This document shows positions 1 to 64,000 of a stretch of 64,000 nucleotides of DNA, piece after piece. Origin of the DNA: Rhizobium sp. CIAT894 (GTDB lineage: Bacteria; Pseudomonadota; Alphaproteobacteria; Rhizobiales; Rhizobiaceae); contig NZ_CP020947.1 in assembly GCF_000172795.2 (NCBI RefSeq), positions 1,925,001-1,989,000 of the forward strand, in the 5' to 3' direction. Position numbers and translations under genes: made by a program. Numbering within the stretch: the first letter of the stretch is position 1; the number at the start of each line of letters is the position of its first letter. The notes below the pieces were generated by a model. The model ran no database searches. It had not been told where the DNA came from and saw nothing but the letters and a program-made list of their open reading frames with translations.

Positions 1-2109
1 TCCGACGCCGGCATAACTGCTGACGTCGCCTCCGCCCAGACCAGGTCGCTCGATATCGTCAGCCGCCGCATCGCGGGGTTCGGCTACGACAATTTCCTCG
101 TCCGTCCCGATGGCGCCGACCGGATCGTCGTACAGGTGCTGGGATCGGTCGATGCCGAGCGGCTGAAAAACCTCCTGAACCAGCCGGCCAAGCTTTCCTT
201 TCATCTGATCGACGAAAGCATGTCGGGGCAGGAGGCGTTGAACGGCCGCTGGCCGGTGACATCCGAGGTGCTCTATTCGCTGGACGATCCGCCGGTTCCC
301 TATCTCGTCGACCGTACGGCTTTCGCCACGGCCGGCAACATGGTGCATATCGAGCCGCTCATCGACCCGCAGACGCAGGACGCGTCGATCGAGTATCGTC
401 TCGATGCGGAGGGCACAGCGCGGCTGGCTGAGGCGACGGGCCGGAATGTCGGCAAACACCTTGCCATCGTCTTCGACGACCAGGTGATGTCGGCGCCTGT
501 CATCGAGGCGCCGATCACCGGCGGCGAGGGGCGCATTTCGGCCAACTTCTCCGAGGACGGGGTTCGCGATCTTGCGGTGATGCTGCGTGCCGGTGCTTTG
601 CCGGCGACGCTGACGAGCGTCGAGGAGCGCAGCGTCAGCCCGGGTTTCGGCGCCGAATCGATCTTCTCCGGTCTCATTGCCGGCCTTGTCGCCGTCGTGC
701 TGGTGGCAGCACTGATGATCGCGCTCTACCGCACCCTCGGCGCCATCGCCGTCGTCTCGCTCTTCTTCAACCTGATCCTCATCGTCGCGGTGCTCAGCCT
801 TGCCGGCGCGACGCTCACCTTGCCCGGGATTGCCGGCATCGTGCTCATCGTCGGCATGGCGGTCGATTCCAACGTGCTGATCTACGAGCGCATCCGCGAA
901 GAGGAGAAAACCGCCCATTCCTTTGCGGAGGCGGTCGGCCGCGGTTTCTCGCGCGCATTCGCAACGATCGTCGACGCGAATGTCACGATCTTCATCGCCG
1001 CCGTCATCCTCTTCTTCCTCGGCAGCGAATCCATCCGCGGTTTCGCCGTGACGCTGGCGGTCGGCATTCTGACAACCGTCTTTACGGCGTTCACGCTGAC
1101 ACGCTCGATCGTCGCCGTCTGGCTGGGGGGGCGCCATCCCCGGCATTTGCCGAAGAGCGTCCTGACGCATCTGTTCGAACACGCCAATATCCGCTTCATG
1201 GGCATCCGCCGCTATGTCTTTACGACATCGGCTGTCATCTCCCTGATCGCCATGGCGGCCTTTGCCACCGTCGGACTGCATCTCGGCATCGATTTCACCG
1301 GCGGCTCGCTTATCGAGGTGACGGCAAAGCAGGGCAATGCCGATATTGCCGATCTCCAATCGCGCCTCAACGATCTCAATCTCGGCGAGGTCAGCGTCGA
1401 GCGCACCGGCGGCCCGTCGAATGCGCGGATCCGCATCGCCTCCCAAGGCGGCGGCGAGAATGCCGAGCAGTCGGCGGCGACGCTGGTGCGCGGCGAGCTC
1501 CAGGAGGATTATGATTTTCGCCGCGTCGAGGTCGTCGGCCCCGCCATATCGGGCGAATTGACGATGATGGCGACGCTCGGCGTGCTGGCGGCACTTGTGG
1601 CGATCCTCATCTATATCTGGATCCGCTTCGAATGGCAGTTTGCCGTCGGCGCCATCATTGCCACGCTGCACGACGTCATCATCATGCTCGGTCTCTTCGT
1701 GCTGACCGGCATCGAGTTCAACCTGACGAGCATAGCCGCCGTACTGACCATCGTCGGCTATTCGCTGAACGACACGGTGGTGGTCTATGACCGAATGCGC
1801 GAGAATCTGAAGCGATACCGGAAGATGCCGCTGCCGATCCTGATCGATGCTTCGATCAATCAGACGCTGTCGCGCACTATTCTGACCGCCGCGACGACGC
1901 TGCTCGCCTTGCTCGCGCTCTATCTTTTTGGGGGCGAAGTCATCCGCTCCTTCACCTTTACGATGCTCTTCGGCGTCGCTCTCGGCACCTTCTCTTCGAT
2001 CTATATCGCAGCTCCTGTGCTGATCGTCTTCCGGCTGCGGCCGGAGAGCCCCGACGGGGAAGAGAGCAACAAAACGGATGCCGGTGTAAAATCCGGCACG
2101 GTGGTTTGA
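1..2109 (+). CDS. secDF: SecDF, fused protein-export membrane protein (5' end outside window)
   Basis: Inner-membrane SecD-SecF fusion that helps SecYEG complete protein translocation using the proton gradient. The frame is open from base 1, so the N-terminus lies upstream of the window; the internal ATG at 136 is not the start. Visible are the end of the SecD periplasmic domain, SecD transmembrane segments with GMAVDSNVLIYERIREE (about 850-900), then the SecF half, which begins near 1198 and carries GIDFTGGSLIEV and GYSLNDTVVVYDRMREN. Each half has the usual hydrophobic segments. The stop lies 4 bp before the next gene, so the two are probably co-transcribed. Confidence 0.96.
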   Translation, partial: SDAGITADVASAQTRSLDIVSRRIAGFGYDNFLVRPDGADRIVVQVLGSVDAERLKNLLNQPAKLSFHLIDESMSGQEALNGRWPVTSEVLYSLDDPPVPYLVDRTAFATAGNMVHIEPLIDPQTQDASIEYRLDAEGTARLAEATGRNVGKHLAIVFDDQVMSAPVIEAPITGGEGRISANFSEDGVRDLAVMLRAGALPATLTSVEERSVSPGFGAESIFSGLIAGLVAVVLVAALMIALYRTLGAIAVVSLFFNLILIVAVLSLAGATLTLPGIAGIVLIVGMAVDSNVLIYERIREEEKTAHSFAEAVGRGFSRAFATIVDANVTIFIAAVILFFLGSESIRGFAVTLAVGILTTVFTAFTLTRSIVAVWLGGRHPRHLPKSVLTHLFEHANIRFMGIRRYVFTTSAVISLIAMAAFATVGLHLGIDFTGGSLIEVTAKQGNADIADLQSRLNDLNLGEVSVERTGGPSNARIRIASQGGGENAEQSAATLVRGELQEDYDFRRVEVVGPAISGELTMMATLGVLAALVAILIYIWIRFEWQFAVGAIIATLHDVIIMLGLFVLTGIEFNLTSIAAVLTIVGYSLNDTVVVYDRMRENLKRYRKMPLPILIDASINQTLSRTILTAATTLLALLALYLFGGEVIRSFTFTMLFGVALGTFSSIYIAAPVLIVFRLRPESPDGEESNKTDAGVKSGTVV

Positions 2110-2113
2110 AAAC

Positions 2114-2500
2114 ATGGCAAAAGGCATAGAAATCCGCGCTGCCCACTTCCCCGGGCGCGCGCCGATCGATACTTACGGCAATGGCGGCTTCCGCTTTGCC
2201 GATATGTCGCATCGCGGCTCGATCCTTTGCCTGCCTTCCGGCATTCATGGCTGGGACATGGACATGTCGAAACCGCTGTCGCCCGAAAATTTCCGCCGGG
2301 TGCTGGATGAGGCTGCCGATATCGAGGTTCTGCTCGTCGGCACCGGAACCGAGCTTCGCCGCCTGCCGGAGGAATTGAAGCAGGCGCTGAAGGCGCGCGG
2401 CATTGCCTCCGATCCGATGAATACCGGGGCAGCGGTGCGCACCTTCAATATCATGCTTGCCGAGCAGCGCGCCGTCGCTGCGGCATTGATCGCGGTCTGA
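2114..2500 (+). CDS. Mth938-like domain protein (NDUFAF3-like, DUF498)
   Basis: 128 aa, the usual length for Mth938-like proteins, whose mitochondrial member NDUFAF3 is a complex I assembly factor. Typical features are the early segment ending GNGGFRFADMSHRGS, the central VLLVGTGTE turn and the late segment DPMNTGAAVRTFNIMLAE. The bacterial biochemical role is not established. It starts 4 bp after secDF and ends 2 bp before a squalene/phytoene synthase-like gene, which indicates a tight operon. Linkage to secDF is a recurrent arrangement in alphaproteobacteria (family knowledge). Confidence 0.88.
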   Translation: MAKGIEIRAAHFPGRAPIDTYGNGGFRFADMSHRGSILCLPSGIHGWDMDMSKPLSPENFRRVLDEAADIEVLLVGTGTELRRLPEELKQALKARGIASDPMNTGAAVRTFNIMLAEQRAVAAALIAV

Positions 2501-2502
2501 CG

Positions 2503-3360
2503 ATGGCTGAAGCGACTATGGCGAAGAACCAGGAGATCTGCCTGGCGATGCTGCGCGACAGCGATCGCGACCGTTACCTTGCATGTCTGCTGTCGCCGGA
2601 GGAAAAGCGCGGCGCGCTTGCGGCCCTGTATGCCTTCAATGCCGAGCTTGCCCGCATTCGTGATCTCGTGCACGAGCCGTTGCCCGGCGAGGTCAGGCTG
2701 CAATATTGGCGCGACCTGCTGGAAGGCAGCGCGCATGGTTCGACAGCCGCCAACCCCGTCGCCGCGGCACTTCTGACGGCGATCGAGACGCACCGCCTGC
2801 CGCGCCGGACGCTGATCGACATGATCGAGGCCCGCACCTTCGACCTTTATGACGATCCGATGGAAACGCGTCTGTCGCTCGAAGGTTATGCCGGCGAGAC
2901 GGCATCAGCCCTGATTCAGCTTGCAAGCCTCGTGCTTTCGCCGGAAGAGGCGGCACGATCGGCTGATGTGGCCGGCCATGCCGGTGTTGCCCAGGCGGTT
3001 GCCGGCCTGTTGCTGCTGATGCCGTTGCATCGCCGCCGCGGCCAAGTCTATATTCCGCTACAGATCCTTTCCGCCACCGGTCTCGACCGTGATGTCTTCC
3101 TTGCCGGCGAAGATCGGCCGCGCATTTCTGCCGCCATCGAAGCCTTCGCCGGCCTTGGTCGCGAACATCTGGCAAAGGCGAGGGCGGCCGGACCGATTGC
3201 GCCCGCCGTCTTTCCGGCCTTTCTGCCGGCGACGCTTGCCGAACCGGTGCTCGTCAGAGCTCAGAAGCGCGGCGTCCTGCTGTTCGACCGGCCGCTGCAG
3301 CCGCCGCAATGGCGCCGCCAGCTGCAGATGGGATGGGCGGCAACGCGCAGAAAAATCTGA
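2503..3360 (+). CDS. Phytoene/squalene synthase family protein (NDUFAF6-like)
   Basis: 285 aa, all-alpha trans-isoprenyl diphosphate synthase fold. The N-terminus has DRDRYLACLLSPEEKRGAL and YAFNAELARIRD, followed by LQYWRDLLEG, all typical of the NDUFAF6-like branch. The DxxxD aspartate-rich motifs of true phytoene or squalene synthases are not evident, so catalytic activity is doubtful. The mitochondrial homologue NDUFAF6 acts in complex I assembly. It directly follows the NDUFAF3-like gene, which supports an assembly role over carotenoid or hopanoid synthesis. An alternative start at the second Met (MAKNQ) is possible. Confidence 0.85.
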   Translation: MAEATMAKNQEICLAMLRDSDRDRYLACLLSPEEKRGALAALYAFNAELARIRDLVHEPLPGEVRLQYWRDLLEGSAHGSTAANPVAAALLTAIETHRLPRRTLIDMIEARTFDLYDDPMETRLSLEGYAGETASALIQLASLVLSPEEAARSADVAGHAGVAQAVAGLLLLMPLHRRRGQVYIPLQILSATGLDRDVFLAGEDRPRISAAIEAFAGLGREHLAKARAAGPIAPAVFPAFLPATLAEPVLVRAQKRGVLLFDRPLQPPQWRRQLQMGWAATRRKI

Positions 3361-3434
3361 CGCCGGTCAAACTCGCGCAAGTCTCAGGCGTTACAAGCCT
3401 TGAACCGCTACCCTTTTTGAACGGAGACTCGGGC

Positions 3435-3902
3435 GTGGGCATTATCGTCTGGTGCGTTCTTTTCGCCATCGTCATCTTCTTTGCCTTTGCAGCGACGCGC
3501 ATGGCTGCGCAGAACAAGGAAGACGGCCTGCATGACACGGGTCTCGCCATCATCGAGTTCGGCCGCGCCTTTCCGAACGAGGCGATTCGCCAGTTGCAGG
3601 CGACGGAAAACGGCCAGGCCGTCTTCGTGCGCCTGCACGACAACAAGGCCGGCGTCATGCGCAACATGTCGCGTCACTTCGCCTGCCATCTCATCGAGCC
3701 GGGCCGCGTGCGCGTCGTCAGTTCGCAAACGGGCAGGGGACTGGTGATCGAGTTCCTGGATGCGCCGCATCATAACGGCGATTTCGAATTCGCTTCCGCC
3801 AAGGAGGCGTCGGAAGTCGCGCTCTGGCTGCTCGGCAACTATATCGCCGAGCCGGATAAGGACCTGCCAACCGATAATATTTCGGCGGCGAACAAACAGT
3901 AA
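3435..3902 (+). CDS. Conserved membrane-anchored protein of unknown function
   Basis: I do not recognise a named domain. From the GTG at 3435, preceded by GGAG, the product is 155 aa with one N-terminal transmembrane helix (IIVWCVLFAIVIFFAFAATR) followed by a soluble cytosolic-type domain rich in charged residues. The open frame extends upstream to 3309, but that part overlaps the preceding gene and lacks a ribosome-binding site, so the short form is preferred. It is the last gene of the secDF cluster and could share its transcript. Confidence 0.72.
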   Translation: MGIIVWCVLFAIVIFFAFAATRMAAQNKEDGLHDTGLAIIEFGRAFPNEAIRQLQATENGQAVFVRLHDNKAGVMRNMSRHFACHLIEPGRVRVVSSQTGRGLVIEFLDAPHHNGDFEFASAKEASEVALWLLGNYIAEPDKDLPTDNISAANKQ

Positions 3903-3930
3903 GCGCTACACTGCCGCATAGTCTTACCCC

Positions 3931-3948
3931 TAAATCGGATCCGATTTA
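3931..3948. repeat. Perfect 18-bp intergenic palindrome
   Basis: TAAATCGGATCCGATTTA is a perfect palindrome between the converging 3435-3902 gene and trmFO. Similar AATCG...CGATT palindromes are scattered between genes in Rhizobium genomes (from memory). No T-run follows it, so it is not a clear terminator. Confidence 0.5.
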
Positions 3949-3978
3949 AGGAATTATCCAGGCGCTTTCGGCAAATGT

Positions 3979-5391
3979 TCAAGTCTGCCCAAGCCAGGCG
4001 GCGCAGTCTGCCAATGCGCGGCGTGCAATCAGCTGCCGTTTCATGATCGTCTTGTCCTTGCCGCGGAAACGCTTGACGCCTTCTGGCTTGACGATCGAAC
4101 CCGGCTCGAGCTCCGGAAACAGCCCGAAATTGATGTTCATCGGCTGGAACGACCTCTTGCCCGGCTCCTCGTCGGTGACGATATGGCCGCCGGTGATATG
4201 ACCGAGCAGCGAGCCGAGCGCCGTCGTCGCCGGCGGCAGCGAGATGGCTTCACCCTTGCGTTCGGCGGCAGCGAAACGCCCGGCCATCAGCCCGACGCTG
4301 GCGCTTTCCACATATCCCTCGCAGCCGGTGATCTGGCCGGCGAAACGCAGGCCGGGCCGAGATTTCAACGTTAGCGACGGGTCGAGCAGGGTGGGAGAGT
4401 TGATGTAGGTGTTGCGGTGCAGACCGCCGAGACGGGCAAATTCCGCATTTTCCAGACCCGGGATCATCCGGAAGATTTCCGACTGCGCGCCATATTTCAG
4501 CTTCGTCTGAAAGCCGACCATATTGTAGAGCGTGCCGAGCGCATTGTCCTGGCGTAGTTGCACGACGGCATAGGCTTTCACCGTCGGGTTATGCGCGTTG
4601 GTCAGCCCCATCGGCTTCATCGGCCCGTGGCGCAGCGTCTCGCGGCCGCGTTCGGCCATCACCTCGATCGGCAGGCAGCCGTCGAAATAGGGCGTGCCTT
4701 CCCATTCCTTGAAACCGACCGTGTCGCCCGCTATCAGCGCGTCGACGAAGGCATTGTATTGCGCCTCGTCCATCGGGCAGTTGATGTAATCCTTGCCGGT
4801 GCCGCCAGGACCGACCTTGTCGTAGCGAGACTGATACCAGCAGATATCCATGTCGATGCTCTCGCGGTAGACGATCGGCGCAATGGCGTCGAAGAAGGCG
4901 AGCGAATCTTCGCCGGTTTGCGCCTGGATGGCGCTGGCAAGCGACGGCGCCGTCAGCGGTCCGGTGGCGACGATGGCAAGATCCCAGTCCCGCGGCGGCA
5001 GGCCGGTAACCTCTTCGCGCACGACCGTGATGAGCGGGTGGTCGTGGATCGCTCTGGTCACCGCCTCGGAGAAGCCATCGCGATCGACGGCGAGCGCGCC
5101 GCCGGCCGGCACCTGATGCCGATCGGCAGTGGCCATGATCAGCGAGCCGGCCATGCGCATCTCGGCATGGATGACGCCGACGGCATTGCTGGTGGCATCG
5201 TCGGAACGGAAGGAATTGGAGCAGACCAGTTCGGCAAGGCCGTCTGTTTTATGTGCATCCGTGCCGCGTACCCCGCGCATTTCATGCAGGATGACGGGAA
5301 CGCCGGAATTGGCGATCTGCCAGGCGGCTTCCGAGCCGGCAAGCCCGCCGCCGACGACGTGGATGGGGGAATAGGAAGAGATCGTGTTCAT
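3979..5391 (-). CDS. trmFO: TrmFO, FADH2/folate-dependent tRNA (uracil-54-C5) methyltransferase
   Basis: 470 aa. Makes ribothymidine at position 54 of tRNA using methylenetetrahydrofolate as carbon donor and FAD/NAD(P)H as reductant. The N-terminal FAD-binding Rossmann motif is [16 protein letters not shown], followed by [12 protein letters not shown] and, further on, [22 protein letters not shown], all characteristic of TrmFO/Gid proteins. The C-terminus carries [17 protein letters not shown] and the [14 protein letters not shown] segment. Length matches the family. It is a single gene facing the secDF cluster; its promoter must lie in the short space next to the DUF1127 terminator. Confidence 0.97.
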
Positions 5392-5437
5392 CCCGGGCTG
5401 ATATCATGTCGGCAGGTGCGATCCAACACCCCGGAAT

Positions 5438-5463
5438 CAAAAACGGCGCCCTGCGGCGCCGTC
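5438..5463 (-). terminator. Intrinsic terminator of the first DUF1127 gene
   Basis: Read on the minus strand, an 8-bp stem ACGGCGCC/GGCGCCGT with a 4-nt loop is followed directly by TTTTT. It lies about 50 bp after the DUF1127 stop and before trmFO. Confidence 0.8.
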
Positions 5464-5510
5464 TTGGGAGCATCACGCTCGCTACTAGCGGGCCGTTAAC
5501 GGCCGGCTAA

Positions 5511-5654
5511 TTAGCGAAACGAGCGGGATGCGATATTGCGGATGTCGTAACGGCTGACGCCGATATCGGACAGGGTCTGGTTCGAAAGGCCGCCTAGTTC
5601 GTTGAGCGTACGGCGGTAGCTGAGCCAGCTTTTTGCAATGCGGATCGGGTTCAT
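5511..5654 (-). CDS. DUF1127 small protein (first copy)
   Basis: 47 aa, starting MNPIRIAKSWLSYRRTLNEL. The central sequence L(S/T)..(T/E)L.DIGVSRYDI is the DUF1127 hallmark, and the C-terminus is arginine-rich. DUF1127 proteins in Rhodobacter (CcaF1) and Agrobacterium bind RNA or affect phosphate and carbon metabolism; the role here is unknown. TTTGAGGAAAA lies just upstream as a ribosome-binding site. It belongs to a cluster with a second DUF1127 gene and a CCUCCUCCC-loop RNA, all on the minus strand. Confidence 0.85.
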   Translation of the reverse strand: MNPIRIAKSWLSYRRTLNELGGLSNQTLSDIGVSRYDIRNIASRSFR

Positions 5655-5744
5655 TGTCTTTTTCCTCAAACAAATGTCCGCTGGATGGCGGGATCGCCTA
5701 TCTCTCTGCGGTTGATGTTTATATAGGCGATCTCCGTCTTATTG

Positions 5745-5788
5745 TGCAGTGCAAATAATTGGCGTCTGCCATGCAATTGTGCAGTGTG
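5745..5788. promoter_or_regulatory. Paired TGCAGTGCA-type boxes upstream of DUF1127 gene 1
   Basis: TGCAGTGCA at 5745-5753 and the near copy TGCAGTGTG at 5780-5788 lie about 90 and 125 bp upstream of the first DUF1127 start. On the minus strand the first reads TTGCACTGCAC. The same box recurs at 6751-6759 upstream of the CCUCCUCCC RNA. The TGC-N3-GCA symmetry is compatible with a PhaR-like repressor site, but the regulator is a guess. Confidence 0.35.
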
Positions 5789-5837
5789 ATGCTCGTCAAT
5801 TAAGCGGTGAATATTTTTTAAGCGGGCTAACGACCGG

Positions 5838-5869
5838 GAAAAACATGCAACTGCCGCGGCGGTTGCATG
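5838..5869 (-). terminator. Second tandem terminator after DUF1127 gene 2
   Basis: On the minus strand, CATGCAACCGCC...GGCAGTTGCATG forms a nearly perfect 12-bp stem followed by TTTTT. It follows the hairpin at 5881-5910, so transcripts of the second DUF1127 gene meet two stops in series. Confidence 0.65.
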
Positions 5870-5880
5870 AAGACAAAAGA

Positions 5881-5910
5881 AAACGCCCGCTGTGGGTACA
5901 GCGGGCGTTT
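5881..5910 (-). terminator. Intrinsic terminator after DUF1127 gene 2
   Basis: AAACGCCCGCTGT/ACAGCGGGCGTTT is a perfect inverted repeat with a short loop. On the minus strand it is followed by a T-rich run (GTTTTCTTTTG). Confidence 0.8.
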
Positions 5911-5920
5911 CAACCGAGAA

Positions 5921-5949
5921 CGATCCTGCTTGGGAGGAGCAGCGGATCG
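5921..5949 (-). ncRNA. CUCCUCCC-loop hairpin in the 3' UTR of DUF1127 gene 2
   Basis: On the minus strand, CGATCC/GGATCG plus an inner GCT/AGC stem display the loop GCTCCTCCCA. It begins 7 bp after the DUF1127 stop and is followed by the terminator at 5881-5910. A CU-rich loop just after a DUF1127 gene is the arrangement described for the CcaF1-CcsR RNAs of Rhodobacter, where 3' UTR-derived small RNAs arise by processing. Here there is a single such loop. Confidence 0.6.
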
Positions 5950-5956
5950 CCTGGAA

Positions 5957-6103
5957 TTAGCGGGAAGAAGCCTCACGGGCAACGCGATGGATGTCCGAAC
6001 GGTCGATGCCGAGGTCATGCAATTCGCGGTTGGTCATGCGGCCGAGTTCCGTGACGGTCTGACGATACTTGCGCCAATTGTTGAAAGAGCGAGAGAAGTT
6101 CAT
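5957..6103 (-). CDS. DUF1127 small protein (second copy)
   Basis: 48 aa, MNFSRSFNNWRKYRQTVTEL then MTNRELHDLGIDRSDI, the DUF1127 core, and an Arg-containing tail ending ASSR. It resembles the first copy in layout but is diverged in sequence, so this is an old paralogy. GGAAAGGGGCTTACC lies upstream of the ATG. Its 3' UTR holds a CUCCUCCC-loop hairpin and two terminators. By analogy with Rhodobacter CcaF1, it may be a small RNA-binding regulator; this is inference. Confidence 0.85.
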   Translation of the reverse strand: MNFSRSFNNWRKYRQTVTELGRMTNRELHDLGIDRSDIHRVAREASSR

Positions 6104-6530
6104 GGTAAGCCCCTTTCCGAGGGTTTCATCTGCCAGCAGCCACCGATCGGCGCTGACCTCTATTTGATGACCGGAATATATGTTGCGCCGCGAAAGACTA
6201 AAACAGCCAAGTTTTCAGATCACCTATGCGGTATTCGCAATGCTCATGGGATGTGTGACGCAGACTTACCATTTTTTGGTCAACGAATAGGCAGAATGGC
6301 GCCGGCGAAACCAACCCGGTTCGAGACTGTCGAGCGGGCGCTGCTGCCGAAAAACGCTGCGCCGTGGGCGAATGCACCCCTCCATCCGCTGCAGGGTGGG
6401 TGCTCCGTGTTGGATCGCAAGCTGCCCATTTGTGGGCGGCCTTGGTAGGCTGGGTGTGACCACAACGTGGCGGGCTGGTGCCATGCGACGGAAATCCTCG
6501 ATCCGCCAATGATTTAATTTGGTTTTTGCC
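6104..6530. other. Intergenic region without a recognised gene
   Basis: This 427-bp stretch separates the second DUF1127 gene from the CCUCCUCCC RNA. Open frames here lack ribosome-binding sites and family features. It must hold the promoter of the second DUF1127 gene on the minus strand, but no unambiguous -35/-10 pair was found. Confidence 0.4.
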
Positions 6531-6725
6531 GAGCAAAAACGCCCGCCGGGGGAGGATCCGGCGGGCGCATTATGGTGACTGGCAACTGGGAGGAGGATTG
6601 TTGCCAGCCTATCGCAGCGCGCTGGGAGGAGGAGTGCGCAGCTGCGAATCTCGTCACGGACAAAGGATCCGCGGGCATCCGGCTGAGCCGGGCCGGGGCG
6701 CCATCCCCGTGCTTCGATGAAGATA
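6531..6725 (-). ncRNA. Cuckoo/CcsR-like small RNA locus with three CCUCC-loop hairpins
   Basis: Read on the minus strand, three successive hairpins carry pyrimidine-rich loops: 6613-6646 (loop ACTCCTCCTCCCA), 6579-6607 (perfect 8-bp stem CTGGCAAC/GTTGCCAG, loop AATCCTCCTCCCA) and 6540-6567 (stem GCCCGCCGG, loop ATCCTCCC), the last followed by TTTTT as an intrinsic terminator. Repeated CCUCCUCCC loops define the alphaproteobacterial cuckoo RNA family, known in Rhodobacter as CcsR1-4: stress-induced and Hfq-associated. The loop is complementary to purine-rich ribosome-binding sites. The 5' end near 6725 is inferred from a candidate promoter. Confidence 0.75.
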
Positions 6726-6731
6726 CAAATA

Positions 6732-6760
6732 GTATGACTATTTGAAATTTTGCAGTGCAA
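6732..6760 (-). promoter_or_regulatory. Candidate promoter of the CCUCCUCCC RNA
   Basis: On the minus strand, TTGCAC (6760-6755) and TCATAC (6737-6732) are spaced by 17 bp, a plausible sigma-70 promoter. The -35 overlaps the TTGCACTGCA box shared with DUF1127 gene 1, so a protein bound there would block it. The -10 is weak, and an alternative sigma factor cannot be excluded. Confidence 0.35.
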
Positions 6761-6975
6761 TAATTTCATGAGGGGTATGCAAAATGCGCATGCCTCTCCG
6801 TCCATATGCTTATATATGCGCTTCCGGCGTTAGCGGCCGGTTAACACCCGGTACAAGTTCGACCAGTGAGGAACTTGTATATTTGTCGCAACAGCGTTTG
6901 CGAACACCCGTGCTGCGGCTATAACGGCATGAGCCGCAGCGCCGCAGTCGGCGTCGCGAACGCAAGGGGTGGAGC

Positions 6976-8079
6976 ATGTATCGCGGCAGATTGGAGCGGG
7001 ATCTCTCGCTTTGGGTGGGCAAGGGTCTGCTGGGCCAGGAAACGGCGGCCACGCTTCTCGCCGAATATGACAGTCGCCCGGCGAGCTTCAGCCTCGGCAG
7101 GGTGCTGATGGCGCTGGCGGCGGTGCTGCTTGCCGCCGCCATTCTGCTGGTCGTTGCCTCCAACTGGGAGGCCATCCCGCGCCTTGTCCGCGTCGGCGTC
7201 ATCCTGGCGCTGATCTGGGTGGTGCACATCGGCGCCGCCCGGATGCTCGCCCGCGGTGCGACAGCGGCCGCAGGCGGCTTGCTGGTCATCGGCGCGATGA
7301 GTTTCGGCGGCGCCATCTCGTTGGTCGGGCAGATGTATCATCTCTCCGGCGACGAGCAGACGGTGATGTATCTCTGGTTCGCCATTGCCACCATCTCGGC
7401 AATCCTGTTCCGTTCGGGCGCAGTGACCGTTGTCGCCGGCTTTCTCTCCTGGGCGTCCTTTGCTGTCTATCTCCAGAATTACGACTCGCACTGGATCGGC
7501 CTCGATCCCTGGATGGCGCCCGTCATGGCGGCGATCACCATCGCCCTGGTGCGCTATACCGGCGCCGAGCGGGCCCGCCATCTCGCCTATCTGCTTTTGA
7601 TCGGCTGGCTCACCTGGCTCTATACTCTTCATGAGGAGATCGCTGTTGCGCTCGCCTTCGCGGTCGGTGGCATGGCGGCCGTCGTCCTGACGGCGTTGCC
7701 GCTTGCGCGCATCGCTTCCCTGGTCAGGACCGCTGGTGCTGCCCCGGCCTTCTACAGCTTCCTCGTCGCGGCGATCGGCTTCCTCTTGCTGCATATCGAG
7801 ATCGAGGATGGCTGGCGGCTGGTGGTGCTCGGGCTGGCGACGCTCGCCGCTTCCGTGCTGGCAATCGCTCTGCACGGCAGGGACAATGGTGCGGTGCGTT
7901 ATCTCGCCTATACGAGTTTTGCCGCGGAGATGCTCTATCTCGCCTCCGTCACCGTCGGCTCCATCCTCGGCACGTCGAGCCTCTTCCTGTTCTCCGGTCT
8001 GGTGGTGGCGTTTGTCGCCTGGATCGTCATCCGTCTCGAGCGGCGGTTTTCGGCGAGTGCACAGGGGGAGCGGGCATGA
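6976..8079 (+). CDS. DUF2157 domain membrane protein
   Basis: 367 aa integral membrane protein. The short cytosolic N-terminus (LERDLSLWVGKGLLGQETAATLLAEY) is typical of DUF2157, followed by about ten hydrophobic helices. The motif SFGGAISLVGQMYHLSG is the family signature. Function is unknown. Its 3' end overlaps the next gene by 4 bp (ATGA), so translation of the pair is coupled; DUF2157 next to a GDYXXLXY protein is a recurrent bacterial pairing. Confidence 0.9.
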   Translation: MYRGRLERDLSLWVGKGLLGQETAATLLAEYDSRPASFSLGRVLMALAAVLLAAAILLVVASNWEAIPRLVRVGVILALIWVVHIGAARMLARGATAAAGGLLVIGAMSFGGAISLVGQMYHLSGDEQTVMYLWFAIATISAILFRSGAVTVVAGFLSWASFAVYLQNYDSHWIGLDPWMAPVMAAITIALVRYTGAERARHLAYLLLIGWLTWLYTLHEEIAVALAFAVGGMAAVVLTALPLARIASLVRTAGAAPAFYSFLVAAIGFLLLHIEIEDGWRLVVLGLATLAASVLAIALHGRDNGAVRYLAYTSFAAEMLYLASVTVGSILGTSSLFLFSGLVVAFVAWIVIRLERRFSASAQGERA

Positions 8080-8666
8080 ATTCGTTGATGGCAAGACTGC
8101 AATCCGGCAAGTTCTATATGCTTTCGGCAATCATCGTCGCCGGCCTGCAGACCCTCATCCTCGGCACGATCATCCAGAGCCGGGCATCGATCCTCGAGAA
8201 TGGCGCCGAGGTGTTGCTGAAGACCGCACCTGTCGATCCGCGCGATTTCCTGCGCGGCGATTATGTCGTCTTGAACTATGACATTTCCTCGGTGCCGGTG
8301 CAGACGGTTTCCGGCGGCATTCCGGCCGAGCCCGGCGAGCGCGTATTGTGGGTTCGGTTGAAGAAGCAGCCGGACGATTTCTGGACGGTGACCGAATCGT
8401 CCTTTCGTGAATTGCCGCCGCTGGCTGAGACGGTGGTCCTGCGCAGTCAGCCATTCTACAGCGGTGGGCTTGCCGCGGGCGACAGCATTCGCGTCGAATA
8501 CGGCATCGAGCGCTACTATGTTCCGGAAGGCGAGGGCAAGCCGATCGAGGAGGCCCGCAATGGCGGCAACGTCGCCATATCAGTGCGTGTCTCGAAAGCC
8601 GGAAGCGCCCAGATCCGCAGCCTGCTCGTCGACGGCAAGCCGGTTTACGAAGAGCCGCTCTACTGA
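8076..8666 (+). CDS. GDYXXLXY domain protein
   Basis: 196 aa with one N-terminal transmembrane helix (FYMLSAIIVAGLQTLILGTI) and an exported domain. The name-giving motif appears as RGDYVVLNYDIS, and FYSGGLAAGDSIRVEYGIERYYVPEG is the second conserved block. It is translationally coupled to the DUF2157 gene, so the two probably form one membrane complex of unknown function. Confidence 0.9.
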   Translation: MNSLMARLQSGKFYMLSAIIVAGLQTLILGTIIQSRASILENGAEVLLKTAPVDPRDFLRGDYVVLNYDISSVPVQTVSGGIPAEPGERVLWVRLKKQPDDFWTVTESSFRELPPLAETVVLRSQPFYSGGLAAGDSIRVEYGIERYYVPEGEGKPIEEARNGGNVAISVRVSKAGSAQIRSLLVDGKPVYEEPLY

Positions 8667-8818
8667 TCCGACGGCACTTCGCAAGAGGACGGCTTGAGGG
8701 CCGCAAATCCCTGTCATTTGCCGTTCATTTTTCCTTTGCCTCGACCAAATCGGGTGATATAGAGACGCCGCGCTCCGGAAGGCCTCATGCGCAGGCATAG
8801 GCATGCGGTTTTGTGAAC

Positions 8819-8903
<85 letters not shown>

Positions 8904-9080
8904 AGCTGTTTGCAGCGGGAGACTGAGATAGTTGTCCCGAATACCCGGAAGCGAGCGCCGTTCCTCTTTTGGGCGGAATGACAGAATTGGGAAAAGCCAC
9001 GCGCGGCACGCTGCCGGCGTCGTGCTCATCGAAACGAACGGCGTCTGGGCACGGCCGCCACGACATGAAGGTAGGAAGAC

Positions 9081-10565
9081 ATGCAGGTTATCGAAACGCT
9101 CGCTGAAGGGCTGAAGCGCGAAATCAAGGTCGTTATCCCGGCCAAGGACATGCAGGACAAGATGGATGCGCGTCTTGCCGATGTGAAGGACAAGGTCCGC
9201 ATCAACGGCTTCCGTCCGGGCAAGGTTCCCGCCGCTCACCTGAAGAAGGTTTACGGCAAGTCGATCATGGCCGAGCTCGTCAACGAGATCGTCCGCGAAC
9301 AGCCGGCTGCCATCCTCTCCAGCCGCGGCGAAAAGTCGGCTACGCAGCCGGAAATCGCCATGACCGAGGACAAGGACGAAGCCGACAAGATCCTCGCCGC
9401 CGAGCAGGACTTCGAATTCACGCTCTCCTATGAAGTGCTGCCGCCGATCGAACTGAAGTCGGCCAAGGGCATCAAGGTCACGCGCGAAGTCATCGATATC
9501 TCGGACGACGAAGTCAACGAACAGGTCCTGAAGGTCGCCGAAAGCGCCCGCGCTTATGAGACCAAGACCGGCAAGTCCGCGAATGGCGACCGCATCACCA
9601 TGGATTACGTCGGCAAGGTCGACGGCGAAGCCTTCGAAGGCGGCACCGATCAGGGCGCCGAACTGGTGCTCGGCTCCGGCCGCTTCATTCCGGGCTTCGA
9701 AGACCAGCTCGTCGGTGTCAAGGCCGGCGATGAGAAGACCATCACCGTGACCTTCCCGGCCGACTATCCGGCCAAGAACCTCGCCGGCAAGGAAGCGACC
9801 TTCGACGTCTCGGTCAAGGATGTTGCAGCCCCCGGTGCCGTCGAGATCAACGACGAACTCGCCTCCAAGCTCGGCATCGAATCCGCCGACCGCCTGAAGG
9901 AAATCGTCCGCGGCCAGATCGAATCGCAGTACGGCTCGCTGACCCGCCAGAAGCTGAAGCGCCAGATCCTCGACCAGCTCGACGAGATGTACAAGTTCGA
10001 GACCCCGAACTCGCTGGTCGACGCCGAATATAACGGCATCTGGAGCCAGGTGAACAACGACCTCGCTCAATCCGGCAAGACCTTCGAGGACGAAGACACG
10101 ACCGAAGAAAAGGCACGTGAGGAATACAAGACGCTCGCCGAGCGTCGTGTCCGCCTCGGCCTCGTTCTCTCCGAAATCGGCGAAAAGGCCGGCGTCGAAG
10201 TCAGCGAAGACGAGATGCAGCGCGCCATCTTCGAACAGCTGCGCCAGTATCCTGGCCAGGAAAAGCAGATCCTCGATTTCTTCCGCAGCCAGCCGGGTGC
10301 GGCCGCTTCGATCCGTGCGCCGATCTTCGAAGAGAAGGTCATCGATCACCTGCTGACCGAAATCGACGTCACCGATAAGAAGGTGACGAAGGAAGAGCTG
10401 CTCGCCGAGGAAGAAGGCGAGGCAAAGGCCGAGACCAAGAAGGCTGCGCCGAAGAAGAAGGCTGCCGCAAAGGCCGAAGCTGCCGACGCCGGTGAAGGCG
10501 AAGAAGCCGCACCGAAGAAGAAGGCTGCACCGAAGAAGAAGGCCGCTGACGATAGCGCCGAATAA
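9081..10565 (+). CDS. tig: Trigger factor, ribosome-associated chaperone and prolyl isomerase
   Basis: 494 aa. Binds ribosomal protein L23 at the exit tunnel and shields nascent chains. The ribosome-binding signature GFRPGKVP sits at residues 43-50. The FKBP-type isomerase domain begins around residue 160 ([20 protein letters not shown]), and the C-terminal chaperone arm follows. Unlike E. coli Tig, the protein ends in about 50 residues of Lys/Ala repeats (APKKKAA repeated), a common rhizobial extension. AGGTAGGAAGAC precedes the ATG. Confidence 0.97.
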
Positions 10566-10590
10566 TCGCTTCCCGGTTCTGAAGTCTGCA

Positions 10591-10617
10591 AGGCCCCGCC
10601 ATCGTGCGGGGCCTTTT
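10591..10617 (+). terminator. Intrinsic terminator of tig
   Basis: GGCCCCGC...GCGGGGCC stem with a short loop followed by TTTT, about 25 bp after the tig stop. Confidence 0.85.
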
Positions 10618-10743
10618 GCTATCTCCAGGGCCGTTCATTCTCAAGCGCCTTCTCCGTTATGAAGCTGCATCAACCGCAACAACAACGAGTTGCATTGACG
10701 TATAATTCGGTGCAAATTTGCTGGTGGGTGGAGGGACCTGAAA

Positions 10744-11172
10744 ATGACTGCAAAGAACGACATGAAGAAGCTGGTAGAGGATATCTATGCTGTGCGTGGC
10801 CGCGGCGATATCGAGGGCACGCTGGCTCTGTTCGGGGAGGATTGCACCTTCCGGATGGCCGGCAATGCACAGATGGCGCCTCTTTCGACTGAATCCGGCG
10901 GGCCTGCCTTTCGCCAGGTGATAGAGCAGCTCATCACTGTGTGGGATCTATCCAAGATCGAGACAACCGGCATTTATGTGGACGAGGACGAGCATATGGT
11001 CTTCGCCCATCGCGAAGGTGAGGTCAGGCACATTCCATCGGGCGTGAGCTTCCATACGGAATTCGTCGACAAGATCCATTTCAGGGATGGGAAACCGGTC
11101 AAGATCGTCGAATTCGTCGACACGCTGCAAGTGGCTGAGATAATCCAGGTCGCTCAAACCTCAAGCCGCTGA
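10744..11172 (+). CDS. SnoaL-like / NTF2-fold protein
   Basis: 142 aa cone-shaped alpha+beta fold of the SnoaL/NTF2 superfamily. The N-terminal helix (MKKLVEDIYAVRGRGDIEGTLALFGEDCTFRM) and the C-terminal strand pattern VDKIHFRDGKPVKIVEFVD are typical. Such proteins include isomerases, hydrolases and non-enzymatic ligand binders, so no substrate can be assigned. GGAGGGACCTG lies 5' of the ATG. It is a single gene between tig and a convergent radical SAM gene. Confidence 0.8.
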   Translation: MTAKNDMKKLVEDIYAVRGRGDIEGTLALFGEDCTFRMAGNAQMAPLSTESGGPAFRQVIEQLITVWDLSKIETTGIYVDEDEHMVFAHREGEVRHIPSGVSFHTEFVDKIHFRDGKPVKIVEFVDTLQVAEIIQVAQTSSR

Positions 11173-11225
11173 AGCGTATCGTATCGAACGTGATTCGTGC
11201 GACAGGCTTTAGCAAGAATTGCCGC

Positions 11226-12995
11226 TCAATGTCCCGTCAGTTGCGCGACTTTCCTGACATGGCTGACGGCCGCGGCGCCGCCGGCGGTCTGGGTGAAGAG
11301 GTGGAGCGTTTCTTCCTCGTCGTCGGCGACGGGCGTCAGGGCCTGATCCATATAGGTCTTCGACTTTGCATCCCGTGAAATCAGGAAGGCTGAAATCGTC
11401 AGGCCGATGATCGTGCCGGCAAGCGAGGCATGTTTGCGGAAAGTTTCCCAGGCAAAACGCGGCCAGAAGACCAGCGGATGTTCGCGTGGCAGGTCCGGGC
11501 GCCGCTCCGACGGCGTCTTCAGGCGCAAGAGGCCGCTCTGCAGCGGATGCACGTTTTCCAGCGGTACGGTGGTCGCGAAGGAGACGAGGACCTTGACCAG
11601 CCTTGCAAGCGGCACACCGGTCGCCACAGCGCGGCGCAGCAGCGTCTTCATGTGGGCAGGTGAGTAATAGAGCGCCCAGGCCTCGTGGTAGATGTCTTCC
11701 CATTGCTGCTTGCTCATCTTCGGATGCGCGGTGCAGACATGCTCGACATCGTAGATGTTGAGATCGGCATCCATCTCGACGCCCTTCTTCCACAGCACCT
11801 GATGGTCCTCGGAGCCCGGCAGCGGCGTCAGGATGAAGAATTCGATGACGTCGAGCGGCAGCTCTTCCTGAATGATCGCGATGTCGCGGCGGATCGATTC
11901 CGGCGTATCAGCCGGGAAGCCCAGAATATAACCGGCGAGCGTCATGATGCCCTGCGCCTTCCAGGCGAGCAGCATCTTGCGATATTCGGTGATCTTGTTC
12001 TGGTTCTTCTTGGCGGCGGTTAGATTGTCCGGATTGACGTTTTCGAGGCCGATGAACACGCGGGTGACGCCGGCGCGCCGGGATTTCTCGATGAAGTTCG
12101 GGATCTTGTGGCAGAGCGTGTCGACCTGGATCATCAGGCCGAGCGGAATGCCGTCCCGTTCCTTGAGTTCGATCAGCCGGTCGAAGATCGCTTCCCAATC
12201 CTTGTTGCGGGCGAAATTGTCGTCGGTGATGAAGAATTTATGGATGCCCTGCGCCCAGTTCATCCGCACCAGCCGTTCGACATCGTCGGCCGAGCGGAAA
12301 CGCGACTTGCGTCCCTGCACGTTGATGATGGTGCAGAACGAGCATTGATAGGGACAGCCGCGTCCGGCGTCGAAGCTGGTGCTGAGCCCGAGCGTGCGCT
12401 GGATATTGTCCTTCGGCAGGAAGGGAACCGGCGTGCCGCCGATGCCCGGAAGGTCGTTCATGAAATTATAGAGCGGCTTCAGCTCGCCGGCGGCGGCGTC
12501 GCGCAGCACCATCTCCAGCCGGCCCTCGGCCTCGCCGGCGAACATCGAGATGCCCATGTCGCGGCAGGCGTCGAGCCCGACCGCCTTGCCATCCAGCATC
12601 GACAAGCACCCGGAAACATGGAAGCCGCCGATCGAAACCGGCAGGCCGGCATCGCGGAAGGGCCGGGCGATATCGAGGGCGCGCGGATACTGGTTGGTCT
12701 GGACGCCGACGAGCGCGATCATGCCGAAATTGTCGTGGCGCTTGAACTGCGCGAGCAGTCCGGCGAAGTCGATCCGCGTATTGGTCTCGTCGATCACGGT
12801 GATGTCGATCGCCGTATCGGGCCCGAGCACCTTGCGCTCGGCGCATTCGGCGGCGATGCCATAGAGAGCCGCAAGCGAATTGGAAGGAATCATCGCCCGC
12901 CACCAGCGGATGACATAGCCGTCGTCATCATAATGCGACGGCTTGATCAGAATCAGCTGAAAACGTCGGCGCGTAGCTTCCAAGACATGGGACAA
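11226..12995 (-). CDS. Radical SAM protein with B12-binding-like N-terminal domain
   Basis: 589 aa. The N-terminal 200 residues resemble the cobalamin-binding Rossmann domain of the BchE/P-methylase group (VSIGGFHVSG), but no DxHxxG base is evident, so B12 binding is uncertain. The radical SAM core begins with GRGCPYQCSFCTI, the CxxxCxxC cluster ligands, near residue 236. FIGLENVNPDNL and GYILGFPADTPESI are further core motifs. The C-terminal 130 residues include a hydrophobic helix. The substrate is unknown; hopanoid or lipid modification is one possibility but not shown. Confidence 0.85.
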   Translation of the reverse strand: MSHVLEATRRRFQLILIKPSHYDDDGYVIRWWRAMIPSNSLAALYGIAAECAERKVLGPDTAIDITVIDETNTRIDFAGLLAQFKRHDNFGMIALVGVQTNQYPRALDIARPFRDAGLPVSIGGFHVSGCLSMLDGKAVGLDACRDMGISMFAGEAEGRLEMVLRDAAAGELKPLYNFMNDLPGIGGTPVPFLPKDNIQRTLGLSTSFDAGRGCPYQCSFCTIINVQGRKSRFRSADDVERLVRMNWAQGIHKFFITDDNFARNKDWEAIFDRLIELKERDGIPLGLMIQVDTLCHKIPNFIEKSRRAGVTRVFIGLENVNPDNLTAAKKNQNKITEYRKMLLAWKAQGIMTLAGYILGFPADTPESIRRDIAIIQEELPLDVIEFFILTPLPGSEDHQVLWKKGVEMDADLNIYDVEHVCTAHPKMSKQQWEDIYHEAWALYYSPAHMKTLLRRAVATGVPLARLVKVLVSFATTVPLENVHPLQSGLLRLKTPSERRPDLPREHPLVFWPRFAWETFRKHASLAGTIIGLTISAFLISRDAKSKTYMDQALTPVADDEEETLHLFTQTAGGAAAVSHVRKVAQLTGH

Positions 12996-13146
12996 GAGTA
13001 TCTATCTTTCTTCAGAAGCTTTTGCCGGAGGCAAAATGGAGTTGAAGGCATCTGTCAGACGTATCAATGCGATTCAGGCGGTCAAACTAAGGCGTAAAAA
13101 AACGGCGCTGCACGCAAAACGCTACACACGGCAATTCCTCAATATA

Positions 13147-13950
13147 CTACCCGATATCGAGCAGCAATGCGCGATGGTCGGAGACCTCGGGTGTCTCGAC
13201 CACCTCGAACCTGGCAATGTTCACTCCCGGCGTCACCAGCATGTAGTCCGCAAAGCGGCCCTGCTTCAGATAGTAGGAGGTGCGCGTGTCTACAAGGCCG
13301 TTGCCGGTGACAAGGTCGGAAAGTTCCAATCTGGCGAGAATCGGAAAGGTCGCGCTGTCAGGCAATATGTTGAAATCGCCGCAGACGACGAGCCCTTCGT
13401 TGCCCGGCCAGATGCGCTCGATAAGCGCAACCAACGCTGCGGCCTGCTCCTCACGCGCCGCCGTGTCGCTCTTGCCGGCGGGATCACGCAGGCCATGCAT
13501 GTGGGCGATGGTCAGGCTGGAAGCGAGCTCACGGCTGAAGACACGGATGCAATGGGCGTTCCGCGGCCGCGGATGGTCGCCCCAGCCATTGGCGGAAAAA
13601 CTGCCATGCACGAAGTCCAGCCCCTGGGCGATGACCGAATGCGATTTGCGCACGAAGGTCGCCAGTCCGAATTCGGCGGCAATGGCGGTTTCACCGTTAA
13701 ACAACTCGCCCCTTGAGGTCGGGAAGAAGAAGCCGTCGTGGCCGGGCAGGGCGGCGCTGATCTCGGCAAAGAGATTGGCGCGCTGCGGCAGTTCCAGCCC
13801 CGCATCCCGATAGATCGCCCATCCGCAATCCGCACCCGGCGCCCGCAACACCTCCTGCAGGCACAGCACGTCCGGATTGGCCTGTCTGACATAGCCGATC
13901 AGGGCCTCATGCAGCCTGCCGCCCCATGCGTTCAGCGAAATGATGCGCAA
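13147..13950 (-). CDS. Endonuclease/exonuclease/phosphatase family protein
   Basis: 267 aa of the metal-dependent EEP (DNase I-like) fold. Visible motifs are ISLNAWGG at the start, DVLCLQEV (metal-binding Glu), AHMHGLRD, VVCGDFNILPDS (catalytic DFN) and VSDHRALLLDI (catalytic His) at the end. Substrate could be nucleic acid or a phosphoester. I place the start at the TTG at 13950, with GGAG 8 bp upstream, because the frame upstream of it runs into sthA and shows no conservation pattern. Confidence 0.85.
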   Translation of the reverse strand: MRIISLNAWGGRLHEALIGYVRQANPDVLCLQEVLRAPGADCGWAIYRDAGLELPQRANLFAEISAALPGHDGFFFPTSRGELFNGETAIAAEFGLATFVRKSHSVIAQGLDFVHGSFSANGWGDHPRPRNAHCIRVFSRELASSLTIAHMHGLRDPAGKSDTAAREEQAAALVALIERIWPGNEGLVVCGDFNILPDSATFPILARLELSDLVTGNGLVDTRTSYYLKQGRFADYMLVTPGVNIARFEVVETPEVSDHRALLLDIG

Positions 13951-14012
13951 TGCCGTTCGGCTCCGTTTTGACTGCCGGATCTCATCCAGACGACAGGCGT
14001 GCCGCCAGGCGC

Positions 14013-15419
14013 TTAAAGTTCCGACTTGATGTCGCCCATCCGATTCCAGGCGTCGAGGCCGGCGATCTTGTAGGCTTCGGCGAGTGTCGGATAGTTGAAG
14101 GTGTTTTCGACGAAATATTCGACCGTGCCTTTGAGGTTGAGCACCGCCTGGCCGATATGCACCAGCTCGGTAGCGCCTTCGCCGACGATATGCACGCCGA
14201 GCAGGCGCCGTGTCTTCAGCGAGAAGATCAGCTTCAATAGCCCGGTGTCGAGGCCCATGATATGACCGCGCGAGGTCTCGCGGAAGCGGGCGATGCCGCA
14301 TTCATAGGCAATGCCGCGCTCCTTCATCTCTTCTTCGGTCAGCCCGCAGGTGGAAATCTCCGGCACGGCATAGATGCCGTAGGGGAAATATTTCGGCGGC
14401 TCCTTGGCAACCGCGCCGATCGCGACGCGGGCGGCGATGCGGCCCTGTTCCATCGAGGTCGAGGCAAGGCTCGGAAAGCCGACGACATCGCCGGCGGCGT
14501 AGATGTTGGAGACCGATGTCTGGAAGGTTTCCGGATTGACCTTGAGACGGCCGCGGCTGTCGGCTTCGAGGCCGATGGCCGGAAGGTTCAGTGCGTCGGT
14601 TGCCCCCATGCGGCCGGCGGCGAAAAGCACCATGTCCGTGGTCAGGCGCCTGCCGCTGTCGAGCGTCAGCTCGACCTTGCCGTCTTCCAACGTCTCTACC
14701 TTGTCGGCCTTTTGGCCGAGCAGCAGCTTCATGTTGCGATCGCGCAGCTGGTAGGTGAAATCTTCGACGATTTCCCTGTCGATGAAGTCGAGCATCGTTG
14801 CCTTCGGGTCGATGACGGTGACGGCCGTGTCGAGTGCGCTGAAGATCGTCGCATATTCGATACCGATAACGCCGGCGCCGATGACGACCATCGAGCGCGG
14901 CAGCTCCTGGATATCGAGCAGTTCGTCGCTGTCGAGAACGGTCTTGCCGTCGAAGGGGATGTAATCGGGGCGGAATGGCTTTGTGCCGACGGCAAGCAGC
15001 ACGCTGGCGGCGGTGACCTGCGTAATCTCGCCGTCTTCCTTGATCACTTGCAGCGTCGACGCATCGATGAAGCTCGCCTTGCCGCGAATATGCTGCACGC
15101 GGTTGCGGGCGAACTGGTGTTCCAGCACCTCGACCTCGTGGTTGAGGGTAATCAGCAGGCGCCGGCGCAGATCGTCTGCGCTGATCTCTTCCTTGACGCG
15201 GTAGGACCGGCCGTAAAAGCCGCGTTCACGCCAGCCGGAAAGATTGAGCGCGGTCTCGCGCAGCGTTTTGGAAGGGATGGTGCCGGTATGCACGGACACG
15301 CCGCCGACGCGTTTTCCCTGCTCGATGACAAGCACTTTCTTGCCGAGTTTTGCAGCCTGGATGGCGCCGCGGCGCCCTGCGGGGCCGCTGCCCACCACAA
15401 CAAGATCGTACTGAAGCAT
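14013..15419 (-). CDS. sthA: Soluble pyridine nucleotide transhydrogenase (Si-specific)
   Basis: 468 aa flavoprotein transferring hydride between NADPH and NAD. The FAD motif is VVVGSGPAGRRGAIQAAK; the second Rossmann motif is VIGAGVIGIEYATIF, and FAD contact is ASVLLAVG and YAAGDVVGFPSLAS. The position that in lipoamide or glutathione reductases carries CxxxxC reads VSVHTGTIPSK without cysteines, which marks SthA. The end ENTFNYPTLAEAYKIA fits. Start chosen at MLQYDL behind GGGG; a longer in-frame extension to 15458 looks unlikely. The radC remnant lies immediately upstream. Confidence 0.93.
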   Translation of the reverse strand: MLQYDLVVVGSGPAGRRGAIQAAKLGKKVLVIEQGKRVGGVSVHTGTIPSKTLRETALNLSGWRERGFYGRSYRVKEEISADDLRRRLLITLNHEVEVLEHQFARNRVQHIRGKASFIDASTLQVIKEDGEITQVTAASVLLAVGTKPFRPDYIPFDGKTVLDSDELLDIQELPRSMVVIGAGVIGIEYATIFSALDTAVTVIDPKATMLDFIDREIVEDFTYQLRDRNMKLLLGQKADKVETLEDGKVELTLDSGRRLTTDMVLFAAGRMGATDALNLPAIGLEADSRGRLKVNPETFQTSVSNIYAAGDVVGFPSLASTSMEQGRIAARVAIGAVAKEPPKYFPYGIYAVPEISTCGLTEEEMKERGIAYECGIARFRETSRGHIMGLDTGLLKLIFSLKTRRLLGVHIVGEGATELVHIGQAVLNLKGTVEYFVENTFNYPTLAEAYKIAGLDAWNRMGDIKSEL

Positions 15420-15504
15420 CATCTGGCCCCGGATTGGAAATGGAATCATTTGCGACACAAAATGTCGCCCGTCTATCGGTAGCCGGTCAATGTTACAGAT
15501 TGTT

Positions 15505-15696
15505 TTACGGCCGCCGATTCAGCCCGCCCTGTGCTTTTCGGATCAGCTTCAACCCCTTCAGTCTGAGATGGCCGGCCCAACCGATAATGACGTGGTCATG
15601 GACGATAATATCGAACGCCTTGGCGGCATCGATGATTGCCTTCGTCGTTTTAATGTCGGTACGCGACGGTGCCGGGTCGCCGGCAATGAGCTGTGT
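15505..15696 (-). pseudogene. radC: Decayed duplicate of the radC 3' end
   Basis: Translated on the minus strand in one frame, this stretch reads like the last 48 residues of the intact RadC at 18643-19461: [10 protein letters not shown] against [30 protein letters not shown] against [20 protein letters not shown], and LKGLKLI against LKGLKLM. By eye about 35 of 48 residues agree. Upstream the match fades: the JAMM ligands HNHPS are replaced by TQLIA. The frame runs 12 codons past the RadC stop before ending. There is no start codon context, so it is a remnant. It points the same way as radC, 2.9 kb away. Confidence 0.85.
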
Positions 15697-15827
15697 TGTC
15701 GGTGCAGTCTGTGATCGTCATCGGATCGCTCGAAGGGGTCAGGGAGGGGCAATTCCTGCTTTACGGATGACCGGACGGGGCCGTCATTCGATCACCAATC
15801 CCGTCTGCCGCCGGGCGTCCGATGGCT

Positions 15828-17015
15828 TCATGCCCGGGTGATGTAGTCAGTAGAAATATCGCTCACCTTGGTGACGCCGAGCAAAGCCATATTGCTATGC
15901 AGTTCCCTCTTCAGGATATCCGCTGCCTTCAGCACGCCAGGTAGGCCCGCGACGGCTGCAGCATAAAGGAACGGCCTGCCGACGAACACGAAACAGGCTC
16001 CGAGCGCCAGGGCCTTCATGATATCCGTTCCGCGCCTGAAGCCGCCGTCGACCATGACGGCGGTGCGGTCTCCAACACGCGCCGCAATCTCCGGAAGCAC
16101 CTGAAGGGGAGATGCGGTGCCGTCGAGCTGGCGGCCGCCGTGATTGGAGACGATCACGCCATCCGCCCCGGTATCGACAGCCCGTGCCGCGTCGTCAGGA
16201 TGCATGATCCCCTTGACCACGAGCGTGCCTGACCACCTCTTGCGTATCCGCTCCAGATGCTCCCAGTTGAGATGGTCACGCCTGCCGAAATCACGCGTGA
16301 CGTTCGAGGAGATGATCGGCGCGCCTCGTGTGGCATAGGAATTCTCAAAATGGGGAATGCCGTGCCGGACGATCGTGCGCAGGAATGTGCCGGTTGTCCA
16401 GCGCGGGTGCGAAATGCCCTGCCAGGCCAGGCGGAGGCCGGGACGCAAAGGGGTCGAAAACCCGGCCCTTACATTGTTTTCGCGATTTGGCAGCGTCGCC
16501 GTGTCCACGGTCAGCAGAAGCGTGCGGATGCCGGCCGCCGCGACGCGATCGACGAGAGCGTCGATACGGTCGGGTTCGCCGGGCAGATAGGCCTGAAACC
16601 AGGCTTGTGGCGAAACCGCAGCGATCTCTTCCAGAGGGATGAGTGACGAACCGCTGATGATCATCGGCATTCCCGATTGGTCCGCTCCTTGCGCAAGCAC
16701 GATGTCGCCTCGATAGGCCATCAACGCGCTGATCCCCATCGGCGCGATGCCGAACGGCACGGCATGGGTCTTGCCGAAGAGGCTCGTCTCGGTGCTGCGC
16801 CCCGAGACGTCCCGAAGGACACGGGGCCGGAAGGCATAGGCCTGGAAAGCCGCCGCGTTATGGCGCAGCGACGCATTGGTCTCGGTTGCGCCGGCGATAT
16901 AACCGAACAGAGGCTTCGGCAGATGTCGCCGTGCCTTCATTTCAAAATCATCGAGGCAAAGCACGTCGCGGCAGAGCCGGGTTGATCGATCAGTGTTACC
17001 GCTGGAGATCGTCAT
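15828..17015 (-). CDS. FMN-dependent alpha-hydroxy-acid oxidase/dehydrogenase
   Basis: 395 aa TIM-barrel flavoenzyme of the lactate dehydrogenase (LldD)/glycolate oxidase/mandelate dehydrogenase family. It oxidises a 2-hydroxy acid to the 2-keto acid. Key segments are YIAGATETNASLRHN near the N-terminus, APMGISALMAYRGD, LVVKGIMHPDDA (catalytic-region Lys) and IVSNHGGRQLDG with the catalytic His and substrate-binding Arg. MVDGGFRRGTDIMKALALGA binds the FMN phosphate. The substrate is not resolvable by eye. It lies between the radC remnant and intact radC with no lactate permease or regulator nearby, which suggests acquired cargo. Confidence 0.9.
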   Translation of the reverse strand: MTISSGNTDRSTRLCRDVLCLDDFEMKARRHLPKPLFGYIAGATETNASLRHNAAAFQAYAFRPRVLRDVSGRSTETSLFGKTHAVPFGIAPMGISALMAYRGDIVLAQGADQSGMPMIISGSSLIPLEEIAAVSPQAWFQAYLPGEPDRIDALVDRVAAAGIRTLLLTVDTATLPNRENNVRAGFSTPLRPGLRLAWQGISHPRWTTGTFLRTIVRHGIPHFENSYATRGAPIISSNVTRDFGRRDHLNWEHLERIRKRWSGTLVVKGIMHPDDAARAVDTGADGVIVSNHGGRQLDGTASPLQVLPEIAARVGDRTAVMVDGGFRRGTDIMKALALGACFVFVGRPFLYAAAVAGLPGVLKAADILKRELHSNMALLGVTKVSDISTDYITRA

Positions 17016-17205
17016 GGAGTTTCATCTTCCCGGTATGTCTGGCGGGCATTGTCCAGAGATGGTGGTGCAGGATTGCATACAATCTCGCACCGCCGACGAC
17101 TGTCAATCCAGCATTCCTCAGTCTTCTCGCGGGATGGACTGGGATCAGCGTGTTCGTTGAGAGTTCCCGCGCGCTTTGCCGCGATTTTTCTGAACAGGAA
17201 TGTCG

Positions 17206-18567
17206 CTAGTTGTCTGTCAATAGAGCAAACCGACGTTTTTCGATCTGCTCGCGCGCCAATTGCCCCGCCGCCGCGCAAAGATCGGGCGCATAGAGCTGGC
17301 AAGTTCCTCGCTTTTCGATCCCCCTGTCGATCAGATCCAGAAGTCGTGTAGGTGCGATGTCGGGCGGCGCGGCAATGCGACCGATGACGACGTACTTTTC
17401 CATTTTCTCATGATCGGCGTGATCAATATCGGGGTTGCGCCAGCAATTTGCGCACATGATCTTAAGGTTCTCGGTGTGCGAATAGATAATGGCGTCACCA
17501 TCCAATTCCTCACTCAGATCGATCAATTGGCGTGCTGTCTCTTGCGTGCCCGCGAAAGCAAAGAACTGATAGTTCTGGTGCACAAGCGTTGCCAGATGCG
17601 GGAAGACCGGGACCTGCTGTTCACCGTAAGTGTGGTACGTAATCGGAGCGCCGTCCATGAGGATGACATCGCCATAGTCGACGCTGAGATTGCCGTACAG
17701 CACGCTGCGAATAATGCCGTGACACGGACTTAAGCGCTCTATCCATACTGTCTCCTCCGCCCCTGGATCATCACAGTCCGCCGTCCGCTCAGCAAGAGGC
17801 CGCTGGGCAAGCCTCACCTTGCAGGCTGAATACCCACCTTCCGGTAACCCGAATCGTCCAAGCTCGATCTTCTGTCCCATCCGCTTCCATACGTCCAAGG
17901 CGGTCTCGGTGTCCCTTGCGCCGGTGGCGCAGATTCCAAGGTTCCACTCCGTACTGTCGCGAACCTCCTGCTGCAGGCTTGCAGCAGCCCGAGCTGCCGC
18001 TACGCCTTCTGCGAATCTGCCCCGCGTTTTGTAGAAAAGGCCCAAATTGTATTGATACGCGCTTTTCCGTGGATCGATTTCCGTCAGTTTCCGGAGGCTG
18101 TTCTCGGCGATTGCATCCATCTGGCGCGCCATCATTTGTGCCGACGTGGCGAGCCCTCGCAGTATCTGCTCATGTTCAGGCCCTCCCTCATGGAGCTTGG
18201 CCAAGCGGTCCAGCGTCGCGACCATTGATTGAAATATCGGGTGTTCAGGCGGTGACGCGTTCAGATCGTCGATGTCGCGGACGGCTTCTAGGCATAGCCC
18301 GAGCGCCGAAAGAATATCGATATTGTCGTCGTGAGCGTCTGCGATCTCGGAAAGAACGTCTGTCGCCTCTTCTCTCGTGAGGCTTTGTTGGTCGACTATC
18401 CATAACAATGCCATCGCCGCCTCAGTCTGGTGGCGCTGGGCTTTTCGAAATGGTTGGATTTTCTGCCATGCTATCTGCTTGCGGCCCGCCTGTCCTTCTG
18501 CAACGACGTCACGTGCAATCGCGTCGATCTCATCGGAAGTGAGAACCGCGCTGGGACCGTTCGACAT
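17206..18567 (-). CDS. Tetratricopeptide-like protein of unknown function
   Basis: 453 aa, not assigned to a named family. Residues about 60-240 are helical with TPR-like pairs (YQYNLGLFYKTRGRFAEGVAAA, STEWNLGICATGARDTETAL). The C-terminal half is different: a mixed domain with VDYGDVILMDGAPITYHTYG, a hydrophobic FAFAGTQETARQLIDL, and IMCANCWRNPDIDHAD with a CxxC pair that could bind metal. The start at 18567 follows ACGGAGACGATC; upstream codons look untranslated. It sits next to the hydroxy-acid oxidase between two radC copies. I see no secretion signal. Confidence 0.7.
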   Translation of the reverse strand: MSNGPSAVLTSDEIDAIARDVVAEGQAGRKQIAWQKIQPFRKAQRHQTEAAMALLWIVDQQSLTREEATDVLSEIADAHDDNIDILSALGLCLEAVRDIDDLNASPPEHPIFQSMVATLDRLAKLHEGGPEHEQILRGLATSAQMMARQMDAIAENSLRKLTEIDPRKSAYQYNLGLFYKTRGRFAEGVAAARAAASLQQEVRDSTEWNLGICATGARDTETALDVWKRMGQKIELGRFGLPEGGYSACKVRLAQRPLAERTADCDDPGAEETVWIERLSPCHGIIRSVLYGNLSVDYGDVILMDGAPITYHTYGEQQVPVFPHLATLVHQNYQFFAFAGTQETARQLIDLSEELDGDAIIYSHTENLKIMCANCWRNPDIDHADHEKMEKYVVIGRIAAPPDIAPTRLLDLIDRGIEKRGTCQLYAPDLCAAAGQLAREQIEKRRFALLTDN

Positions 18568-18642
18568 GATCGTCTCCGTGGAGGGCTTCTGTATGGGCAA
18601 GAATGGGCGGTGATTGTGTAGTCGCGTCTCAACTTAGCGGGA

Positions 18643-19461
18643 TTACATCAGCTTCAGCCCCTTCAGGCTGACATGGCCGTCCTTGCCGATAATGACGTGG
18701 TCGTGGACAGTGATGTCGAGCGCCTTGGCGGCATCGATGATCACCTTCGTCATGTCGATGTCGGCGCGTGATGGTGTCGGATCGCCGGAAGGGTGGTTGT
18801 GGACCAGGATCATCGCCGTTGCCGAAAGCTCCAGCGCGCGTTTGACCACCTCGCGCGGATAGACCGGTGTATGGTCGACGGTGCCGCGACCCTGCACCTC
18901 GTCGGCGATCAGCACGTTGCGCTTGTCGAGGAAGAGGATGCGGAATTGTTCGCGGGTCTCATGCGCCATGGCAGCATGGCAATACTGGATGACCGACGAC
19001 CAGGAGGAGAGCACCTGCTTGCTCCGGAGCTCGCTCTTCAGGGTCCGGTGGGCGACGGTCGAGATCAGTTTCAGGTCGAGGGCGACGGCCTCGCCGACAC
19101 CCTTCACCTCGGTCAGCAGCGCCGGCGGCGCGCCGAAGACGCCGGAAAGCGAGCCGAAGCGTTCGATCAGCGCCTTGGCGATCGGCTTGGTGTCGCGCCG
19201 CGGGATCAGCCGGAAAAGCAGGAGCTCGAGGATTTCGTAGTCGGCAAGCGCGGTATCGCCGAGTTCGCGGAAGCGATCGCGCAACCGCTCGCGATGGCCG
19301 TGATAATGCTCTTGCCCGGCAAGCGAAGCGGGCAGAGCGGTCCCGGCTTTCGGCCCGGACGGTTTCTGTTTGCCGAAGAAGGAGCGTTCGTCGGCCATGG
19401 GCTCTTGCGTTGGAAAAGGCAGTTCGTTGTCGGAAGATGTCGAAACAGGGCCTTTCGCCAT
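18643..19461 (-). CDS. radC: RadC family JAMM-domain protein
   Basis: 272 aa. The N-terminus is poorly conserved; a helix-hairpin-helix-like segment ([21 protein letters not shown]) precedes the MPN/JAMM domain. The zinc site reads [19 protein letters not shown] (HxHx7D), with an upstream conserved Glu region, so a metalloprotease-like fold is intact. Despite the name, a direct role in repair is not established for the family. It starts 7 bp downstream of map on the same strand, hence an operon. A decayed copy of its 3' end lies at 15505-15696. Confidence 0.93.
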
Positions 19462-19468
19462 CGCAGCG

Positions 19469-20305
19469 TCACCCGTTGTATGGCGGCAGACCGGGGCGGT
19501 CGAGGCCGCCGGGCGACAGCGTGAAGATCTCGCAGCCGTCGGAGGTGACGCCGACGGTGTGCTCGTACTGCGCCGAAAGCGAGCGGTCGCGGGTCACCGC
19601 CGTCCAGCCGTCGGCCAGCACCTTCACATGCGGCCGGCCGAGATTGATCATCGGCTCGATGGTGAAGATCATGCCTTCGCGCAGCTCCGGCCCCTCGTTG
19701 GCGCGGCCGTAATGCAGGATATTCGGCGAATCATGAAACAGCCGGCCGACGCCATGGCCGCAGAAATCGCGCACCACCGAGCAGCGCTCGGCCTCGGCAA
19801 AGGTCTGGATCGCCTCGCCGATCGCGCCGGTGCGCGCGCCCGGCCTGACGGCGGCAATGCCGCGCATCAGTGATTCGTAGGTAACTTCGAGCAGCCGCTC
19901 GGCGGCGCGCTTGATCGTGCCGACAGGATACATCCGGCTGGAATCGCCGTGCCAGCCGTCAAGCACGAAGGTGACGTCGATATTGACGATATCGCCTTCG
20001 CGCAGCGGCTTGTCGTTCGGAATGCCATGGCAGACGACGTGGTTGATCGAGGTGCAGGTCGATTTGGTGTAGCCGCGATAGTTCAGCGTCGCCGGGAGGG
20101 CGCCGTGATCCATGCCGAAATCGAAGACGAATCGGTCGATGTCATCGGTCACCAGCCCGGGCTTGACGATATCGGCGAGCGCATCGAGGCAGCGCGCCGT
20201 CAGCTGGCATGCCCTGCGCATGCCCTCGAATGCTTGCGCGTCATAAAGCCGAATGGCGCCCGTATTCTTCGAGGGCGCGGAAGAGGCTTCGATATAGTTC
20301 ACCAT
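19469..20305 (-). CDS. map: Methionine aminopeptidase, type I
   Basis: 278 aa. Removes N-terminal Met from nascent proteins and needs two divalent metals. Characteristic stretches are [39 protein letters not shown] (metal-binding Asp pair), [17 protein letters not shown] (metal-binding His) and GMIFTIEPM (metal-binding Glu), and [17 protein letters not shown] near the end. A short N-terminal extension before the catalytic domain is normal for alphaproteobacterial MAP. It is followed by radC after 7 bp. Confidence 0.97.
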
Positions 20306-20553
20306 TGCAGGGCCTTAGTGGAGAATATTAGAATTGTTCATAATGCAGCTATGCCGGGTTCGTCCATCGCGATCAACCGCAAGGACGAGATTTCTCAGCC
20401 GATCCGATCGGCCCGGCATGCGCCCCTCCACATGCCTTCGACGCCAATCATCGGTGCGGGACGGAATATCCACAATCTTCCCAAGGGCATAGGATTGATT
20501 GCAGGAGGCCTGCCCGCTACTCACCGATTGGTGACAGCGGGGAAGGGTCGGTC

Positions 20554-21213
20554 ATGCTGAATGAAGCCGTAAATCTTGAAAATTCACTTGAGGCCGGCGT
20601 CGAGCCGGAACGGCGTGTGCGTGATCGCGGCGCCACCGAGCGCGCGATCCTTGCCGCCGCCAAGCGACTGTTGGCCGAGGAAGGATTCCAGAATTTCGGC
20701 ATCAATGCGGTCGCCCGCCGCGCCGGCTGCGACAAGCAACTGATCTATCGCTATTATGGCGGCCTCGACGGCCTGGTGGAGGCGATCGGCGCCGATCTCG
20801 GCACATGGGTGAAGGATCGCATTCCGGAAGACACCGGCGGCATGTTCCTGCTCACCTATGGCGACCTGATGGAGCGGCTGTCGCTTCTCCTCCTCGACGC
20901 TTTGCGAAACGATCAACTGATGCGCCGCATCCTCGCCTGGGAAATATCGGAAAACACCGAGCAGGTGAGGCGGCTGTCGGAAGCGCGTTCGAAGGCGCTG
21001 GCTCTCTGGCTGGAACGCATGCGGGGCTCGCTGACGCCGCCGAAGGGCGTAGACACGGCAGCGGTCAACGCCATCGTCATCGCAGCGATCCAGCACCTCG
21101 TGCTTGCCGCCTCGGCCGGCGGGCAGTGCGCCGGCTTGTCGCTGAAGACGTCCAGGGACTGGGAGAAGGCGGCGACGGCGCTGAAGCGCATCGTGCGCGG
21201 CGTCTACGGCTGA
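20554..21213 (+). CDS. TetR/AcrR family transcriptional regulator
   Basis: 219 aa. The HTH domain spans about residues 28-75: ERAILAAAKRLLAEEGFQNF, then INAVARRAGCDKQLIYRYYG, the classic TetR recognition pattern. The C-terminal ligand-binding domain is helical and not assignable. The regulator is divergent from map and followed by two small membrane-protein genes; its targets are unknown. GGAAGGGTCGGTC precedes the ATG. Confidence 0.9.
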   Translation: MLNEAVNLENSLEAGVEPERRVRDRGATERAILAAAKRLLAEEGFQNFGINAVARRAGCDKQLIYRYYGGLDGLVEAIGADLGTWVKDRIPEDTGGMFLLTYGDLMERLSLLLLDALRNDQLMRRILAWEISENTEQVRRLSEARSKALALWLERMRGSLTPPKGVDTAAVNAIVIAAIQHLVLAASAGGQCAGLSLKTSRDWEKAATALKRIVRGVYG

Positions 21214-21321
21214 TCGCTTCCTTCATCCACAGGGAACCGGCGCCGCGTTAACCTTAATAAATGGTTTACGTTGCCTGGGCTGGGTTAACCCGACAGTGTG
21301 GGATCAGCAGAGATGGAATGA

Positions 21322-21519
21322 GTGAGAGTCTCCGAGTTGACATCCATGGGACCCAAGATCGGCAGAGCCACGTTTTTCGTAACGGCGATGATGTTTTTCG
21401 CAGTTCTGGCGCTGGATATCGCAATTCCCACCCTGGTGCTTTGCATCATGGCATTGTCGATCTGGTTGGTCTCCCTCGATCTGCCCGTCGCGCGCAAGCA
21501 TGGAGGAGAGGCCGCATGA
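21322..21519 (+). CDS. Small membrane protein, unknown function
   Basis: 65 aa with two hydrophobic segments (ATFFVTAMMFFAVLALDIAI and TLVLCIMALSIWLVSLDL). I do not recognise a family. The GTG at 21322 with GGAATGA before it is the best start; the inner ATG at 21346 has no clear ribosome-binding site. It overlaps the next gene by 4 bp (ATGA), which argues that both are real and translationally coupled. Confidence 0.6.
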   Translation: MRVSELTSMGPKIGRATFFVTAMMFFAVLALDIAIPTLVLCIMALSIWLVSLDLPVARKHGGEAA

Positions 21520-21845
21520 AGTGGTTTCTGATCTTCTGGGCCGGCCCTATCGTCTTTCTCGGCGGATGGTACTGGCTCTCCTATTACGACATGAATTTCG
21601 GCATCCTCATGCTGTCGCGCCAGGTCCATGACCTGACCTTTCAGCTTTACGGAAAGGCGCTCGGCATTCCGCCGGAGACGATCCCGCCGCTCGTGGCTCG
21701 CGCCATCGCGGTCGACAGCCTCGTCGTCTTCGCCATTCTCGGCTTCAGAAAGCGCAAGTCGATCATCGCCTGGTGGAAGGCGCGTCAGCTGAATTCGTCT
21801 CCATCGGATCTCGCCAACAAGGAAAGCCTGTCGAGGGCGCCCTGA
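21516..21845 (+). CDS. Small membrane protein of conserved rhizobial type
   Basis: 109 aa, beginning [20 protein letters not shown] with a transmembrane helix, a central amphipathic part ([25 protein letters not shown] shortened to its start [10 protein letters not shown]) and a second hydrophobic segment ([15 protein letters not shown]), then a basic tail. AGGAGAGGCCGC precedes the ATG. The last 61 bp overlap the 3' end of ruvX on the other strand, so the two convergent genes share coding DNA. Function unknown. Confidence 0.72.
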
Positions 21846-22282
21846 AGGATGAAGCTTGCCGCGGCCGAATCGATACGTTCGGCCCGCTTGGCGCGCGAGA
21901 CGTCCATTTCCAGCAGCGTCCGTTCCGCCGCCACCGTCGACAGCCGCTCGTCCCAATAGACGAAGGGCAGCGCCGTCTTCTGCTCCATGTTGCGCACGAA
22001 GGCCCGCGTCGCCTGCACGCGCGGCCCCGCCGATCCGTCCATATTCATCGGCAGGCCGATGATGAAGCCGGCGACCTTTTCGGCTGCCGCAAAATCCAAT
22101 AGCGCCTGCGCATCTATGGTGAACTTGACGCGCCGGATCACCGGGCGTGGCGTGGCGAAACGCCGGCCGAGATCGGACATCGACAGCCCGATTGTCTTGG
22201 TGCCGAGATCGAGGCCGGCAATCGCCTGCCGCGGGGCAAGCGTCCCGGCCATTTCCTCGATCGTCAGCACCGTCATCGCCAA
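21785..22282 (-). CDS. ruvX: Holliday junction resolvase-like RuvX (YqgF)
   Basis: 165 aa RNase H-fold nuclease of the YqgF family, implicated in pre-16S rRNA 5' processing and in recombination. Motifs seen are [16 protein letters not shown] (first catalytic Asp), [17 protein letters not shown] and [14 protein letters not shown] (catalytic Asp/Glu). Length is slightly above E. coli YqgF because of an N-terminal extension of about 20 residues. Its C-terminal codons overlap the convergent gene ending at 21845. Confidence 0.95.
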
Positions 22283-22349
22283 TTCATCCCGTCAAAAGAA
22301 ATTGAAGTCGCCGCCGCTTTCCTTTGGCGGCGCATGAGATATGTCCATA

Positions 22350-22397
22350 GAGCATGATGCCGAAAAGTGTGAGCGGTTTTCGGACGACATCATGCTC
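22350..22397. repeat. 48-bp intergenic palindromic element
   Basis: GAGCATGATGCCGAAAA and TTTTCGGACGACATCATGCTC are inverted arms around GTGTGAGCGG. This sequence type is familiar as a dispersed palindrome in Rhizobium and Agrobacterium intergenic regions (from memory). It lies between divergent ruvX and the 22504 gene. There is one copy in this window. Confidence 0.7.
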
Positions 22398-22503
22398 CAA
22401 TTCTTTAATTGAGATACGGATTCAGATGTTAGGCAGATCCGGCCTAAAATCATCCGTATCTCCCCAAACAGGCTTTTGCATCACGTAATAAAGGAGAGAT
22501 TTC

Positions 22504-23208
22504 ATGAAGATCACCTGGCTCGGCCATTCCGCCTTCCGCATCGAGACCGGAAAGGCGAAGATCCTGCTCGATCCCTTTCTCAGCTACAACGCCTCCTTTT
22601 CCGGGCAGGATATCAAGGACGTTTCGGCGGGCATCACCCACATCCTGCTGACGCATGGCCATGGCGACCATGTCGGCGATACCGTGGCGCTTGCCAAGGA
22701 AACCGGCGCCGTCGTTCTTGCCAATGCCGATCTCGCCGCCTGGCTCGGCTCCAAGGGCGTCGATAAGATCGAGATGGGCAATACCGGCGGCACGATCGCG
22801 CTCGGCAGCTTTTCGGCGACCTTCACCAATGCGCTGCACTCGTCTGCCCAGATCACCGAGGACGGCGTTTCGCATGCGCTCGGCAATGCCAACGGCCTGA
22901 TGCTGCATTTCGAGGATGAAGCCTCGATCCTGGCCATGGGCGATACCGACATCTTCGCCGACATGGCGCTGATCAACGAATTGCACCAGCCCGATATCGG
23001 CCTCGTGCCGATCGGCGACCGCTTCACCATGGGCGGCGCCGTGGCGGCTCTTGCCTGCCGGCGCTATTTCAATTTCAAGACGGCGATTCCCTGTCACTTC
23101 GGCACCTTCCCGATCATCGATCAGACGGCCGATAAATTCGTTGCCGGCATGGAGGGATCGAAGACTGATGTGAAGGCGCTGAAGCCCGCCGAGAGCCTGT
23201 CGATCTGA
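22504..23208 (+). CDS. UPF0173 metal-dependent hydrolase (metallo-beta-lactamase fold)
   Basis: 234 aa. The zinc motif HGHGDHVGD sits near residue 55, preceded by [20 protein letters not shown] at the N-terminus, which is the UPF0173/YtkL signature. [12 protein letters not shown] carries the bridging Asp and [10 protein letters not shown] a late His ligand. Substrate unknown. AAAGGAGAGATTTC precedes the ATG. It is transcribed ahead of gatC but separated by 69 bp. Confidence 0.93.
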
Positions 23209-23277
23209 CGAAATCCCGTTGCACCGGGCGGACATGGCCTTTATAGCGAGTAGGAAAAATCCCATCCGGAGAATGCC

Positions 23278-23565
23278 ATGTCCGTCGACCTTGCCACCGT
23301 GAAGCGCGTTGCCCACCTTGCCCGTATTGCCGTCTCCGAGGACGAGGCAAATCGCATGGTTGGCGAGCTGAACGGCATCCTGGGCTTCGTCGAGCAGCTC
23401 TCCGAAGTCAATGTCGATGGCGTCGAAGCGATGACCTCAGTTACCCCGATGGCGATGAAGAAGCGGACGGATGCGGTGACGGACGGCAGCAAGGCCGCCG
23501 ATGTCGTCGCCAACGCGCCTGTCACCGATCATAATTTCTTTCTGGTGCCGAAAGTCGTCGAATAA
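23278..23565 (+). CDS. gatC: Glutamyl/aspartyl-tRNA(Gln/Asn) amidotransferase subunit C
   Basis: 95 aa, normal GatC length. Clamps GatA and GatB together in the complex that converts Glu-tRNA(Gln) and Asp-tRNA(Asn) to the amides. Typical sequence: [20 protein letters not shown] at the start, and the C-terminal [17 protein letters not shown]. It precedes gatA by 58 bp. Confidence 0.97.
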
Positions 23566-23623
23566 GGCTTCGAAGCCTCTTTCCGACCCTGTTGCCATTT
23601 TCAAGATCTGAAGCGAAAACACC

Positions 23624-25105
23624 ATGAGCGAACTCACCAGCCTGACCATTGCCGAAGCCCGCCAGAAGCTGCGTGCCAAGGAAATCACCGCACTCGAACT
23701 GACCGAGGCCTATATTTCGGCAATCGATGCGGCCAATGGCCGGCTGAATGCCTATATCAAGGTGACGCCCGATCTCGCCCGCGTCATGGCGAAGAACTCC
23801 GACGAGCGCATCGTCGCCGGCAAGGCCGGCGAGCTCGAAGGCATTCCGCTCGGCATCAAGGATCTCTTTGCCACTGTCGGCGTGCATACCCAGGCCTGCA
23901 GCCATATTCTCGACGGTTTCGAGCCGCGTTATGAATCGACCGTGACGCAGAACCTCTGGGATGACGGCGCCGTCATGCTCGGCAAGCTGAACATGGACGA
24001 GTTCGCCATGGGCTCGTCCAACGAGACGTCCTATTACGGCCCGGTGATCAATCCCTGGCGTGCAGCAGGTTCCAACCAGCAGCTCGTTCCCGGCGGCTCC
24101 TCCGGCGGCTCGGCCGCCGCCGTTGCTGCGCATCTTTGCGCCGGCGCCACCGCGACCGATACCGGCGGCTCGATCCGCCAGCCGGCCGCCTTCACCGGCA
24201 CCGTCGGTATCAAGCCGACCTATGGCCGCTGCTCGCGCTGGGGCACCGTCGCCTTCGCCTCTTCGCTCGACCAGGCAGGCCCGATCGCCCGCGACGTGCG
24301 CGATGCCGCCATCCTCTTGAAGTCGATGGCAAGCGTCGATGCCAAGGACACGACGTCGGTCGATCTGCCGGTGCCGGATTATGAGGCCGTCCTCGGCCAG
24401 TCGCTGAAGGGCATGAAGATCGGTATTCCCAACGAATACCGCGTCGACGGCATGCCCGAGGAGATCGAGGCCCTCTGGCGCCAGGGCATTGCCTGGTTGA
24501 AGGAAGCCGGCGCCGAAATCGTCGACATTTCGCTGCCGCACACCAAATACGCCCTTCCGGCCTATTATATCGTCGCTCCGGCCGAGGCGTCGTCGAATCT
24601 GGCGCGTTACGACGGCGTGCGCTACGGCCTGCGCGTCGACGGCAAGGACATCGTCGACATGTACGAGAAGACGCGTGCGGCCGGTTTCGGCCAGGAAGTC
24701 AAGCGTCGCATCATGATCGGCACCTATGTGCTGTCGGCCGGTTATTACGATGCCTATTACATCCGCGCCCAGAAGGTCCGCACGCTGATCAAGCGCGATT
24801 TCGAACTTGCCTTCGACGCCGGCGTCGACGCCATCCTGACGCCGGCGACACCGTCCTCCGCCTTCGGCATCGCCGATGAGGACCTCGCCGCCGATCCGGT
24901 GAAGATGTATCTGAACGACATCTTCACGGTGACGGTCAACATGGCTGGCCTGCCGGGCATCGCCGTGCCGGCCGGCCTCGACCAGAAAGGGCTGCCGCTC
25001 GGCCTGCAACTGATCGGCAAGCCCTTCGACGAGGAAACCCTCTTCAAAACCGCCCATGTCATCGAGCAGGCGGCCGGCCGGTTTACGCCGGCCAAGTGGT
25101 GGTAA
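23624..25105 (+). CDS. gatA: Glutamyl/aspartyl-tRNA amidotransferase subunit A
   Basis: 493 aa amidase that releases ammonia from glutamine for transfer in GatCAB. The Ser-cisSer-Lys triad is visible: Lys in [11 protein letters not shown], the Gly/Ser-rich [14 protein letters not shown], and the nucleophile in [13 protein letters not shown]. The end [19 protein letters not shown] is typical. The gene ends at a junction: a GTG 10 bp before its stop opens a truncated acetyltransferase-like frame. gatB is 3.2 kb away. Confidence 0.97.
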
Positions 25106-25296
25106 CGGACCTTGCGATCCGAAAGACAGCGGCGACCGACCACGAAGCGGCCGCCGTCCTCGGCTTCGCCGCATGGGCCGCAAGCGGCGCCTACGAAGAC
25201 AGCTATCGCGATCCCGATGTGATTGTCAGTTGGCTGACCGATAACGGGAATCAGTCTGCCCGGTGTTTGCCGGTGTCGCCAATATTGGAAAGTTGA
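25096..25296 (+). pseudogene. Truncated GNAT-like N-terminus after gatA
   Basis: The frame opens with a GTG overlapping the gatA stop and reads LAIRKTAATDHEAAAVLGFA then AASGAYEDSYRDPD, which looks like the first 45-50 residues of a GNAT acetyltransferase. It then runs into unrelated sequence near 25250 and stops at 25296 (66 codons); the acetyl-CoA-binding core is missing. I interpret it as a gene cut by deletion or insertion. The GNAT assignment rests on the N-terminal pattern only. Confidence 0.4.
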
Positions 25297-25328
25297 CGCG
25301 CTTGACGCCTGGCCTTCTGGAGATGCCG

Positions 25329-25353
25329 GGAACATTCGCGGCTTCGGTATGTT
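25329..25353 (+). promoter_or_regulatory. Candidate EcfG (general stress) promoter for the response regulator
   Basis: GGAAC at 25329-25333, a 16-bp spacer, then TGTT at 25350-25353. The alphaproteobacterial general-stress consensus is GGAAC-N16/17-CGTT, so the -10 differs in one base. It lies about 85 bp upstream of the response-regulator start. Confidence 0.5.
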
Positions 25354-25436
25354 GGTTGTTCAGCCGGATCAAAGACGATGGCACAGGATCGCGAAAAGCA
25401 GTCCGGCGGCTGCCGGTCGGTTAGAGGAGCGAGGCT

Positions 25437-25823
25437 TTGGAAAATTCGGCCATCGAGCTCTTTGCAGGAAAACGCGTACTGATTGTCGAAGATGAATATT
25501 TCCTGGCAGATGAGACACGGTGGAATCTTGAGAAAGCCGGTGCTGTCGTCGTCGGCCCGGTTGCCCGGGTGAGCGCAGCTCTGGAGCTTGTCGAGAACGA
25601 GGAGATCGACGCAGCAATCCTCGATGTTCATCTGGAGGGCGAGTTTGTCTTTCCGGTCGCCGAGGAACTTGAACGCCGCAATATCCCATTTGTATTTGCC
25701 ACCGCCTTCGACCCGTCTGTAATTCCGGTGAGGTTCACAGGCTTTGCGCTGTGCGAGAAGCCGACGGAATTGGGAAAGATTGCGGAAGCTTTGTTCGGGC
25801 AGGGGCCTGCCGACTTCCACTAA
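25437..25823 (+). CDS. Single-domain response regulator, FATGUY-like
   Basis: 128 aa receiver domain only. VLIVEDEYFLADE supplies the acidic pocket, AAILDVHLEG the phospho-acceptor Asp, and FVFATAFDP and LCEKPTE the Thr and Lys positions. The FATxx stretch resembles the FATGUY receivers that take part in general stress signalling with PhyR (family knowledge). Start is the TTG at 25437 after AGAGGAGCGAGG. It converges on an ECF sigma gene 28 bp away and has a GGAAC-type promoter. Confidence 0.85.
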   Translation: MENSAIELFAGKRVLIVEDEYFLADETRWNLEKAGAVVVGPVARVSAALELVENEEIDAAILDVHLEGEFVFPVAEELERRNIPFVFATAFDPSVIPVRFTGFALCEKPTELGKIAEALFGQGPADFH

Positions 25824-25850
25824 GCGCATCATCGAACGACAGCTATCAAA

Positions 25851-26348
25851 TCATTCGCTGTCGAGAGCCTTTGTCAGATGATGGCGGGCCCGGTTCACCC
25901 GGCTCTTGATGGTCCCGACCGGAACGCCGCACTGGTCTGCAGCGGCCTCGTAGCTGACGCCTTGAACGAACACCAGGTCAACGGCCGTCCGATAATTGTC
26001 GGGCAACGTTGAGATTGCGATCTCCAGCTCGCGCCCGCGCACCTCCCAGATCTGTGATGGTGGCGATGAAGCCAAATCGGCGGAATCATCGATCCCGCCG
26101 ACATGCTCTCGCTTGGACATTTTAAACTTGGTGCAGAATGTGTTGCGCATGATTGTAAAAAGCCAGGAGCGAAGCTGAGTGCCGCGCTGGAAATTCCCAG
26201 AATGGGCGATCGCTTTGGCAAGCGTTTCCTGCACAAGGTCGTCGATATCGCTCGCTGAGCTGTGGAAGCGTCTGGCGAAACATCGCAGAGCGGCCATATT
26301 ATCGAGCAGTTCCGCGTCCGTGAAGCCGGACCGATCATCACTGGGCAT
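25851..26348 (-). CDS. ECF RNA polymerase sigma factor, EcfG/ECF15-like
   Basis: 165 aa with regions sigma2 and sigma4. Region 2 shows LRCFARRFHSSASDIDDLVQ and LRSWLFTIMRNTFCTKFKMS, typical of EcfG-type alphaproteobacterial sigmas. Region 4 has VSYEAAADQCGVPVGTIKSR followed by NRARHHL, the HTH. No anti-sigma factor (NepR) gene lies next to it, unlike the main ecfG locus, so this is probably an accessory EcfG paralogue. Its own upstream region carries a GGAAC-N16-AGTT element, suggesting control by the stress regulon. Confidence 0.88.
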   Translation of the reverse strand: MPSDDRSGFTDAELLDNMAALRCFARRFHSSASDIDDLVQETLAKAIAHSGNFQRGTQLRSWLFTIMRNTFCTKFKMSKREHVGGIDDSADLASSPPSQIWEVRGRELEIAISTLPDNYRTAVDLVFVQGVSYEAAADQCGVPVGTIKSRVNRARHHLTKALDSE

Positions 26349-26371
26349 TGGCGATCTCCTATGATGAGGTC

Positions 26372-26396
26372 AACTTCGCCTCGCCTTTTACGTTCC
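26372..26396 (-). promoter_or_regulatory. Candidate EcfG promoter for the sigma-factor gene
   Basis: On the minus strand GGAAC (26396-26392), a 16-bp spacer and AGTT (26375-26372), 24 bp upstream of the sigma-factor start. The -10 deviates from CGTT in the first base. Confidence 0.5.
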
Positions 26397-26487
26397 ACTC
26401 TGCCCGCTGATTCTTTTATAAATCTGCCGACGCCGAGAGCGGTGATGATGGTATTGCTGTCAAATGCCTTGTCGGAAGGGAGGTCTT

Positions 26488-26763
26488 ATGTCGAAACAGG
26501 ATCTTGGACAGTTGATCGAGGCAATTGATCGTCTTGCGGCCGGCGGCTTCACCATGGGTGTGGATTGGCAGGTGGTACACGAAATCTGCCAGCGCCACGA
26601 AGGCGAGCAGCCGTTCGACTGGGGCCATGCGCTTTGCCATCGCATCGAAGGCGACGACTGGAATGCCGATTACTGGTATCGCCGCGCAGGCAGGAATCGC
26701 GGCACGGGCGCGATGGCCGACGAGTGGTCGGCGATGCGCGCGGAGTTCGCTGCAAAGGCCTGA
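26488..26763 (+). CDS. Small conserved protein of unknown function
   Basis: 91 aa, soluble, rich in Trp and His in its second half (FDWGHALCHRIEGDDWNADY, WYRRAGR). I do not recognise a named domain. GGGAGGTCTT precedes the ATG at 26488; an earlier in-frame ATG at 26464 lacks such a site. It ends at a hairpin shared with the converging yjhX-like gene. Confidence 0.7.
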   Translation: MSKQDLGQLIEAIDRLAAGGFTMGVDWQVVHEICQRHEGEQPFDWGHALCHRIEGDDWNADYWYRRAGRNRGTGAMADEWSAMRAEFAAKA

Positions 26764-26770
26764 GCAGCAC

Positions 26771-26801
26771 CCTGACCGCGCCGGGTTCGAACGCGGTCAG
26801 G
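26771..26801. terminator. Hairpin between convergent genes
   Basis: CCTGACCGCG and CGCGGTCAGG form a perfect 10-bp stem with an 11-nt loop, between the stop of the 26488 gene and that of the yjhX-like gene. No clear T-run follows on either strand, so termination is likely but not certain. Confidence 0.55.
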
Positions 26802-26812
26802 GGTTGTCTGAA

Positions 26813-27070
26813 CTACCTGTTGTTGAGCTGCGACCTCACCAGCCTCAGCCCTCTTTCGGTGATCCGGTAGGGCTGGCCGCTGGAGGACTTGATGGCTCTC
26901 AGCCGCTTCAGCCTGCGGAAAAGATCGAGGTCGACGCCGGGATAGAGCCAGCCGTCGCGGGTGAAGCAACTGACTGCCTCGATCTTCCTGTTGTCGTCGC
27001 GAGAAATTTCGATGCGGCCGCCTTGGGCCATGAGATGCAGGATGCGCTGCTCCGTGCGGGAAATGTCCAT
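26813..27070 (-). CDS. YjhX family protein (putative toxin, UPF0386)
   Basis: 85 aa, exactly the length of E. coli YjhX. MDISRTEQRILHLMAQGGRI, then CFTRDGWLYPG, and the end SGQPYRITERGLRLVRSQLNNR (last part LRLVRSQLNNR) match the family strongly. The E. coli member is described as the toxin of a YjhX-YjhQ pair, YjhQ being a GNAT-type protein. The frame extends upstream to 27220, but the conserved block begins at MDISR, so I start there. A GNAT gene lies 307 bp away, divergently transcribed. Confidence 0.88.
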   Translation of the reverse strand: MDISRTEQRILHLMAQGGRIEISRDDNRKIEAVSCFTRDGWLYPGVDLDLFRRLKRLRAIKSSSGQPYRITERGLRLVRSQLNNR

Positions 27071-27377
27071 GTTGAGATCCGGTATCGCGCCCAGAGGCGC
27101 GCGCAAAAACGATCTGGCGCTCTTTCGAACGTCAGGGCTTCGTTTTTTCGGGCCCATGCGCGCAAGCGGACTTGCGGGCAGGGCCTTTACCAGGTCTGTG
27201 ACAGGCTCAACATAAAACACCTCGATACGTTTTTTTATGCAGCGCGGAAAAGCCGGTCAAGTCCGCGCTTGCCGATCAAACCGGTCGAAAACCGCAGTTT
27301 CCTGCCATCATCCCGCTGCTGGTACTGGTAAATTCCGCGACTCAATGGTCTAGTTGCGGGGTAACGCGGAGGTGTCG

Positions 27378-27887
27378 TTGATCCACATTCGCAATGCCCG
27401 CGACGGCGAAGCGGAGCTATTGAGCGAGATCGGCCTGAGGGCCTGGCAAAAGGCGATGGCGTCGATCGGTGAATCGGACGCGATGATGGATGCAGCTCGC
27501 AACGCCTTTCGCAACTTCGTGGAAAACCGCTGGCTGACCATCACCGTCGTCGAGCGGAACAGCCAGATCGCGGGCTGGGCGGCGCGCGAGGGATTGGATG
27601 AGACCATCTCGGATTTCTGGATCGATCCCGTTTTCACCCGCCAGGGGCTTGGTTCGGCGCTTCTCGAGCGCATCGAGAAGAATATCGCCGATCAGGGCTT
27701 CGAAAGGGCGGCGATGCAGACCCATTCCGGCAATGGCGAGGCGATCGGCTTCTTCCGGAAACACGGCTACAGCATCCATTGGCTCTCGGTCGCCTATAAT
27801 CCGAAGCTCGACCGCGACGTGCCTTCGGTCGGACTGACGAAAATGCTCACCTCGGATGGCGAAGCGGGATACGGGCAGGAATTCTGA
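27378..27887 (+). CDS. GNAT family N-acetyltransferase
   Basis: 169 aa with the GNAT fold: N-terminal IHIRNARDGEAELLSEIGLR, the acetyl-CoA loop WIDPVFTRQGLGSALLERI (Q/RxxGxG/A) and the late GNGEAIGFFRKHGYSI. Substrate unknown. I choose the TTG at 27378, which has GGAGG 5 bp upstream, over the TTG at 27354. It is divergent from the YjhX-like gene and might be its partner. Confidence 0.85.
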   Translation: MIHIRNARDGEAELLSEIGLRAWQKAMASIGESDAMMDAARNAFRNFVENRWLTITVVERNSQIAGWAAREGLDETISDFWIDPVFTRQGLGSALLERIEKNIADQGFERAAMQTHSGNGEAIGFFRKHGYSIHWLSVAYNPKLDRDVPSVGLTKMLTSDGEAGYGQEF

Positions 27888-27891
27888 GGTT

Positions 27892-28203
27892 TCAAAAATT
27901 CGGAAGAAGGTGAGGGGCCCATAGCGGCGCCGAGGTCAGCGCTGTGGCCAATATGCCGTGGAGTATCAGGATCGCCGCCAGGATCGACCGGAACGGTTCC
28001 TTTCTCGTCTTGTGCCGCAGGATTTGCTGCGCCGCCACCGCGCCGAGGCTGCCGCCGATCAGCGCAAGGGTCAGAAGCGTCCGCTCGCTGATGCGCCACC
28101 CGCCCTGGCGCGCAGCCCGCTTGTCGAGGTAATAGACCGAAAAGACGATGAGGTTCAGCGCCAGCAACAGTGCGGCCATTTGAGTGATGTCGATCATCGT
28201 CAT
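27892..28203 (-). CDS. DUF1294 membrane protein
   Basis: 103 aa, two to three transmembrane helices. NLIVFSVYYLDKRAARQGGW, then RISERTLLTLALIGGSLGAV and QQILRHKTRKEPFR, are the DUF1294 signature. Function unknown; related domains occur fused to cold-shock domains. It ends 4 bp from the convergent GNAT gene. Confidence 0.9.
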   Translation of the reverse strand: MTMIDITQMAALLLALNLIVFSVYYLDKRAARQGGWRISERTLLTLALIGGSLGAVAAQQILRHKTRKEPFRSILAAILILHGILATALTSAPLWAPHLLPNF

Positions 28204-28350
28204 GCGGCGACACTATCATGCGTGGGTTAACCCGCGGCAAATGCACCGCCATTCGTCGAACCGCGTTGCACGCTATGGCGAAAGCCTTGCACCGGCACGC
28301 CATTTCCTTTACCTCACCAATGGAAAAGAACAGCCTGCAAAGAGTATCAG

Positions 28351-29853
28351 ATGACCCTTGTCGACGTCCGCACGCCTGATCCGAAACGCTTCATCCCCGG
28401 CGCCACCGGCGACTGGGAAGTCATCGTCGGCATGGAAGTCCATGCCCAGGTGCTGTCCAATTCGAAGCTCTTCTCCGGCGCCTCGACAGAATTCGGCAAG
28501 CCGCAGAATTCGAACGTGTCGCTGGTCGATGCCGCCATGCCCGGCATGCTGCCCGTGATCAACGAGGAATGCGTCAGGCAGGCCGTGCGCACCGGTCTCG
28601 GCCTGAAGGCTCAGATCAACAAGCGCTCGCTCTTCGACCGCAAGAACTATTTCTATCCCGACCTGCCGCAGGGCTATCAGATTTCGCAGTTCAAGGATCC
28701 GATCGTCGGCGAGGGCAAAATCGTCATTTCGCTCGGGCCGGACCGACAGGGCCAGTTTGAGGATATCGAGATCGGCATCGAGCGCCTACACTTGGAGCAG
28801 GATGCCGGCAAGTCGCTGCACGACCAGCATGCGACCATGTCCTATGTCGACCTCAACCGTTCCGGTGTCGCGCTGATGGAGATCGTCTCCAAGCCCGACA
28901 TGCGCTCGTCCGATGAGGCCAAGGCCTATATGACCAAGCTGCGGTCGATCGTGCGCTATCTCGGCACCTGCGACGGCAACATGGACGAGGGCTCGATGCG
29001 CGCCGACGTCAACGTCTCCGTTCGCCGCCCGGGCGAAGGTTTCGGCACACGCTGCGAAATCAAGAACGTCAACTCCATTCGCTTCATCGGCCAGGCGATC
29101 GAATACGAAGCCCGCCGCCAGATCGGCATCCTGGAGGATGGCGGGACGATCGAGCAGGAGACGCGCCTCTTCGACCCGAACAAGGGCGAGACGCGCTCCA
29201 TGCGCTCCAAGGAAGATGCGCACGATTATCGTTATTTCCCCGATCCGGACCTGCTGCCGCTCGAATTCGACGATGCCTTCGTGAACGCGCTCGCAGCCGA
29301 TCTACCGGAACTGCCTGACGACAAGAAGGAGCGCTTCGTGCGCGAACTCGGCCTGTCGATCTACGACGCCTCCGTGCTCGTCTCCGAAAAGGCGATCGCC
29401 GATTATTTCGAGGCCGTGGCTGCGGGCCGCGACGGCAAGATGGCGGCGAACTGGGTGATTAACGACCTACTCGGCGCTCTGAACCGCATCGGCAAGGACA
29501 TCGAGCAGACGCCGGTTTCGCCGGCCCAGCTCGGCGCCATCATCGATCTCATCAAGGCCGGCACCATCTCCGGCAAGATCGCCAAGGATCTCTTCGAGAT
29601 CGTACTGACCGAAGGCGGCGATCCCACCGCAATCGTCGAAGCGCGTGGCATGAAGCAGGTGACGGATACCGGTGCGATCGAGAAGGCCGTGGACGAGATC
29701 ATCGCCGCCAATCCCGATCAGGTGGAAAAGGTCAAGGCGAAGCCGACCTTGGCCGCATGGTTTGTCGGCCAGGTGATGAAGGCGACCGGCGGCAAGGCCA
29801 ATCCGCAGGCCGTGCAGGCGCTCGTCAAGGCGAAGCTCGGCATCGAGGAATAA
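28351..29853 (+). CDS. gatB: Glutamyl/aspartyl-tRNA amidotransferase subunit B
   Basis: 500 aa. Kinase/amidotransferase subunit that activates Glu-tRNA(Gln) or Asp-tRNA(Asn). [20 protein letters not shown] at the N-terminus, [31 protein letters not shown] and [14 protein letters not shown] are diagnostic. The helical YqeY-like tail ends in [19 protein letters not shown]. Two GNAT genes follow within a few bases, so all three may form one transcript. Confidence 0.97.
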
Positions 29854-29856
29854 GCG

Positions 29857-30360
29857 GTGTATTTCGTCCGCACCGCCGGCGAGCGCGACCTGGAGAAGGT
29901 CCGCGCCCTGCTGGTGGAGAGCTTTCACGCCACCTATGACGGCCTGCATGGCAAAGCCAAGGTGGACGAGCTGATCGCCCATCTCTTTACGCCGGCGGCG
30001 CTGAAGGCCCGCCTGGTGCGCAGGGATGCCGAATTCCTCGTCGCCGACGATGGCCGCACTATCGGCGGCATGGGCTACGCGGCGATGTCGCAGGCGTTGA
30101 CGAAGACGGTCATGCTGCATCTCCTCTATGTCAGCCCGGCGCTGCAGCGGCAGGGCATCGGCCGCGATCTCTTCGCCGAACTCGAAACCTGCTTTCCCGA
30201 TGCGGAAATCATGCGTCTCGAAGTCGAACCGCAGAATGCGGCGGCGATCGCTTTCTATCAGGTGCACGGCTTCTCCGAAGTCGGCCGCAACGAGAATAAC
30301 GCACCCGGGCAATCCGGCATTCCCTCGCTCATCCTCGAAAAGCCGCTCGAGGGGCATTGA
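29857..30360 (+). CDS. GNAT family N-acetyltransferase
   Basis: 167 aa, GTG start 4 bp after the gatB stop. YFVRTAGERDLEKVRALLVE, LYVSPALQRQGIGRDLFAEL (acetyl-CoA loop) and NAAAIAFYQVHGFSEVGR mark a complete GNAT domain. Substrate unknown. Its coupling to gatB and to the next GNAT gene suggests an operon, perhaps only by read-through. Confidence 0.9.
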   Translation: MYFVRTAGERDLEKVRALLVESFHATYDGLHGKAKVDELIAHLFTPAALKARLVRRDAEFLVADDGRTIGGMGYAAMSQALTKTVMLHLLYVSPALQRQGIGRDLFAELETCFPDAEIMRLEVEPQNAAAIAFYQVHGFSEVGRNENNAPGQSGIPSLILEKPLEGH

Positions 30361-30363
30361 GGC

Positions 30364-30834
30364 GTGACGGTCGAAACCGCCATTCTCATTCGCCAGGCGC
30401 GCCGGGAGGATCTTTCGGCCCTGGTGGCAATATTTGCCGCCGACGCCGTCGGCGGTCATGGTGACACCACCAATCCGGAGGCTCTTGCCGATTATGCCAG
30501 GGCCTTCGCAATCATCGAGGCTTCGCCCGACCAGACGCTTTATGTCGCGGAGTGCGGCGGCGAGGTGGTCGGCACGTTCCAGACGATGGTGACGACCACC
30601 CTGACCGGCCGCGGTTCCTCGGCGATGATCATCGAGGCGGTGCAGACGCGTGCCGACAGGCGCGGGCAGGGGATCGGCGCACGGATGATCGAATTCGCCA
30701 TTGCCGAGGCAAAAGGCCGCGGGATCGGGCGGGCAGCGTTGACCTCGAATGCAATCCGCAAGGATGCTCATCGTTTCTATGAAAGGCTGGGATTCAAGCC
30801 CTCGCATCTGGGCTTCAAGATGGCCTTGAAATGA
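30364..30834 (+). CDS. GNAT family N-acetyltransferase
   Basis: 156 aa, GTG start 4 bp after the previous stop. ILIRQARREDLSALVAIFAA, then VQTRADRRGQGIGARMIEFA and the late NAIRKDAHRFYERLGFKPSH form the GNAT core; the last part also resembles MarR-linked acetyltransferases. Not closely similar to the preceding GNAT, so this is unlikely to be a recent duplication. Confidence 0.9.
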   Translation: MTVETAILIRQARREDLSALVAIFAADAVGGHGDTTNPEALADYARAFAIIEASPDQTLYVAECGGEVVGTFQTMVTTTLTGRGSSAMIIEAVQTRADRRGQGIGARMIEFAIAEAKGRGIGRAALTSNAIRKDAHRFYERLGFKPSHLGFKMALK

Positions 30835-30937
30835 CCCGTGGCTCTCGTGGAATCGCTGGACAATTCGGCTTGGCGACGGCATAAGCGAGGAAATGAGTTC
30901 TGGTTTGGCTCGCATCTGGCGGGCACAAGGAAAAGAC

Positions 30938-31336
30938 ATGTGGAATCTTCTGGTTCAAACCTTTACCTGGTGGAACGGTCAGACGATGGGCACGCGTTTT
31001 GCGACCTGGCGTTTCGGCAAGCGCGTCGGCGAGGATGAATTCGGCAACGTCTATTACGAAGGCGGCATGTCGTCCTATGGCTTGCCGAAGCGTTGGGTGA
31101 TCTACAAGGGTTATGCCGACGCCTCCGCCATTCCTCCGGGCTGGCATGGCTGGATGCATCATCGCACCGATGTTCCTCCGTCCAAGGAAAATTACGTCGC
31201 CAAGGAATGGCAGAAGGCGCATCGCCCGAACTTTACCGGTTCTCCCCAGGCTTACCGTCCGCCGGGCTCCATTGCCGCTCCAGGCGAACGGCCGCGGGTT
31301 ACCGGCGATTACGATGCCTGGACGCCGGGCAACTGA
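30938..31336 (+). CDS. NDUFA12-like complex I accessory protein
   Basis: 132 aa homologue of NDUFA12 (B17.2), a supernumerary subunit of NADH:ubiquinone oxidoreductase found in mitochondria and alphaproteobacteria. FTWWNGQTMGTRFATWRFGK, DEFGNVYYEG, RWVIYKGYADASAIPPGWHG and WMHHRTDVPP are diagnostic. Start at 30938 follows AAGGAAAAGAC; an upstream in-frame ATG at 30893 looks untranslated. The nuo operon itself is not in this window. Confidence 0.94.
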   Translation: MWNLLVQTFTWWNGQTMGTRFATWRFGKRVGEDEFGNVYYEGGMSSYGLPKRWVIYKGYADASAIPPGWHGWMHHRTDVPPSKENYVAKEWQKAHRPNFTGSPQAYRPPGSIAAPGERPRVTGDYDAWTPGN

Positions 31337-31451
31337 GACGGCTCGACCGGGCGACCCTCAGGCCCGGCTTTTGGCCACAATTGACCTTTACCCGCAGGTT
31401 GGCCGCGCTTGACCGCGGTCTTGAACTGAAAATGTCTGGAGACGGGTACAT

Positions 31452-31892
31452 ATGAAGCTCTTCACGCGGAACATGGTCCTGCGTGCCGCCGGATCGCTGC
31501 TGGCGCTCTCGGCCCTGCTTCCACCAGTTGCGGCCAATGCCGCACGCATCGAAAATCCGGTCGCCGTCTTCTCCGGTCTCGACAAGATCACCGGCCGCAT
31601 CACGACCTTCGACGTCTATGTCAACGAGACGGTGCAGTTCGGCGCGCTGCAGGTGACGCCGAAGGCCTGTTATTCGCGCGACCAGGCGGAAGCGCAGAAG
31701 ATCGACGGTTTCGTCGAGGTCGACGAGATCACCCTCGACCGCAAGATCCGCCGCATCTTCACCGGCTGGATGTTTGCCGCCAGCCCCGGCCTCAACGCCG
31801 TCGAGCACCCGATCTACGACGTCTGGCTGAAGGACTGCAAGACGAACTCGGACGTCCCGGCTCCCGATAGCGCCAAGGCGACAGCCCGCTAA
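31452..31892 (+). CDS. DUF2155 domain secreted protein
   Basis: 146 aa. The signal peptide spans about residues 1-30 (LRAAGSLLALSALLPPVAANA, cut after ANA in the short form PPVAANA). The mature part has ARIENPVAVFSGLDKITGRI, TFDVYVNETVQFGALQVTP, and two conserved Cys (KACYSRDQ, LKDCKTN) likely to pair in the periplasm, with GWMFAASPGLNAVEHPIYDVW before the second, shown here as GWMFAASPGL. This is DUF2155; function unknown. DUF2155 genes commonly follow the NDUFA12-like gene in alphaproteobacteria, as here. Confidence 0.9.
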   Translation: MKLFTRNMVLRAAGSLLALSALLPPVAANAARIENPVAVFSGLDKITGRITTFDVYVNETVQFGALQVTPKACYSRDQAEAQKIDGFVEVDEITLDRKIRRIFTGWMFAASPGLNAVEHPIYDVWLKDCKTNSDVPAPDSAKATAR

Positions 31893-32072
31893 CCTGTTTC
31901 GCGTCGCGGTCTCCCCGACCATACAGAGCAACGAAGCGCCTTGAATTGCTCGAACTTGCTTTGTTGATCTGGCATCGGTCTCTCCTTGAATTCACGCAGA
32001 AACGCGCCTGGAAGCAGCGCGGCTCTGCCTTCAAAAGGATCGGCATGCCAATCGGCGGTCGGTTGCCGGCGC

Positions 32073-32738
32073 TCAGAGATCGAAAGTCAGCTTGCTCAAC
32101 TGGCTTCCTGCCGCGTCGAAATTACCGGCTCTCAACCAGCGCTCGTAGCCGGCGCGCAATTGCGGCCATTCGCTGTCGAGGATTGAGAACCATGCCGTGT
32201 CGCGATTGAGGCCCTTGACCACCATATGCTGCCGGAAGAGGCCTTCAAAACGGAACCCGAACCGTTCGGCCGCCCTCTTCGACGGCAGATTGAGATCGTG
32301 GCATTTCCATTCGAAACGCCGGTAACCCAGGCCGAAGGCGTAGTCGGCAAACAGGAACAGCGCTTCTGTCGCCACGCGCGAGCGGGTAATCGCTGGTCCC
32401 CACATGATGCTGCCGATCTCAATTACACCATGCGTCCTGTCGATACGCATGAGCGCCTGTCGCCCCTCGGCCCGGCCGGTCTTCTTGTCGATGACAGCGA
32501 AGAACAATGGATCGGTGCTCGCCGACGCTTTTTGCGCCCATTGTACAAGTTCCGCCAAGCCGGATGGCGCTTGTTCGAAGAGATATCGAAACCGGTCATC
32601 GGCACCTGGCGCCGATGCTGCCTCGTACAGCGAGGCTGAATGCTGGTCAGGGTCGAGCGGTTCCAGCCGCACATAGGACCCATTCAATGTTTTGCGCTCT
32701 GGCGCTGGAGCGCCCTTCCAATTGGTAAGATTCACCAA
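32073..32738 (-). CDS. GNAT family acetyltransferase, RimJ/RimL-like
   Basis: 221 aa. LNGSYVRLEPLDPDQHSASL, FAVIDKKTGRAEGRQALMRI, IEIGSIMWGPAITRSRVATE and RRFEWKCHDLNLPSKRAAER (then FGFRFEGLFRQHMV) are typical of the RimJ/RimL branch that acetylates protein N-termini or small molecules. The substrate cannot be told. It stands alone between two gene-poor gaps; 32739-32988 upstream shows no gene I can support. Confidence 0.9.
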   Translation of the reverse strand: MVNLTNWKGAPAPERKTLNGSYVRLEPLDPDQHSASLYEAASAPGADDRFRYLFEQAPSGLAELVQWAQKASASTDPLFFAVIDKKTGRAEGRQALMRIDRTHGVIEIGSIMWGPAITRSRVATEALFLFADYAFGLGYRRFEWKCHDLNLPSKRAAERFGFRFEGLFRQHMVVKGLNRDTAWFSILDSEWPQLRAGYERWLRAGNFDAAGSQLSKLTFDL

Positions 32739-32988
32739 TGCACCTCCTGAACAAGCCGACCATTGCGATCATCGTGTAAAATCGAGTCCCTCAATGCCAC
32801 AATTTTGGTACGGCCGACCCGTCCATTTTTCACAATCTGCCCAGACCAATTTCGGCACGTCTATGCGCCGACTGCCTCAACCATTGAGCCAGAAGAGGCC
32901 GCTCGCTTCGGCGGGGATGTTGCCACAATGGTAGCGTTTGACCGTGTCGAACAGCTCTGACAGCAGTCCATCTTGACGCGCGCAAGCC

Positions 32989-33918
32989 TTATGCAGTGGG
33001 TGTCTTGTTCCTCGTGAAAAGACCCTTGGCAAAGCGAAGCGCGCCGCCAGCCACGACGACGATGAGGATGCCGGCTTTTTTGAGGAAGACGGCCGCAAGC
33101 GCCAGCAGCCCCACCTTTGCGGCGATCTTGGCGCCCGCGCCGGCGGCGATCATTCCCGCCATTCCGTAGGCAGCGATCTTGTCGCCTTCGACGTAGTCGG
33201 TATAGGCCATTCCCGTGTCGAACTGCACGAGCGTCGTGACGGTCGGAATAACCGCCTCGATCTCCTTCAACTGGTTCAGGCCGGCAACGAAGTCGAACTC
33301 AAATACGCCCTGGCGGCCGAGGGTCCGCACGGAATAGTTCAGGGTGTGGGGCGCCCGCATGTCATCGCCGAACAACAGATCGCGCGCCCAGTGCATCGCA
33401 TGCGCGGATTTGTCGTAATGCGGCGTCGAGGCCCACCCGATAAGCGTGATCTTTTGAAAACCCTGCTTCTCGCGCTCGACGTTGTTTTCCCGGATGGAAT
33501 CTTTGATGTTCTGCAGCAGTTCGTCGTAATTGGTCGTCGCGGCATCGGCGTCGGAGACATAGCCGTCGGCGCTGTATTGCACGACGGAACCCCAGGCCTC
33601 GATATCGGTCGGCGCGTATTTCGCCGGGAAGATCATCCCCATCGTTCCCTCCGCCGCCTGCGGGGGATTTCCCCAGATGTCGACAAGCACCGTCTTCGTG
33701 TCGGCGGGATTGAGATAATAGAAGCCTTGCGGCACGTTCAGCGTCGCCTTCGCGGCAGGCAGCTTGATTGCTCCCTGCTGAAAATCGAGCTTTTCCAGCA
33801 ACGGCTTTTCCGCGTCGGAAAAGTCGCTCCTGTCCGGGAACATCTCCTGGTAAGGGCGGGCGCCGGCCTGAGCTGTGAACAAGGCGAAAAGGATCGCGGC
33901 TGCAAAATATCGTTTCAA
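32989..33918 (-). CDS. DUF2167 membrane protein
   Basis: 309 aa. Signal peptide at the N-terminus (YFAAAILFALFTAQAGA), an exported domain with GFYYLNPADTKTVLVDIWGN and WGSVVQYSADGYVSDADAA, ITLIGWASTPHYDKSAHAMH, and a hydrophobic C-terminal region near KIAAKVGLLALAAVFLKKAG followed by a basic tail. These are DUF2167 features. Function unknown; in other bacteria the domain occurs in membrane stress-related loci. Confidence 0.88.
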   Translation of the reverse strand: MKRYFAAAILFALFTAQAGARPYQEMFPDRSDFSDAEKPLLEKLDFQQGAIKLPAAKATLNVPQGFYYLNPADTKTVLVDIWGNPPQAAEGTMGMIFPAKYAPTDIEAWGSVVQYSADGYVSDADAATTNYDELLQNIKDSIRENNVEREKQGFQKITLIGWASTPHYDKSAHAMHWARDLLFGDDMRAPHTLNYSVRTLGRQGVFEFDFVAGLNQLKEIEAVIPTVTTLVQFDTGMAYTDYVEGDKIAAYGMAGMIAAGAGAKIAAKVGLLALAAVFLKKAGILIVVVAGGALRFAKGLFTRNKTPTA

Positions 33919-33994
33919 AATTCTATCCCCCGTTGCAGGCGCCGAACCTATTCAAATCGGCTCGAAAATCAACGCTGGGATGAAAGGATCGCGC

Positions 33995-34609
33995 TTAAAA
34001 CTTGAGGTGTGGCGATTCCATCGCGGCTGCAAGCATCAGGGCATAATCGGCCTTCGGAACATCGATCGCTCCGAACGTCTTCAGGTGCTCGGTGGTGAAC
34101 TGCGTGTCGAGCAGGGTGAAGCCCTTTTCCCTGAGCCGTTCGACCAGATGCACGAGGCAGATTTTCGAGGCATCCGTCCGGCGCGAAAACATGCTTTCGC
34201 CGAAGAAGGCCGAGCCGAGCGAGACGCCGTAGAGGCCGCCGACCAGTTCGTCGCCGTCCCAGGCTTCGACGGTGTGGGCATGCCCCATGTCGAAGAGTGT
34301 CGCGTAAAGCGATCGGATCGTTTTGTTGATCCAGGTGCTCGGGCGACCGGATGTTTCCTCCGCGCAAGCCGCGATCACCTGGTCGAAAGCGTGATCGAAA
34401 CGGATCTCGAAGGGTTTCCTGCGCACCGTCTTGGCAAGGCTCTTCGACACGTGGAAATGGTCGAGCGGCAGCACGCCACGCAGCTCCGGCTCGACCCAGA
34501 AAATCTCCGGGTCGTCGGCGGATTCGGCCATCGGGAAGAGGCCGATGGAATAGGCGCGCAGGAGAATGTCAGGGGTGATGCCTGGTGACTTCCTGCGCGA
34601 TCCTGCCAT
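33995..34609 (-). CDS. aat: Leucyl/phenylalanyl-tRNA--protein transferase
   Basis: 204 aa. Adds Leu or Phe from tRNA to N-terminal Arg/Lys of proteins, marking them for ClpS/Clp[59 protein letters not shown] and [20 protein letters not shown] are the conserved blocks. It is the last gene of aroQ-accB-accC-aat, 7 bp after accC; this order is common in Rhizobiales. Confidence 0.97.
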
Positions 34610-34616
34610 TCCTGTC

Positions 34617-35966
34617 CTATGCCGCCGGTGCGTTGGCGAGGTAGTGTTCCAGCCAGTGGATGTCGTAATCGCCGTTGGCGATGTCCTGGTTGGAGACGAG
34701 ATCCTGGAACAGCGGCAGCGTCGTATTGATGCCGTCGACGACGAATTCGTCGAGTGCGCGACGCAGTCGCATCATGCATTCGACGCGGGTACGGCCGTGA
34801 ACGATCAGCTTGCCGATCAGGCTGTCGTAATAAGGCGGAATCTTGTAGCCCTGATAGGCGCCCGAATCGATGCGCACGCCAAGGCCGCCCGGTGCATGGA
34901 AATGCGTGATCGTGCCGGGCGAGGGCACGAAGGTGCGCGGATGCTCGGCATTGATGCGGCACTCGATGGCGTGGCCGGAAAAATGCACCTCATCCTGCGT
35001 CACCGACAGACCGCCGCCGGAGGCGACGCGGATCTGTTCGTGCACGAGGTCGATGCCGGTGATCGCTTCGGTGATCGGATGCTCCACCTGCAGGCGGGTG
35101 TTCATTTCGATGAAATAGAACTCGCCGTTCTCGTAGAGGAATTCGATCGTGCCGGCGCCGCGATATTTCAGCTTCTTCATGGCGTCGGCGCAGATCTGGC
35201 CGATCTTCATGCGCTGCTCGACGTTGAGCGCCGGCGAATTCGCCTCTTCCCAGACCTTCTGGTGGCGGCGCTGCAGCGAGCAGTCGCGTTCGCCAAGATG
35301 GATGGCATTGCCTTCGCCATCACCGAACACCTGGATTTCGATGTGGCGCGGCTTGCCGAGATATTTTTCCATATAGACGGCATCGTTGCCGAAGGCGGCT
35401 GCCGCTTCCGTGCGCGCCGTCGACCAGGCCTCGATCAGGTCGGCCTCGCTCTTGGCGACCTTCATGCCGCGTCCGCCGCCGCCGGCGGTTGCCTTGATCA
35501 GCACGGGATAGCCGATTTCGGCGGCCGTCTTCAGCGCATCCTCTTCGGTCTTCACTTCGCCGTCCGAACCAGGAACGACCGGAATGCCGAGTTCCAGCGC
35601 CGTTGTTTTGGCGGTGATCTTGTCGCCCATGATGCGGATATGGTCCGCCGTCGGCCCGATGAAGGTGATGCCGTGGGCTTCGAGGATATCGGCGAACTTG
35701 GCATTTTCCGACAGAAAGCCGTAGCCCGGATGCACGGCATCGGCGCCGGTGATCTCGCAGGCGGCGACGATCTGGTGGATATTGAGATAGCTCTCGCGCG
35801 AAGACGGCGGGCCGATGCAAACACTTTCGTCGGCAAGGCGCACATGCATGGCATCGGCATCGGCGGTGGAATGAACCACGACGCAGGCAATGCCGAGTTC
35901 CTTGCAGGCCCGGAGCACGCGAAGGGCGATTTCCCCGCGATTGGCGATGAGGATTTTCGAAATCAT
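34617..35966 (-). CDS. accC: Acetyl-CoA carboxylase, biotin carboxylase subunit
   Basis: 449 aa. ATP-dependent carboxylation of biotin on AccB, the first committed step of fatty-acid synthesis. [20 protein letters not shown], the ATP-grasp loop [40 protein letters not shown] and [20 protein letters not shown] are all present. Start set at MISKIL, 10 bp after accB; the frame upstream overlaps accB and is not conserved. Confidence 0.98.
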
Positions 35967-35976
35967 GGGCATGGGC

Positions 35977-36450
35977 CTATTCGATGACGACGAGGGCTTG
36001 GCCGTATTCGACGGGATGTCCGTCATCGACGAGGATTTCCGTCACCTTGCCCGACTTCGGCGAGGGGATCTGGTTCATCGTCTTCATCGCTTCGATGATG
36101 ATCAGCGTCTGGCCTTCCTTGACGGTCGCGCCGATTTCGATGAAGGGACGCGCGCCCGGAGCGGGCGCCATGTAGACGGTGCCGACCATCGGTGCATTGA
36201 CGACGTTCGCCGGATTGCGGGAGGGAGCCGCGGCCGGTGCGGCGGCTGCTGCTGCCGGTGCGGCAGCTGCGGGCGCGGCATAGGCAGGTGCTGCGATCGG
36301 CGCCTGGACATATTGCTGGGTGCCGGCGCGCGAAACGCGAATGCGCAGGTCGTCCTGCTCGACCTCGATCTCCGTCAGATCCGTTTCGTTGAGAATGTTG
36401 GCGAGATCGCGGATCAGTGCCTGATCGATACCCGATTTCTTTTCAGCCAT
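35977..36450 (-). CDS. accB: Acetyl-CoA carboxylase biotin carboxyl carrier protein
   Basis: 157 aa. N-terminal domain ([20 protein letters not shown]), a long Ala/Pro linker at about residues 55-80, and the biotinyl domain with EAMKTMNQI, where the Lys is biotinylated. [20 protein letters not shown] is the protruding-thumb region. Start at MAEKKSG, which has GGGCAACACC upstream and fits the family; earlier codons belong to the aroQ-accB spacer. Confidence 0.97.
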
Positions 36451-36470
36451 GGTGTTGCCCTGTCTTATTC

Positions 36471-36908
36471 TTATGCCGTGATGTTCTTCAGCGCGTGGAG
36501 CGCCAGGATGTAGCTGTAAGGCCCGAAGCCGCAGATCACGCCCTTGCATGCGGGCGCGATCATCGACTTGTGGCGGAATTCTTCCCGTGCATGCACGTTG
36601 GATATGTGGAGCTCGATGACGGGAATGGATATAGCGCGGATCGCATCATGCAGCGCGACCGATGTATGCGTATAGGCGCCCGCATTGATGGCAACGCCGG
36701 CCGCCTTTTCGTCCGCCTCATGGAACCAGTCGACCAGTGCGCCTTCGTGGTTGCTCTGGCGGAAATCGATATCGAAGCCGAGTTCGCGGCCGGCAGCCTT
36801 GCAGTCCGCCTCGATGTCCTTCAGCGTCTTGCCGCCATAAATGCCGGGCTCTCTTTTACCCAGCATATTCAGGTTGGGGCCGTTCAGGACAAAAATCGTT
36901 TGCGTCAT
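36471..36908 (-). CDS. aroQ: 3-dehydroquinate dehydratase, type II
   Basis: 145 aa dodecameric enzyme of the shikimate pathway. FVLNGPNLNMLGKREPGIYG contains the active-site Tyr and Arg loop; NHEGALVDWFHEA, AGVAINAGAYTHTSVALHDA and IELHISNVHAREEFRHKS hold the remaining catalytic residues (His and Asn). The first gene of the aroQ-accBC-aat operon, 20 bp before accB. Confidence 0.97.
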   Translation of the reverse strand: MTQTIFVLNGPNLNMLGKREPGIYGGKTLKDIEADCKAAGRELGFDIDFRQSNHEGALVDWFHEADEKAAGVAINAGAYTHTSVALHDAIRAISIPVIELHISNVHAREEFRHKSMIAPACKGVICGFGPYSYILALHALKNITA

Positions 36909-37069
36909 CGAATGTTCCGAAAAATGTACGACGGCAACCTATAGACTCCGCGAAGGCCGATTGAAAGCCCTTACGGATTGGGCAGCGGGAATCGTGCCAC
37001 ATTTGTCCACATGGTTGAAACGCTTCGATTTTGGCGATTTGATGGGCGGCCGATCGGCGATTGCTTTGC

Positions 37070-37828
37070 TCAGCAGGTGGTCTTGCCGCAGCTGCGCATG
37101 TTCTTGACCTTGCCTTCCAGATCGTCGAGCCCGACGGCGCCCGGCACCAGTTCTTTACCGATCACATAGGAGGGCGTGCCGCTGATGCCGAGGCTGGAGG
37201 CGAGCTGGTAGGTCGCCTGGACGATGCTGTCATTCGGGCTCTTTGCCATCTCGGCGCGGATCTTGTCCTCGCTGACGCCGAGCGAGGCGGCGACTGCGAC
37301 CGCCGTTTCGTCGGAGGCGCGGCCCTCGCTGCCGAGAAGGGCGACGTGGAAATCGGCGTATTTCTCCGGCGCCAGCTTGCGGAAGGCGTCGGCCACCTTG
37401 TGGGCGGCGACCGAATCCGGCCCGAGGATCGGAAATTCCTTGAGCACGAAGCGGACGTTCTTGTCCTTCTTCAGCATCGCCTGCATGTCGGGAAGCGCGT
37501 GCCGGCAGTAGCTGCAATTATAATCGAAGAATTCGACGACGGTTACATCGCCCTTGGGGTTGCCGAGCGTGACGTCGTTCTTCGAATCGAAGATGTCGGC
37601 GGTGTTCTCATCGATTGCCATATTGGCCTTCACCAGCCGCTGGGCTTCCTGCTTCTTCTGCAGCGCATCCTGGACATCGAGCATGATCTCGGGATTTTCG
37701 ATCAGGTATTGCTTGATGAATTCGCCGAACTCCTTCTTCTGCTGGTCGTCGAGCGCTGCCGCCGGAAACGGAAGAGCGATCGATGCGGCAAGCGCCAGTG
37801 CGGTGAAGCTTTTCGAGAAGAAGGCCAT
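37070..37828 (-). CDS. DsbA family periplasmic thiol oxidoreductase
   Basis: 252 aa. Signal peptide (KSFTALALAASIALPFPAAA), a coiled N-terminal region (QQKKEFGEFIKQYLIENPEI, of the Com1/ScsC type), then the thioredoxin fold with VVEFFDYNCSYCRHALPDMQ, active site CSYC, and the cis-Pro loop GISGTPSYVIG. The end has a Cys pair (MRSCGKTTC). It resembles Com1-like rhizobial DsbA paralogues. Lies upstream of aroQ by 161 bp; a shared promoter is possible. Confidence 0.92.
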   Translation of the reverse strand: MAFFSKSFTALALAASIALPFPAAALDDQQKKEFGEFIKQYLIENPEIMLDVQDALQKKQEAQRLVKANMAIDENTADIFDSKNDVTLGNPKGDVTVVEFFDYNCSYCRHALPDMQAMLKKDKNVRFVLKEFPILGPDSVAAHKVADAFRKLAPEKYADFHVALLGSEGRASDETAVAVAASLGVSEDKIRAEMAKSPNDSIVQATYQLASSLGISGTPSYVIGKELVPGAVGLDDLEGKVKNMRSCGKTTC

Positions 37829-38032
37829 GATATCCTCGTCATCGGCAATGTGGTCTTGGTCGGGAAGACCGTCGCCGGGTTATGGACTTGAACGCGTCGC
37901 GTCAAGGTACGGTGCGTCGAGTTCTGTTCAAACAGGAATTTTCACCCTCGCGCCGCCCTCGCGGGATTGTGATGAGCCGATTAATGCGGCAATTGTCTGG
38001 CCACCATCGAATAAGTCGAGCGAGAAGCGATC

Positions 38033-39190
38033 TTGTTTTCCATATCGAAACGCAGCGAAGTCGAGCCCTTTCATGCCATGGACGTCCTGGCCGAGGCGAC
38101 GAAGCGGCGTGCGGCCGGCAATCCGGTCATCTCGATGGCCGTCGGCCAGCCCTCGCATCCCGCCCCTCAGGCGGCCCTCGAAGCGGCGCGTGAAGCTCTT
38201 GCCGAAGGCCGGATCGGCTATACCGATGCGCTGGGAACGGCGCGGCTGAAATCGGCGCTTGCCCGGCACTATAAGGATCGCCACGGCCTGGAGATCGATC
38301 CCGCGCGCATCGCCATCACCACCGGATCCTCGGCCGGCTTCAATCTCGCCTTCCTCACGCTCTTCGATGCCGGCGATGCTGTGGCGATCGCAAGACCCGG
38401 TTATCCCGCCTATCGCAATATTCTGGGCGCACTCGGCCTGAAGGTGGTCGAGGTGCCGGTAACGGCCGAAACCCACTTCACGCTCACACCTGAGAGCCTT
38501 GAGGCGGCGCAGAAGGAAAGCGGCCTGACGCTGAAGGGCGTGCTGCTTGCAAGCCCCGCCAACCCGACCGGCACGGTGACCGGCCGCAATGGGCTGAAGG
38601 CGCTTGCGGATTACTGCGCGGCCCATTCCATCGCCTTCATCTCCGATGAGATCTATCACGGGCTGACCTTTGCCGGCGAGGAGGCGAGCGCGCTTGAGCT
38701 GACCGACGAGGCGATCGTCATCAACTCTTTCTCCAAATATTATTGCATGACCGGCTGGCGGATAGGCTGGATGGTGCTGCCGGAGCGCCTGGTGCGGCCG
38801 ATCGAGCGGGTGGCGCAGAGCCTCTATATCTCCCCGCCCGAACTCTCGCAGATCGCCGCCACCGCCGCGCTTGGCGCCGGCGCCGAGCTCGATCGTTATA
38901 AGGCGAGTTATGCCGCCAACCGCGAGCTGCTGATGCGGCGCCTGCCGCAGATCGGCCTTTCGATCGCCTCGCCGATGGATGGCGCCTTCTACGCCTATCT
39001 CGACGTCACCCGCTTCACCAATGACAGCATGGGTTTTGCCAAACGCATGCTCGCCGAAATCGACGTCGCCGCCACACCCGGCCTCGACTTCGATCCGCTG
39101 GAGGGACATCGAACCCTGCGCCTGTCCTATGCTGGCTCAGAGGCCGAGATCGCCGAGGCAGTGGAGCGAATCGCAGCCTGGTTGAAGTAA
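38033..39190 (+). CDS. Class I/II pyridoxal-phosphate aminotransferase
   Basis: 385 aa. ISMAVGQPSHPAPQAALEAA, the cofactor loop ITTGSSAGFNLAFLTLFDAG, LLASPANPTGTVTGRNGLKA and the PLP Schiff-base segment NSFSKYYCMTGWRIGWMV (Lys) are typical; the C-terminus has RTLRLSYAGSEAEIAEAVER (Arg for the carboxylate). Aspartate or aromatic aminotransferase activity is likely, but the substrate is unproven. Start TTG at 38033 keeps the conserved SKRSEVEPFHAMDV; ATG at 38078 is the alternative. Confidence 0.88.
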   Translation: MFSISKRSEVEPFHAMDVLAEATKRRAAGNPVISMAVGQPSHPAPQAALEAAREALAEGRIGYTDALGTARLKSALARHYKDRHGLEIDPARIAITTGSSAGFNLAFLTLFDAGDAVAIARPGYPAYRNILGALGLKVVEVPVTAETHFTLTPESLEAAQKESGLTLKGVLLASPANPTGTVTGRNGLKALADYCAAHSIAFISDEIYHGLTFAGEEASALELTDEAIVINSFSKYYCMTGWRIGWMVLPERLVRPIERVAQSLYISPPELSQIAATAALGAGAELDRYKASYAANRELLMRRLPQIGLSIASPMDGAFYAYLDVTRFTNDSMGFAKRMLAEIDVAATPGLDFDPLEGHRTLRLSYAGSEAEIAEAVERIAAWLK

Positions 39191-39229
39191 CCCTTCAACA
39201 GGGCAGGTGGCTGCTCTTTGTCCTGTCCG

Positions 39230-40591
39230 TCAGCTGCGCGACGAAAACAGCGAGGCGAGCGTTGAAGACGGTTTGTTGTTCAGCCTCGGCACGACCACGA
39301 GCTGCCTGATGTCGCCGCGCTTGTAGGCGGCGAGGAAGCGCTTGTAATCCTTGAAGGAGACGCAGCCGTTGGAATCGCCGTTCTTGCCGAGCATGTAGGT
39401 GTGGGCAAGCAGGCCGACACGGTCATAGATGGCATCCGAGCCCTGGAGTGGCGTCAGCCGCAGCGCCTCGACACCGTGGAAGAGGCTTTCGCGCATGGTC
39501 AGCGCGTAGGTGTGCGGCGGCGTCGGGCCGCGCATCTTCTTGTCTACGTAACGCGGGTTGTCGCGCATTTTGCCGAGGCCGGAATGGGCTTCCAGCCTCT
39601 CGCCGTTCGGCAGATAGACCGTGCTGTTCTCGATGTCGTAGATCGCCACACCGGCGCGCAGCTTCGGCGAGAAGACCGGCTTGTCGTAGCGCGGCACGGC
39701 ATCGTCCTGCTCATCCTGGATCGGCGAGTTCGGCTGAGCATAGGCAAGCGCAGGCTCGGCAGGGCGCTGCGCCCCTCTGCCGGCGGGTGCCGGTTTGCCG
39801 ATGAGGCCATCGGGACGCGCCATCGGCAGCGGCACGGAGCCTTCGTCCGGCGCCAGCACCAGATCGAAGGGCTGCTGCTCTCCGGCCTCGGCGACTTCCA
39901 CGGGCGCAGATTTTTCCTGCGGCAGCGACACCGTTTTGAGGGCTGGTGCCGCCGGCTCGACTCGAGCGGGCTCGACCGGGGCCGGCGCGATCTGCTGCGG
40001 TCCGGCATCTGCAAGTGCGAGCAGGGCAGGGAGTTCGACGGCCGCGACAGTTTCCTTGGAAGGAATGATGATGCGGTCATCACTCTCTGCTTCCGTCTCC
40101 GCCTGGGCGAGCTCGACCGGCGGCGTGGCGGCGTCGTCCCTGGCGAATTTCGCGGTATCGGACGGCGTTACGGCGGCGACGGCGACCGGCGGTTCGGCAG
40201 GCGCGGCCAGACGATTGTTCTTTGCAAGCGCCAGCGATGCCGTTGCGGCGGCATTGGTCTTTTGCGCATGCGACTGGATGAGGTGCGCCGTCAGGGCGAC
40301 GACCGGCTTGGCATCGAAGGCGGCCAGCCGGTCAGCCTTGCCGACATGGATCAGTCGTTCGTGCTGCGTTGCCGGCTTCAGCTTCGGCATCGATGCGACC
40401 TGCGTGAAGCTCTCGGGCTGAGAAGCCGGAGCGCCGACGGAATGCATCGTCGCGAAGGTCGCGATCAACCATGTGGAGGTCAGAAATCCGGCGCCGACGA
40501 CACCGTAAAGGAAACCGCGAGATCTGCGCAAACGAAAAGCAGATCCGCCAAGAGGGGTGACGTTATTGAACGTCCCAACCGCAAACGCCAT
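39230..40591 (-). CDS. DUF2778 (Tlde1-like) L,D-transpeptidase-fold protein
   Basis: 453 aa. One N-terminal transmembrane segment (FLYGVVGAGFLTSTWLIATF), about 240 residues of Ala/Pro-rich low-complexity linker, then DUF2778 from about residue 325. The catalytic region is AHTYMLGKNGDSNGCVSFKD with the S-x-G-C of YkuD-like transpeptidases and an upstream His (LLAHTYM). DUF2778 includes Tlde1, a type VI secretion effector that attacks peptidoglycan; here the membrane anchor and linker suggest a self-acting cell-wall enzyme instead. Start at MAFAVGT; upstream frame is not supported. Confidence 0.85.
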   Translation of the reverse strand: MAFAVGTFNNVTPLGGSAFRLRRSRGFLYGVVGAGFLTSTWLIATFATMHSVGAPASQPESFTQVASMPKLKPATQHERLIHVGKADRLAAFDAKPVVALTAHLIQSHAQKTNAAATASLALAKNNRLAAPAEPPVAVAAVTPSDTAKFARDDAATPPVELAQAETEAESDDRIIIPSKETVAAVELPALLALADAGPQQIAPAPVEPARVEPAAPALKTVSLPQEKSAPVEVAEAGEQQPFDLVLAPDEGSVPLPMARPDGLIGKPAPAGRGAQRPAEPALAYAQPNSPIQDEQDDAVPRYDKPVFSPKLRAGVAIYDIENSTVYLPNGERLEAHSGLGKMRDNPRYVDKKMRGPTPPHTYALTMRESLFHGVEALRLTPLQGSDAIYDRVGLLAHTYMLGKNGDSNGCVSFKDYKRFLAAYKRGDIRQLVVVPRLNNKPSSTLASLFSSRS

Positions 40592-40798
40592 ACTACACTC
40601 GTCTTTCAAACTCGCTACGCAGGCCGGCGGCACTGACTGACTAAACTTCGCCGGGGCCGGTAAAGGCGCAAGTGGGCCGAATTTAGACCACTCGCGACTT
40701 CCGACTGTTTCGCAAGGATGACGAATTATGGTTTCTAATTTGTTTACGCCGCGTCGTTCTTTCTCGCGGCGTCTCAAAAAGAGATGCGCAGGGCCTTC

Positions 40799-42649
40799 TC
40801 AGGCGCGTTCCATCACGTAGCTTCCCGGCGCTTCCTCGATCGCGTTCAGCGCATCGCCGCCGGGTTTGCGCGCCGGCACACGCCTGTCATCATGCGTCTC
40901 GATCCAGGCCTGCCAGTGCGGCCACCAGGATCCCGGCGTCTCGGTCGCCTTCTCGATCCAGGTCTCGTAGTCCCCCTTGGCGGGGCCGCCGGTCCAGTAT
41001 TGATACTTCTTCTTGTCGGGCGGGTTGACGACGCCGGCAATATGTCCCGAGCCGGTGACAACGAAGTCCACCTTGCCGCCGAAGAACCGGCTGCCGACGA
41101 AGACGGACTTGGCAGGCGCGATGTGATCCTCGCGCGTGGCGAGATTATAGATCGGGATCTTCACGTCTTTCAGCGACACGGGCTTGCCGTCGAGGATCAT
41201 CTCGTTTTTCGTCAGCGCATTCTTCAGATAGCAATTGCGCAGGTAGAAGGCATGGTTTGCCGCCGCCATGCGGGTCGAATCGGCGTTCCAGAACAACAGG
41301 TCGAAGGGCAGGGGCTCCTGGCCCTTGAGATAGCTGTTGACGAAATAAGGCCAGATCAGCTCGGATGCGCGCAGCATGTTGAAAGCCATCGACATCTTCG
41401 AACCGTCGAGATAGCCGGCCGCCTGCATATGCTCTTCGAGCGCGGCAAGCTGCTCCTCGTCGACGAAGACCTTGAGGTCGCCGGCATGGGTGAAGTCGAC
41501 CTGGGTGGTGAATAGGGTCGCGGTCTTGATGCGCTTGTTCTTTTCCCTGGCATGCAGCGCCAGTGTCGCCGCCAGCAGCGTGCCGCCGACGCAGTAGCCG
41601 ACAGCGTTGACCTCCTTCTCGCCCGTCGCCTTCTCGATCGTCTCGAGCGCGAAATCGATGCCCTCGCGGGCATAGGCCGCCCAGTCTTTCTCGGCGTGGC
41701 GGGCATCCGGGTTGACCCAGGAAATGACGAAGACTGTCTGCCCCTGGTCGACGCACCATTTGATGAAGGATTTCTGCGGGTTGAGGTCGAGAATATAGAA
41801 TTTGTTGATCCAGGGCGGGCAGATCAGCAGCGGCCGTTTCAGCACCGTTTCCGTCGAAGCCTCGTACTGGATGATCTGGCAGATATCGTTCTGGGCGATC
41901 ACCTTGCCCGGCGTCAGCGCCATGTCGCGGCCGACGGCGAATTTCGTCATGTCGGTCTGGCGCAGGCGAAGATCGCCGTTTCCGGCAGCGATGTCCTCGG
42001 CCAGCATCTTCATTCCCCGCACCAGGTTCTCGCCGCTGGTTGCGATCGTTTCGCGGTAGAGTTGCGGATTGGTGGCGACAAAATTGCTCGGCGAAAGGGC
42101 GGCCGTGATCTGCTTCACGTAGAAGCCGGCCTTGTGCTTGGTGTGCTCGTCGAGACCATCGGTCTCCGACACCAGCTTCTCCACCCAATCCGATGTGACG
42201 AAATAAACCTGGCGGAGAAAATCGAAGAAAGGGTTCTTCTGCCAGTCCTCGTCGGAGAAGCGCTTGTCCTTGCGGGTGTCTGGTTCAGGAGGCGCCTGCA
42301 TGCTTTGCACGCGCTGCATCGAACGCATCCAGATGCCGAAGAACGACGACATTAGCTGCGTCTGCGCCTCGAAGGTGCGGCGCGGATCGGTAATCCAGTA
42401 TTCGCTGACCTTGGAAAGCGTCTTGACCATGTCGGTCATCGGATCGACGGCGGTTTGGGTGATCTCGCCGCGTTCGCGCGGCGCAAGCCAGGCCGAGGCA
42501 GCCTGCCCGAGATTTTCGAGCGCCCGGGCGAAATTCATCGCCATGGCCTCTGGATCCTTCAATACATAGGGATCGAGATCGGTCGCGTCGAAACCGGCCT
42601 TGCCGCCATTCTTCTGGCCGCCATTTTCCTGCTTGCTGTCGGTCACCAT
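40799..42649 (-). CDS. phaC: Poly(3-hydroxyalkanoate) synthase, class I
   Basis: 616 aa. Polymerises 3-hydroxybutyryl-CoA into storage granules. The lipase-like box GYCVGGTLLAATLA holds the catalytic Cys; the Asp (about GKPVSLKDVKIPIYNLATRE, then DHIAP) and His (GSGHIAGVVNPP) follow. PPWINKFYILDLNPQKSFIK is a class I signature. No phaA/B or phasin genes lie in the window. The TGCACTGCA boxes near the DUF1127 cluster could be PhaR sites, but none is seen before phaC. Confidence 0.97.
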   Translation of the reverse strand: MVTDSKQENGGQKNGGKAGFDATDLDPYVLKDPEAMAMNFARALENLGQAASAWLAPRERGEITQTAVDPMTDMVKTLSKVSEYWITDPRRTFEAQTQLMSSFFGIWMRSMQRVQSMQAPPEPDTRKDKRFSDEDWQKNPFFDFLRQVYFVTSDWVEKLVSETDGLDEHTKHKAGFYVKQITAALSPSNFVATNPQLYRETIATSGENLVRGMKMLAEDIAAGNGDLRLRQTDMTKFAVGRDMALTPGKVIAQNDICQIIQYEASTETVLKRPLLICPPWINKFYILDLNPQKSFIKWCVDQGQTVFVISWVNPDARHAEKDWAAYAREGIDFALETIEKATGEKEVNAVGYCVGGTLLAATLALHAREKNKRIKTATLFTTQVDFTHAGDLKVFVDEEQLAALEEHMQAAGYLDGSKMSMAFNMLRASELIWPYFVNSYLKGQEPLPFDLLFWNADSTRMAAANHAFYLRNCYLKNALTKNEMILDGKPVSLKDVKIPIYNLATREDHIAPAKSVFVGSRFFGGKVDFVVTGSGHIAGVVNPPDKKKYQYWTGGPAKGDYETWIEKATETPGSWWPHWQAWIETHDDRRVPARKPGGDALNAIEEAPGSYVMERA

Positions 42650-42796
42650 TTCCTCCCGGCGGCAGCACTGTTTTTATCCATTCGTTGTACATCGTGATCG
42701 AACGAGAAAACAAGTTCCACGCGCGCCGGCTCATGCTATTGCTTTGTGGCTGCGACAAATTTAACAGTCGACGCAATCAGAACTGGATTTTGAGGC

Positions 42797-43210
42797 ATGA
42801 CGAAAAACGGCATTCGGCGCATCGCGACCTTCAACCGCACCGCATTGATCTGCGTCGCTGCGGCGATGGCCCTTGCCGGATGCAATCTGACGGCGGAAGA
42901 GAAAGCCGCGGCCGCCGCCAAGCGAGCGGCGCCGACCGCCGTCGTCATGCCGGCCACCAAGGGCGATGCGGTCGAAGGCGGCCTGGCAAAGTCGCCGGAC
43001 GGCTATCCGAATTTCGGCGCGCCGCTGACGGCCGCCAATGTTCAGATGAGCGACGAGCAGGCGGCCGACCTGCAGCATCAGTTGACGGCACTTGCTGCCC
43101 GCCGCAAGGCCGGTACGCTCTCGGAGGCCGAATATCAGGCCAAGGTCGCCGAAATGCGCCGCCTCGCCGCCGAACACGGCACGGATACGCTCTCCGAAAT
43201 CTCCAAATAG
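42797..43210 (+). CDS. Small lipoprotein of unknown function
   Basis: 137 aa. Signal peptide with lipobox ALAGC near residue 31, then EEKAAAAAKRAAPTAV and a helical C-terminal half (QAADLQHQLTALAARRKAGT, LSEAEYQAKVAEMRRLAAEH). The helical end looks like a SHOCT-type or coiled-coil element. I do not recognise a named family. Divergent from phaC; 222 bp precede the following aminotransferase gene. Confidence 0.75.
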   Translation: MTKNGIRRIATFNRTALICVAAAMALAGCNLTAEEKAAAAAKRAAPTAVVMPATKGDAVEGGLAKSPDGYPNFGAPLTAANVQMSDEQAADLQHQLTALAARRKAGTLSEAEYQAKVAEMRRLAAEHGTDTLSEISK

Positions 43211-43431
43211 ACCTTGCCTTTCAGGCAATTTGGACGCAAAGCCTTCCGGATGGATCGGAAGATACGATTTTCCCGATAATGCGCGTTGCGCGGCCTTTCC
43301 GTCAAAGATTTGCCGCGTGGCTTAGGTCTGATGAATACGGCGTTGCGATTCTGAAGTTCGTGTCGCAGCCGCCGGGAGACGGAACGAACTTCGACTGCGG
43401 CCCGAAATGCCGCCTTTCCATGGGGAATGAA

Positions 43432-44649
43432 ATGGAAGAGTTTCACAAAGTCCGGCGTTTGCCGCCTTATGTTTTCGAACAGGTCAACCGTTTGAAAGCA
43501 AGCGCGCGAGCGGGCGGCGCCGATATCATCGATCTCGGCATGGGAAACCCCGACCTTCCCACTCCCCAGGCGATCGTCGATAAGCTGTGTGAGGTCGTGC
43601 AGGATCCGCGCACCCACCGTTATTCCTCCTCCAAGGGCATTCCGGGGCTGCGCCGCGCCCAGGCCGCCTATTATGCCCGCCGTTTCGGCGTCAAGCTCAA
43701 CCCGGATACGCAGGTGGTCGCCACCCTCGGCTCCAAGGAAGGCTTCGCCAATATGGCGCAGGCGATTACCGCGCCCGGCGACGTCATTCTCTGCCCGAAC
43801 CCGACCTATCCGATTCACGCCTTCGGCTTCCTGATGGCAGGCGGCGTCATCCGCTCGATGTCGGTGGAGCCGGACGAGACCTTCTTTCCGCCGCTCGAGC
43901 GCGCGGTCAGGCATTCGATCCCGAAGCCCCTGGCGCTGATCCTCAACTATCCCTCGAACCCGACGGCCTTTGTCGCGACGCTCGATTTCTACAAGGACGT
44001 CATTGCCTTCGCCAAGAAGCACGACATCATCGTGCTGTCCGACCTTGCCTATTCGGAGATCTATTTCGACGAGGCGCCGCCGCCGTCGGTTCTCGAAGTG
44101 CCGGGCGCCATGGATGTGACGGTGGAGTTCACCTCGATGTCGAAGACCTTCTCCATGCCCGGCTGGCGCATGGGCTTTGCCGTCGGTAACGAGCGGCTGA
44201 TCGCGGCGCTCACCCGCGTAAAGTCTTACCTCGATTATGGCGCCTTCACGCCGATCCAGGTTGCGGCGACACATGCCCTGAACGGCGACGGCTCCGATAT
44301 TGCGGAAGTCCGCAACGTCTATAAACGTCGCCGTGACGTCATGGTTGAAAGCTTCGGCAAGGCCGGATTCGACGTGCCGCCACCGGCCGCCACCATGTTT
44401 GCCTGGGCGAAGATCCCGGAAAAGTTCCGCCATCTCGGTTCGCTGGAATTTTCCAAGCTGCTGGTCGAGAAGGCCGACGTCGCCGTTGCCCCGGGCATCG
44501 GCTTCGGCGAGATGGGCGACGACTATGTCCGTCTGGCGCTGGTCGAGAACGAACACCGCATCCGCCAGGCTGCCCGCAACATCAAGAAGTTCATGTCGAC
44601 GGCAGACGAAACGATGCATAACGTCATTTCGCTGAACGCGCACCGTTAA
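43432..44649 (+). CDS. LL-diaminopimelate/alanine-type aminotransferase
   Basis: 405 aa class I PLP aminotransferase. IIDLGMGNPDLPTPQAIVDK, TLGSKEGFANMAQAITAPGD, LNYPSNPTAFVATLDFYKDV, the PLP Lys in FTSMSKTFSMPGWRMGFAVG, and the carboxylate Arg near VRLALVENEHRIRQA. The pattern resembles AlaC/DapL-like enzymes of Rhizobiales that precede homoserine dehydrogenase, so it may serve alanine or methionine-family synthesis. Start at 43432 with GGGGA at a 5-bp spacing; an ATG at 43420 is an alternative. 60 bp before hom. Confidence 0.93.
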   Translation: MEEFHKVRRLPPYVFEQVNRLKASARAGGADIIDLGMGNPDLPTPQAIVDKLCEVVQDPRTHRYSSSKGIPGLRRAQAAYYARRFGVKLNPDTQVVATLGSKEGFANMAQAITAPGDVILCPNPTYPIHAFGFLMAGGVIRSMSVEPDETFFPPLERAVRHSIPKPLALILNYPSNPTAFVATLDFYKDVIAFAKKHDIIVLSDLAYSEIYFDEAPPPSVLEVPGAMDVTVEFTSMSKTFSMPGWRMGFAVGNERLIAALTRVKSYLDYGAFTPIQVAATHALNGDGSDIAEVRNVYKRRRDVMVESFGKAGFDVPPPAATMFAWAKIPEKFRHLGSLEFSKLLVEKADVAVAPGIGFGEMGDDYVRLALVENEHRIRQAARNIKKFMSTADETMHNVISLNAHR

Positions 44650-44709
44650 TCCAACCCTTCGGCAGCCGCGCCCCGCGGCTGCCGCCACACAGACATTCAG
44701 GATCGATCC

Positions 44710-46035
<1,326 letters not shown>

Positions 46036-46058
46036 GTTTTTCCCGCTTGGGGACGATG

Positions 46059-46089
46059 AACCGCTCTGTCTCTGGCAGGGCGGTTTTTT
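46059..46089 (+). terminator. Intrinsic terminator of hom
   Basis: ACCGCTCTG...CAGGGCGGT stem with a short loop followed by TTTTTT, 24 bp after the hom stop. Confidence 0.85.
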
Positions 46090-46191
46090 GTTGATCGGTC
46101 AGGCTCCCCGTACGGAAGTCTATATTAACAAATACCGAAATATTGATATAAATAAAACCATAGATGGTGAGTCGCCGGCGTGGAGAATTTC

Positions 46192-46440
46192 ATGAGCAAG
46201 GACAGCCATGCCGGGAAGGGGTATGGCCGCCCGAGCGACGAGCCGCCCAACCCTCCTGATATGCTTGAGCAAATCCTCAAGCCAATGCACCGTGACATCA
46301 GTCATGAGGTCCATGACGAGGCTGACGGCGATGACGACAATCCGGAAGGCCGCAACTGGGCCATTCTGCTGACGCTGTTTTCGTTTCTGCTGGTGCAGTT
46401 TGCCGGCATTGCCATGCTGATCTGGACAGTATTCTGGTAA
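46192..46440 (+). CDS. Small membrane protein, unknown function
   Basis: 82 aa. A hydrophilic, acidic N-terminal part (HRDISHEVHDEADGDDDNPE) and one C-terminal transmembrane helix (NWAILLTLFSFLLVQFAGIA). GTGGAGAATTTC precedes the ATG at 46192. No named family. AT-rich sequence (46120-46165) upstream likely holds its promoter. Confidence 0.7.
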   Translation: MSKDSHAGKGYGRPSDEPPNPPDMLEQILKPMHRDISHEVHDEADGDDDNPEGRNWAILLTLFSFLLVQFAGIAMLIWTVFW

Positions 46441-46520
46441 AAATCCGTGTCTGCAAATCCCCCGCTATGTTATCTCCGCTGCTCCTGTAAAAAGAGCAGA
46501 TGAAGTCAGCGGAGTGTGGC

Positions 46521-48323
46521 ATGGCAGATCCCGTCGATCCGGTACAGCGCGCCTTTCTCGGCGTGGAGAAATCCGCGCTCGACAATCGTTGGGTGGCGCG
46601 GCTCGACCAGGCCGGGCAGAATCGCGCGCTCGCCATGTCACAGATCCACGGCCTGCCGGATCTGATCGCTCGCGTGCTGGCCGGGCGCGGCGTGCCGGTG
46701 GACGATGCGATCGAATTTCTCGATCCGACCATCCGCAGCCTGATGCCCGATCCCCATAGCCTGACCGATTGCGAAAAGGCCGCGGCCCGTCTGGTGCGGG
46801 CGATCGAGCGCGGCGAGAGCGTCGCGATCTTCGGCGACTACGATGTCGACGGCGCGGCCTCCTCGGCGCTGATGTTCCGCTTCCTCAGCCATTTCGGCGT
46901 CAAGGCGACCATCTATATCCCCGACCGCGTCTTCGAAGGTTACGGCCCCAATCCGGCGGCGATCAACCAGTTGATCGACAACGGTGCCCAACTGATCGTT
47001 ACCGTCGATTGCGGCTCCACCAGTCACGACGCGCTGGCGGCGGCTGCCGCGCGCGACATCGATGTTGTCGTCATCGATCACCATCAGGTGACACATGAGC
47101 TGCCGCGCTGCCATGCGCTTGTTAATCCGAACCGTGAGGACGATCTGTCGGGGCAGGGGCATCTTTGCGCCGCCGGCGTCGTCTTCATGGTGTTGGTCGC
47201 GACGCTGCGCCTGCTGCGCGCGGCCGGCAACAAGCGCATCCTGGCGATCGACCTCTTGCAATGGCTTGACATCGTTGCATTGGCGACGGTTTGCGATGTC
47301 GTGCCGTTGAAGGGCCTCAACCGCGCCTATGTGGTGAAGGGCCTGGTTGCTGCCCGCCACCAGAGCAATGCCGGGCTTGCGGCACTCTTCCGCAAAGCCG
47401 GGCTTTCAGGCCCGGTCACACCCTATCATTTCGGCTTCCTGATCGGCCCGCGCATCAATGCCGGCGGGCGGATCGGCGACGCGGCCCTCGGAAGCCGGCT
47501 GCTGACGCTTGACGATGCCGGTGAGGCTGAGGTGATCGCCCAGCGCCTCGACGAACTCAACCGCGAACGCCAGGCGATGGAGGCCGTCATGCTGCAGGAG
47601 GCGGAAGCCGAGGCGCTCGCCGAATATGGCGACGGCGAGGGCGCCTCCGTCATCGTCACCGCCCATGAGAAATGGCATCCCGGCATCGTCGGGCTGATTG
47701 CGGCGCGGCTGAAGGAGAAGTTCAAACGCCCGGCCTTCGCGATCGCCTTCGATGCCTCCGGTCGCGGCACCGGCTCGGGCCGCTCGATCAACGGCTTCGA
47801 CATGGGCAGGATGGTGCGCGCCGCGGTCGACGAGGGGCTGCTCGTCAAGGGCGGCGGCCACGCCATGGCCGCGGGGCTGACCGTCGAGCGCGCCGATCTC
47901 GGCAGGTTGAGGACCTTCTTCACCGAAAAGGCGGCAAGGACGGTGGCGAACCTCGTCGCCAACGAGACCTTGAAGATCGACGGGGCGATCGGCGCCAGCG
48001 GCGCCACGCTCGAACTCATCGATCGCCTGGAGGCGGCCGGCCCCTATGGCTCCGGCCATTCGCAACCGCTCTTTGCCGTGCCGGCCCATCGTGTGCGCGA
48101 TGCGCGCCTCGTCGGCGAGAAGCATGTGAAGGTGACGATGGAGGCAATGGATGGATCGCGGCTCGACGGCATCGCCTTCCGCGCCGCCGATACGGCGCTG
48201 GGCAACCTGCTGCTCAATTCGCGCGGCGCGAGCCTGCATGTCGCGGGTTCGCTCGGCGCCGAGCATTACCAGGGTGCGCGCCGCATCCAACTGCGCGTCT
48301 GCGACGCAGCGCCGGCAAAATAG
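46521..48323 (+). CDS. recJ: Single-stranded-DNA-specific exonuclease RecJ
   Basis: 600 aa 5'-3' exonuclease in RecF-pathway recombination and mismatch repair. VAIFGDYDVDGAASSALMFR and VVVIDHHQVTHELPRCHALV (DHH) form the nuclease core, PRINAGGRIGDAALGSRLL its end; the DHHA1 domain shows GSGRSINGFDMGRMVRAAVD and KGGGHAMAAGLTVERADLGR. Start at MADPVD, GGAG 9 bp upstream. tRNA-Glu lies in the opposite direction immediately after. Confidence 0.96.
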   Translation: MADPVDPVQRAFLGVEKSALDNRWVARLDQAGQNRALAMSQIHGLPDLIARVLAGRGVPVDDAIEFLDPTIRSLMPDPHSLTDCEKAAARLVRAIERGESVAIFGDYDVDGAASSALMFRFLSHFGVKATIYIPDRVFEGYGPNPAAINQLIDNGAQLIVTVDCGSTSHDALAAAAARDIDVVVIDHHQVTHELPRCHALVNPNREDDLSGQGHLCAAGVVFMVLVATLRLLRAAGNKRILAIDLLQWLDIVALATVCDVVPLKGLNRAYVVKGLVAARHQSNAGLAALFRKAGLSGPVTPYHFGFLIGPRINAGGRIGDAALGSRLLTLDDAGEAEVIAQRLDELNRERQAMEAVMLQEAEAEALAEYGDGEGASVIVTAHEKWHPGIVGLIAARLKEKFKRPAFAIAFDASGRGTGSGRSINGFDMGRMVRAAVDEGLLVKGGGHAMAAGLTVERADLGRLRTFFTEKAARTVANLVANETLKIDGAIGASGATLELIDRLEAAGPYGSGHSQPLFAVPAHRVRDARLVGEKHVKVTMEAMDGSRLDGIAFRAADTALGNLLLNSRGASLHVAGSLGAEHYQGARRIQLRVCDAAPAK

Positions 48324-48353
48324 CACTGTCGCGCAAGCGATCGAACCCATGTC

Positions 48354-48498
48354 ATTGAGAGAGAAGAAGTGGCACGCCCTAGGGGAGTCGAACCCCTCTT
48401 CCCAGAATGAAAATCTGGTGTCCTAACCGATAGACGAAGGGCGCTTCCTTCGTGGTGGCGCCCTTATAGTCAGCACCTTCGAAAGCCGCAAGCGCCAA
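48354..48498. repeat. 145-bp direct repeat, copy 1 (contains tRNA-Glu)
   Basis: Matches 49392-49536 at an offset of 1,038 bp with a single mismatch seen. The repeat covers the whole tRNA-Glu(UUC), about 16 bp on its 3' side and about 54 bp on its 5' side. Confidence 0.95.
48370..48444 (-). tRNA. tRNA-Glu (anticodon UUC)
   Basis: 75 nt with encoded CCA. Acceptor GCGCCCT pairs with AGGGCGT (G-U at the end); the anticodon loop TTTTCAT is closed by CCAGA/TCTGG; T-arm GTTCGACTC. Identical to the copy at 49408-49482. Confidence 0.96.
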
Positions 48499-49250
48499 GA
48501 CGCGAAAAAATCATCGTTTTCGCCGATTTTTTTCGGCTGTGGAAAACAGCGCTGCGGTGGCAAGGCGAAGTCGGAGAAGGATCGGTGTTGGGGATGGCTT
48601 CGACCTGATTACAAGCTGGTACGCCAACCTGTCCTCTTTCCGTTCCTCGGCCACCGCCTCTTTTTGCAGGAACTTCATCCCCTTCGTAGCCATCTTTTTA
48701 CGGTGGCTTTCTGAGTAGTAGGCGGCTTGCTCCATCGTCGTCCGACCACAGATATCAGCTTGGGCATAAACAACCTTAGGACCGGAGGAGCGGCAATGGC
48801 GGCCACCAGGGCACGATCATCACCGGGGCGAGCGACGGCGCCGAAGGTGCCGGGCCGCGCGGAGCGTCGCTTGGGAGCAGACCGAAAACTTTCCTCCGCA
48901 CGACCCAACTTTGCGATAACCTTAATGTGCCCCTGCGGTTCCCGTACGCTGCCGGACAAAAAATGCCCCGCCTAGGCGGGGCAAGTCCTGACAAAGACGG
49001 ATCGCACAGGAGGAACACCCGTGCTTTCCTACTGGTACAACGAGATGGGATCGGTAAGGTTCCGCATACCGCCTCGTACTCAGGATCTAGCCAGCGCTCA
49101 CGCGAAGTTGAGGGCGGCTTCCTGGCCCCTCTCGCGGTAGATTTTCAAAACAGCTCATTGCCTTTCCCTCCTAAATGGTGTGACAAACGAGGGAAAAGAT
49201 ATAATGATGTCAGCGACACTTTTATCTAAGTGTCTGATTTTGTGATATTT
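48499..49250. other. Region between tRNA-Glu copies without a supported protein gene
   Basis: Open frames here lack conservation features. A 23-codon frame at 49158-49087 (minus) has a strong AGGAGGG site and starts MSCFENLP, but ends before any recognisable domain. On the minus strand it is followed by a CCTCCT-containing loop near 49010 and the terminator at 48958-48982, so an RNA or leader peptide transcript is possible. Confidence 0.35.
48958..48982 (-). terminator. Orphan intrinsic terminator
   Basis: GCCCCGCC/GGCGGGGC palindrome followed on the minus strand by ATTTTTT. No recognised gene lies directly upstream, hinting at an unannotated small transcript. Confidence 0.65.
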
Positions 49251-49325
49251 TGGTACGCCCTAGGGGAGTCGAACCCCTCTTTACAGAATGAGAATCTGTC
49301 GTCCTAACCGATAGACGAAGGGCGC
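49251..49325 (-). tRNA. tRNA-Glu (anticodon CUC)
   Basis: 75 nt with encoded CCA. Same acceptor, D- and T-arms as the neighbouring tRNA-Glu genes, but the anticodon stem is ACAGA/TCTGT with loop TTCTCAT, giving CUC (reads GAG). Confidence 0.95.
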
Positions 49326-49391
49326 AGGCCAACTTCGTTAAAATAGGAAAGCGCGGTGACATCTGCAAGCAGATCACGAATTGCTTTGACA

Positions 49392-49536
49392 ATTGAGAAA
49401 GAAGAAGTGGCACGCCCTAGGGGAGTCGAACCCCTCTTCCCAGAATGAAAATCTGGTGTCCTAACCGATAGACGAAGGGCGCTTCCTTCGTGGTGGCGCC
49501 CTTATAGTCAGCACCTTCGAAAGCCGCAAGCGCCAA
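49392..49536. repeat. 145-bp direct repeat, copy 2 (contains tRNA-Glu)
   Basis: Second copy of the repeat at 48354-48498; the match ends inside GCGCCAA, after which the two sequences diverge completely. Confidence 0.95.
49408..49482 (-). tRNA. tRNA-Glu (anticodon UUC), second copy
   Basis: Sequence identical to the tRNA at 48370-48444, anticodon UUC, encoded CCA. Confidence 0.96.
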
Positions 49537-49680
49537 ATTCGATTTTTTGCAAAAAAATGACAGATATTTCGGCTGGTGTATTTTTGAGGATTAGGTTAGC
49601 CGAATCAAAGGTTTGTGGGAATTGCCGCAAACTCGCGGGATAGAGCTGACCTGGCGTGACGCCGATCCGCGCTTGTGGGA

Positions 49681-50739
49681 TCAGATGGCTCTTGCGGTGG
49701 TTATTGGCGCGCGTTTGCCGCCGCAACCCCAGTTCCAGTCACGGCTCTTGCCGGTGTCGAGATGGACCGAATCCGTGTGGCAATAGGTGCCGACGCCACC
49801 GCGGTTCGGTAGCGAGCGGATATAGGCGGCGATATCCCATTTCGTGACGCCGTCGATCTGGATGTCGGCCGCCTCGCAGCTCTTGTGCATCGATTCGTCA
49901 GCGCCGCCGACCTGGCGGTTATGCTCTTCGTCGCGGTAGCCTGACGTGACGATAACAGGCCGGCCGAAATGGTTTTCGACCGTCTTGATCACGTTCAGCA
50001 AGTCGGGCTTGAAGCAGCCGACCTCGACCTTGTCGTTCTGAAGATGCAGCCCGTTCGGCGCGATACGCGTCATGCCGGGCAGGGATGCCTTCTGCAGCAG
50101 GCCGGAGAGGCTGCCGAGCAGGTTCTGCTTCGGGGCGCTGTAGAGCGCATTGACAGTCGAAGTCGGAATACTGCCGGTCGCGAGCGACGCTGTCTGAACC
50201 GGCGCAGGCTGTGTGCTGCCATTCTGCGAGGACTGCTGCGGCAGCACCGGCTCCGCCGGCTGTGCCGATGTGGGCTGCTGGCTGTAAACGCTGCTTCTCG
50301 CCGGCACGACACCTTCCACCGGCGCATAGGCCTGCGGCTGGATGACGGTGGATGTGCTGTTGTTCTGCGGCCCCGGCTGGTGATCGGAAAAGATGCTCAT
50401 TGCCTGTGCATTGATCCGGGTCGACTGCATGACGAGCCCGCCGATATTGGCAGGTGCCGATGCCGCCGGATTGGCGGGCGGGACAGCGGCGTTCGGATCC
50501 ACCACCGCGGCCTGAGGTGCTGCTTGAGCGCCGGAGACATTGACGAGCCGGGGATCCGTATAGACCGAACGCGGGGCAGGGCTTGCAGGCGCTGCTGCGG
50601 CAAGCTGGGGGGGCGCGACTTGGGCCGCCGGAACCGCCGCTGCGGAATCGAGCGCCTTCTTGTCCGATGTGCAGCCGGACAGCGCCAGCACCGAGGTGGC
50701 GATCAGCAAAGCGCCCGTCACGGGCATCCGCATCTGCAT
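49681..50739 (-). CDS. YcbK/M15-type peptidoglycan peptidase-like lipoprotein
   Basis: 352 aa. Signal peptide with lipobox LSGC near residue 24, about 190 residues of low-complexity Ala/Pro/Gln linker, then a DUF882/YcbK domain. The zinc site is visible: VTSGYRDEEHNRQVGGADES, MHKSCEAADIQIDG (HxxxxxxD) and HTDSVHLDTGKSRDW (HxH-type). Such enzymes trim peptide cross-links in peptidoglycan. Start at MQMRMPV with the lipoprotein signal; the longer frame to 51063 overlaps gloA and looks spurious. Confidence 0.87.
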   Translation of the reverse strand: MQMRMPVTGALLIATSVLALSGCTSDKKALDSAAAVPAAQVAPPQLAAAAPASPAPRSVYTDPRLVNVSGAQAAPQAAVVDPNAAVPPANPAASAPANIGGLVMQSTRINAQAMSIFSDHQPGPQNNSTSTVIQPQAYAPVEGVVPARSSVYSQQPTSAQPAEPVLPQQSSQNGSTQPAPVQTASLATGSIPTSTVNALYSAPKQNLLGSLSGLLQKASLPGMTRIAPNGLHLQNDKVEVGCFKPDLLNVIKTVENHFGRPVIVTSGYRDEEHNRQVGGADESMHKSCEAADIQIDGVTKWDIAAYIRSLPNRGGVGTYCHTDSVHLDTGKSRDWNWGCGGKRAPITTARAI

Positions 50740-50914
50740 GTTAGGCAAGCGACAGTCTCCGGTGGATGCGGAATTAGGGGCGAAAAACGCCACCATCCGC
50801 TTCGAGTCACCGGGAGATTGCCTGCGGCGCCGGATCGCGGCAAGCGCTAAGGCGCCGGCCGGACCCGAAATCGAAAAAGCCGCAAGCCTCGCAAAAGCCT
50901 TGCGGAAAAAAGCC

Positions 50915-51355
50915 TTACCAGGCGCCGGTATTGCCCATCGAGGTCCAGGGCTCGGCGGCGGCGAGCGGGCTGCCCTTCTGCAGGATTTCGATCGAAATGC
51001 CGTCGGGCGAGCGCACGAAGGCCATGTTCCCGTCGCGCGGCGGCCGGTTGATGGTGATGCCATTGTCCATCAGATGCTGGCAGGTTGCGTAGATATCGTC
51101 GACCTCGTAGGCGAGGTGGCCGAAATTGCGTCCTCCGCTATAATCTTCCGTGTCCCAGTTATAGGTAAGCTCGAGGCAGGGAGCCTTTTCGCTGCGCGCA
51201 CGGTCGAGATCGTCGCGGGCGGCGAGGAAAACCAGGGTGAATCGGCCCTTCTCATTTTCGTGGCGGCGGATCTCCTTCAGCCCGAACAGGGTGGTGTAAA
51301 AGGCGAGTGAGGCGTCCAGGTCTTTGACGCGAACCATTGTATGGAGATAACGCAT
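50915..51355 (-). CDS. gloA: Lactoylglutathione lyase (glyoxalase I)
   Basis: 146 aa. Isomerises the methylglyoxal-glutathione adduct to S-lactoylglutathione. RYLHTMVRVKDLDASLAFYT provides the first metal His; CLELTYNWDTEDYSGGRNFG the Glu and, in NFGHLAYEVDDIY, a second His; ISIEILQKG the last Glu. Length matches bacterial metal-dependent GloA. AAAGGAGTAAATAG precedes the ATG. Confidence 0.95.
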   Translation of the reverse strand: MRYLHTMVRVKDLDASLAFYTTLFGLKEIRRHENEKGRFTLVFLAARDDLDRARSEKAPCLELTYNWDTEDYSGGRNFGHLAYEVDDIYATCQHLMDNGITINRPPRDGNMAFVRSPDGISIEILQKGSPLAAAEPWTSMGNTGAW

Positions 51356-51550
51356 TCTATTTACTCCTTTATTGGGGCTAGCTTTTTTCGGCGATGCGAG
51401 GTCAGCTTCGGGCAAGTCATCTTTATAAAATGTGCAGCTGGGAATAACCGAAAACTAGGACTTGCGCTTATCCGTTACCAAGATGTTAATCTTGATTTCA
51501 AGAATCAGTTAACCGTAACAGTGTGACGCGTATTCGAGGGGCTGGCGACA

Positions 51551-52129
51551 ATGGCTGATAGGATTTCATCGAACGAATACTCCGATCTTGACGAGCTATC
51601 GGCGGAGGCGGTCGATCTTGTGGAAATCACCGGCGTCGTCAAGTGGTTCGACGTCGCCAAGGGTTTCGGTTTCATCGTGCCAGACAATGGTATGCAGGAT
51701 GTTCTCCTGCATGTGACCTGCCTGCGCCGCGACGGTTACCAGACGATCCTGGAGGGAACGCGCATCGTCGCCCTCATCCAGCGCCGCGAACGCGGCTACC
51801 AGGCTTTCAAGATCCTCTCGATGGACCAGTCGACGGCGGTTCATCCCTCGCAGATGCCGCCGGTGCGCACCCATGTGCAGGTCACCGCGACGAGCGGGCT
51901 CGAGCGGGCGCTCGTCAAGTGGTTCAACCGCACCAAGGGCTTCGGCTTCCTGACACGCGGCGAGGGCACCGAAGACATCTTCGTGCACATGGAAACGCTC
52001 CGCCGGTTCGGCCTGACGGAATTGCGCCCCGGCCAGGTCGTGCTCGTTCGCTTCGGCGACGGCGAGAAGGGCCTGATGGCCGCGGAGATCCATCCCGATG
52101 TTCCGAGCCCCGCCAGCCGGTCGCACTGA
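51551..52129 (+). CDS. Double cold-shock-domain protein
   Basis: 192 aa with two cold-shock domains. The first: [20 protein letters not shown] (RNP1) and [16 protein letters not shown] (RNP2); the second, near residue 120: [20 protein letters not shown] and [16 protein letters not shown]. Aromatics KGFGF and (V)HM for nucleic-acid stacking are kept in both. A short linker separates them. Fused CspA-like proteins of this type are typical of alphaproteobacteria and bind single-stranded RNA or DNA. The next gene starts 1 bp after the stop. Confidence 0.94.
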
Positions 52130-52130
52130 T

Positions 52131-52619
52131 ATGCGCGGCCCAATCCTGTTTCATGCGATCAGAAGCGCCATCCTGGCGCTTTTTTTCATGGTTGCCCTGC
52201 CGGCTCTGGGCGAAGAGCAGATGCGGTTCGACAAGGAGCCGCTGCTCATCCAGACAGCTGCGGGCAAGGTGCTGCATTTCACTGTCGAGATTGCCTCAAC
52301 TCCCGATCAGCGCGCTCACGGACTGATGTTTCGCAAAGTGATGGCCGATGATGCCGGCATGATCTTCGATTTCGACGAGCCGCGGCGCGTCACTATGTGG
52401 ATGGAAAACACCATCCTGCCGCTCGACATGCTTTTTTCCGACGACACCGGCACGATCCGCCACATCAAGGAAAACGCAACGCCCTATTCGCGCGACATCA
52501 TCGATTCGATGAGCCCGGTGAAATACGTCGTCGAACTCAATGCCGGCATCGTCGCCAAACTCGGAATCAAACCGGGCGACCGGATCGTCAGCGCCACGAC
52601 GACGAAGAAGGCGAAGTGA
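52131..52619 (+). CDS. DUF192 exported protein
   Basis: 162 aa. N-terminal signal (SAILALFFMVALPALG), mature part with ARGE-type start FTVEIASTPDQRAHGLMFRK, GMIFDFDEPRRVTMWMENTI, LPLDMLFSDDTGTIRHIKEN and the end VELNAGIVAKLGIKPGDRIV, all DUF192. Function unknown. It starts right after the cold-shock gene, so the two are probably co-transcribed; this order is common in Rhizobiales. Confidence 0.92.
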   Translation: MRGPILFHAIRSAILALFFMVALPALGEEQMRFDKEPLLIQTAAGKVLHFTVEIASTPDQRAHGLMFRKVMADDAGMIFDFDEPRRVTMWMENTILPLDMLFSDDTGTIRHIKENATPYSRDIIDSMSPVKYVVELNAGIVAKLGIKPGDRIVSATTTKKAK

Positions 52620-52685
52620 CGGCGCGCACGCCCGGACAATGCGGGCCGTGATGCGGCTGTCGAAGATTCAAGATCAGTTGAATGG

Positions 52686-52762
<77 letters not shown>

Positions 52763-52819
52763 GTCCGGCGGTCGCGTTCAGGGGGCGCGACCGGATGCGG
52801 CAGTTCTGGACGAGAAATC

Positions 52820-53125
52820 TCAATGCGTCCAGGGCTGTGTACGGGTATAGCGGAAATTATCCGGATAGGCGACAACCTGACGGATCGGGTCCTTGGGGGC
52901 GATGACGCGATATTCGATGCCATTGCGCTGGGCGTAGGCTTCGGCCAGTTCCTGCGTTTCGAAGGTGAGCTTCACCTGCTGACGTGTATCGCCCGAGGAG
53001 GTGTAGCCCATCATGGGATCGATCTTGCGCGGCGACTCCTGATCGAATTCGAGCACCCAGAGATGGGTCTTGGCCTTGCCGGACTGCATGGCGGTCTTGG
53101 CTGGACGATAGATCTTGGCAGACAT
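52820..53125 (-). CDS. NDUFS4-like complex I accessory protein
   Basis: 101 aa, ETC complex I subunit conserved region. [40 protein letters not shown] and [20 protein letters not shown] match NDUFS4 (18 kDa subunit), an accessory subunit near the NADH-oxidising module. Start MSAK; upstream frame is unsupported. No nuo genes nearby. Confidence 0.94.
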
Positions 53126-53261
53126 GACTGCGGCGTCTCCGACTATGCGGGCTGCGCCCGCCTTCCATGGTCTCAATCCCCGTCGCCGGGGCTTTGCTTC
53201 GTCGCTAGAGATAGCACGAAGAGATGAATTTTGCTTATCCGCGAATCCTTGGCTTTTCAAG

Positions 53262-53410
53262 AAAAAAGGCGGCGCACGCGCGCCGTCGATCCCATCCCGA
53301 TGACGAGGTGAAGCTGCGAAACACGGATATCGGCGGACAGGCCGGCCGCGGATATTCCTCCCCGTGTCCGACCGCAGCTTGAAGCCTGAGGGTTCTCGCC
53401 GGTTGCGCGA
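53262..53410 (-). ncRNA. Candidate structured small RNA with intrinsic terminator
   Basis: On the minus strand a long rod folds from 53380 to 53311: AAGCTGCG/CGCAGCTT, then ACACGG/CCGTGT, ATATC/GATAT and GCGG/CCGC, with a GGAGGA bulge. It is followed at 53287-53262 by CGGCGC/GCGCCG and TTTTTT, a clear terminator. No protein frame fits. A TAATAT near 53407 could be a -10. Identity unknown; the 5' end is a guess. Confidence 0.45.
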
Positions 53411-53507
53411 TATTACCGCTTGTCTCATGTTGTGATAACAACCCGATTGCCGCAGCCAGCCCTCGGCACTAGTTTACGGCTCAGCTAATTTCAGTGGATT
53501 TGCACTC

Positions 53508-53621
53508 ATGATAAGACGTTCGGCGGAGTTCAATGCCATCGTGATAGGGGCTGTCATTACGGCTTTCTTTTACGTTGCCATCAGCTACGCCCAATATATC
53601 GGCCTGCTCGAACACGGCTGA
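53508..53621 (+). CDS. Very small membrane protein
   Basis: 37 aa: [20 protein letters not shown] then [17 protein letters not shown]. One transmembrane helix after a basic start, positive-inside. No strong ribosome-binding site, so the call is tentative. It lies in an otherwise empty stretch before tRNA-Pro. Confidence 0.4.
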
Positions 53622-53779
53622 GGCAGCCTTCTCCCGACGGCCAGTCGCTCGGCAGAGGCAGACCGGCGGCCCATCACGATTTTTCTGTATGCATCAAATA
53701 TCAGGCGGGAATCTGCGGCCAGGGCGGGATTTATGGGTTGCGACGGCGAAGTGAACCGTGTATCTCCCCGCCCACGGCA

Positions 53780-53856
<77 letters not shown>

Positions 53857-54564
53857 TTCAATTGAGCTTCACACCCAGGCAGAATGACCGTTTGGTTGTG
53901 CCGGGTAGGCTTCTGCGGGCCGATAAGCACGCGCACTCAGCAGCTCCATGTTTTGGATCTTGATCATTCGAAAGCGGGCGGCGTAGGCTCTGTGGCAGAC
54001 GCCCAATGCACCCACACACGGACCCCGCGATCCTTCAATGTATCGAAGATACGCCTGGCGGGCGTGCCTGCCTTTGTCACTCCATCTAAATCTCGTTGTC
54101 GAGAACTCTCACTTCCTTCAGCGTGGGCAAGTCGAGCAGAGCTTCGCGACCTTCTCCATCGGCATTCCCGGCCTCAGGGTTGCAAGCGCCGCAACATCCA
54201 CCTTCTCGTTCGCTTCCGCCATTCCCTGTCCTCTATAAATGCCTGCGAGCACAACAGCGGCCGCACCGACGATCAATTGCCGCTTCCGCATCACAACGTC
54301 AGCATCCTCTGTGTCCTCGGTCCGCACCGCCGTCGAACATATGTGCCGGCCTTTCGGATTTTCAATGCGGGGAAAGGCGGCGGAGCCCGCAAGCTCGACA
54401 TGAACCGCGCATGTCGGTCTCGGGCACGTATCGACGAGTACCGCTGGTGAAGTCCCATTCACTTCAATAGGATGGAAGCGGCCCTGTGCCACGAGCTATC
54501 CGATCCAATGGAAGGTGCGTGTATAGCTGTTTCTCAACCGAGTTTACTGACCGGGACTGAATAG
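53857..54564. other. Intergenic region with one doubtful short frame
   Basis: No convincing gene. A minus-strand frame at 54291-54118 encodes 57 aa starting MRKRQLIVGAAAVVLAGIYR, which resembles a signal peptide followed by VAALATLRPGMPMEKVAKLC. It could be a remnant of a small secreted protein; the reading ends at an early stop. Confidence 0.3.
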
Positions 54565-55152
54565 GTGTCGCTAGAGATGGGTGTCCGCATCGTGCTCATA
54601 GGCTTCCCGGGCGTTGGGAAGTTGACTGTCGCGAAAGAGTTGAGCGCGATGGTTTCGGCAAAAATCGTCGACAACCACTGGATCAACAACCCGATCCTCC
54701 GCTTGCTGGATGAGGATGGAACGGCGTCGCTTCCAAAGGGAATATGGGAGTTCACAGGTCGGGTTCGGCAAACCGTCCTTGATGCAATCACCGCTTACGC
54801 GCCGTCCGCCAATTTCATTTTCACGCATGCCGGTCTCGAGGGTGATGAGCGGAGCCTTCGTACCTTTCAGCAGATCGCCGGTGCTGCCGAAGCCTGCGGC
54901 GCGGTTCTGGTGCCGGTGCGGTTGCTGTGTGATGAAGAGGAGCTGGCTCGCCGGGTTTCGAGCCCCGGGCGGCGCGAAAGGTTGAAATCCACTGACGTGG
55001 CAGCCTCGAGGGATCGCAGCCGGAGGGCAGGGGTTTTCGATCCACACCACCCAAACACATTGGTCCTCGACGTCACTTCCGTGCCACCTGAAAAAACGGC
55101 CAGCGCGATCCGGGATCATATTCTGAAGGTTCTTGGCAACCTGTCAGCCTGA
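54565..55152 (+). CDS. P-loop kinase-like ATPase (AAA_33/shikimate kinase-like)
   Basis: 195 aa. The phosphate loop reads LIGFPGVGKLTVAKEL: GKLT instead of GK(S/T), a variant seen in some small kinase-like ATPases. IVDNHWINNPILRLLDEDGT follows, then IFTHAGLEGDERSLRTFQQI, VLVPVRLLCDEEELARRVSS and a basic LID-like RRERLKSTDVAASRDRSRRA. The end VLDVTSVPPEKTASAIRDHI resembles thymidylate-type kinases. Substrate unknown. Start GTG at 54565 or ATG at 54577. Confidence 0.72.
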   Translation: MSLEMGVRIVLIGFPGVGKLTVAKELSAMVSAKIVDNHWINNPILRLLDEDGTASLPKGIWEFTGRVRQTVLDAITAYAPSANFIFTHAGLEGDERSLRTFQQIAGAAEACGAVLVPVRLLCDEEELARRVSSPGRRERLKSTDVAASRDRSRRAGVFDPHHPNTLVLDVTSVPPEKTASAIRDHILKVLGNLSA

Positions 55153-55242
55153 AATTCGTCGGAGTTGATTGTCTTCGCGTTGATCGTCGATACGCCTGGC
55201 GGCGGGAGGTGGGGCGTTCTGACGACCTGTCGGTTGACGCAA

Positions 55243-55314
55243 AGCCGGCCCGAAAGGCCGGCTGACGCCCGTCGAAAAATCGCAGCGCGCGGATGGGTCC
55301 CCTCATCCGCGCGC
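55243..55314. terminator. Two hairpins between convergent genes
   Basis: AGCCGGCC/GGCCGGCT (55243-55263) and GCGCGCGGATG/CATCCGCGCGC (55285-55314) are strong stems. After the second, the minus strand continues TGCGATTTTT, so it probably ends the beta-helix gene transcript; the first may serve the kinase-like gene. Confidence 0.6.
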
Positions 55315-55379
55315 CGAAGTAGCCGATTTTTTTCGGCCCGCGTGTTGTGGCGACCGGACGACCGCCACAACGGGGACAG

Positions 55380-57443
55380 TTACAGGAGAAAATCGCCTGC
55401 CCCCAGGTGGACGAGGCCCTTCAACTGAACCTCGAAGTCATGAACACCGTCGCCGTTCGTGTCGGCCTGGATAACGGTCACATCGTTCGAGGATCCGGCG
55501 TGGTCTTCATAGTGCCAGGCGAGCGCGCCAGCCTTGTGGTCGAACAAGGCATTCTCCTGTGCCTGGAAATGGAAGGTTCCATCGCCCGCCGCAGAGCCAT
55601 TCGCATCGATCGCCGACAAGTCGATCTTATCGACGCCGTGCTGGAAGTCGGTGATGACGTCGCGGTTCGAGCCGGACCCGGTTTCCGTCGGCGCCTTCAA
55701 GATAAACGTATCCTCGCCGATGCCACCGGTCATAATGTCCTTCCCGGCACCACCGATGAGGAAATCATTGCCGGCGCCGCCGTCCAGTTTGTCCGCGCCA
55801 GCCCCGCCGATGAGAACGTTACCGCCGTTGTTGCCACCGGTCAGTACGTCGTCATAGCTTGAGCCAGTCAGGTTTTCGATGCTGGCGATCTTGTCACCGG
55901 CCGCCTGGCCGCCCGATGCGGCTCCAGTCGCCAGGTTGACGTTGACCGCGGCAGAGCCCGCATAGCTGGCCGTGTCGTTGCCAGTGCCGCCGTCGAGCAC
56001 GTCCGCGCCGGCCCCGCCCTTCAACACGTCACTACCGCCGAGACCCTTGAAGGTTTCATTGCCGCCGTTGGACTGACCGGTGTGCGGCAGGATGTCGTTG
56101 CCGCTGGTGCCGATGAATTCCTTTGTCGACGTGGTTGGCGTTGTCGGTTGCGTCGGCGTGGTTGGGGTTGTCGGTTCCGTCGGCGTGGTCGGAGTTGTCG
56201 GCGTGGTAGGTGTGGTCGGCGTTGTCGGTGTGGTTGGGGTTGTCGGGGTCGAGCTGGAGCCTGATTCGTAAGCACCCATATCGACAGTTCCAACGACGCG
56301 GGTGTGGCCGTCCAGGTCGACCGAGCCGACGCCGTACTTGGCAGTTCCGCCGTCGATCGCTGCCGAGCCCGAGGCGAGATGGAAGTCGTCGCTCGCTGCC
56401 CCCACGAAATGCGGGTCGATGCCGAGCTTGTTGCCGTTCGCCGTGCTCGGCATAGCGTTGCCGCCGTCGGTCCTGACCGAGGCCTGGCCGGCCGTGCCGT
56501 TGTAGGTGTTGTTGTTGGCCCAGACGACGTTGGCGTTGGTATAGCCGCCGTACGACGTGTTATCGACCGCAGTGTTGTTCTTGTTCACCGACGGGTCGGC
56601 GACGGCGATGTTGTTGGTCCAGGTGTTGTTGCTCGACTGTGCGTTGCTGAGTTCGCCGCGCCAGGTGCCGTCGTTCAGCGGGTCCTGATTGTTGTGGTAT
56701 GCGGTGTTGTTCTGCACCGTGACGGAGTCGCTCCAGGCAACTTGGATGCCTTTGCCGCCGTTCTCATAGACCAAGTTGTTATCGACCAGGGTCTTGAACG
56801 TATAGTTCGGATGACCATCCGTCTGCGTGCTCTGAAAATCGTCGATGATGATGCCGTTGCCATCGGTGTGCGCACCGGTCTTGGTGATGTTGTCGTGCGA
56901 GATGTTGTTCTGCACGATATTCCGGTAGCCGGTCGTCGATGTGTCGCCGGTGATGTTCCTGTTCTCGTAGAGCGAGATGCCAGAGTACCAGCCCGTCGAG
57001 GCGTTGTTGTAGGTCTCGTTGCCTATGACCTTGACGAAGTCGGAATAGTTGAACTGAATGCCCGACTCGCCGCTGTCGTGGACCTTGTTGTTGAGAATGG
57101 AGACGTGATGGACGTTGTTCGCTTCGATGCCGTCACCGTTGCCGCCCTTGATGTCGAAACCGTCGATGGTCACGTAGTTGGCGTTGACGCTGATCCCGGT
57201 ATACGAGCCCGCGGGCGGGCGGATCAGTGCCGCACCTGGCACTTCCGAGCGCAGCGTGATGTCGGCTGCCGCCGAGCCGTCCTTGTCGAAGTTGATGCTC
57301 TCATTGTAGGTCCCCGGCTTCACCACGACCTCGTCGCCGGGCTTCAGGTTCGCCGCCATTGCCTCGCTGATCGTGTGAAAAGGAGACGAGGCACTGCCGT
57401 TGCCACCGCTGCTGCCAGTCGTCGCTACGTAGTATGTCGTCAT
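55380..57443 (-). CDS. Secreted beta-helix protein with RTX calcium-binding repeats
   Basis: 687 aa. N-terminus is DUF1565-like (YYVATTGSSGGNGSASSPFH, LKPGDEVVVKPGTY) and leads into a right-handed parallel beta-helix (about 60-330) with Asn-rich turns. A DUF/NosD-type cap precedes a Pro/Thr linker (about 398-437), then hemolysin-type calcium repeats GGAGADVLDGGTGND, GGAGADKLDGGAGNDFLIGG and a serralysin-like C-terminus. No N-terminal signal; RTX repeats indicate type I secretion (PrsDE-like). Layout resembles alginate epimerases or glycan lyases; activity is not established. GAGGAAC lies before the ATG at 57443. Confidence 0.85.
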   Translation of the reverse strand: MTTYYVATTGSSGGNGSASSPFHTISEAMAANLKPGDEVVVKPGTYNESINFDKDGSAAADITLRSEVPGAALIRPPAGSYTGISVNANYVTIDGFDIKGGNGDGIEANNVHHVSILNNKVHDSGESGIQFNYSDFVKVIGNETYNNASTGWYSGISLYENRNITGDTSTTGYRNIVQNNISHDNITKTGAHTDGNGIIIDDFQSTQTDGHPNYTFKTLVDNNLVYENGGKGIQVAWSDSVTVQNNTAYHNNQDPLNDGTWRGELSNAQSSNNTWTNNIAVADPSVNKNNTAVDNTSYGGYTNANVVWANNNTYNGTAGQASVRTDGGNAMPSTANGNKLGIDPHFVGAASDDFHLASGSAAIDGGTAKYGVGSVDLDGHTRVVGTVDMGAYESGSSSTPTTPTTPTTPTTPTTPTTPTTPTEPTTPTTPTQPTTPTTSTKEFIGTSGNDILPHTGQSNGGNETFKGLGGSDVLKGGAGADVLDGGTGNDTASYAGSAAVNVNLATGAASGGQAAGDKIASIENLTGSSYDDVLTGGNNGGNVLIGGAGADKLDGGAGNDFLIGGAGKDIMTGGIGEDTFILKAPTETGSGSNRDVITDFQHGVDKIDLSAIDANGSAAGDGTFHFQAQENALFDHKAGALAWHYEDHAGSSNDVTVIQADTNGDGVHDFEVQLKGLVHLGAGDFLL
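56130..56250 (-). repeat. Pro-Thr codon repeat in the beta-helix/RTX linker
   Basis: Tandem 9-bp units encode PTT with occasional PTE and PTQ, thirteen or more in a row. Such repeats can expand or contract by slippage and act as a flexible spacer between the beta-helix and RTX domains. Confidence 0.85.
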
Positions 57444-57905
57444 GGTCTTGTTCCTCAACCTTAGCGTTGTCTTTGCCGGTTACTATTTATAGTTAATCAG
57501 GCGTTACGGCGGGGGGTTATAGGGCGACATCCCGGATGGCGCAACAGCATTACATCAGTAAGTGCTTGAGAAACATAGCCATATTGCTGCCACAATACCA
57601 AAGTCGATCATTAGTTACTTTTTGAAATATTTGGTGAAATTCGAGTCGCCCAAATTAGGACAATATATATGTCTCGTACGCCGCGAATTATTCTTTCTGC
57701 AACTATGGCGACATGCGTCCATTGAAAACATTAGAAAAACCTGACGGATGTGGCTGGATTCCTCCCGCCAGAGCGGAATCGACATTTTTTTTCTGAATTC
57801 AGCAATTTTGGGCGGTTTCGCCTTAAATATCGGGACCGATCGACATTGAAAACGGTAGGGTGAGTCGTTTCTCACAGGTGATTCTGCTGTCTGGAACGGC
57901 TGCGA
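57444..57905. other. AT-rich intergenic region
   Basis: About 460 bp, clearly richer in A and T than its neighbours between 57550 and 57850. Open frames are short and lack ribosome-binding sites. It must contain the promoter of the beta-helix gene on the minus strand, but I cannot pin it down. Confidence 0.5.
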
Positions 57906-58499
57906 ATGAGGTCATGGTCGATGGCAAAAATCCACATCGAGGTTCGCCGGCCGTGGCGGCCGGGCGAGACCATTTTTCTTCTGGGACCGGGCGGCGTCGG
58001 AAAATCGACGCTCGGCCGTCAGCTCGCAGAAAAGCTTGGTTGGGGGCTCGTCGACCTCGATCTGGAGTTCTGCGAGCGCCTGGAGACAATCGGGACCTTC
58101 ATTGCTGCCCACGGCTATGAGCGTTACCGCGCGGAAAACCTGGCGCTCGCGAAACGTCTGGTGATGACAAATCCGACGCCGCATATTTTTGTCACGCCAT
58201 CCGGGTTCCTGGCGGCACAAGCAGGCACTAATGACTATGACGAGGCTCGGAGATTGGTTTCCACGGGCTATGGCATCGTCTTGCTGCCGTCTTTGGATAT
58301 CGAGGCCGCGACCGCGGTTGTTGTCGAACGCCAACTGAAACGGGGATTTGGCTTTCAACAGGCGACGGAAGATCGGAAGTTCAGGGAGCGCTTTCCCATC
58401 TATCTCAAGGAGGGGAACGCGCTGGTGGCATCCATGGAGCATCCCACCGATGTCGCAGATGCCGTTATTCGATCTGCTGCCGTCTACCGGCAGGCGTAG
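57906..58499 (+). CDS. Shikimate kinase-like protein
   Basis: 197 aa. Walker A FLLGPGGVGKSTLGRQLAEK, then GLVDLDLEFCERLETIGTFI with the DxD of shikimate kinases, and RYRAENLALAKRL resembling the substrate-binding Arg region; FVTPSGFLAAQAGTNDYDEA and LPSLDIEAATAVVVERQLKR follow. It is longer than AroK and the C-terminal lid differs, so it may phosphorylate another substrate; the genome should carry a standard aroK near aroB. Start could instead be the ATG at 57921. Confidence 0.78.
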   Translation: MRSWSMAKIHIEVRRPWRPGETIFLLGPGGVGKSTLGRQLAEKLGWGLVDLDLEFCERLETIGTFIAAHGYERYRAENLALAKRLVMTNPTPHIFVTPSGFLAAQAGTNDYDEARRLVSTGYGIVLLPSLDIEAATAVVVERQLKRGFGFQQATEDRKFRERFPIYLKEGNALVASMEHPTDVADAVIRSAAVYRQA

Positions 58500-58683
58500 C
58501 TCACACAGCCTGTCTGCACCTGATATCCTGACGCCGTTGCGGGGACCTGAATGACGACCTCGTGCAGAACGAGTTTGTCGGGCGCGCCCGACCCGACCGC
58601 TTATTGCCCCTAATCATAATAGGCGGGATTTCGTTCCGGCCGATGGGGTGTAATTTGACCATCCATCTTCTGGGGGCGGAAAC

Positions 58684-59079
58684 ATGAGAACGATCCTTTC
58701 AAGCGTCGCAACGGTGGTATTTTTGCTGTCGGCTGCCACCACCTATGCCGTCGACCTTCCGGCTGGAGCCAAGAAGGTCACGATGGAAGAGTTCAAAGCA
58801 TTTGCTGACGGCAAGCGTGTGAAGGTGGAGATTGTCGATATGGGAAAGCCCGTGACCGCTGATCTGGTCTGGAACTGGAAAAAGGGCACCATCACCGGCA
58901 AGGCCGACGTTGGCGGCAAAATGATCGACGTAAAAACCAAACTCACGTTCCAGGGCGATAAAGCTTGCTCCAACGGCAAAGGCGAAAAGCCAAGCTGCCA
59001 TTTTATCTATATCGACGGCGACAAGTTCTATGAAGTTCGCGATGATATGAAAGTTCATGCGGTCTCGACCGTCGGGTGA
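58684..59079 (+). CDS. Exported protein, possibly DUF995-like
   Basis: 131 aa with a signal peptide (TILSSVATVVFLLSAATTYA). The mature part begins VDLPAGAKKVTMEEFKAFAD, similar to the LPAGA(K)xMTxEE start of DUF995 proteins, then VWNWKKGTITGKADVGGK and two Cys (DKACSNGKGEKPSCHFIYID) likely to form a disulfide. Ribosome-binding site GGGGGCGGAAAC. Function unknown; DUF995 membership is by N-terminal pattern only. Confidence 0.7.
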   Translation: MRTILSSVATVVFLLSAATTYAVDLPAGAKKVTMEEFKAFADGKRVKVEIVDMGKPVTADLVWNWKKGTITGKADVGGKMIDVKTKLTFQGDKACSNGKGEKPSCHFIYIDGDKFYEVRDDMKVHAVSTVG

Positions 59080-59142
59080 GGCTTGCGGTCTGCCTGCTAC
59101 TCCGGCCGCTGCTCGATTCGAGAAACTCGCTGAATCGATACG

Positions 59143-59173
59143 CCCCGCCAATAGGGCGGGGTTTCTGTTTTTT
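59143..59173 (+). terminator. Intrinsic terminator
   Basis: CCCCGCC/GGCGGGG stem with a 5-nt loop followed by TTTCTGTTTTTT, about 65 bp after the DUF995-like gene. Confidence 0.75.
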
Positions 59174-59215
59174 GACTTCGAATGTCTACGGCGGATCGGC
59201 GCCGTTCGGCCCATC

Positions 59216-59527
59216 TCAGCGATCCAGAAAATGCTCGAAGTAAACTTCGGGGATAGGGTAGGCGTAGACGCCTCTGTCGATGAAGCTGTGCCTGGAGAGG
59301 CAACTTCTCAGCGCCGCGTTGTAGTGCAGGCTGCGCGAATCCTGCGAGCCGCGTTGCCAAGAGCCTGCCTCCGGCCCGCACCAGCGGAGCGCTTTGTCGT
59401 AGCGAGCCAGAAGGACCGGGTCGGTATCGACCCGAACGCCGCTGTAAGATCGATAGTTTGAAGGGGATTCCGCGGCCGAAATACAGCCCAAACCAAGTGC
59501 AACGCCGACGACTGCCATCAATCTCAT
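59216..59527 (-). CDS. Small exported protein, unknown function
   Basis: 103 aa. N-terminal hydrophobic stretch MRLMAVVGVALGLGCISAAE reads as a signal peptide, possibly of the lipoprotein type with Cys at 15, though the lipobox is imperfect. The mature part has YRSYSGVRVDTDPVLLARYD and AALRSCLSRHSFIDRGVYAY with Cys residues that could pair. I do not recognise a family. GGGGAGAATAAATCC precedes the ATG. Confidence 0.65.
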   Translation of the reverse strand: MRLMAVVGVALGLGCISAAESPSNYRSYSGVRVDTDPVLLARYDKALRWCGPEAGSWQRGSQDSRSLHYNAALRSCLSRHSFIDRGVYAYPIPEVYFEHFLDR

Positions 59528-59737
59528 TGGATTTATTCTCCCCTGATCGATTATCGAAGTAATCAAGCGGAACGTTATTGGTTCCAGTGCCTGTGGGCAA
59601 GGGGACTTGTGGTCTCAGGATCGGCGGATGCCCCTGGATTGCCGAGCTTCCGTGAGTGAGCCACTATCGCGAAGTGCCGGCGGCCGGATAGCCGCCGCAA
59701 AGTGGCGGCAGCTATCGGTTGTTGATCAAGCGAGGGA

Positions 59738-60172
59738 TCAATCCAGCAGATCGGCAGGTACTTTGCCGCCATTTTCCGAAAGCCGCTTCATCAGCGCCTT
59801 GTGCAGCCACATATTCATTTTTGCGGAATCGCCGCTGTCGCCGGTATAACCGAGCTCGGCGGCAAGTTCCTTGCGCTCGGCCATGCTGGCATCCATCCCG
59901 ACCGCTTTCATCAAGTCAACGATCGAGTGGCGCCAATCGAGTTTCTGGCCGCTCTTTTTCACGGCCGCGTCAAGGATCGGGACGATATCGACATTTGCTG
60001 CGGCCGTGGCCGGCTTGCTCGGAGCGGGAGCGGCCGCGGGTGCGGGACTGGGCGCTGCGGACGGCGAGACGGGAGCCGGGGCGGGCTGCGTCTTCGCCGC
60101 GCCGGCTGCCACGGGTTCGGTTGCTTTCGCTTCTCCGAAGATTGCATGTTTGATCTTGTCGAAAATGCCCAT
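59738..60172 (-). CDS. DUF3597 domain protein
   Basis: 144 aa. MGIFDKIKHAIFGEAKATEP at the start, a 50-residue Ala/Pro linker, and the DUF3597 core VDIVPILDAAVKKSGQKLDW, then SIVDLMKAVGMDASMAERKE and LAAELGYTGDSGDSAKMNMW. The core looks like a small LysM-adjacent helical domain. Function unknown. GGAGGTTCAAGA precedes the ATG. Confidence 0.9.
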   Translation of the reverse strand: MGIFDKIKHAIFGEAKATEPVAAGAAKTQPAPAPVSPSAAPSPAPAAAPAPSKPATAAANVDIVPILDAAVKKSGQKLDWRHSIVDLMKAVGMDASMAERKELAAELGYTGDSGDSAKMNMWLHKALMKRLSENGGKVPADLLD

Positions 60173-60676
60173 TCTTGAACCTCCAGTTCCATCAAATGAG
60201 AACATGCTGAAATATGGAATTCCCGCTTGATATATCCAGGCGGAAGAGGAGTTATTTTGGGCCGCCTCAATTAATGGTGGAAATCCGGTTCCGAAGCAAA
60301 ATGCAGGCGATCTGCGCGGCAACGCTCTCAATGGATCAACCGCCGGCAATCGTATCGAGAACCGAGCTTTGCTTGGCGGGTCTGAAGATGTTTGATGTTA
60401 CTGGGAAGAAATACTGCGCCGGTGCTCCAGTCACTGCCAGACATGTTGAATTTTGGCACAATCGGCCTGGCAATTCGTAATTCGATAACCGTGAAAGATC
60501 ATTGTACGCGACTGAGCCGGCTTACCGTGCCGTATTGCGAAACATTCCTCATGCCTTCACGTTGCCTTGCCGTGGACGCCCTGCAGTTGCAGGAGATCCA
60601 GACGATCGAAGGCACGCGCGTTCCTCGATTTTCGACTGCCGGGCAGAGCGTCCGGCGAATGGAAACGGAGGAAAAC
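60173..60676. other. Intergenic region without a recognised gene
   Basis: About 500 bp between divergent DUF3597 and the Ala/Asn repeat protein. A frame runs into the latter from upstream, but GGAGGAAAAC at 60667 fixes the real start. Promoters for both neighbours are expected here. Confidence 0.4.
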
Positions 60677-61246
60677 ATGAACCATAATCATAAAAGACTA
60701 TCCCTGACGGTGCTTGCATGCACCGGCGCCCTGCTTGCCATGCCGGCAAGCGATGCGCGCGCTATCGATGTCGGCGTATCGGTGAATGCCGGCAACGCCG
60801 TCAGCGCCGATGCCAATGCTTCCGTCGGCGGTTCGAGCGGCGTCAACGCCGATGCGAGCGCCAATGCCGGCGGCGGCGACAATGGTCTCGATGCCAATGC
60901 CAATGCCAGGCTCGGTGGCGGGCGCGGCGTCGATGCCGGTCTCAATGCACGCATCGGCGGTTCCGATGGGCTCGATGCCAACGCCACGGCCTCGGTCCGA
61001 CGCGGCAGCGGTGTCGATGCCAATTTCGCCATCGGTCGAGCGGATCGGGCAGGCGGCAGCAACAGGTCCGCACCTGACGGCACCCTCAGCGCATCGCAGG
61101 CTCGTGTTCTGGAGGACTTCCGGGCGAGACCCGTCAATGAGCAGCGCAAGATGCTTGTCCGCTGCGCGGATATCTCCGCTTCAAGCGGCTCCGATTCCGG
61201 TCTTGCCGGTCTCTGCAGTCTGCTGCAGGCCTCAGTATCCCGCTGA
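60677..61246 (+). CDS. Exported Asn/Asp/Ala/Gly repeat protein
   Basis: 189 aa. Signal peptide (LSLTVLACTGALLAMPASDA), then five imperfect units of 14-16 residues of the type GG.xG(V/L)(N/D)A(D/N)A.A: GGSSGVNADASAN, GGGDNGLDANANA, GGGRGVDAGLNA, GGSDGLDANATA, RRGSGVDANFA. The C-terminal 70 residues are different (TLSASQARVLEDFRARPVNE) and carry two Cys, RCADI and LAGLC. The repeat could form a beta-solenoid-like or surface fibre. Family unknown. Confidence 0.8.
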   Translation: MNHNHKRLSLTVLACTGALLAMPASDARAIDVGVSVNAGNAVSADANASVGGSSGVNADASANAGGGDNGLDANANARLGGGRGVDAGLNARIGGSDGLDANATASVRRGSGVDANFAIGRADRAGGSNRSAPDGTLSASQARVLEDFRARPVNEQRKMLVRCADISASSGSDSGLAGLCSLLQASVSR

Positions 61247-61304
61247 ATGTGAAGACCCGCCGAACCGGAAGGCGCGGCGGGTCCTTTAAGACGCTTTCAG
61301 TCCC

Positions 61305-62078
61305 TTAATGCAGGATCTGGCTGAGGAACAGCTTGGTGCGTTCGTGCTGCGGATTGTCGAAGAACTCGGCCGGCGAATTCTGCTCGACGATCTGGCCCTG
61401 GTCCATGAAGATGACGCGGTTGGCGACCTGGCGGGCAAAGCCCATTTCGTGCGTCACGCAAAGCATGGTCATGCCTTCCTCGGCAAGACCCACCATGGTG
61501 TCCAGCACTTCCTTGATCATTTCAGGATCGAGCGCCGAGGTCGGCTCATCGAACAGCATGATCTTCGGGTTCATGCAGAGCGAGCGGGCGATTGCCACGC
61601 GCTGCTGCTGACCGCCGGAAAGCTGGCCCGGATATTTGTTGGCCTGTTCCGGGATTTTGACGCGCTTCAGGAAGTGCATGGCGATCTCTTCCGCCTGCTT
61701 CTTCGGCATCTTGCGCACCCAGATCGGCGCCAGCGTGCAGTTTTCGAGGATCGTCAGGTGCGGGAAGAGGTTGAAGTGCTGGAACACCATGCCGACTTCG
61801 CGCCTGACCTCGTCGATCTTCTTCAGATCGTTGGTGAGCTCGGTGCCATCGACGATGATCTTGCCCTTCTGATGTTCTTCCAGGCGGTTGATGCAGCGGA
61901 TCATCGTCGACTTGCCGGATCCAGACGGACCGGCAATGACGATGCGCTCACCGCGCATGACCTTCAGGTTGATGTCGCGCAGCACGTGGAAATCACCGTA
62001 CCACTTGTTCATGTTGATGATCTCAATGGCGACCTCGGTCGCCGACACGGCCATCTTTTTTGTTTGAGCTTCTGCCAT
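61305..62078 (-). CDS. aapP: General L-amino-acid ABC transporter, ATP-binding subunit
   Basis: 257 aa. Walker [22 protein letters not shown]-loop [20 protein letters not shown], signature [20 protein letters not shown], Walker [21 protein letters not shown] and the switch His in [13 protein letters not shown]. Energises uptake of many L-amino acids through AapQ/AapM. Lies 15 bp downstream of aapM, on the same strand. Confidence 0.97.
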
Positions 62079-62093
62079 TTGGGGGACCCCTTT

Positions 62094-63239
62094 TTATCGT
62101 TTGTAGCCGGTGTCGAGGTGACGTTCTATGAATGCTGAATAGCGCGACATGCCGAAGCAGAAAAGCCAGAAGGCGAAGCCGGCGAAAATCAATCCCGTCA
62201 GCGGCGTTACCGCGCTTGCCCAGTTCGGATCGGTGAAGAGGAAACGAACGATGCCGAGCAGGTCGTACATGCTGATGATCGACACGAGCGAGGTATCCTT
62301 GAACATGCCGATGCAGGTGTTGACGATACCGGGGATCACCAGCTTGATCGCCTGCGGCAGGATGATCAGCCGCATTTTCTGCCAGTAGCCGAGGCCGAGT
62401 GAATCGGCGCCCTCGAATTGCCCCTTCGGGATCGCCTGCAGACCGCCACGAATAACCTCGGCCATATAGGCCGAGGCGAAGATCGACACGCCGACGATCG
62501 CGCGCAGCAGCTTGTCCACCGTCCAGCCTGCCGGCAGGAACAGCGGCAGCATGACGCTCGCCATGAAGAGCACCGTGATCAGCGGTACGCCGCGGACGAC
62601 TTCGATGAAGATGACGCAGATCGTGCGGATAACCGGCATATGCGAGCGCCTGCCGAGCGCCAGGACGATGCCGAGCGGGAAGGAGACCGCAATGCCGACG
62701 AAGGAGAGCACCAGCGTCACCATCAGCCCGCCCCAACGGGGGGTCTCGACGATTTCGAGGCCAAATCCGCCGTAAAGCAGAACGATGGAAACGATCGGCA
62801 GCGCGATGAAAAGCAGGAGGGCATTCAGGCCCTTGCGCGGTGCGGAAGGGATGAGCATCGGCACGAGCAGGAGGACGAAGAGAATGCCGACCAGCGTCGG
62901 CCGCCAGCGCTCATCGAGGGGATAGCTCCCGAAGATGATCTGGTCGAACTTTGCGTTGATGAAGGCCCAGCAGGCGCCGCTCCAGCCGTCTGGCTGGATG
63001 CCGCCCTGAACTGTCGTGGCGCAGAACGTGCGGTCCGGACCGCTCCAGACCGCCTGCACGAAGAGCCAGTCGATCGCGTGGAACAAGGCCCAGGCGAGAA
63101 AGACCAGCGCCAGGACGGTAAGGATTATGTCCTTCGGCGTAGCCAGCAGATTACGGCGAAGCCAAGCTACTGCGCCTTTTTCCCCTGAGGGAGCCGGCTC
63201 CGGCGCCAGTATGGCGGTTCTGACGAAACTGTTGCTCAT
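62094..63239 (-). CDS. aapM: General L-amino-acid ABC transporter, permease AapM
   Basis: 381 aa membrane subunit. Long N-terminal part with periplasmic loop ([40 protein letters not shown]) typical of AapM, then the permease domain with the EAA-type loop [20 protein letters not shown] and [20 protein letters not shown]. About eight transmembrane helices. Start at MSNSFVR; 1 bp separates it from aapQ. Confidence 0.95.
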
Positions 63240-63240
63240 C

Positions 63241-64000
63241 TTATCTCTCCACCAGCGCCATCTTGGCATTGAACCAGTTCATGAACAGCGAGGTCACGAT
63301 ACTGAGGCTGAGGTAGATGACCATCCAGATGAGGATCACCTCGACGGACTGACCGGTCTGGTTCAGCGTCGTGCTGCCGACAGCGACGAGATCGGCAAAA
63401 CCGATGGCGATCGCCAGCGACGAGTTCTTGGTCAGATTGAGATACTGGCTGCTCAGCGGTGGAATGATGATGCGGAAGGCCTGCGGAATGACGACCAGAC
63501 GAGTGATCGACGAGGGATGAAGCCCAAGAGCGGCGGCAGCTTCCGTCTGTCCCTTCGGCACGCCGCGAATACCCGCACGCACGATCTCGGCGATGAAGGC
63601 TGCGGTATAGAAGGAAAGCGCCAGGAAGAGCGACATGAACTCGGGGCCGACGACGGAGCCGCCGGTGAGGTTGAATTTGCCCGCGATCGGATAATCGAAG
63701 GAAAGCGGCGCGCCGGCGAGCAGGAAGGCGACAAGCGGCAAGCCGATCAGCAGCCCGATCGAAGCCCAGATCGTGTGAAACGGCTTACCTGTCGCCGCCT
63801 GCCGGCGATGCGCCCATCGGGCCGTCGCAAAGACGGCGATGATGGCGATGACGACGGCGATGCCGACGAGCCAGAAACCCTCACCGAAAATCGGCTTGGG
63901 GAAGGAAAGGCCGCGATTGTTCAAATAGGATCCAAGCGGCAGATGCAGCGACTCGCGCGCATTCGGCAGAACCGCCAGAACGCCCGAATACCAGAAGAAG
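63241..64000 (-). CDS. aapQ: General L-amino-acid ABC transporter, permease AapQ (5' end outside window)
   Basis: C-terminal 252 residues of a permease; the frame is open to the window edge, so the TTG at 63924 is not the start. [60 protein letters not shown] and [20 protein letters not shown] are the classic amino-acid permease (HisMQ) motifs. aapJ, the binding protein, should lie upstream beyond 64000. Confidence 0.95.

Follow-up and report, generated by a model that had tools for sequence, protein, structure and literature searches.

An alpha-r14 small RNA with a predicted promoter of its own upstream of trmFO in Rhizobium, and its proposed descent from a DUF1127-hairpin transcript

In the window, the whole 64-kb stretch of Rhizobium DNA that was analysed, there is a three-hairpin element on the minus strand which, on its Rfam match, is an alpha-r14 (ar14, NfeR1-family) small RNA and a new member of a known small RNA family. 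It lies upstream of a GIDA-family gene (3979..5391, minus strand; PF01134, 330.8 bits) that we take to be trmFO and that serves as the conserved downstream landmark. We consider it likely that this RNA has its own promoter, that it acts by occluding ribosome-binding sites, that it is the orthologue of SmelC398 of Sinorhizobium meliloti, and that it descends from a DUF1127-hairpin operon whose ORF is gone here, with a one-hairpin 3′UTR on the neighbouring DUF1127 gene D1. Specifically, the promoter would direct a trans-acting sRNA composed of a leader of ~65 nt and three hairpins ending in an intrinsic terminator, and the CUCCUCCC loops, by analogy with NfeR1, would most likely pair with the purine-rich ribosome-binding sites of several mRNAs and repress their translation. 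The same mode of occlusion as in NfeR1 is suggested because the loops are kept while the stems vary.

The ar14 core spans 6534..6652 on the minus strand and matches RF02344 over the full model length (1-123 of 123) at 109 bits (cut-off 58.8, E 3.1e-19; 4227 Rfam families searched). It forms three hairpins, each with a CCUCCUCCC loop as in the ar14 family, complete in loops 1 and 2 and reduced to TCCTCCC in loop 3. Motif counts and the predicted fold place TCCTCCTCCC in loop 1 (6624..6633) and loop 2 (6588..6597), and TCCTCCC at about 6550..6556, in the loop of the third anti-Shine-Dalgarno (anti-SD) hairpin, which is also the terminator (6539..6568). In the predicted fold of the window RNA, all three motifs are unpaired within hairpin loops. 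These positions bear out what the sequence-only reading had described, namely three minus-strand stems with CU-rich loops, two of them with the full motif, and TCCTCCC in the loop of the RNA's own terminator. The terminator hairpin is one of three terminator-like sites in 5400-7000, where 2.0 were expected. The motif TCCTCCTCCC occurs twice in the 64-kb window, both times in the ar14 core, versus 0.08 expected from dinucleotide shuffles; the shorter CTCCTCCC alone shows no enrichment in the window (3 found, 2.0 expected). The minus strand from 6760 to 6520 folds 7.04 sd below dinucleotide shuffles, none of the 200 shuffles being equally stable. Matches to 6C, STnc310, anti-hemB and sX13 (E 0.067 or worse, each below its cut-off) were set aside as chance.

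Four contigs of the same genome (6.66 Mb, 6 contigs) carry ar14 loci that exceed the cut-off, six in all, and one further match falls below it. A weaker copy at G000:C6:36876-36991 (L006; 71.7 bits), in which a single TCCTCCC is intact and the LysR-type box is missing upstream, is perhaps decaying. At G000:C5:408760-409230 (L004, L072) there is a second DUF1127-ar14 pair, in which the hairpin of the DUF1127 gene, terminator-like and with a TTCCTCCC loop, precedes a separate box and an ar14 RNA with four motifs.

Orthologues were found through the adjacent DUF2157 protein, giving 35 loci (34 titled Rhizobium and one Rhizobiales bacterium), or 36 sequences with the window. Conservation of the loops, on which the sequence-only reading had staked its claim, was found: two TCCTCCC loops are kept in all 36 sequences and all three in 32, the third being missing in L032, L035, L036 and L038. 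Structure was assessed both by scoring one named six-helix structure over the alignment and by folding each sequence singly. The six-helix structure is paired in 96.4% of cells across the 36 sequences, a share that falls to 31-47% once the partners are slid, and changes on both sides occur in 21 cells, compared with 4.1 in shuffles; in 30 of the 36 single-sequence folds, the three motifs are all unpaired inside hairpin loops. The RNAalifold consensus mispaired the first anti-SD stem in alignment A1 and recovered the terminator alone in alignment A2, because the stems shift within the alignments.

Upstream of the core, the aligned sequences set the register of a predicted alpha-type sigma-70 promoter at 6727..6755 (minus strand), CTGCAA (6755-6750)-N17-CTATTT (6732-6727), from which transcription is predicted to start near 6720. 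It resembles the alphaproteobacterial sigma-70 signature given as CTTGAC-N17-CTATAT (PMC8844928). The candidate promoter of the sequence-only reading holds as an alpha-type block conserved among relatives, but a scan of 5400-7000 for E. coli-type promoters found none. A TTGCACTGCA block (6751..6760) overlaps the -35 region and is exact in 31 of the 36 orthologues. This block is found twice in the 64-kb window, versus 0.08 expected, at the sRNA promoter (6727-6760) and upstream of the second DUF1127 gene, D2 (5721-5754), in the same register. The multi-hairpin RNA is probably an independent transcript.

A LysR-type box, TGCR-N6-GCAT, lies at 6777..6790 on the minus strand, about -70 to -57 from the predicted start, and TGCRN6GCA is present in 36 of 36 orthologous upstream regions. 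The box precedes the first hairpin cluster in 38 of 46 loci, where shuffles give 4.8, and is seen in 3 of 45 control stretches; it is enriched only at such islands and not across the window (12 found, 9.9 expected). Neither the published LsrB consensus GCATN3TGN3T nor the NtrC motif TGC-N11-GCA is present at the sRNA promoter in any of the 36 sequences, so that control of the window sRNA probably differs from that of NfeR1, whose regulation is not transferable to it. The LsrB consensus is found at four of the five ar14 paralogues of the same genome.

Between the predicted start and the core lies a 5′ leader (6653..6720, minus strand) with three small predicted hairpins (helices 1-3) and no DUF1127 similarity. 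The leader helices are paired in 94.6-96.7% of cells across the 36 sequences, and covariation is thin, with one pair changed on both sides in 5 of 36 sequences; the helices thus appear conserved more than they are proven by covariation. A 54-aa start-to-stop peptide that runs through the hairpins was rejected as a small protein, the alignment containing indels of one and two bases.

Downstream of the RNA, two DUF1127 genes are encoded on the minus strand. D1 (5957..6103, 48 aa; PF06568, 59 bits over 23.3) is preceded by an LsrB-type box, TGCGAATACCGCATAGGTGATCT (6217..6239), in which GCATN3TGN3T is found in the window and in 35 of 35 relatives. D2 (5511..5654, 47 aa from ATG; PF06568, 48.8 bits) is preceded by the TTGCACTGCA block and CTATAT (5721..5754), a looser pattern of which is found in 33 of 35 relatives. 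The 3′UTR of D1 (window 5980-5878) is the seventh, sub-threshold ar14 match of the genome (34 bits). It contains a single anti-SD hairpin (5918..5951, minus strand), with CTCCTCCC at 5939-5932, followed by the terminator of D1 (5880..5911), identified in the terminator scan. The sequence-only reading had placed the RNA about 430 bp away from DUF1127, unlike in ccaF1-CcsR. The gap is right (6534 to the start codon at 6103), but D1 is found downstream of the RNA, the reverse of the order in ccaF1-CcsR, where the gene comes first; moreover, the detachment applies to the three-hairpin RNA and overlooks the one-hairpin 3′UTR of D1.

In the family of the window, this locus is part of an island upstream of trmFO. 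The trmFO search covered 52 of 60 family genomes, with G004, G005, G006, G039, G043, G044, G052 and G056 omitted as small or incomplete genomes or as having few or weak matches (no ar14 match in G005); the region maps comprise 51 regions plus the window, with G036 excluded at a contig end, and the DUF1127 search covered 30 of the 60 genomes. At least 43 of the 52 family genomes have an ar14 match on the trmFO strand, no more than 1.6 kb upstream of that gene. Motif tallies are plain motif counts, the hairpin-scoring script (threshold 9) having missed some first hairpins; by these counts, a cluster of at least two motifs precedes trmFO in 47 of 52 regions, and a DUF1127 ORF followed by at least two motifs within 160 nt is present in 34 of 52. 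The contrast drawn earlier with the ccaF1-CcsR arrangement does not extend to these 34 family regions, in which a DUF1127 ORF stands directly before two or more hairpins. In 33 of 35 such junctions, the motifs follow at a distance of 20-34 nt from the stop codon. Very long anti-SD arrays are seen upstream of trmFO in G023 (L128; 15 hairpins scored), G027 (L132; 11) and G020 (L125; 11). Among the matches listed, at least 60 of 61 family genomes (GTDB) have an ar14 match, and at least 56 of 61 have one over the cut-off. Across the wider order, counting the same genome and a congener, ar14 matches were found in 20 of 61 genomes and exceeded the cut-off in 7 of 61; among the 18 order genomes outside the family with a match, 7 have DUF1127 upstream of at least one motif, on the same strand, in a 1.5-kb flank.

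In the close relatives of the window, the order is hairpins, DUF1127, DUF1127, trmFO. Twelve of the 53 rows in a TrmFO tree have the ORF-less order, and 11 of them group with G017 in a single clade (support 95/94); G017 has no island, and G002, the remaining row with the ORF-less order, lies elsewhere on the tree. The architecture labels on this tree were assigned by eye, and G023 is labelled 'none' since its contig ends 745 nt upstream. A TTGCACTGCACAAA block followed by a DUF1127 ORF and then by hairpins is found in G013, G046 and, with a different flank, G012, and the TTGCACTGCACAAA block followed by a leader without an ORF is found in the window, G002, G003, G011, G024, G029, G045, G047, G054 and G057. 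The distance from the block to the first loop is 254-263 nt with the ORF versus 115-206 nt without it; in the ORF-less unit of G019, the block differs by one base, and the distance is 118 nt. Because a matching promoter block precedes hairpins without an ORF in the window clade, the detachment from DUF1127 probably reflects loss of the DUF1127 ORF. No DUF1127 remnant was found in 33 translations of 11 leaders (best E 0.52, compared with 1e-25 or better for intact units), so that the case for ORF loss rests on synteny and flanks.

On this account, trmFO would once have been preceded by an operon resembling ccaF1-CcsR, a DUF1127 gene with hairpins behind it. The window's clade would then have lost the ORF that separated the hairpins from their promoter, so that the promoter drives the former 3′UTR alone, and the next downstream DUF1127 gene, D1, would have retained one anti-SD hairpin in its 3′UTR. 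The fuller reading, an mRNA turned regulatory RNA, with the stages promoter-DUF1127-hairpins, ORF-less and D1 one-hairpin still visible in living genomes and now regulated apart by different LysR-type boxes, is in our view about as probable as its opposite. The promoter-DUF1127-hairpins stage is found in most genera, and the ORF-less stage in the window's clade and, separately, in G002. A paper by Krieger et al., to judge by its title, reportedly offers a precedent for mRNA-to-sRNA conversion.

Sorting of tandem duplicates is a serious rival to ORF loss, because G024 and G019 contain an ORF-less and a DUF1127-hairpin unit side by side. Under this explanation, the free-standing sRNA and the DUF1127-hairpin operon would be old duplicates of which lineages kept one, and no ORF would have been lost here. 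The presence of six above-threshold ar14 loci in the same genome, spread over four contigs, fits such a history; the DUF1127 ORF of G013 and G046, however, sits exactly at the place of the leader, between a matching promoter block and a matching AATTCG-type first hairpin, and we hold duplicate sorting to be possible but the less probable account. The part of the reading that concerns D1 is more evenly poised, and we give even chances to the alternative that its hairpin belongs only to the D1 terminator and is devoid of trans activity. There is one hairpin, and CUU/AAG pairs partly close its loop in many relatives. Counting the window, 35 of 36 sequences leave at least five of the seven motif bases unpaired in a hairpin loop and 8 of 36 leave all seven unpaired, and 47 of 3600 flank-shuffled controls of the DUF1127 3′UTR hairpin reach at least five of seven as stably. 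On the other side, a separate terminator follows, and each of 35 relatives out of 35 retains the motif in its place, 15-29 nt behind the stop codon (18 nt in the window), while the stems vary.

Two further alternatives concern the extent and identity of the three-hairpin RNA. It is rather unlikely that transcription starts no further upstream than ~6655, giving an RNA comparable to NfeR1 with its roughly 122 nt, and that 6720-6653 is promoter or regulatory DNA. The Rfam ar14 model does start at 6652, and the promoters of paralogues L001 and L003 abut the first hairpin; just upstream of 6652, however, there is no CTATAT-like -10 element, the leader retains its three hairpins, and the presumed S. 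meliloti counterpart is 217 nt long. The sequence-only reading had assigned the RNA to the cuckoo/CcsR family, and the kind is right, a multi-hairpin RNA with anti-Shine-Dalgarno loops, but the family name is not: the CcsR1 model (RF02791) scores 36.1 bits, below its curated cut-off of 65.3, so that by the Rfam threshold the element is not CcsR1. The CcsR1 model does align over two hairpins (E 3.5e-07), but the window contains no same-strand DUF1127 ORF between promoter and hairpins, so co-transcription of the CcsR1 type is not found, and we regard processing of a CcsR proper from a DUF1127 mRNA as very improbable.

Since the RNA belongs to a studied family, the main value of this reading is explanatory. 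Free-standing ar14 RNAs beside trmFO and the CcsR-type RNAs linked to DUF1127 come to share a single syntenic island, and the locus supplies a concrete, testable example of how an mRNA that loses its coding part could give rise to an sRNA. If the ORF-less conversion is true, DUF1127 proteins and an RNA that were once one transcript would now be under different LysR-type boxes. The reading also provides two candidate regulators, an ar14 RNA that has a leader and a promoter different from that of NfeR1, and a one-hairpin DUF1127 3′UTR, both of which bear on post-transcriptional control of nutrient uptake and nitrogen in alphaproteobacteria.

The closest characterized relative is NfeR1 (Smr14C2, SmelC397) of S. 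meliloti, which the window RNA resembles in its ar14 match over the cut-off, its three hairpins with CCUCCUCCC-type loops, its several copies per genome, its sigma-70-like promoter and its LysR-type box, which lies some 60-70 nt ahead of the start. NfeR1 is described as having an LsrB site at -72 to -60 and as acting independently of Hfq; through three redundant anti-SD motifs it silences the mRNAs of ntrB and of two transporters, the site of action being their translation initiation region (PMC10746234). Of the six NfeR1-type copies of S. meliloti, only one is described as reliably detected by Northern blot under the conditions tested (PMC7143759). Unlike NfeR1, the window RNA has an extra 5′ leader of ~65 nt, a third loop with only TCCTCCC, and a promoter without the LsrB consensus or the NtrC motif.

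SmelC398 (sra38/Sm7) is a still closer counterpart in position. According to Schlueter et al. (PMC2873474), SmelC397 (NfeR1) occupies 1667491-1667614 on the minus strand, and SmelC398, a sequenced RNA of 217 nt, occupies 1667766-1667982, also on the minus strand and just upstream; by coordinates, the window RNA has this same place beside NfeR1, and 217 nt fits a leader plus core. Among the matches listed, G063 has two tandem ar14 cores and two DUF1127 ORFs before trmFO. When its coordinates are superimposed on those of the S. meliloti pair, the upstream core maps inside SmelC398, which extends 77 nt beyond it in the 5′ direction; the promoter layout of the downstream core is that of NfeR1. The listed 5′ end of SmelC398 lies ~19 nt inside the predicted start. 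On these coordinates, the window RNA is probably the orthologue of SmelC398, and we infer that Rhizobium is without an NfeR1 copy at the place upstream of trmFO. No function for SmelC398 was found in the literature searched. The NfeR1-type core of G063 (L160, 1632420-1632230) has promoter type GCATAGGTG in common with D1 of the window, and their downstream products differ.

CcsR1-4 of Rhodobacter sphaeroides are described as processed from the 3′UTR of ccaF1 (PMC8625941). The DUF1127 gene lies upstream of the RNA there, and CIN1 is the name given to the pairing of short DUF1127 genes and CcsR-like RNAs (PMC10253847). The CCUCCUCCC loops and the link to DUF1127 are also seen here, and the ccaF1-CcsR order, DUF1127 followed by hairpins, is that of most trmFO-upstream regions in the window's family; unlike CcsR, the three-hairpin RNA of the window has its own predicted promoter, lies upstream of a DUF1127 gene and scores below the CcsR1 cut-off. 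The trmFO island with the ORF-less conversion was not found in the literature searched, although part of it may be in Reinkensmeier and Giegerich 2015. SmelA075/SmelA099 and the cuckoo RNAs (Reinkensmeier et al. 2011; Reinkensmeier and Giegerich 2015) carry this loop motif in three or four hairpins and occur in several copies per genome in Rhizobiales. The window has adjacent hairpins with motif loops and two DUF1127 genes, and may on that description be likened to a cuckoo/CIN1 locus.
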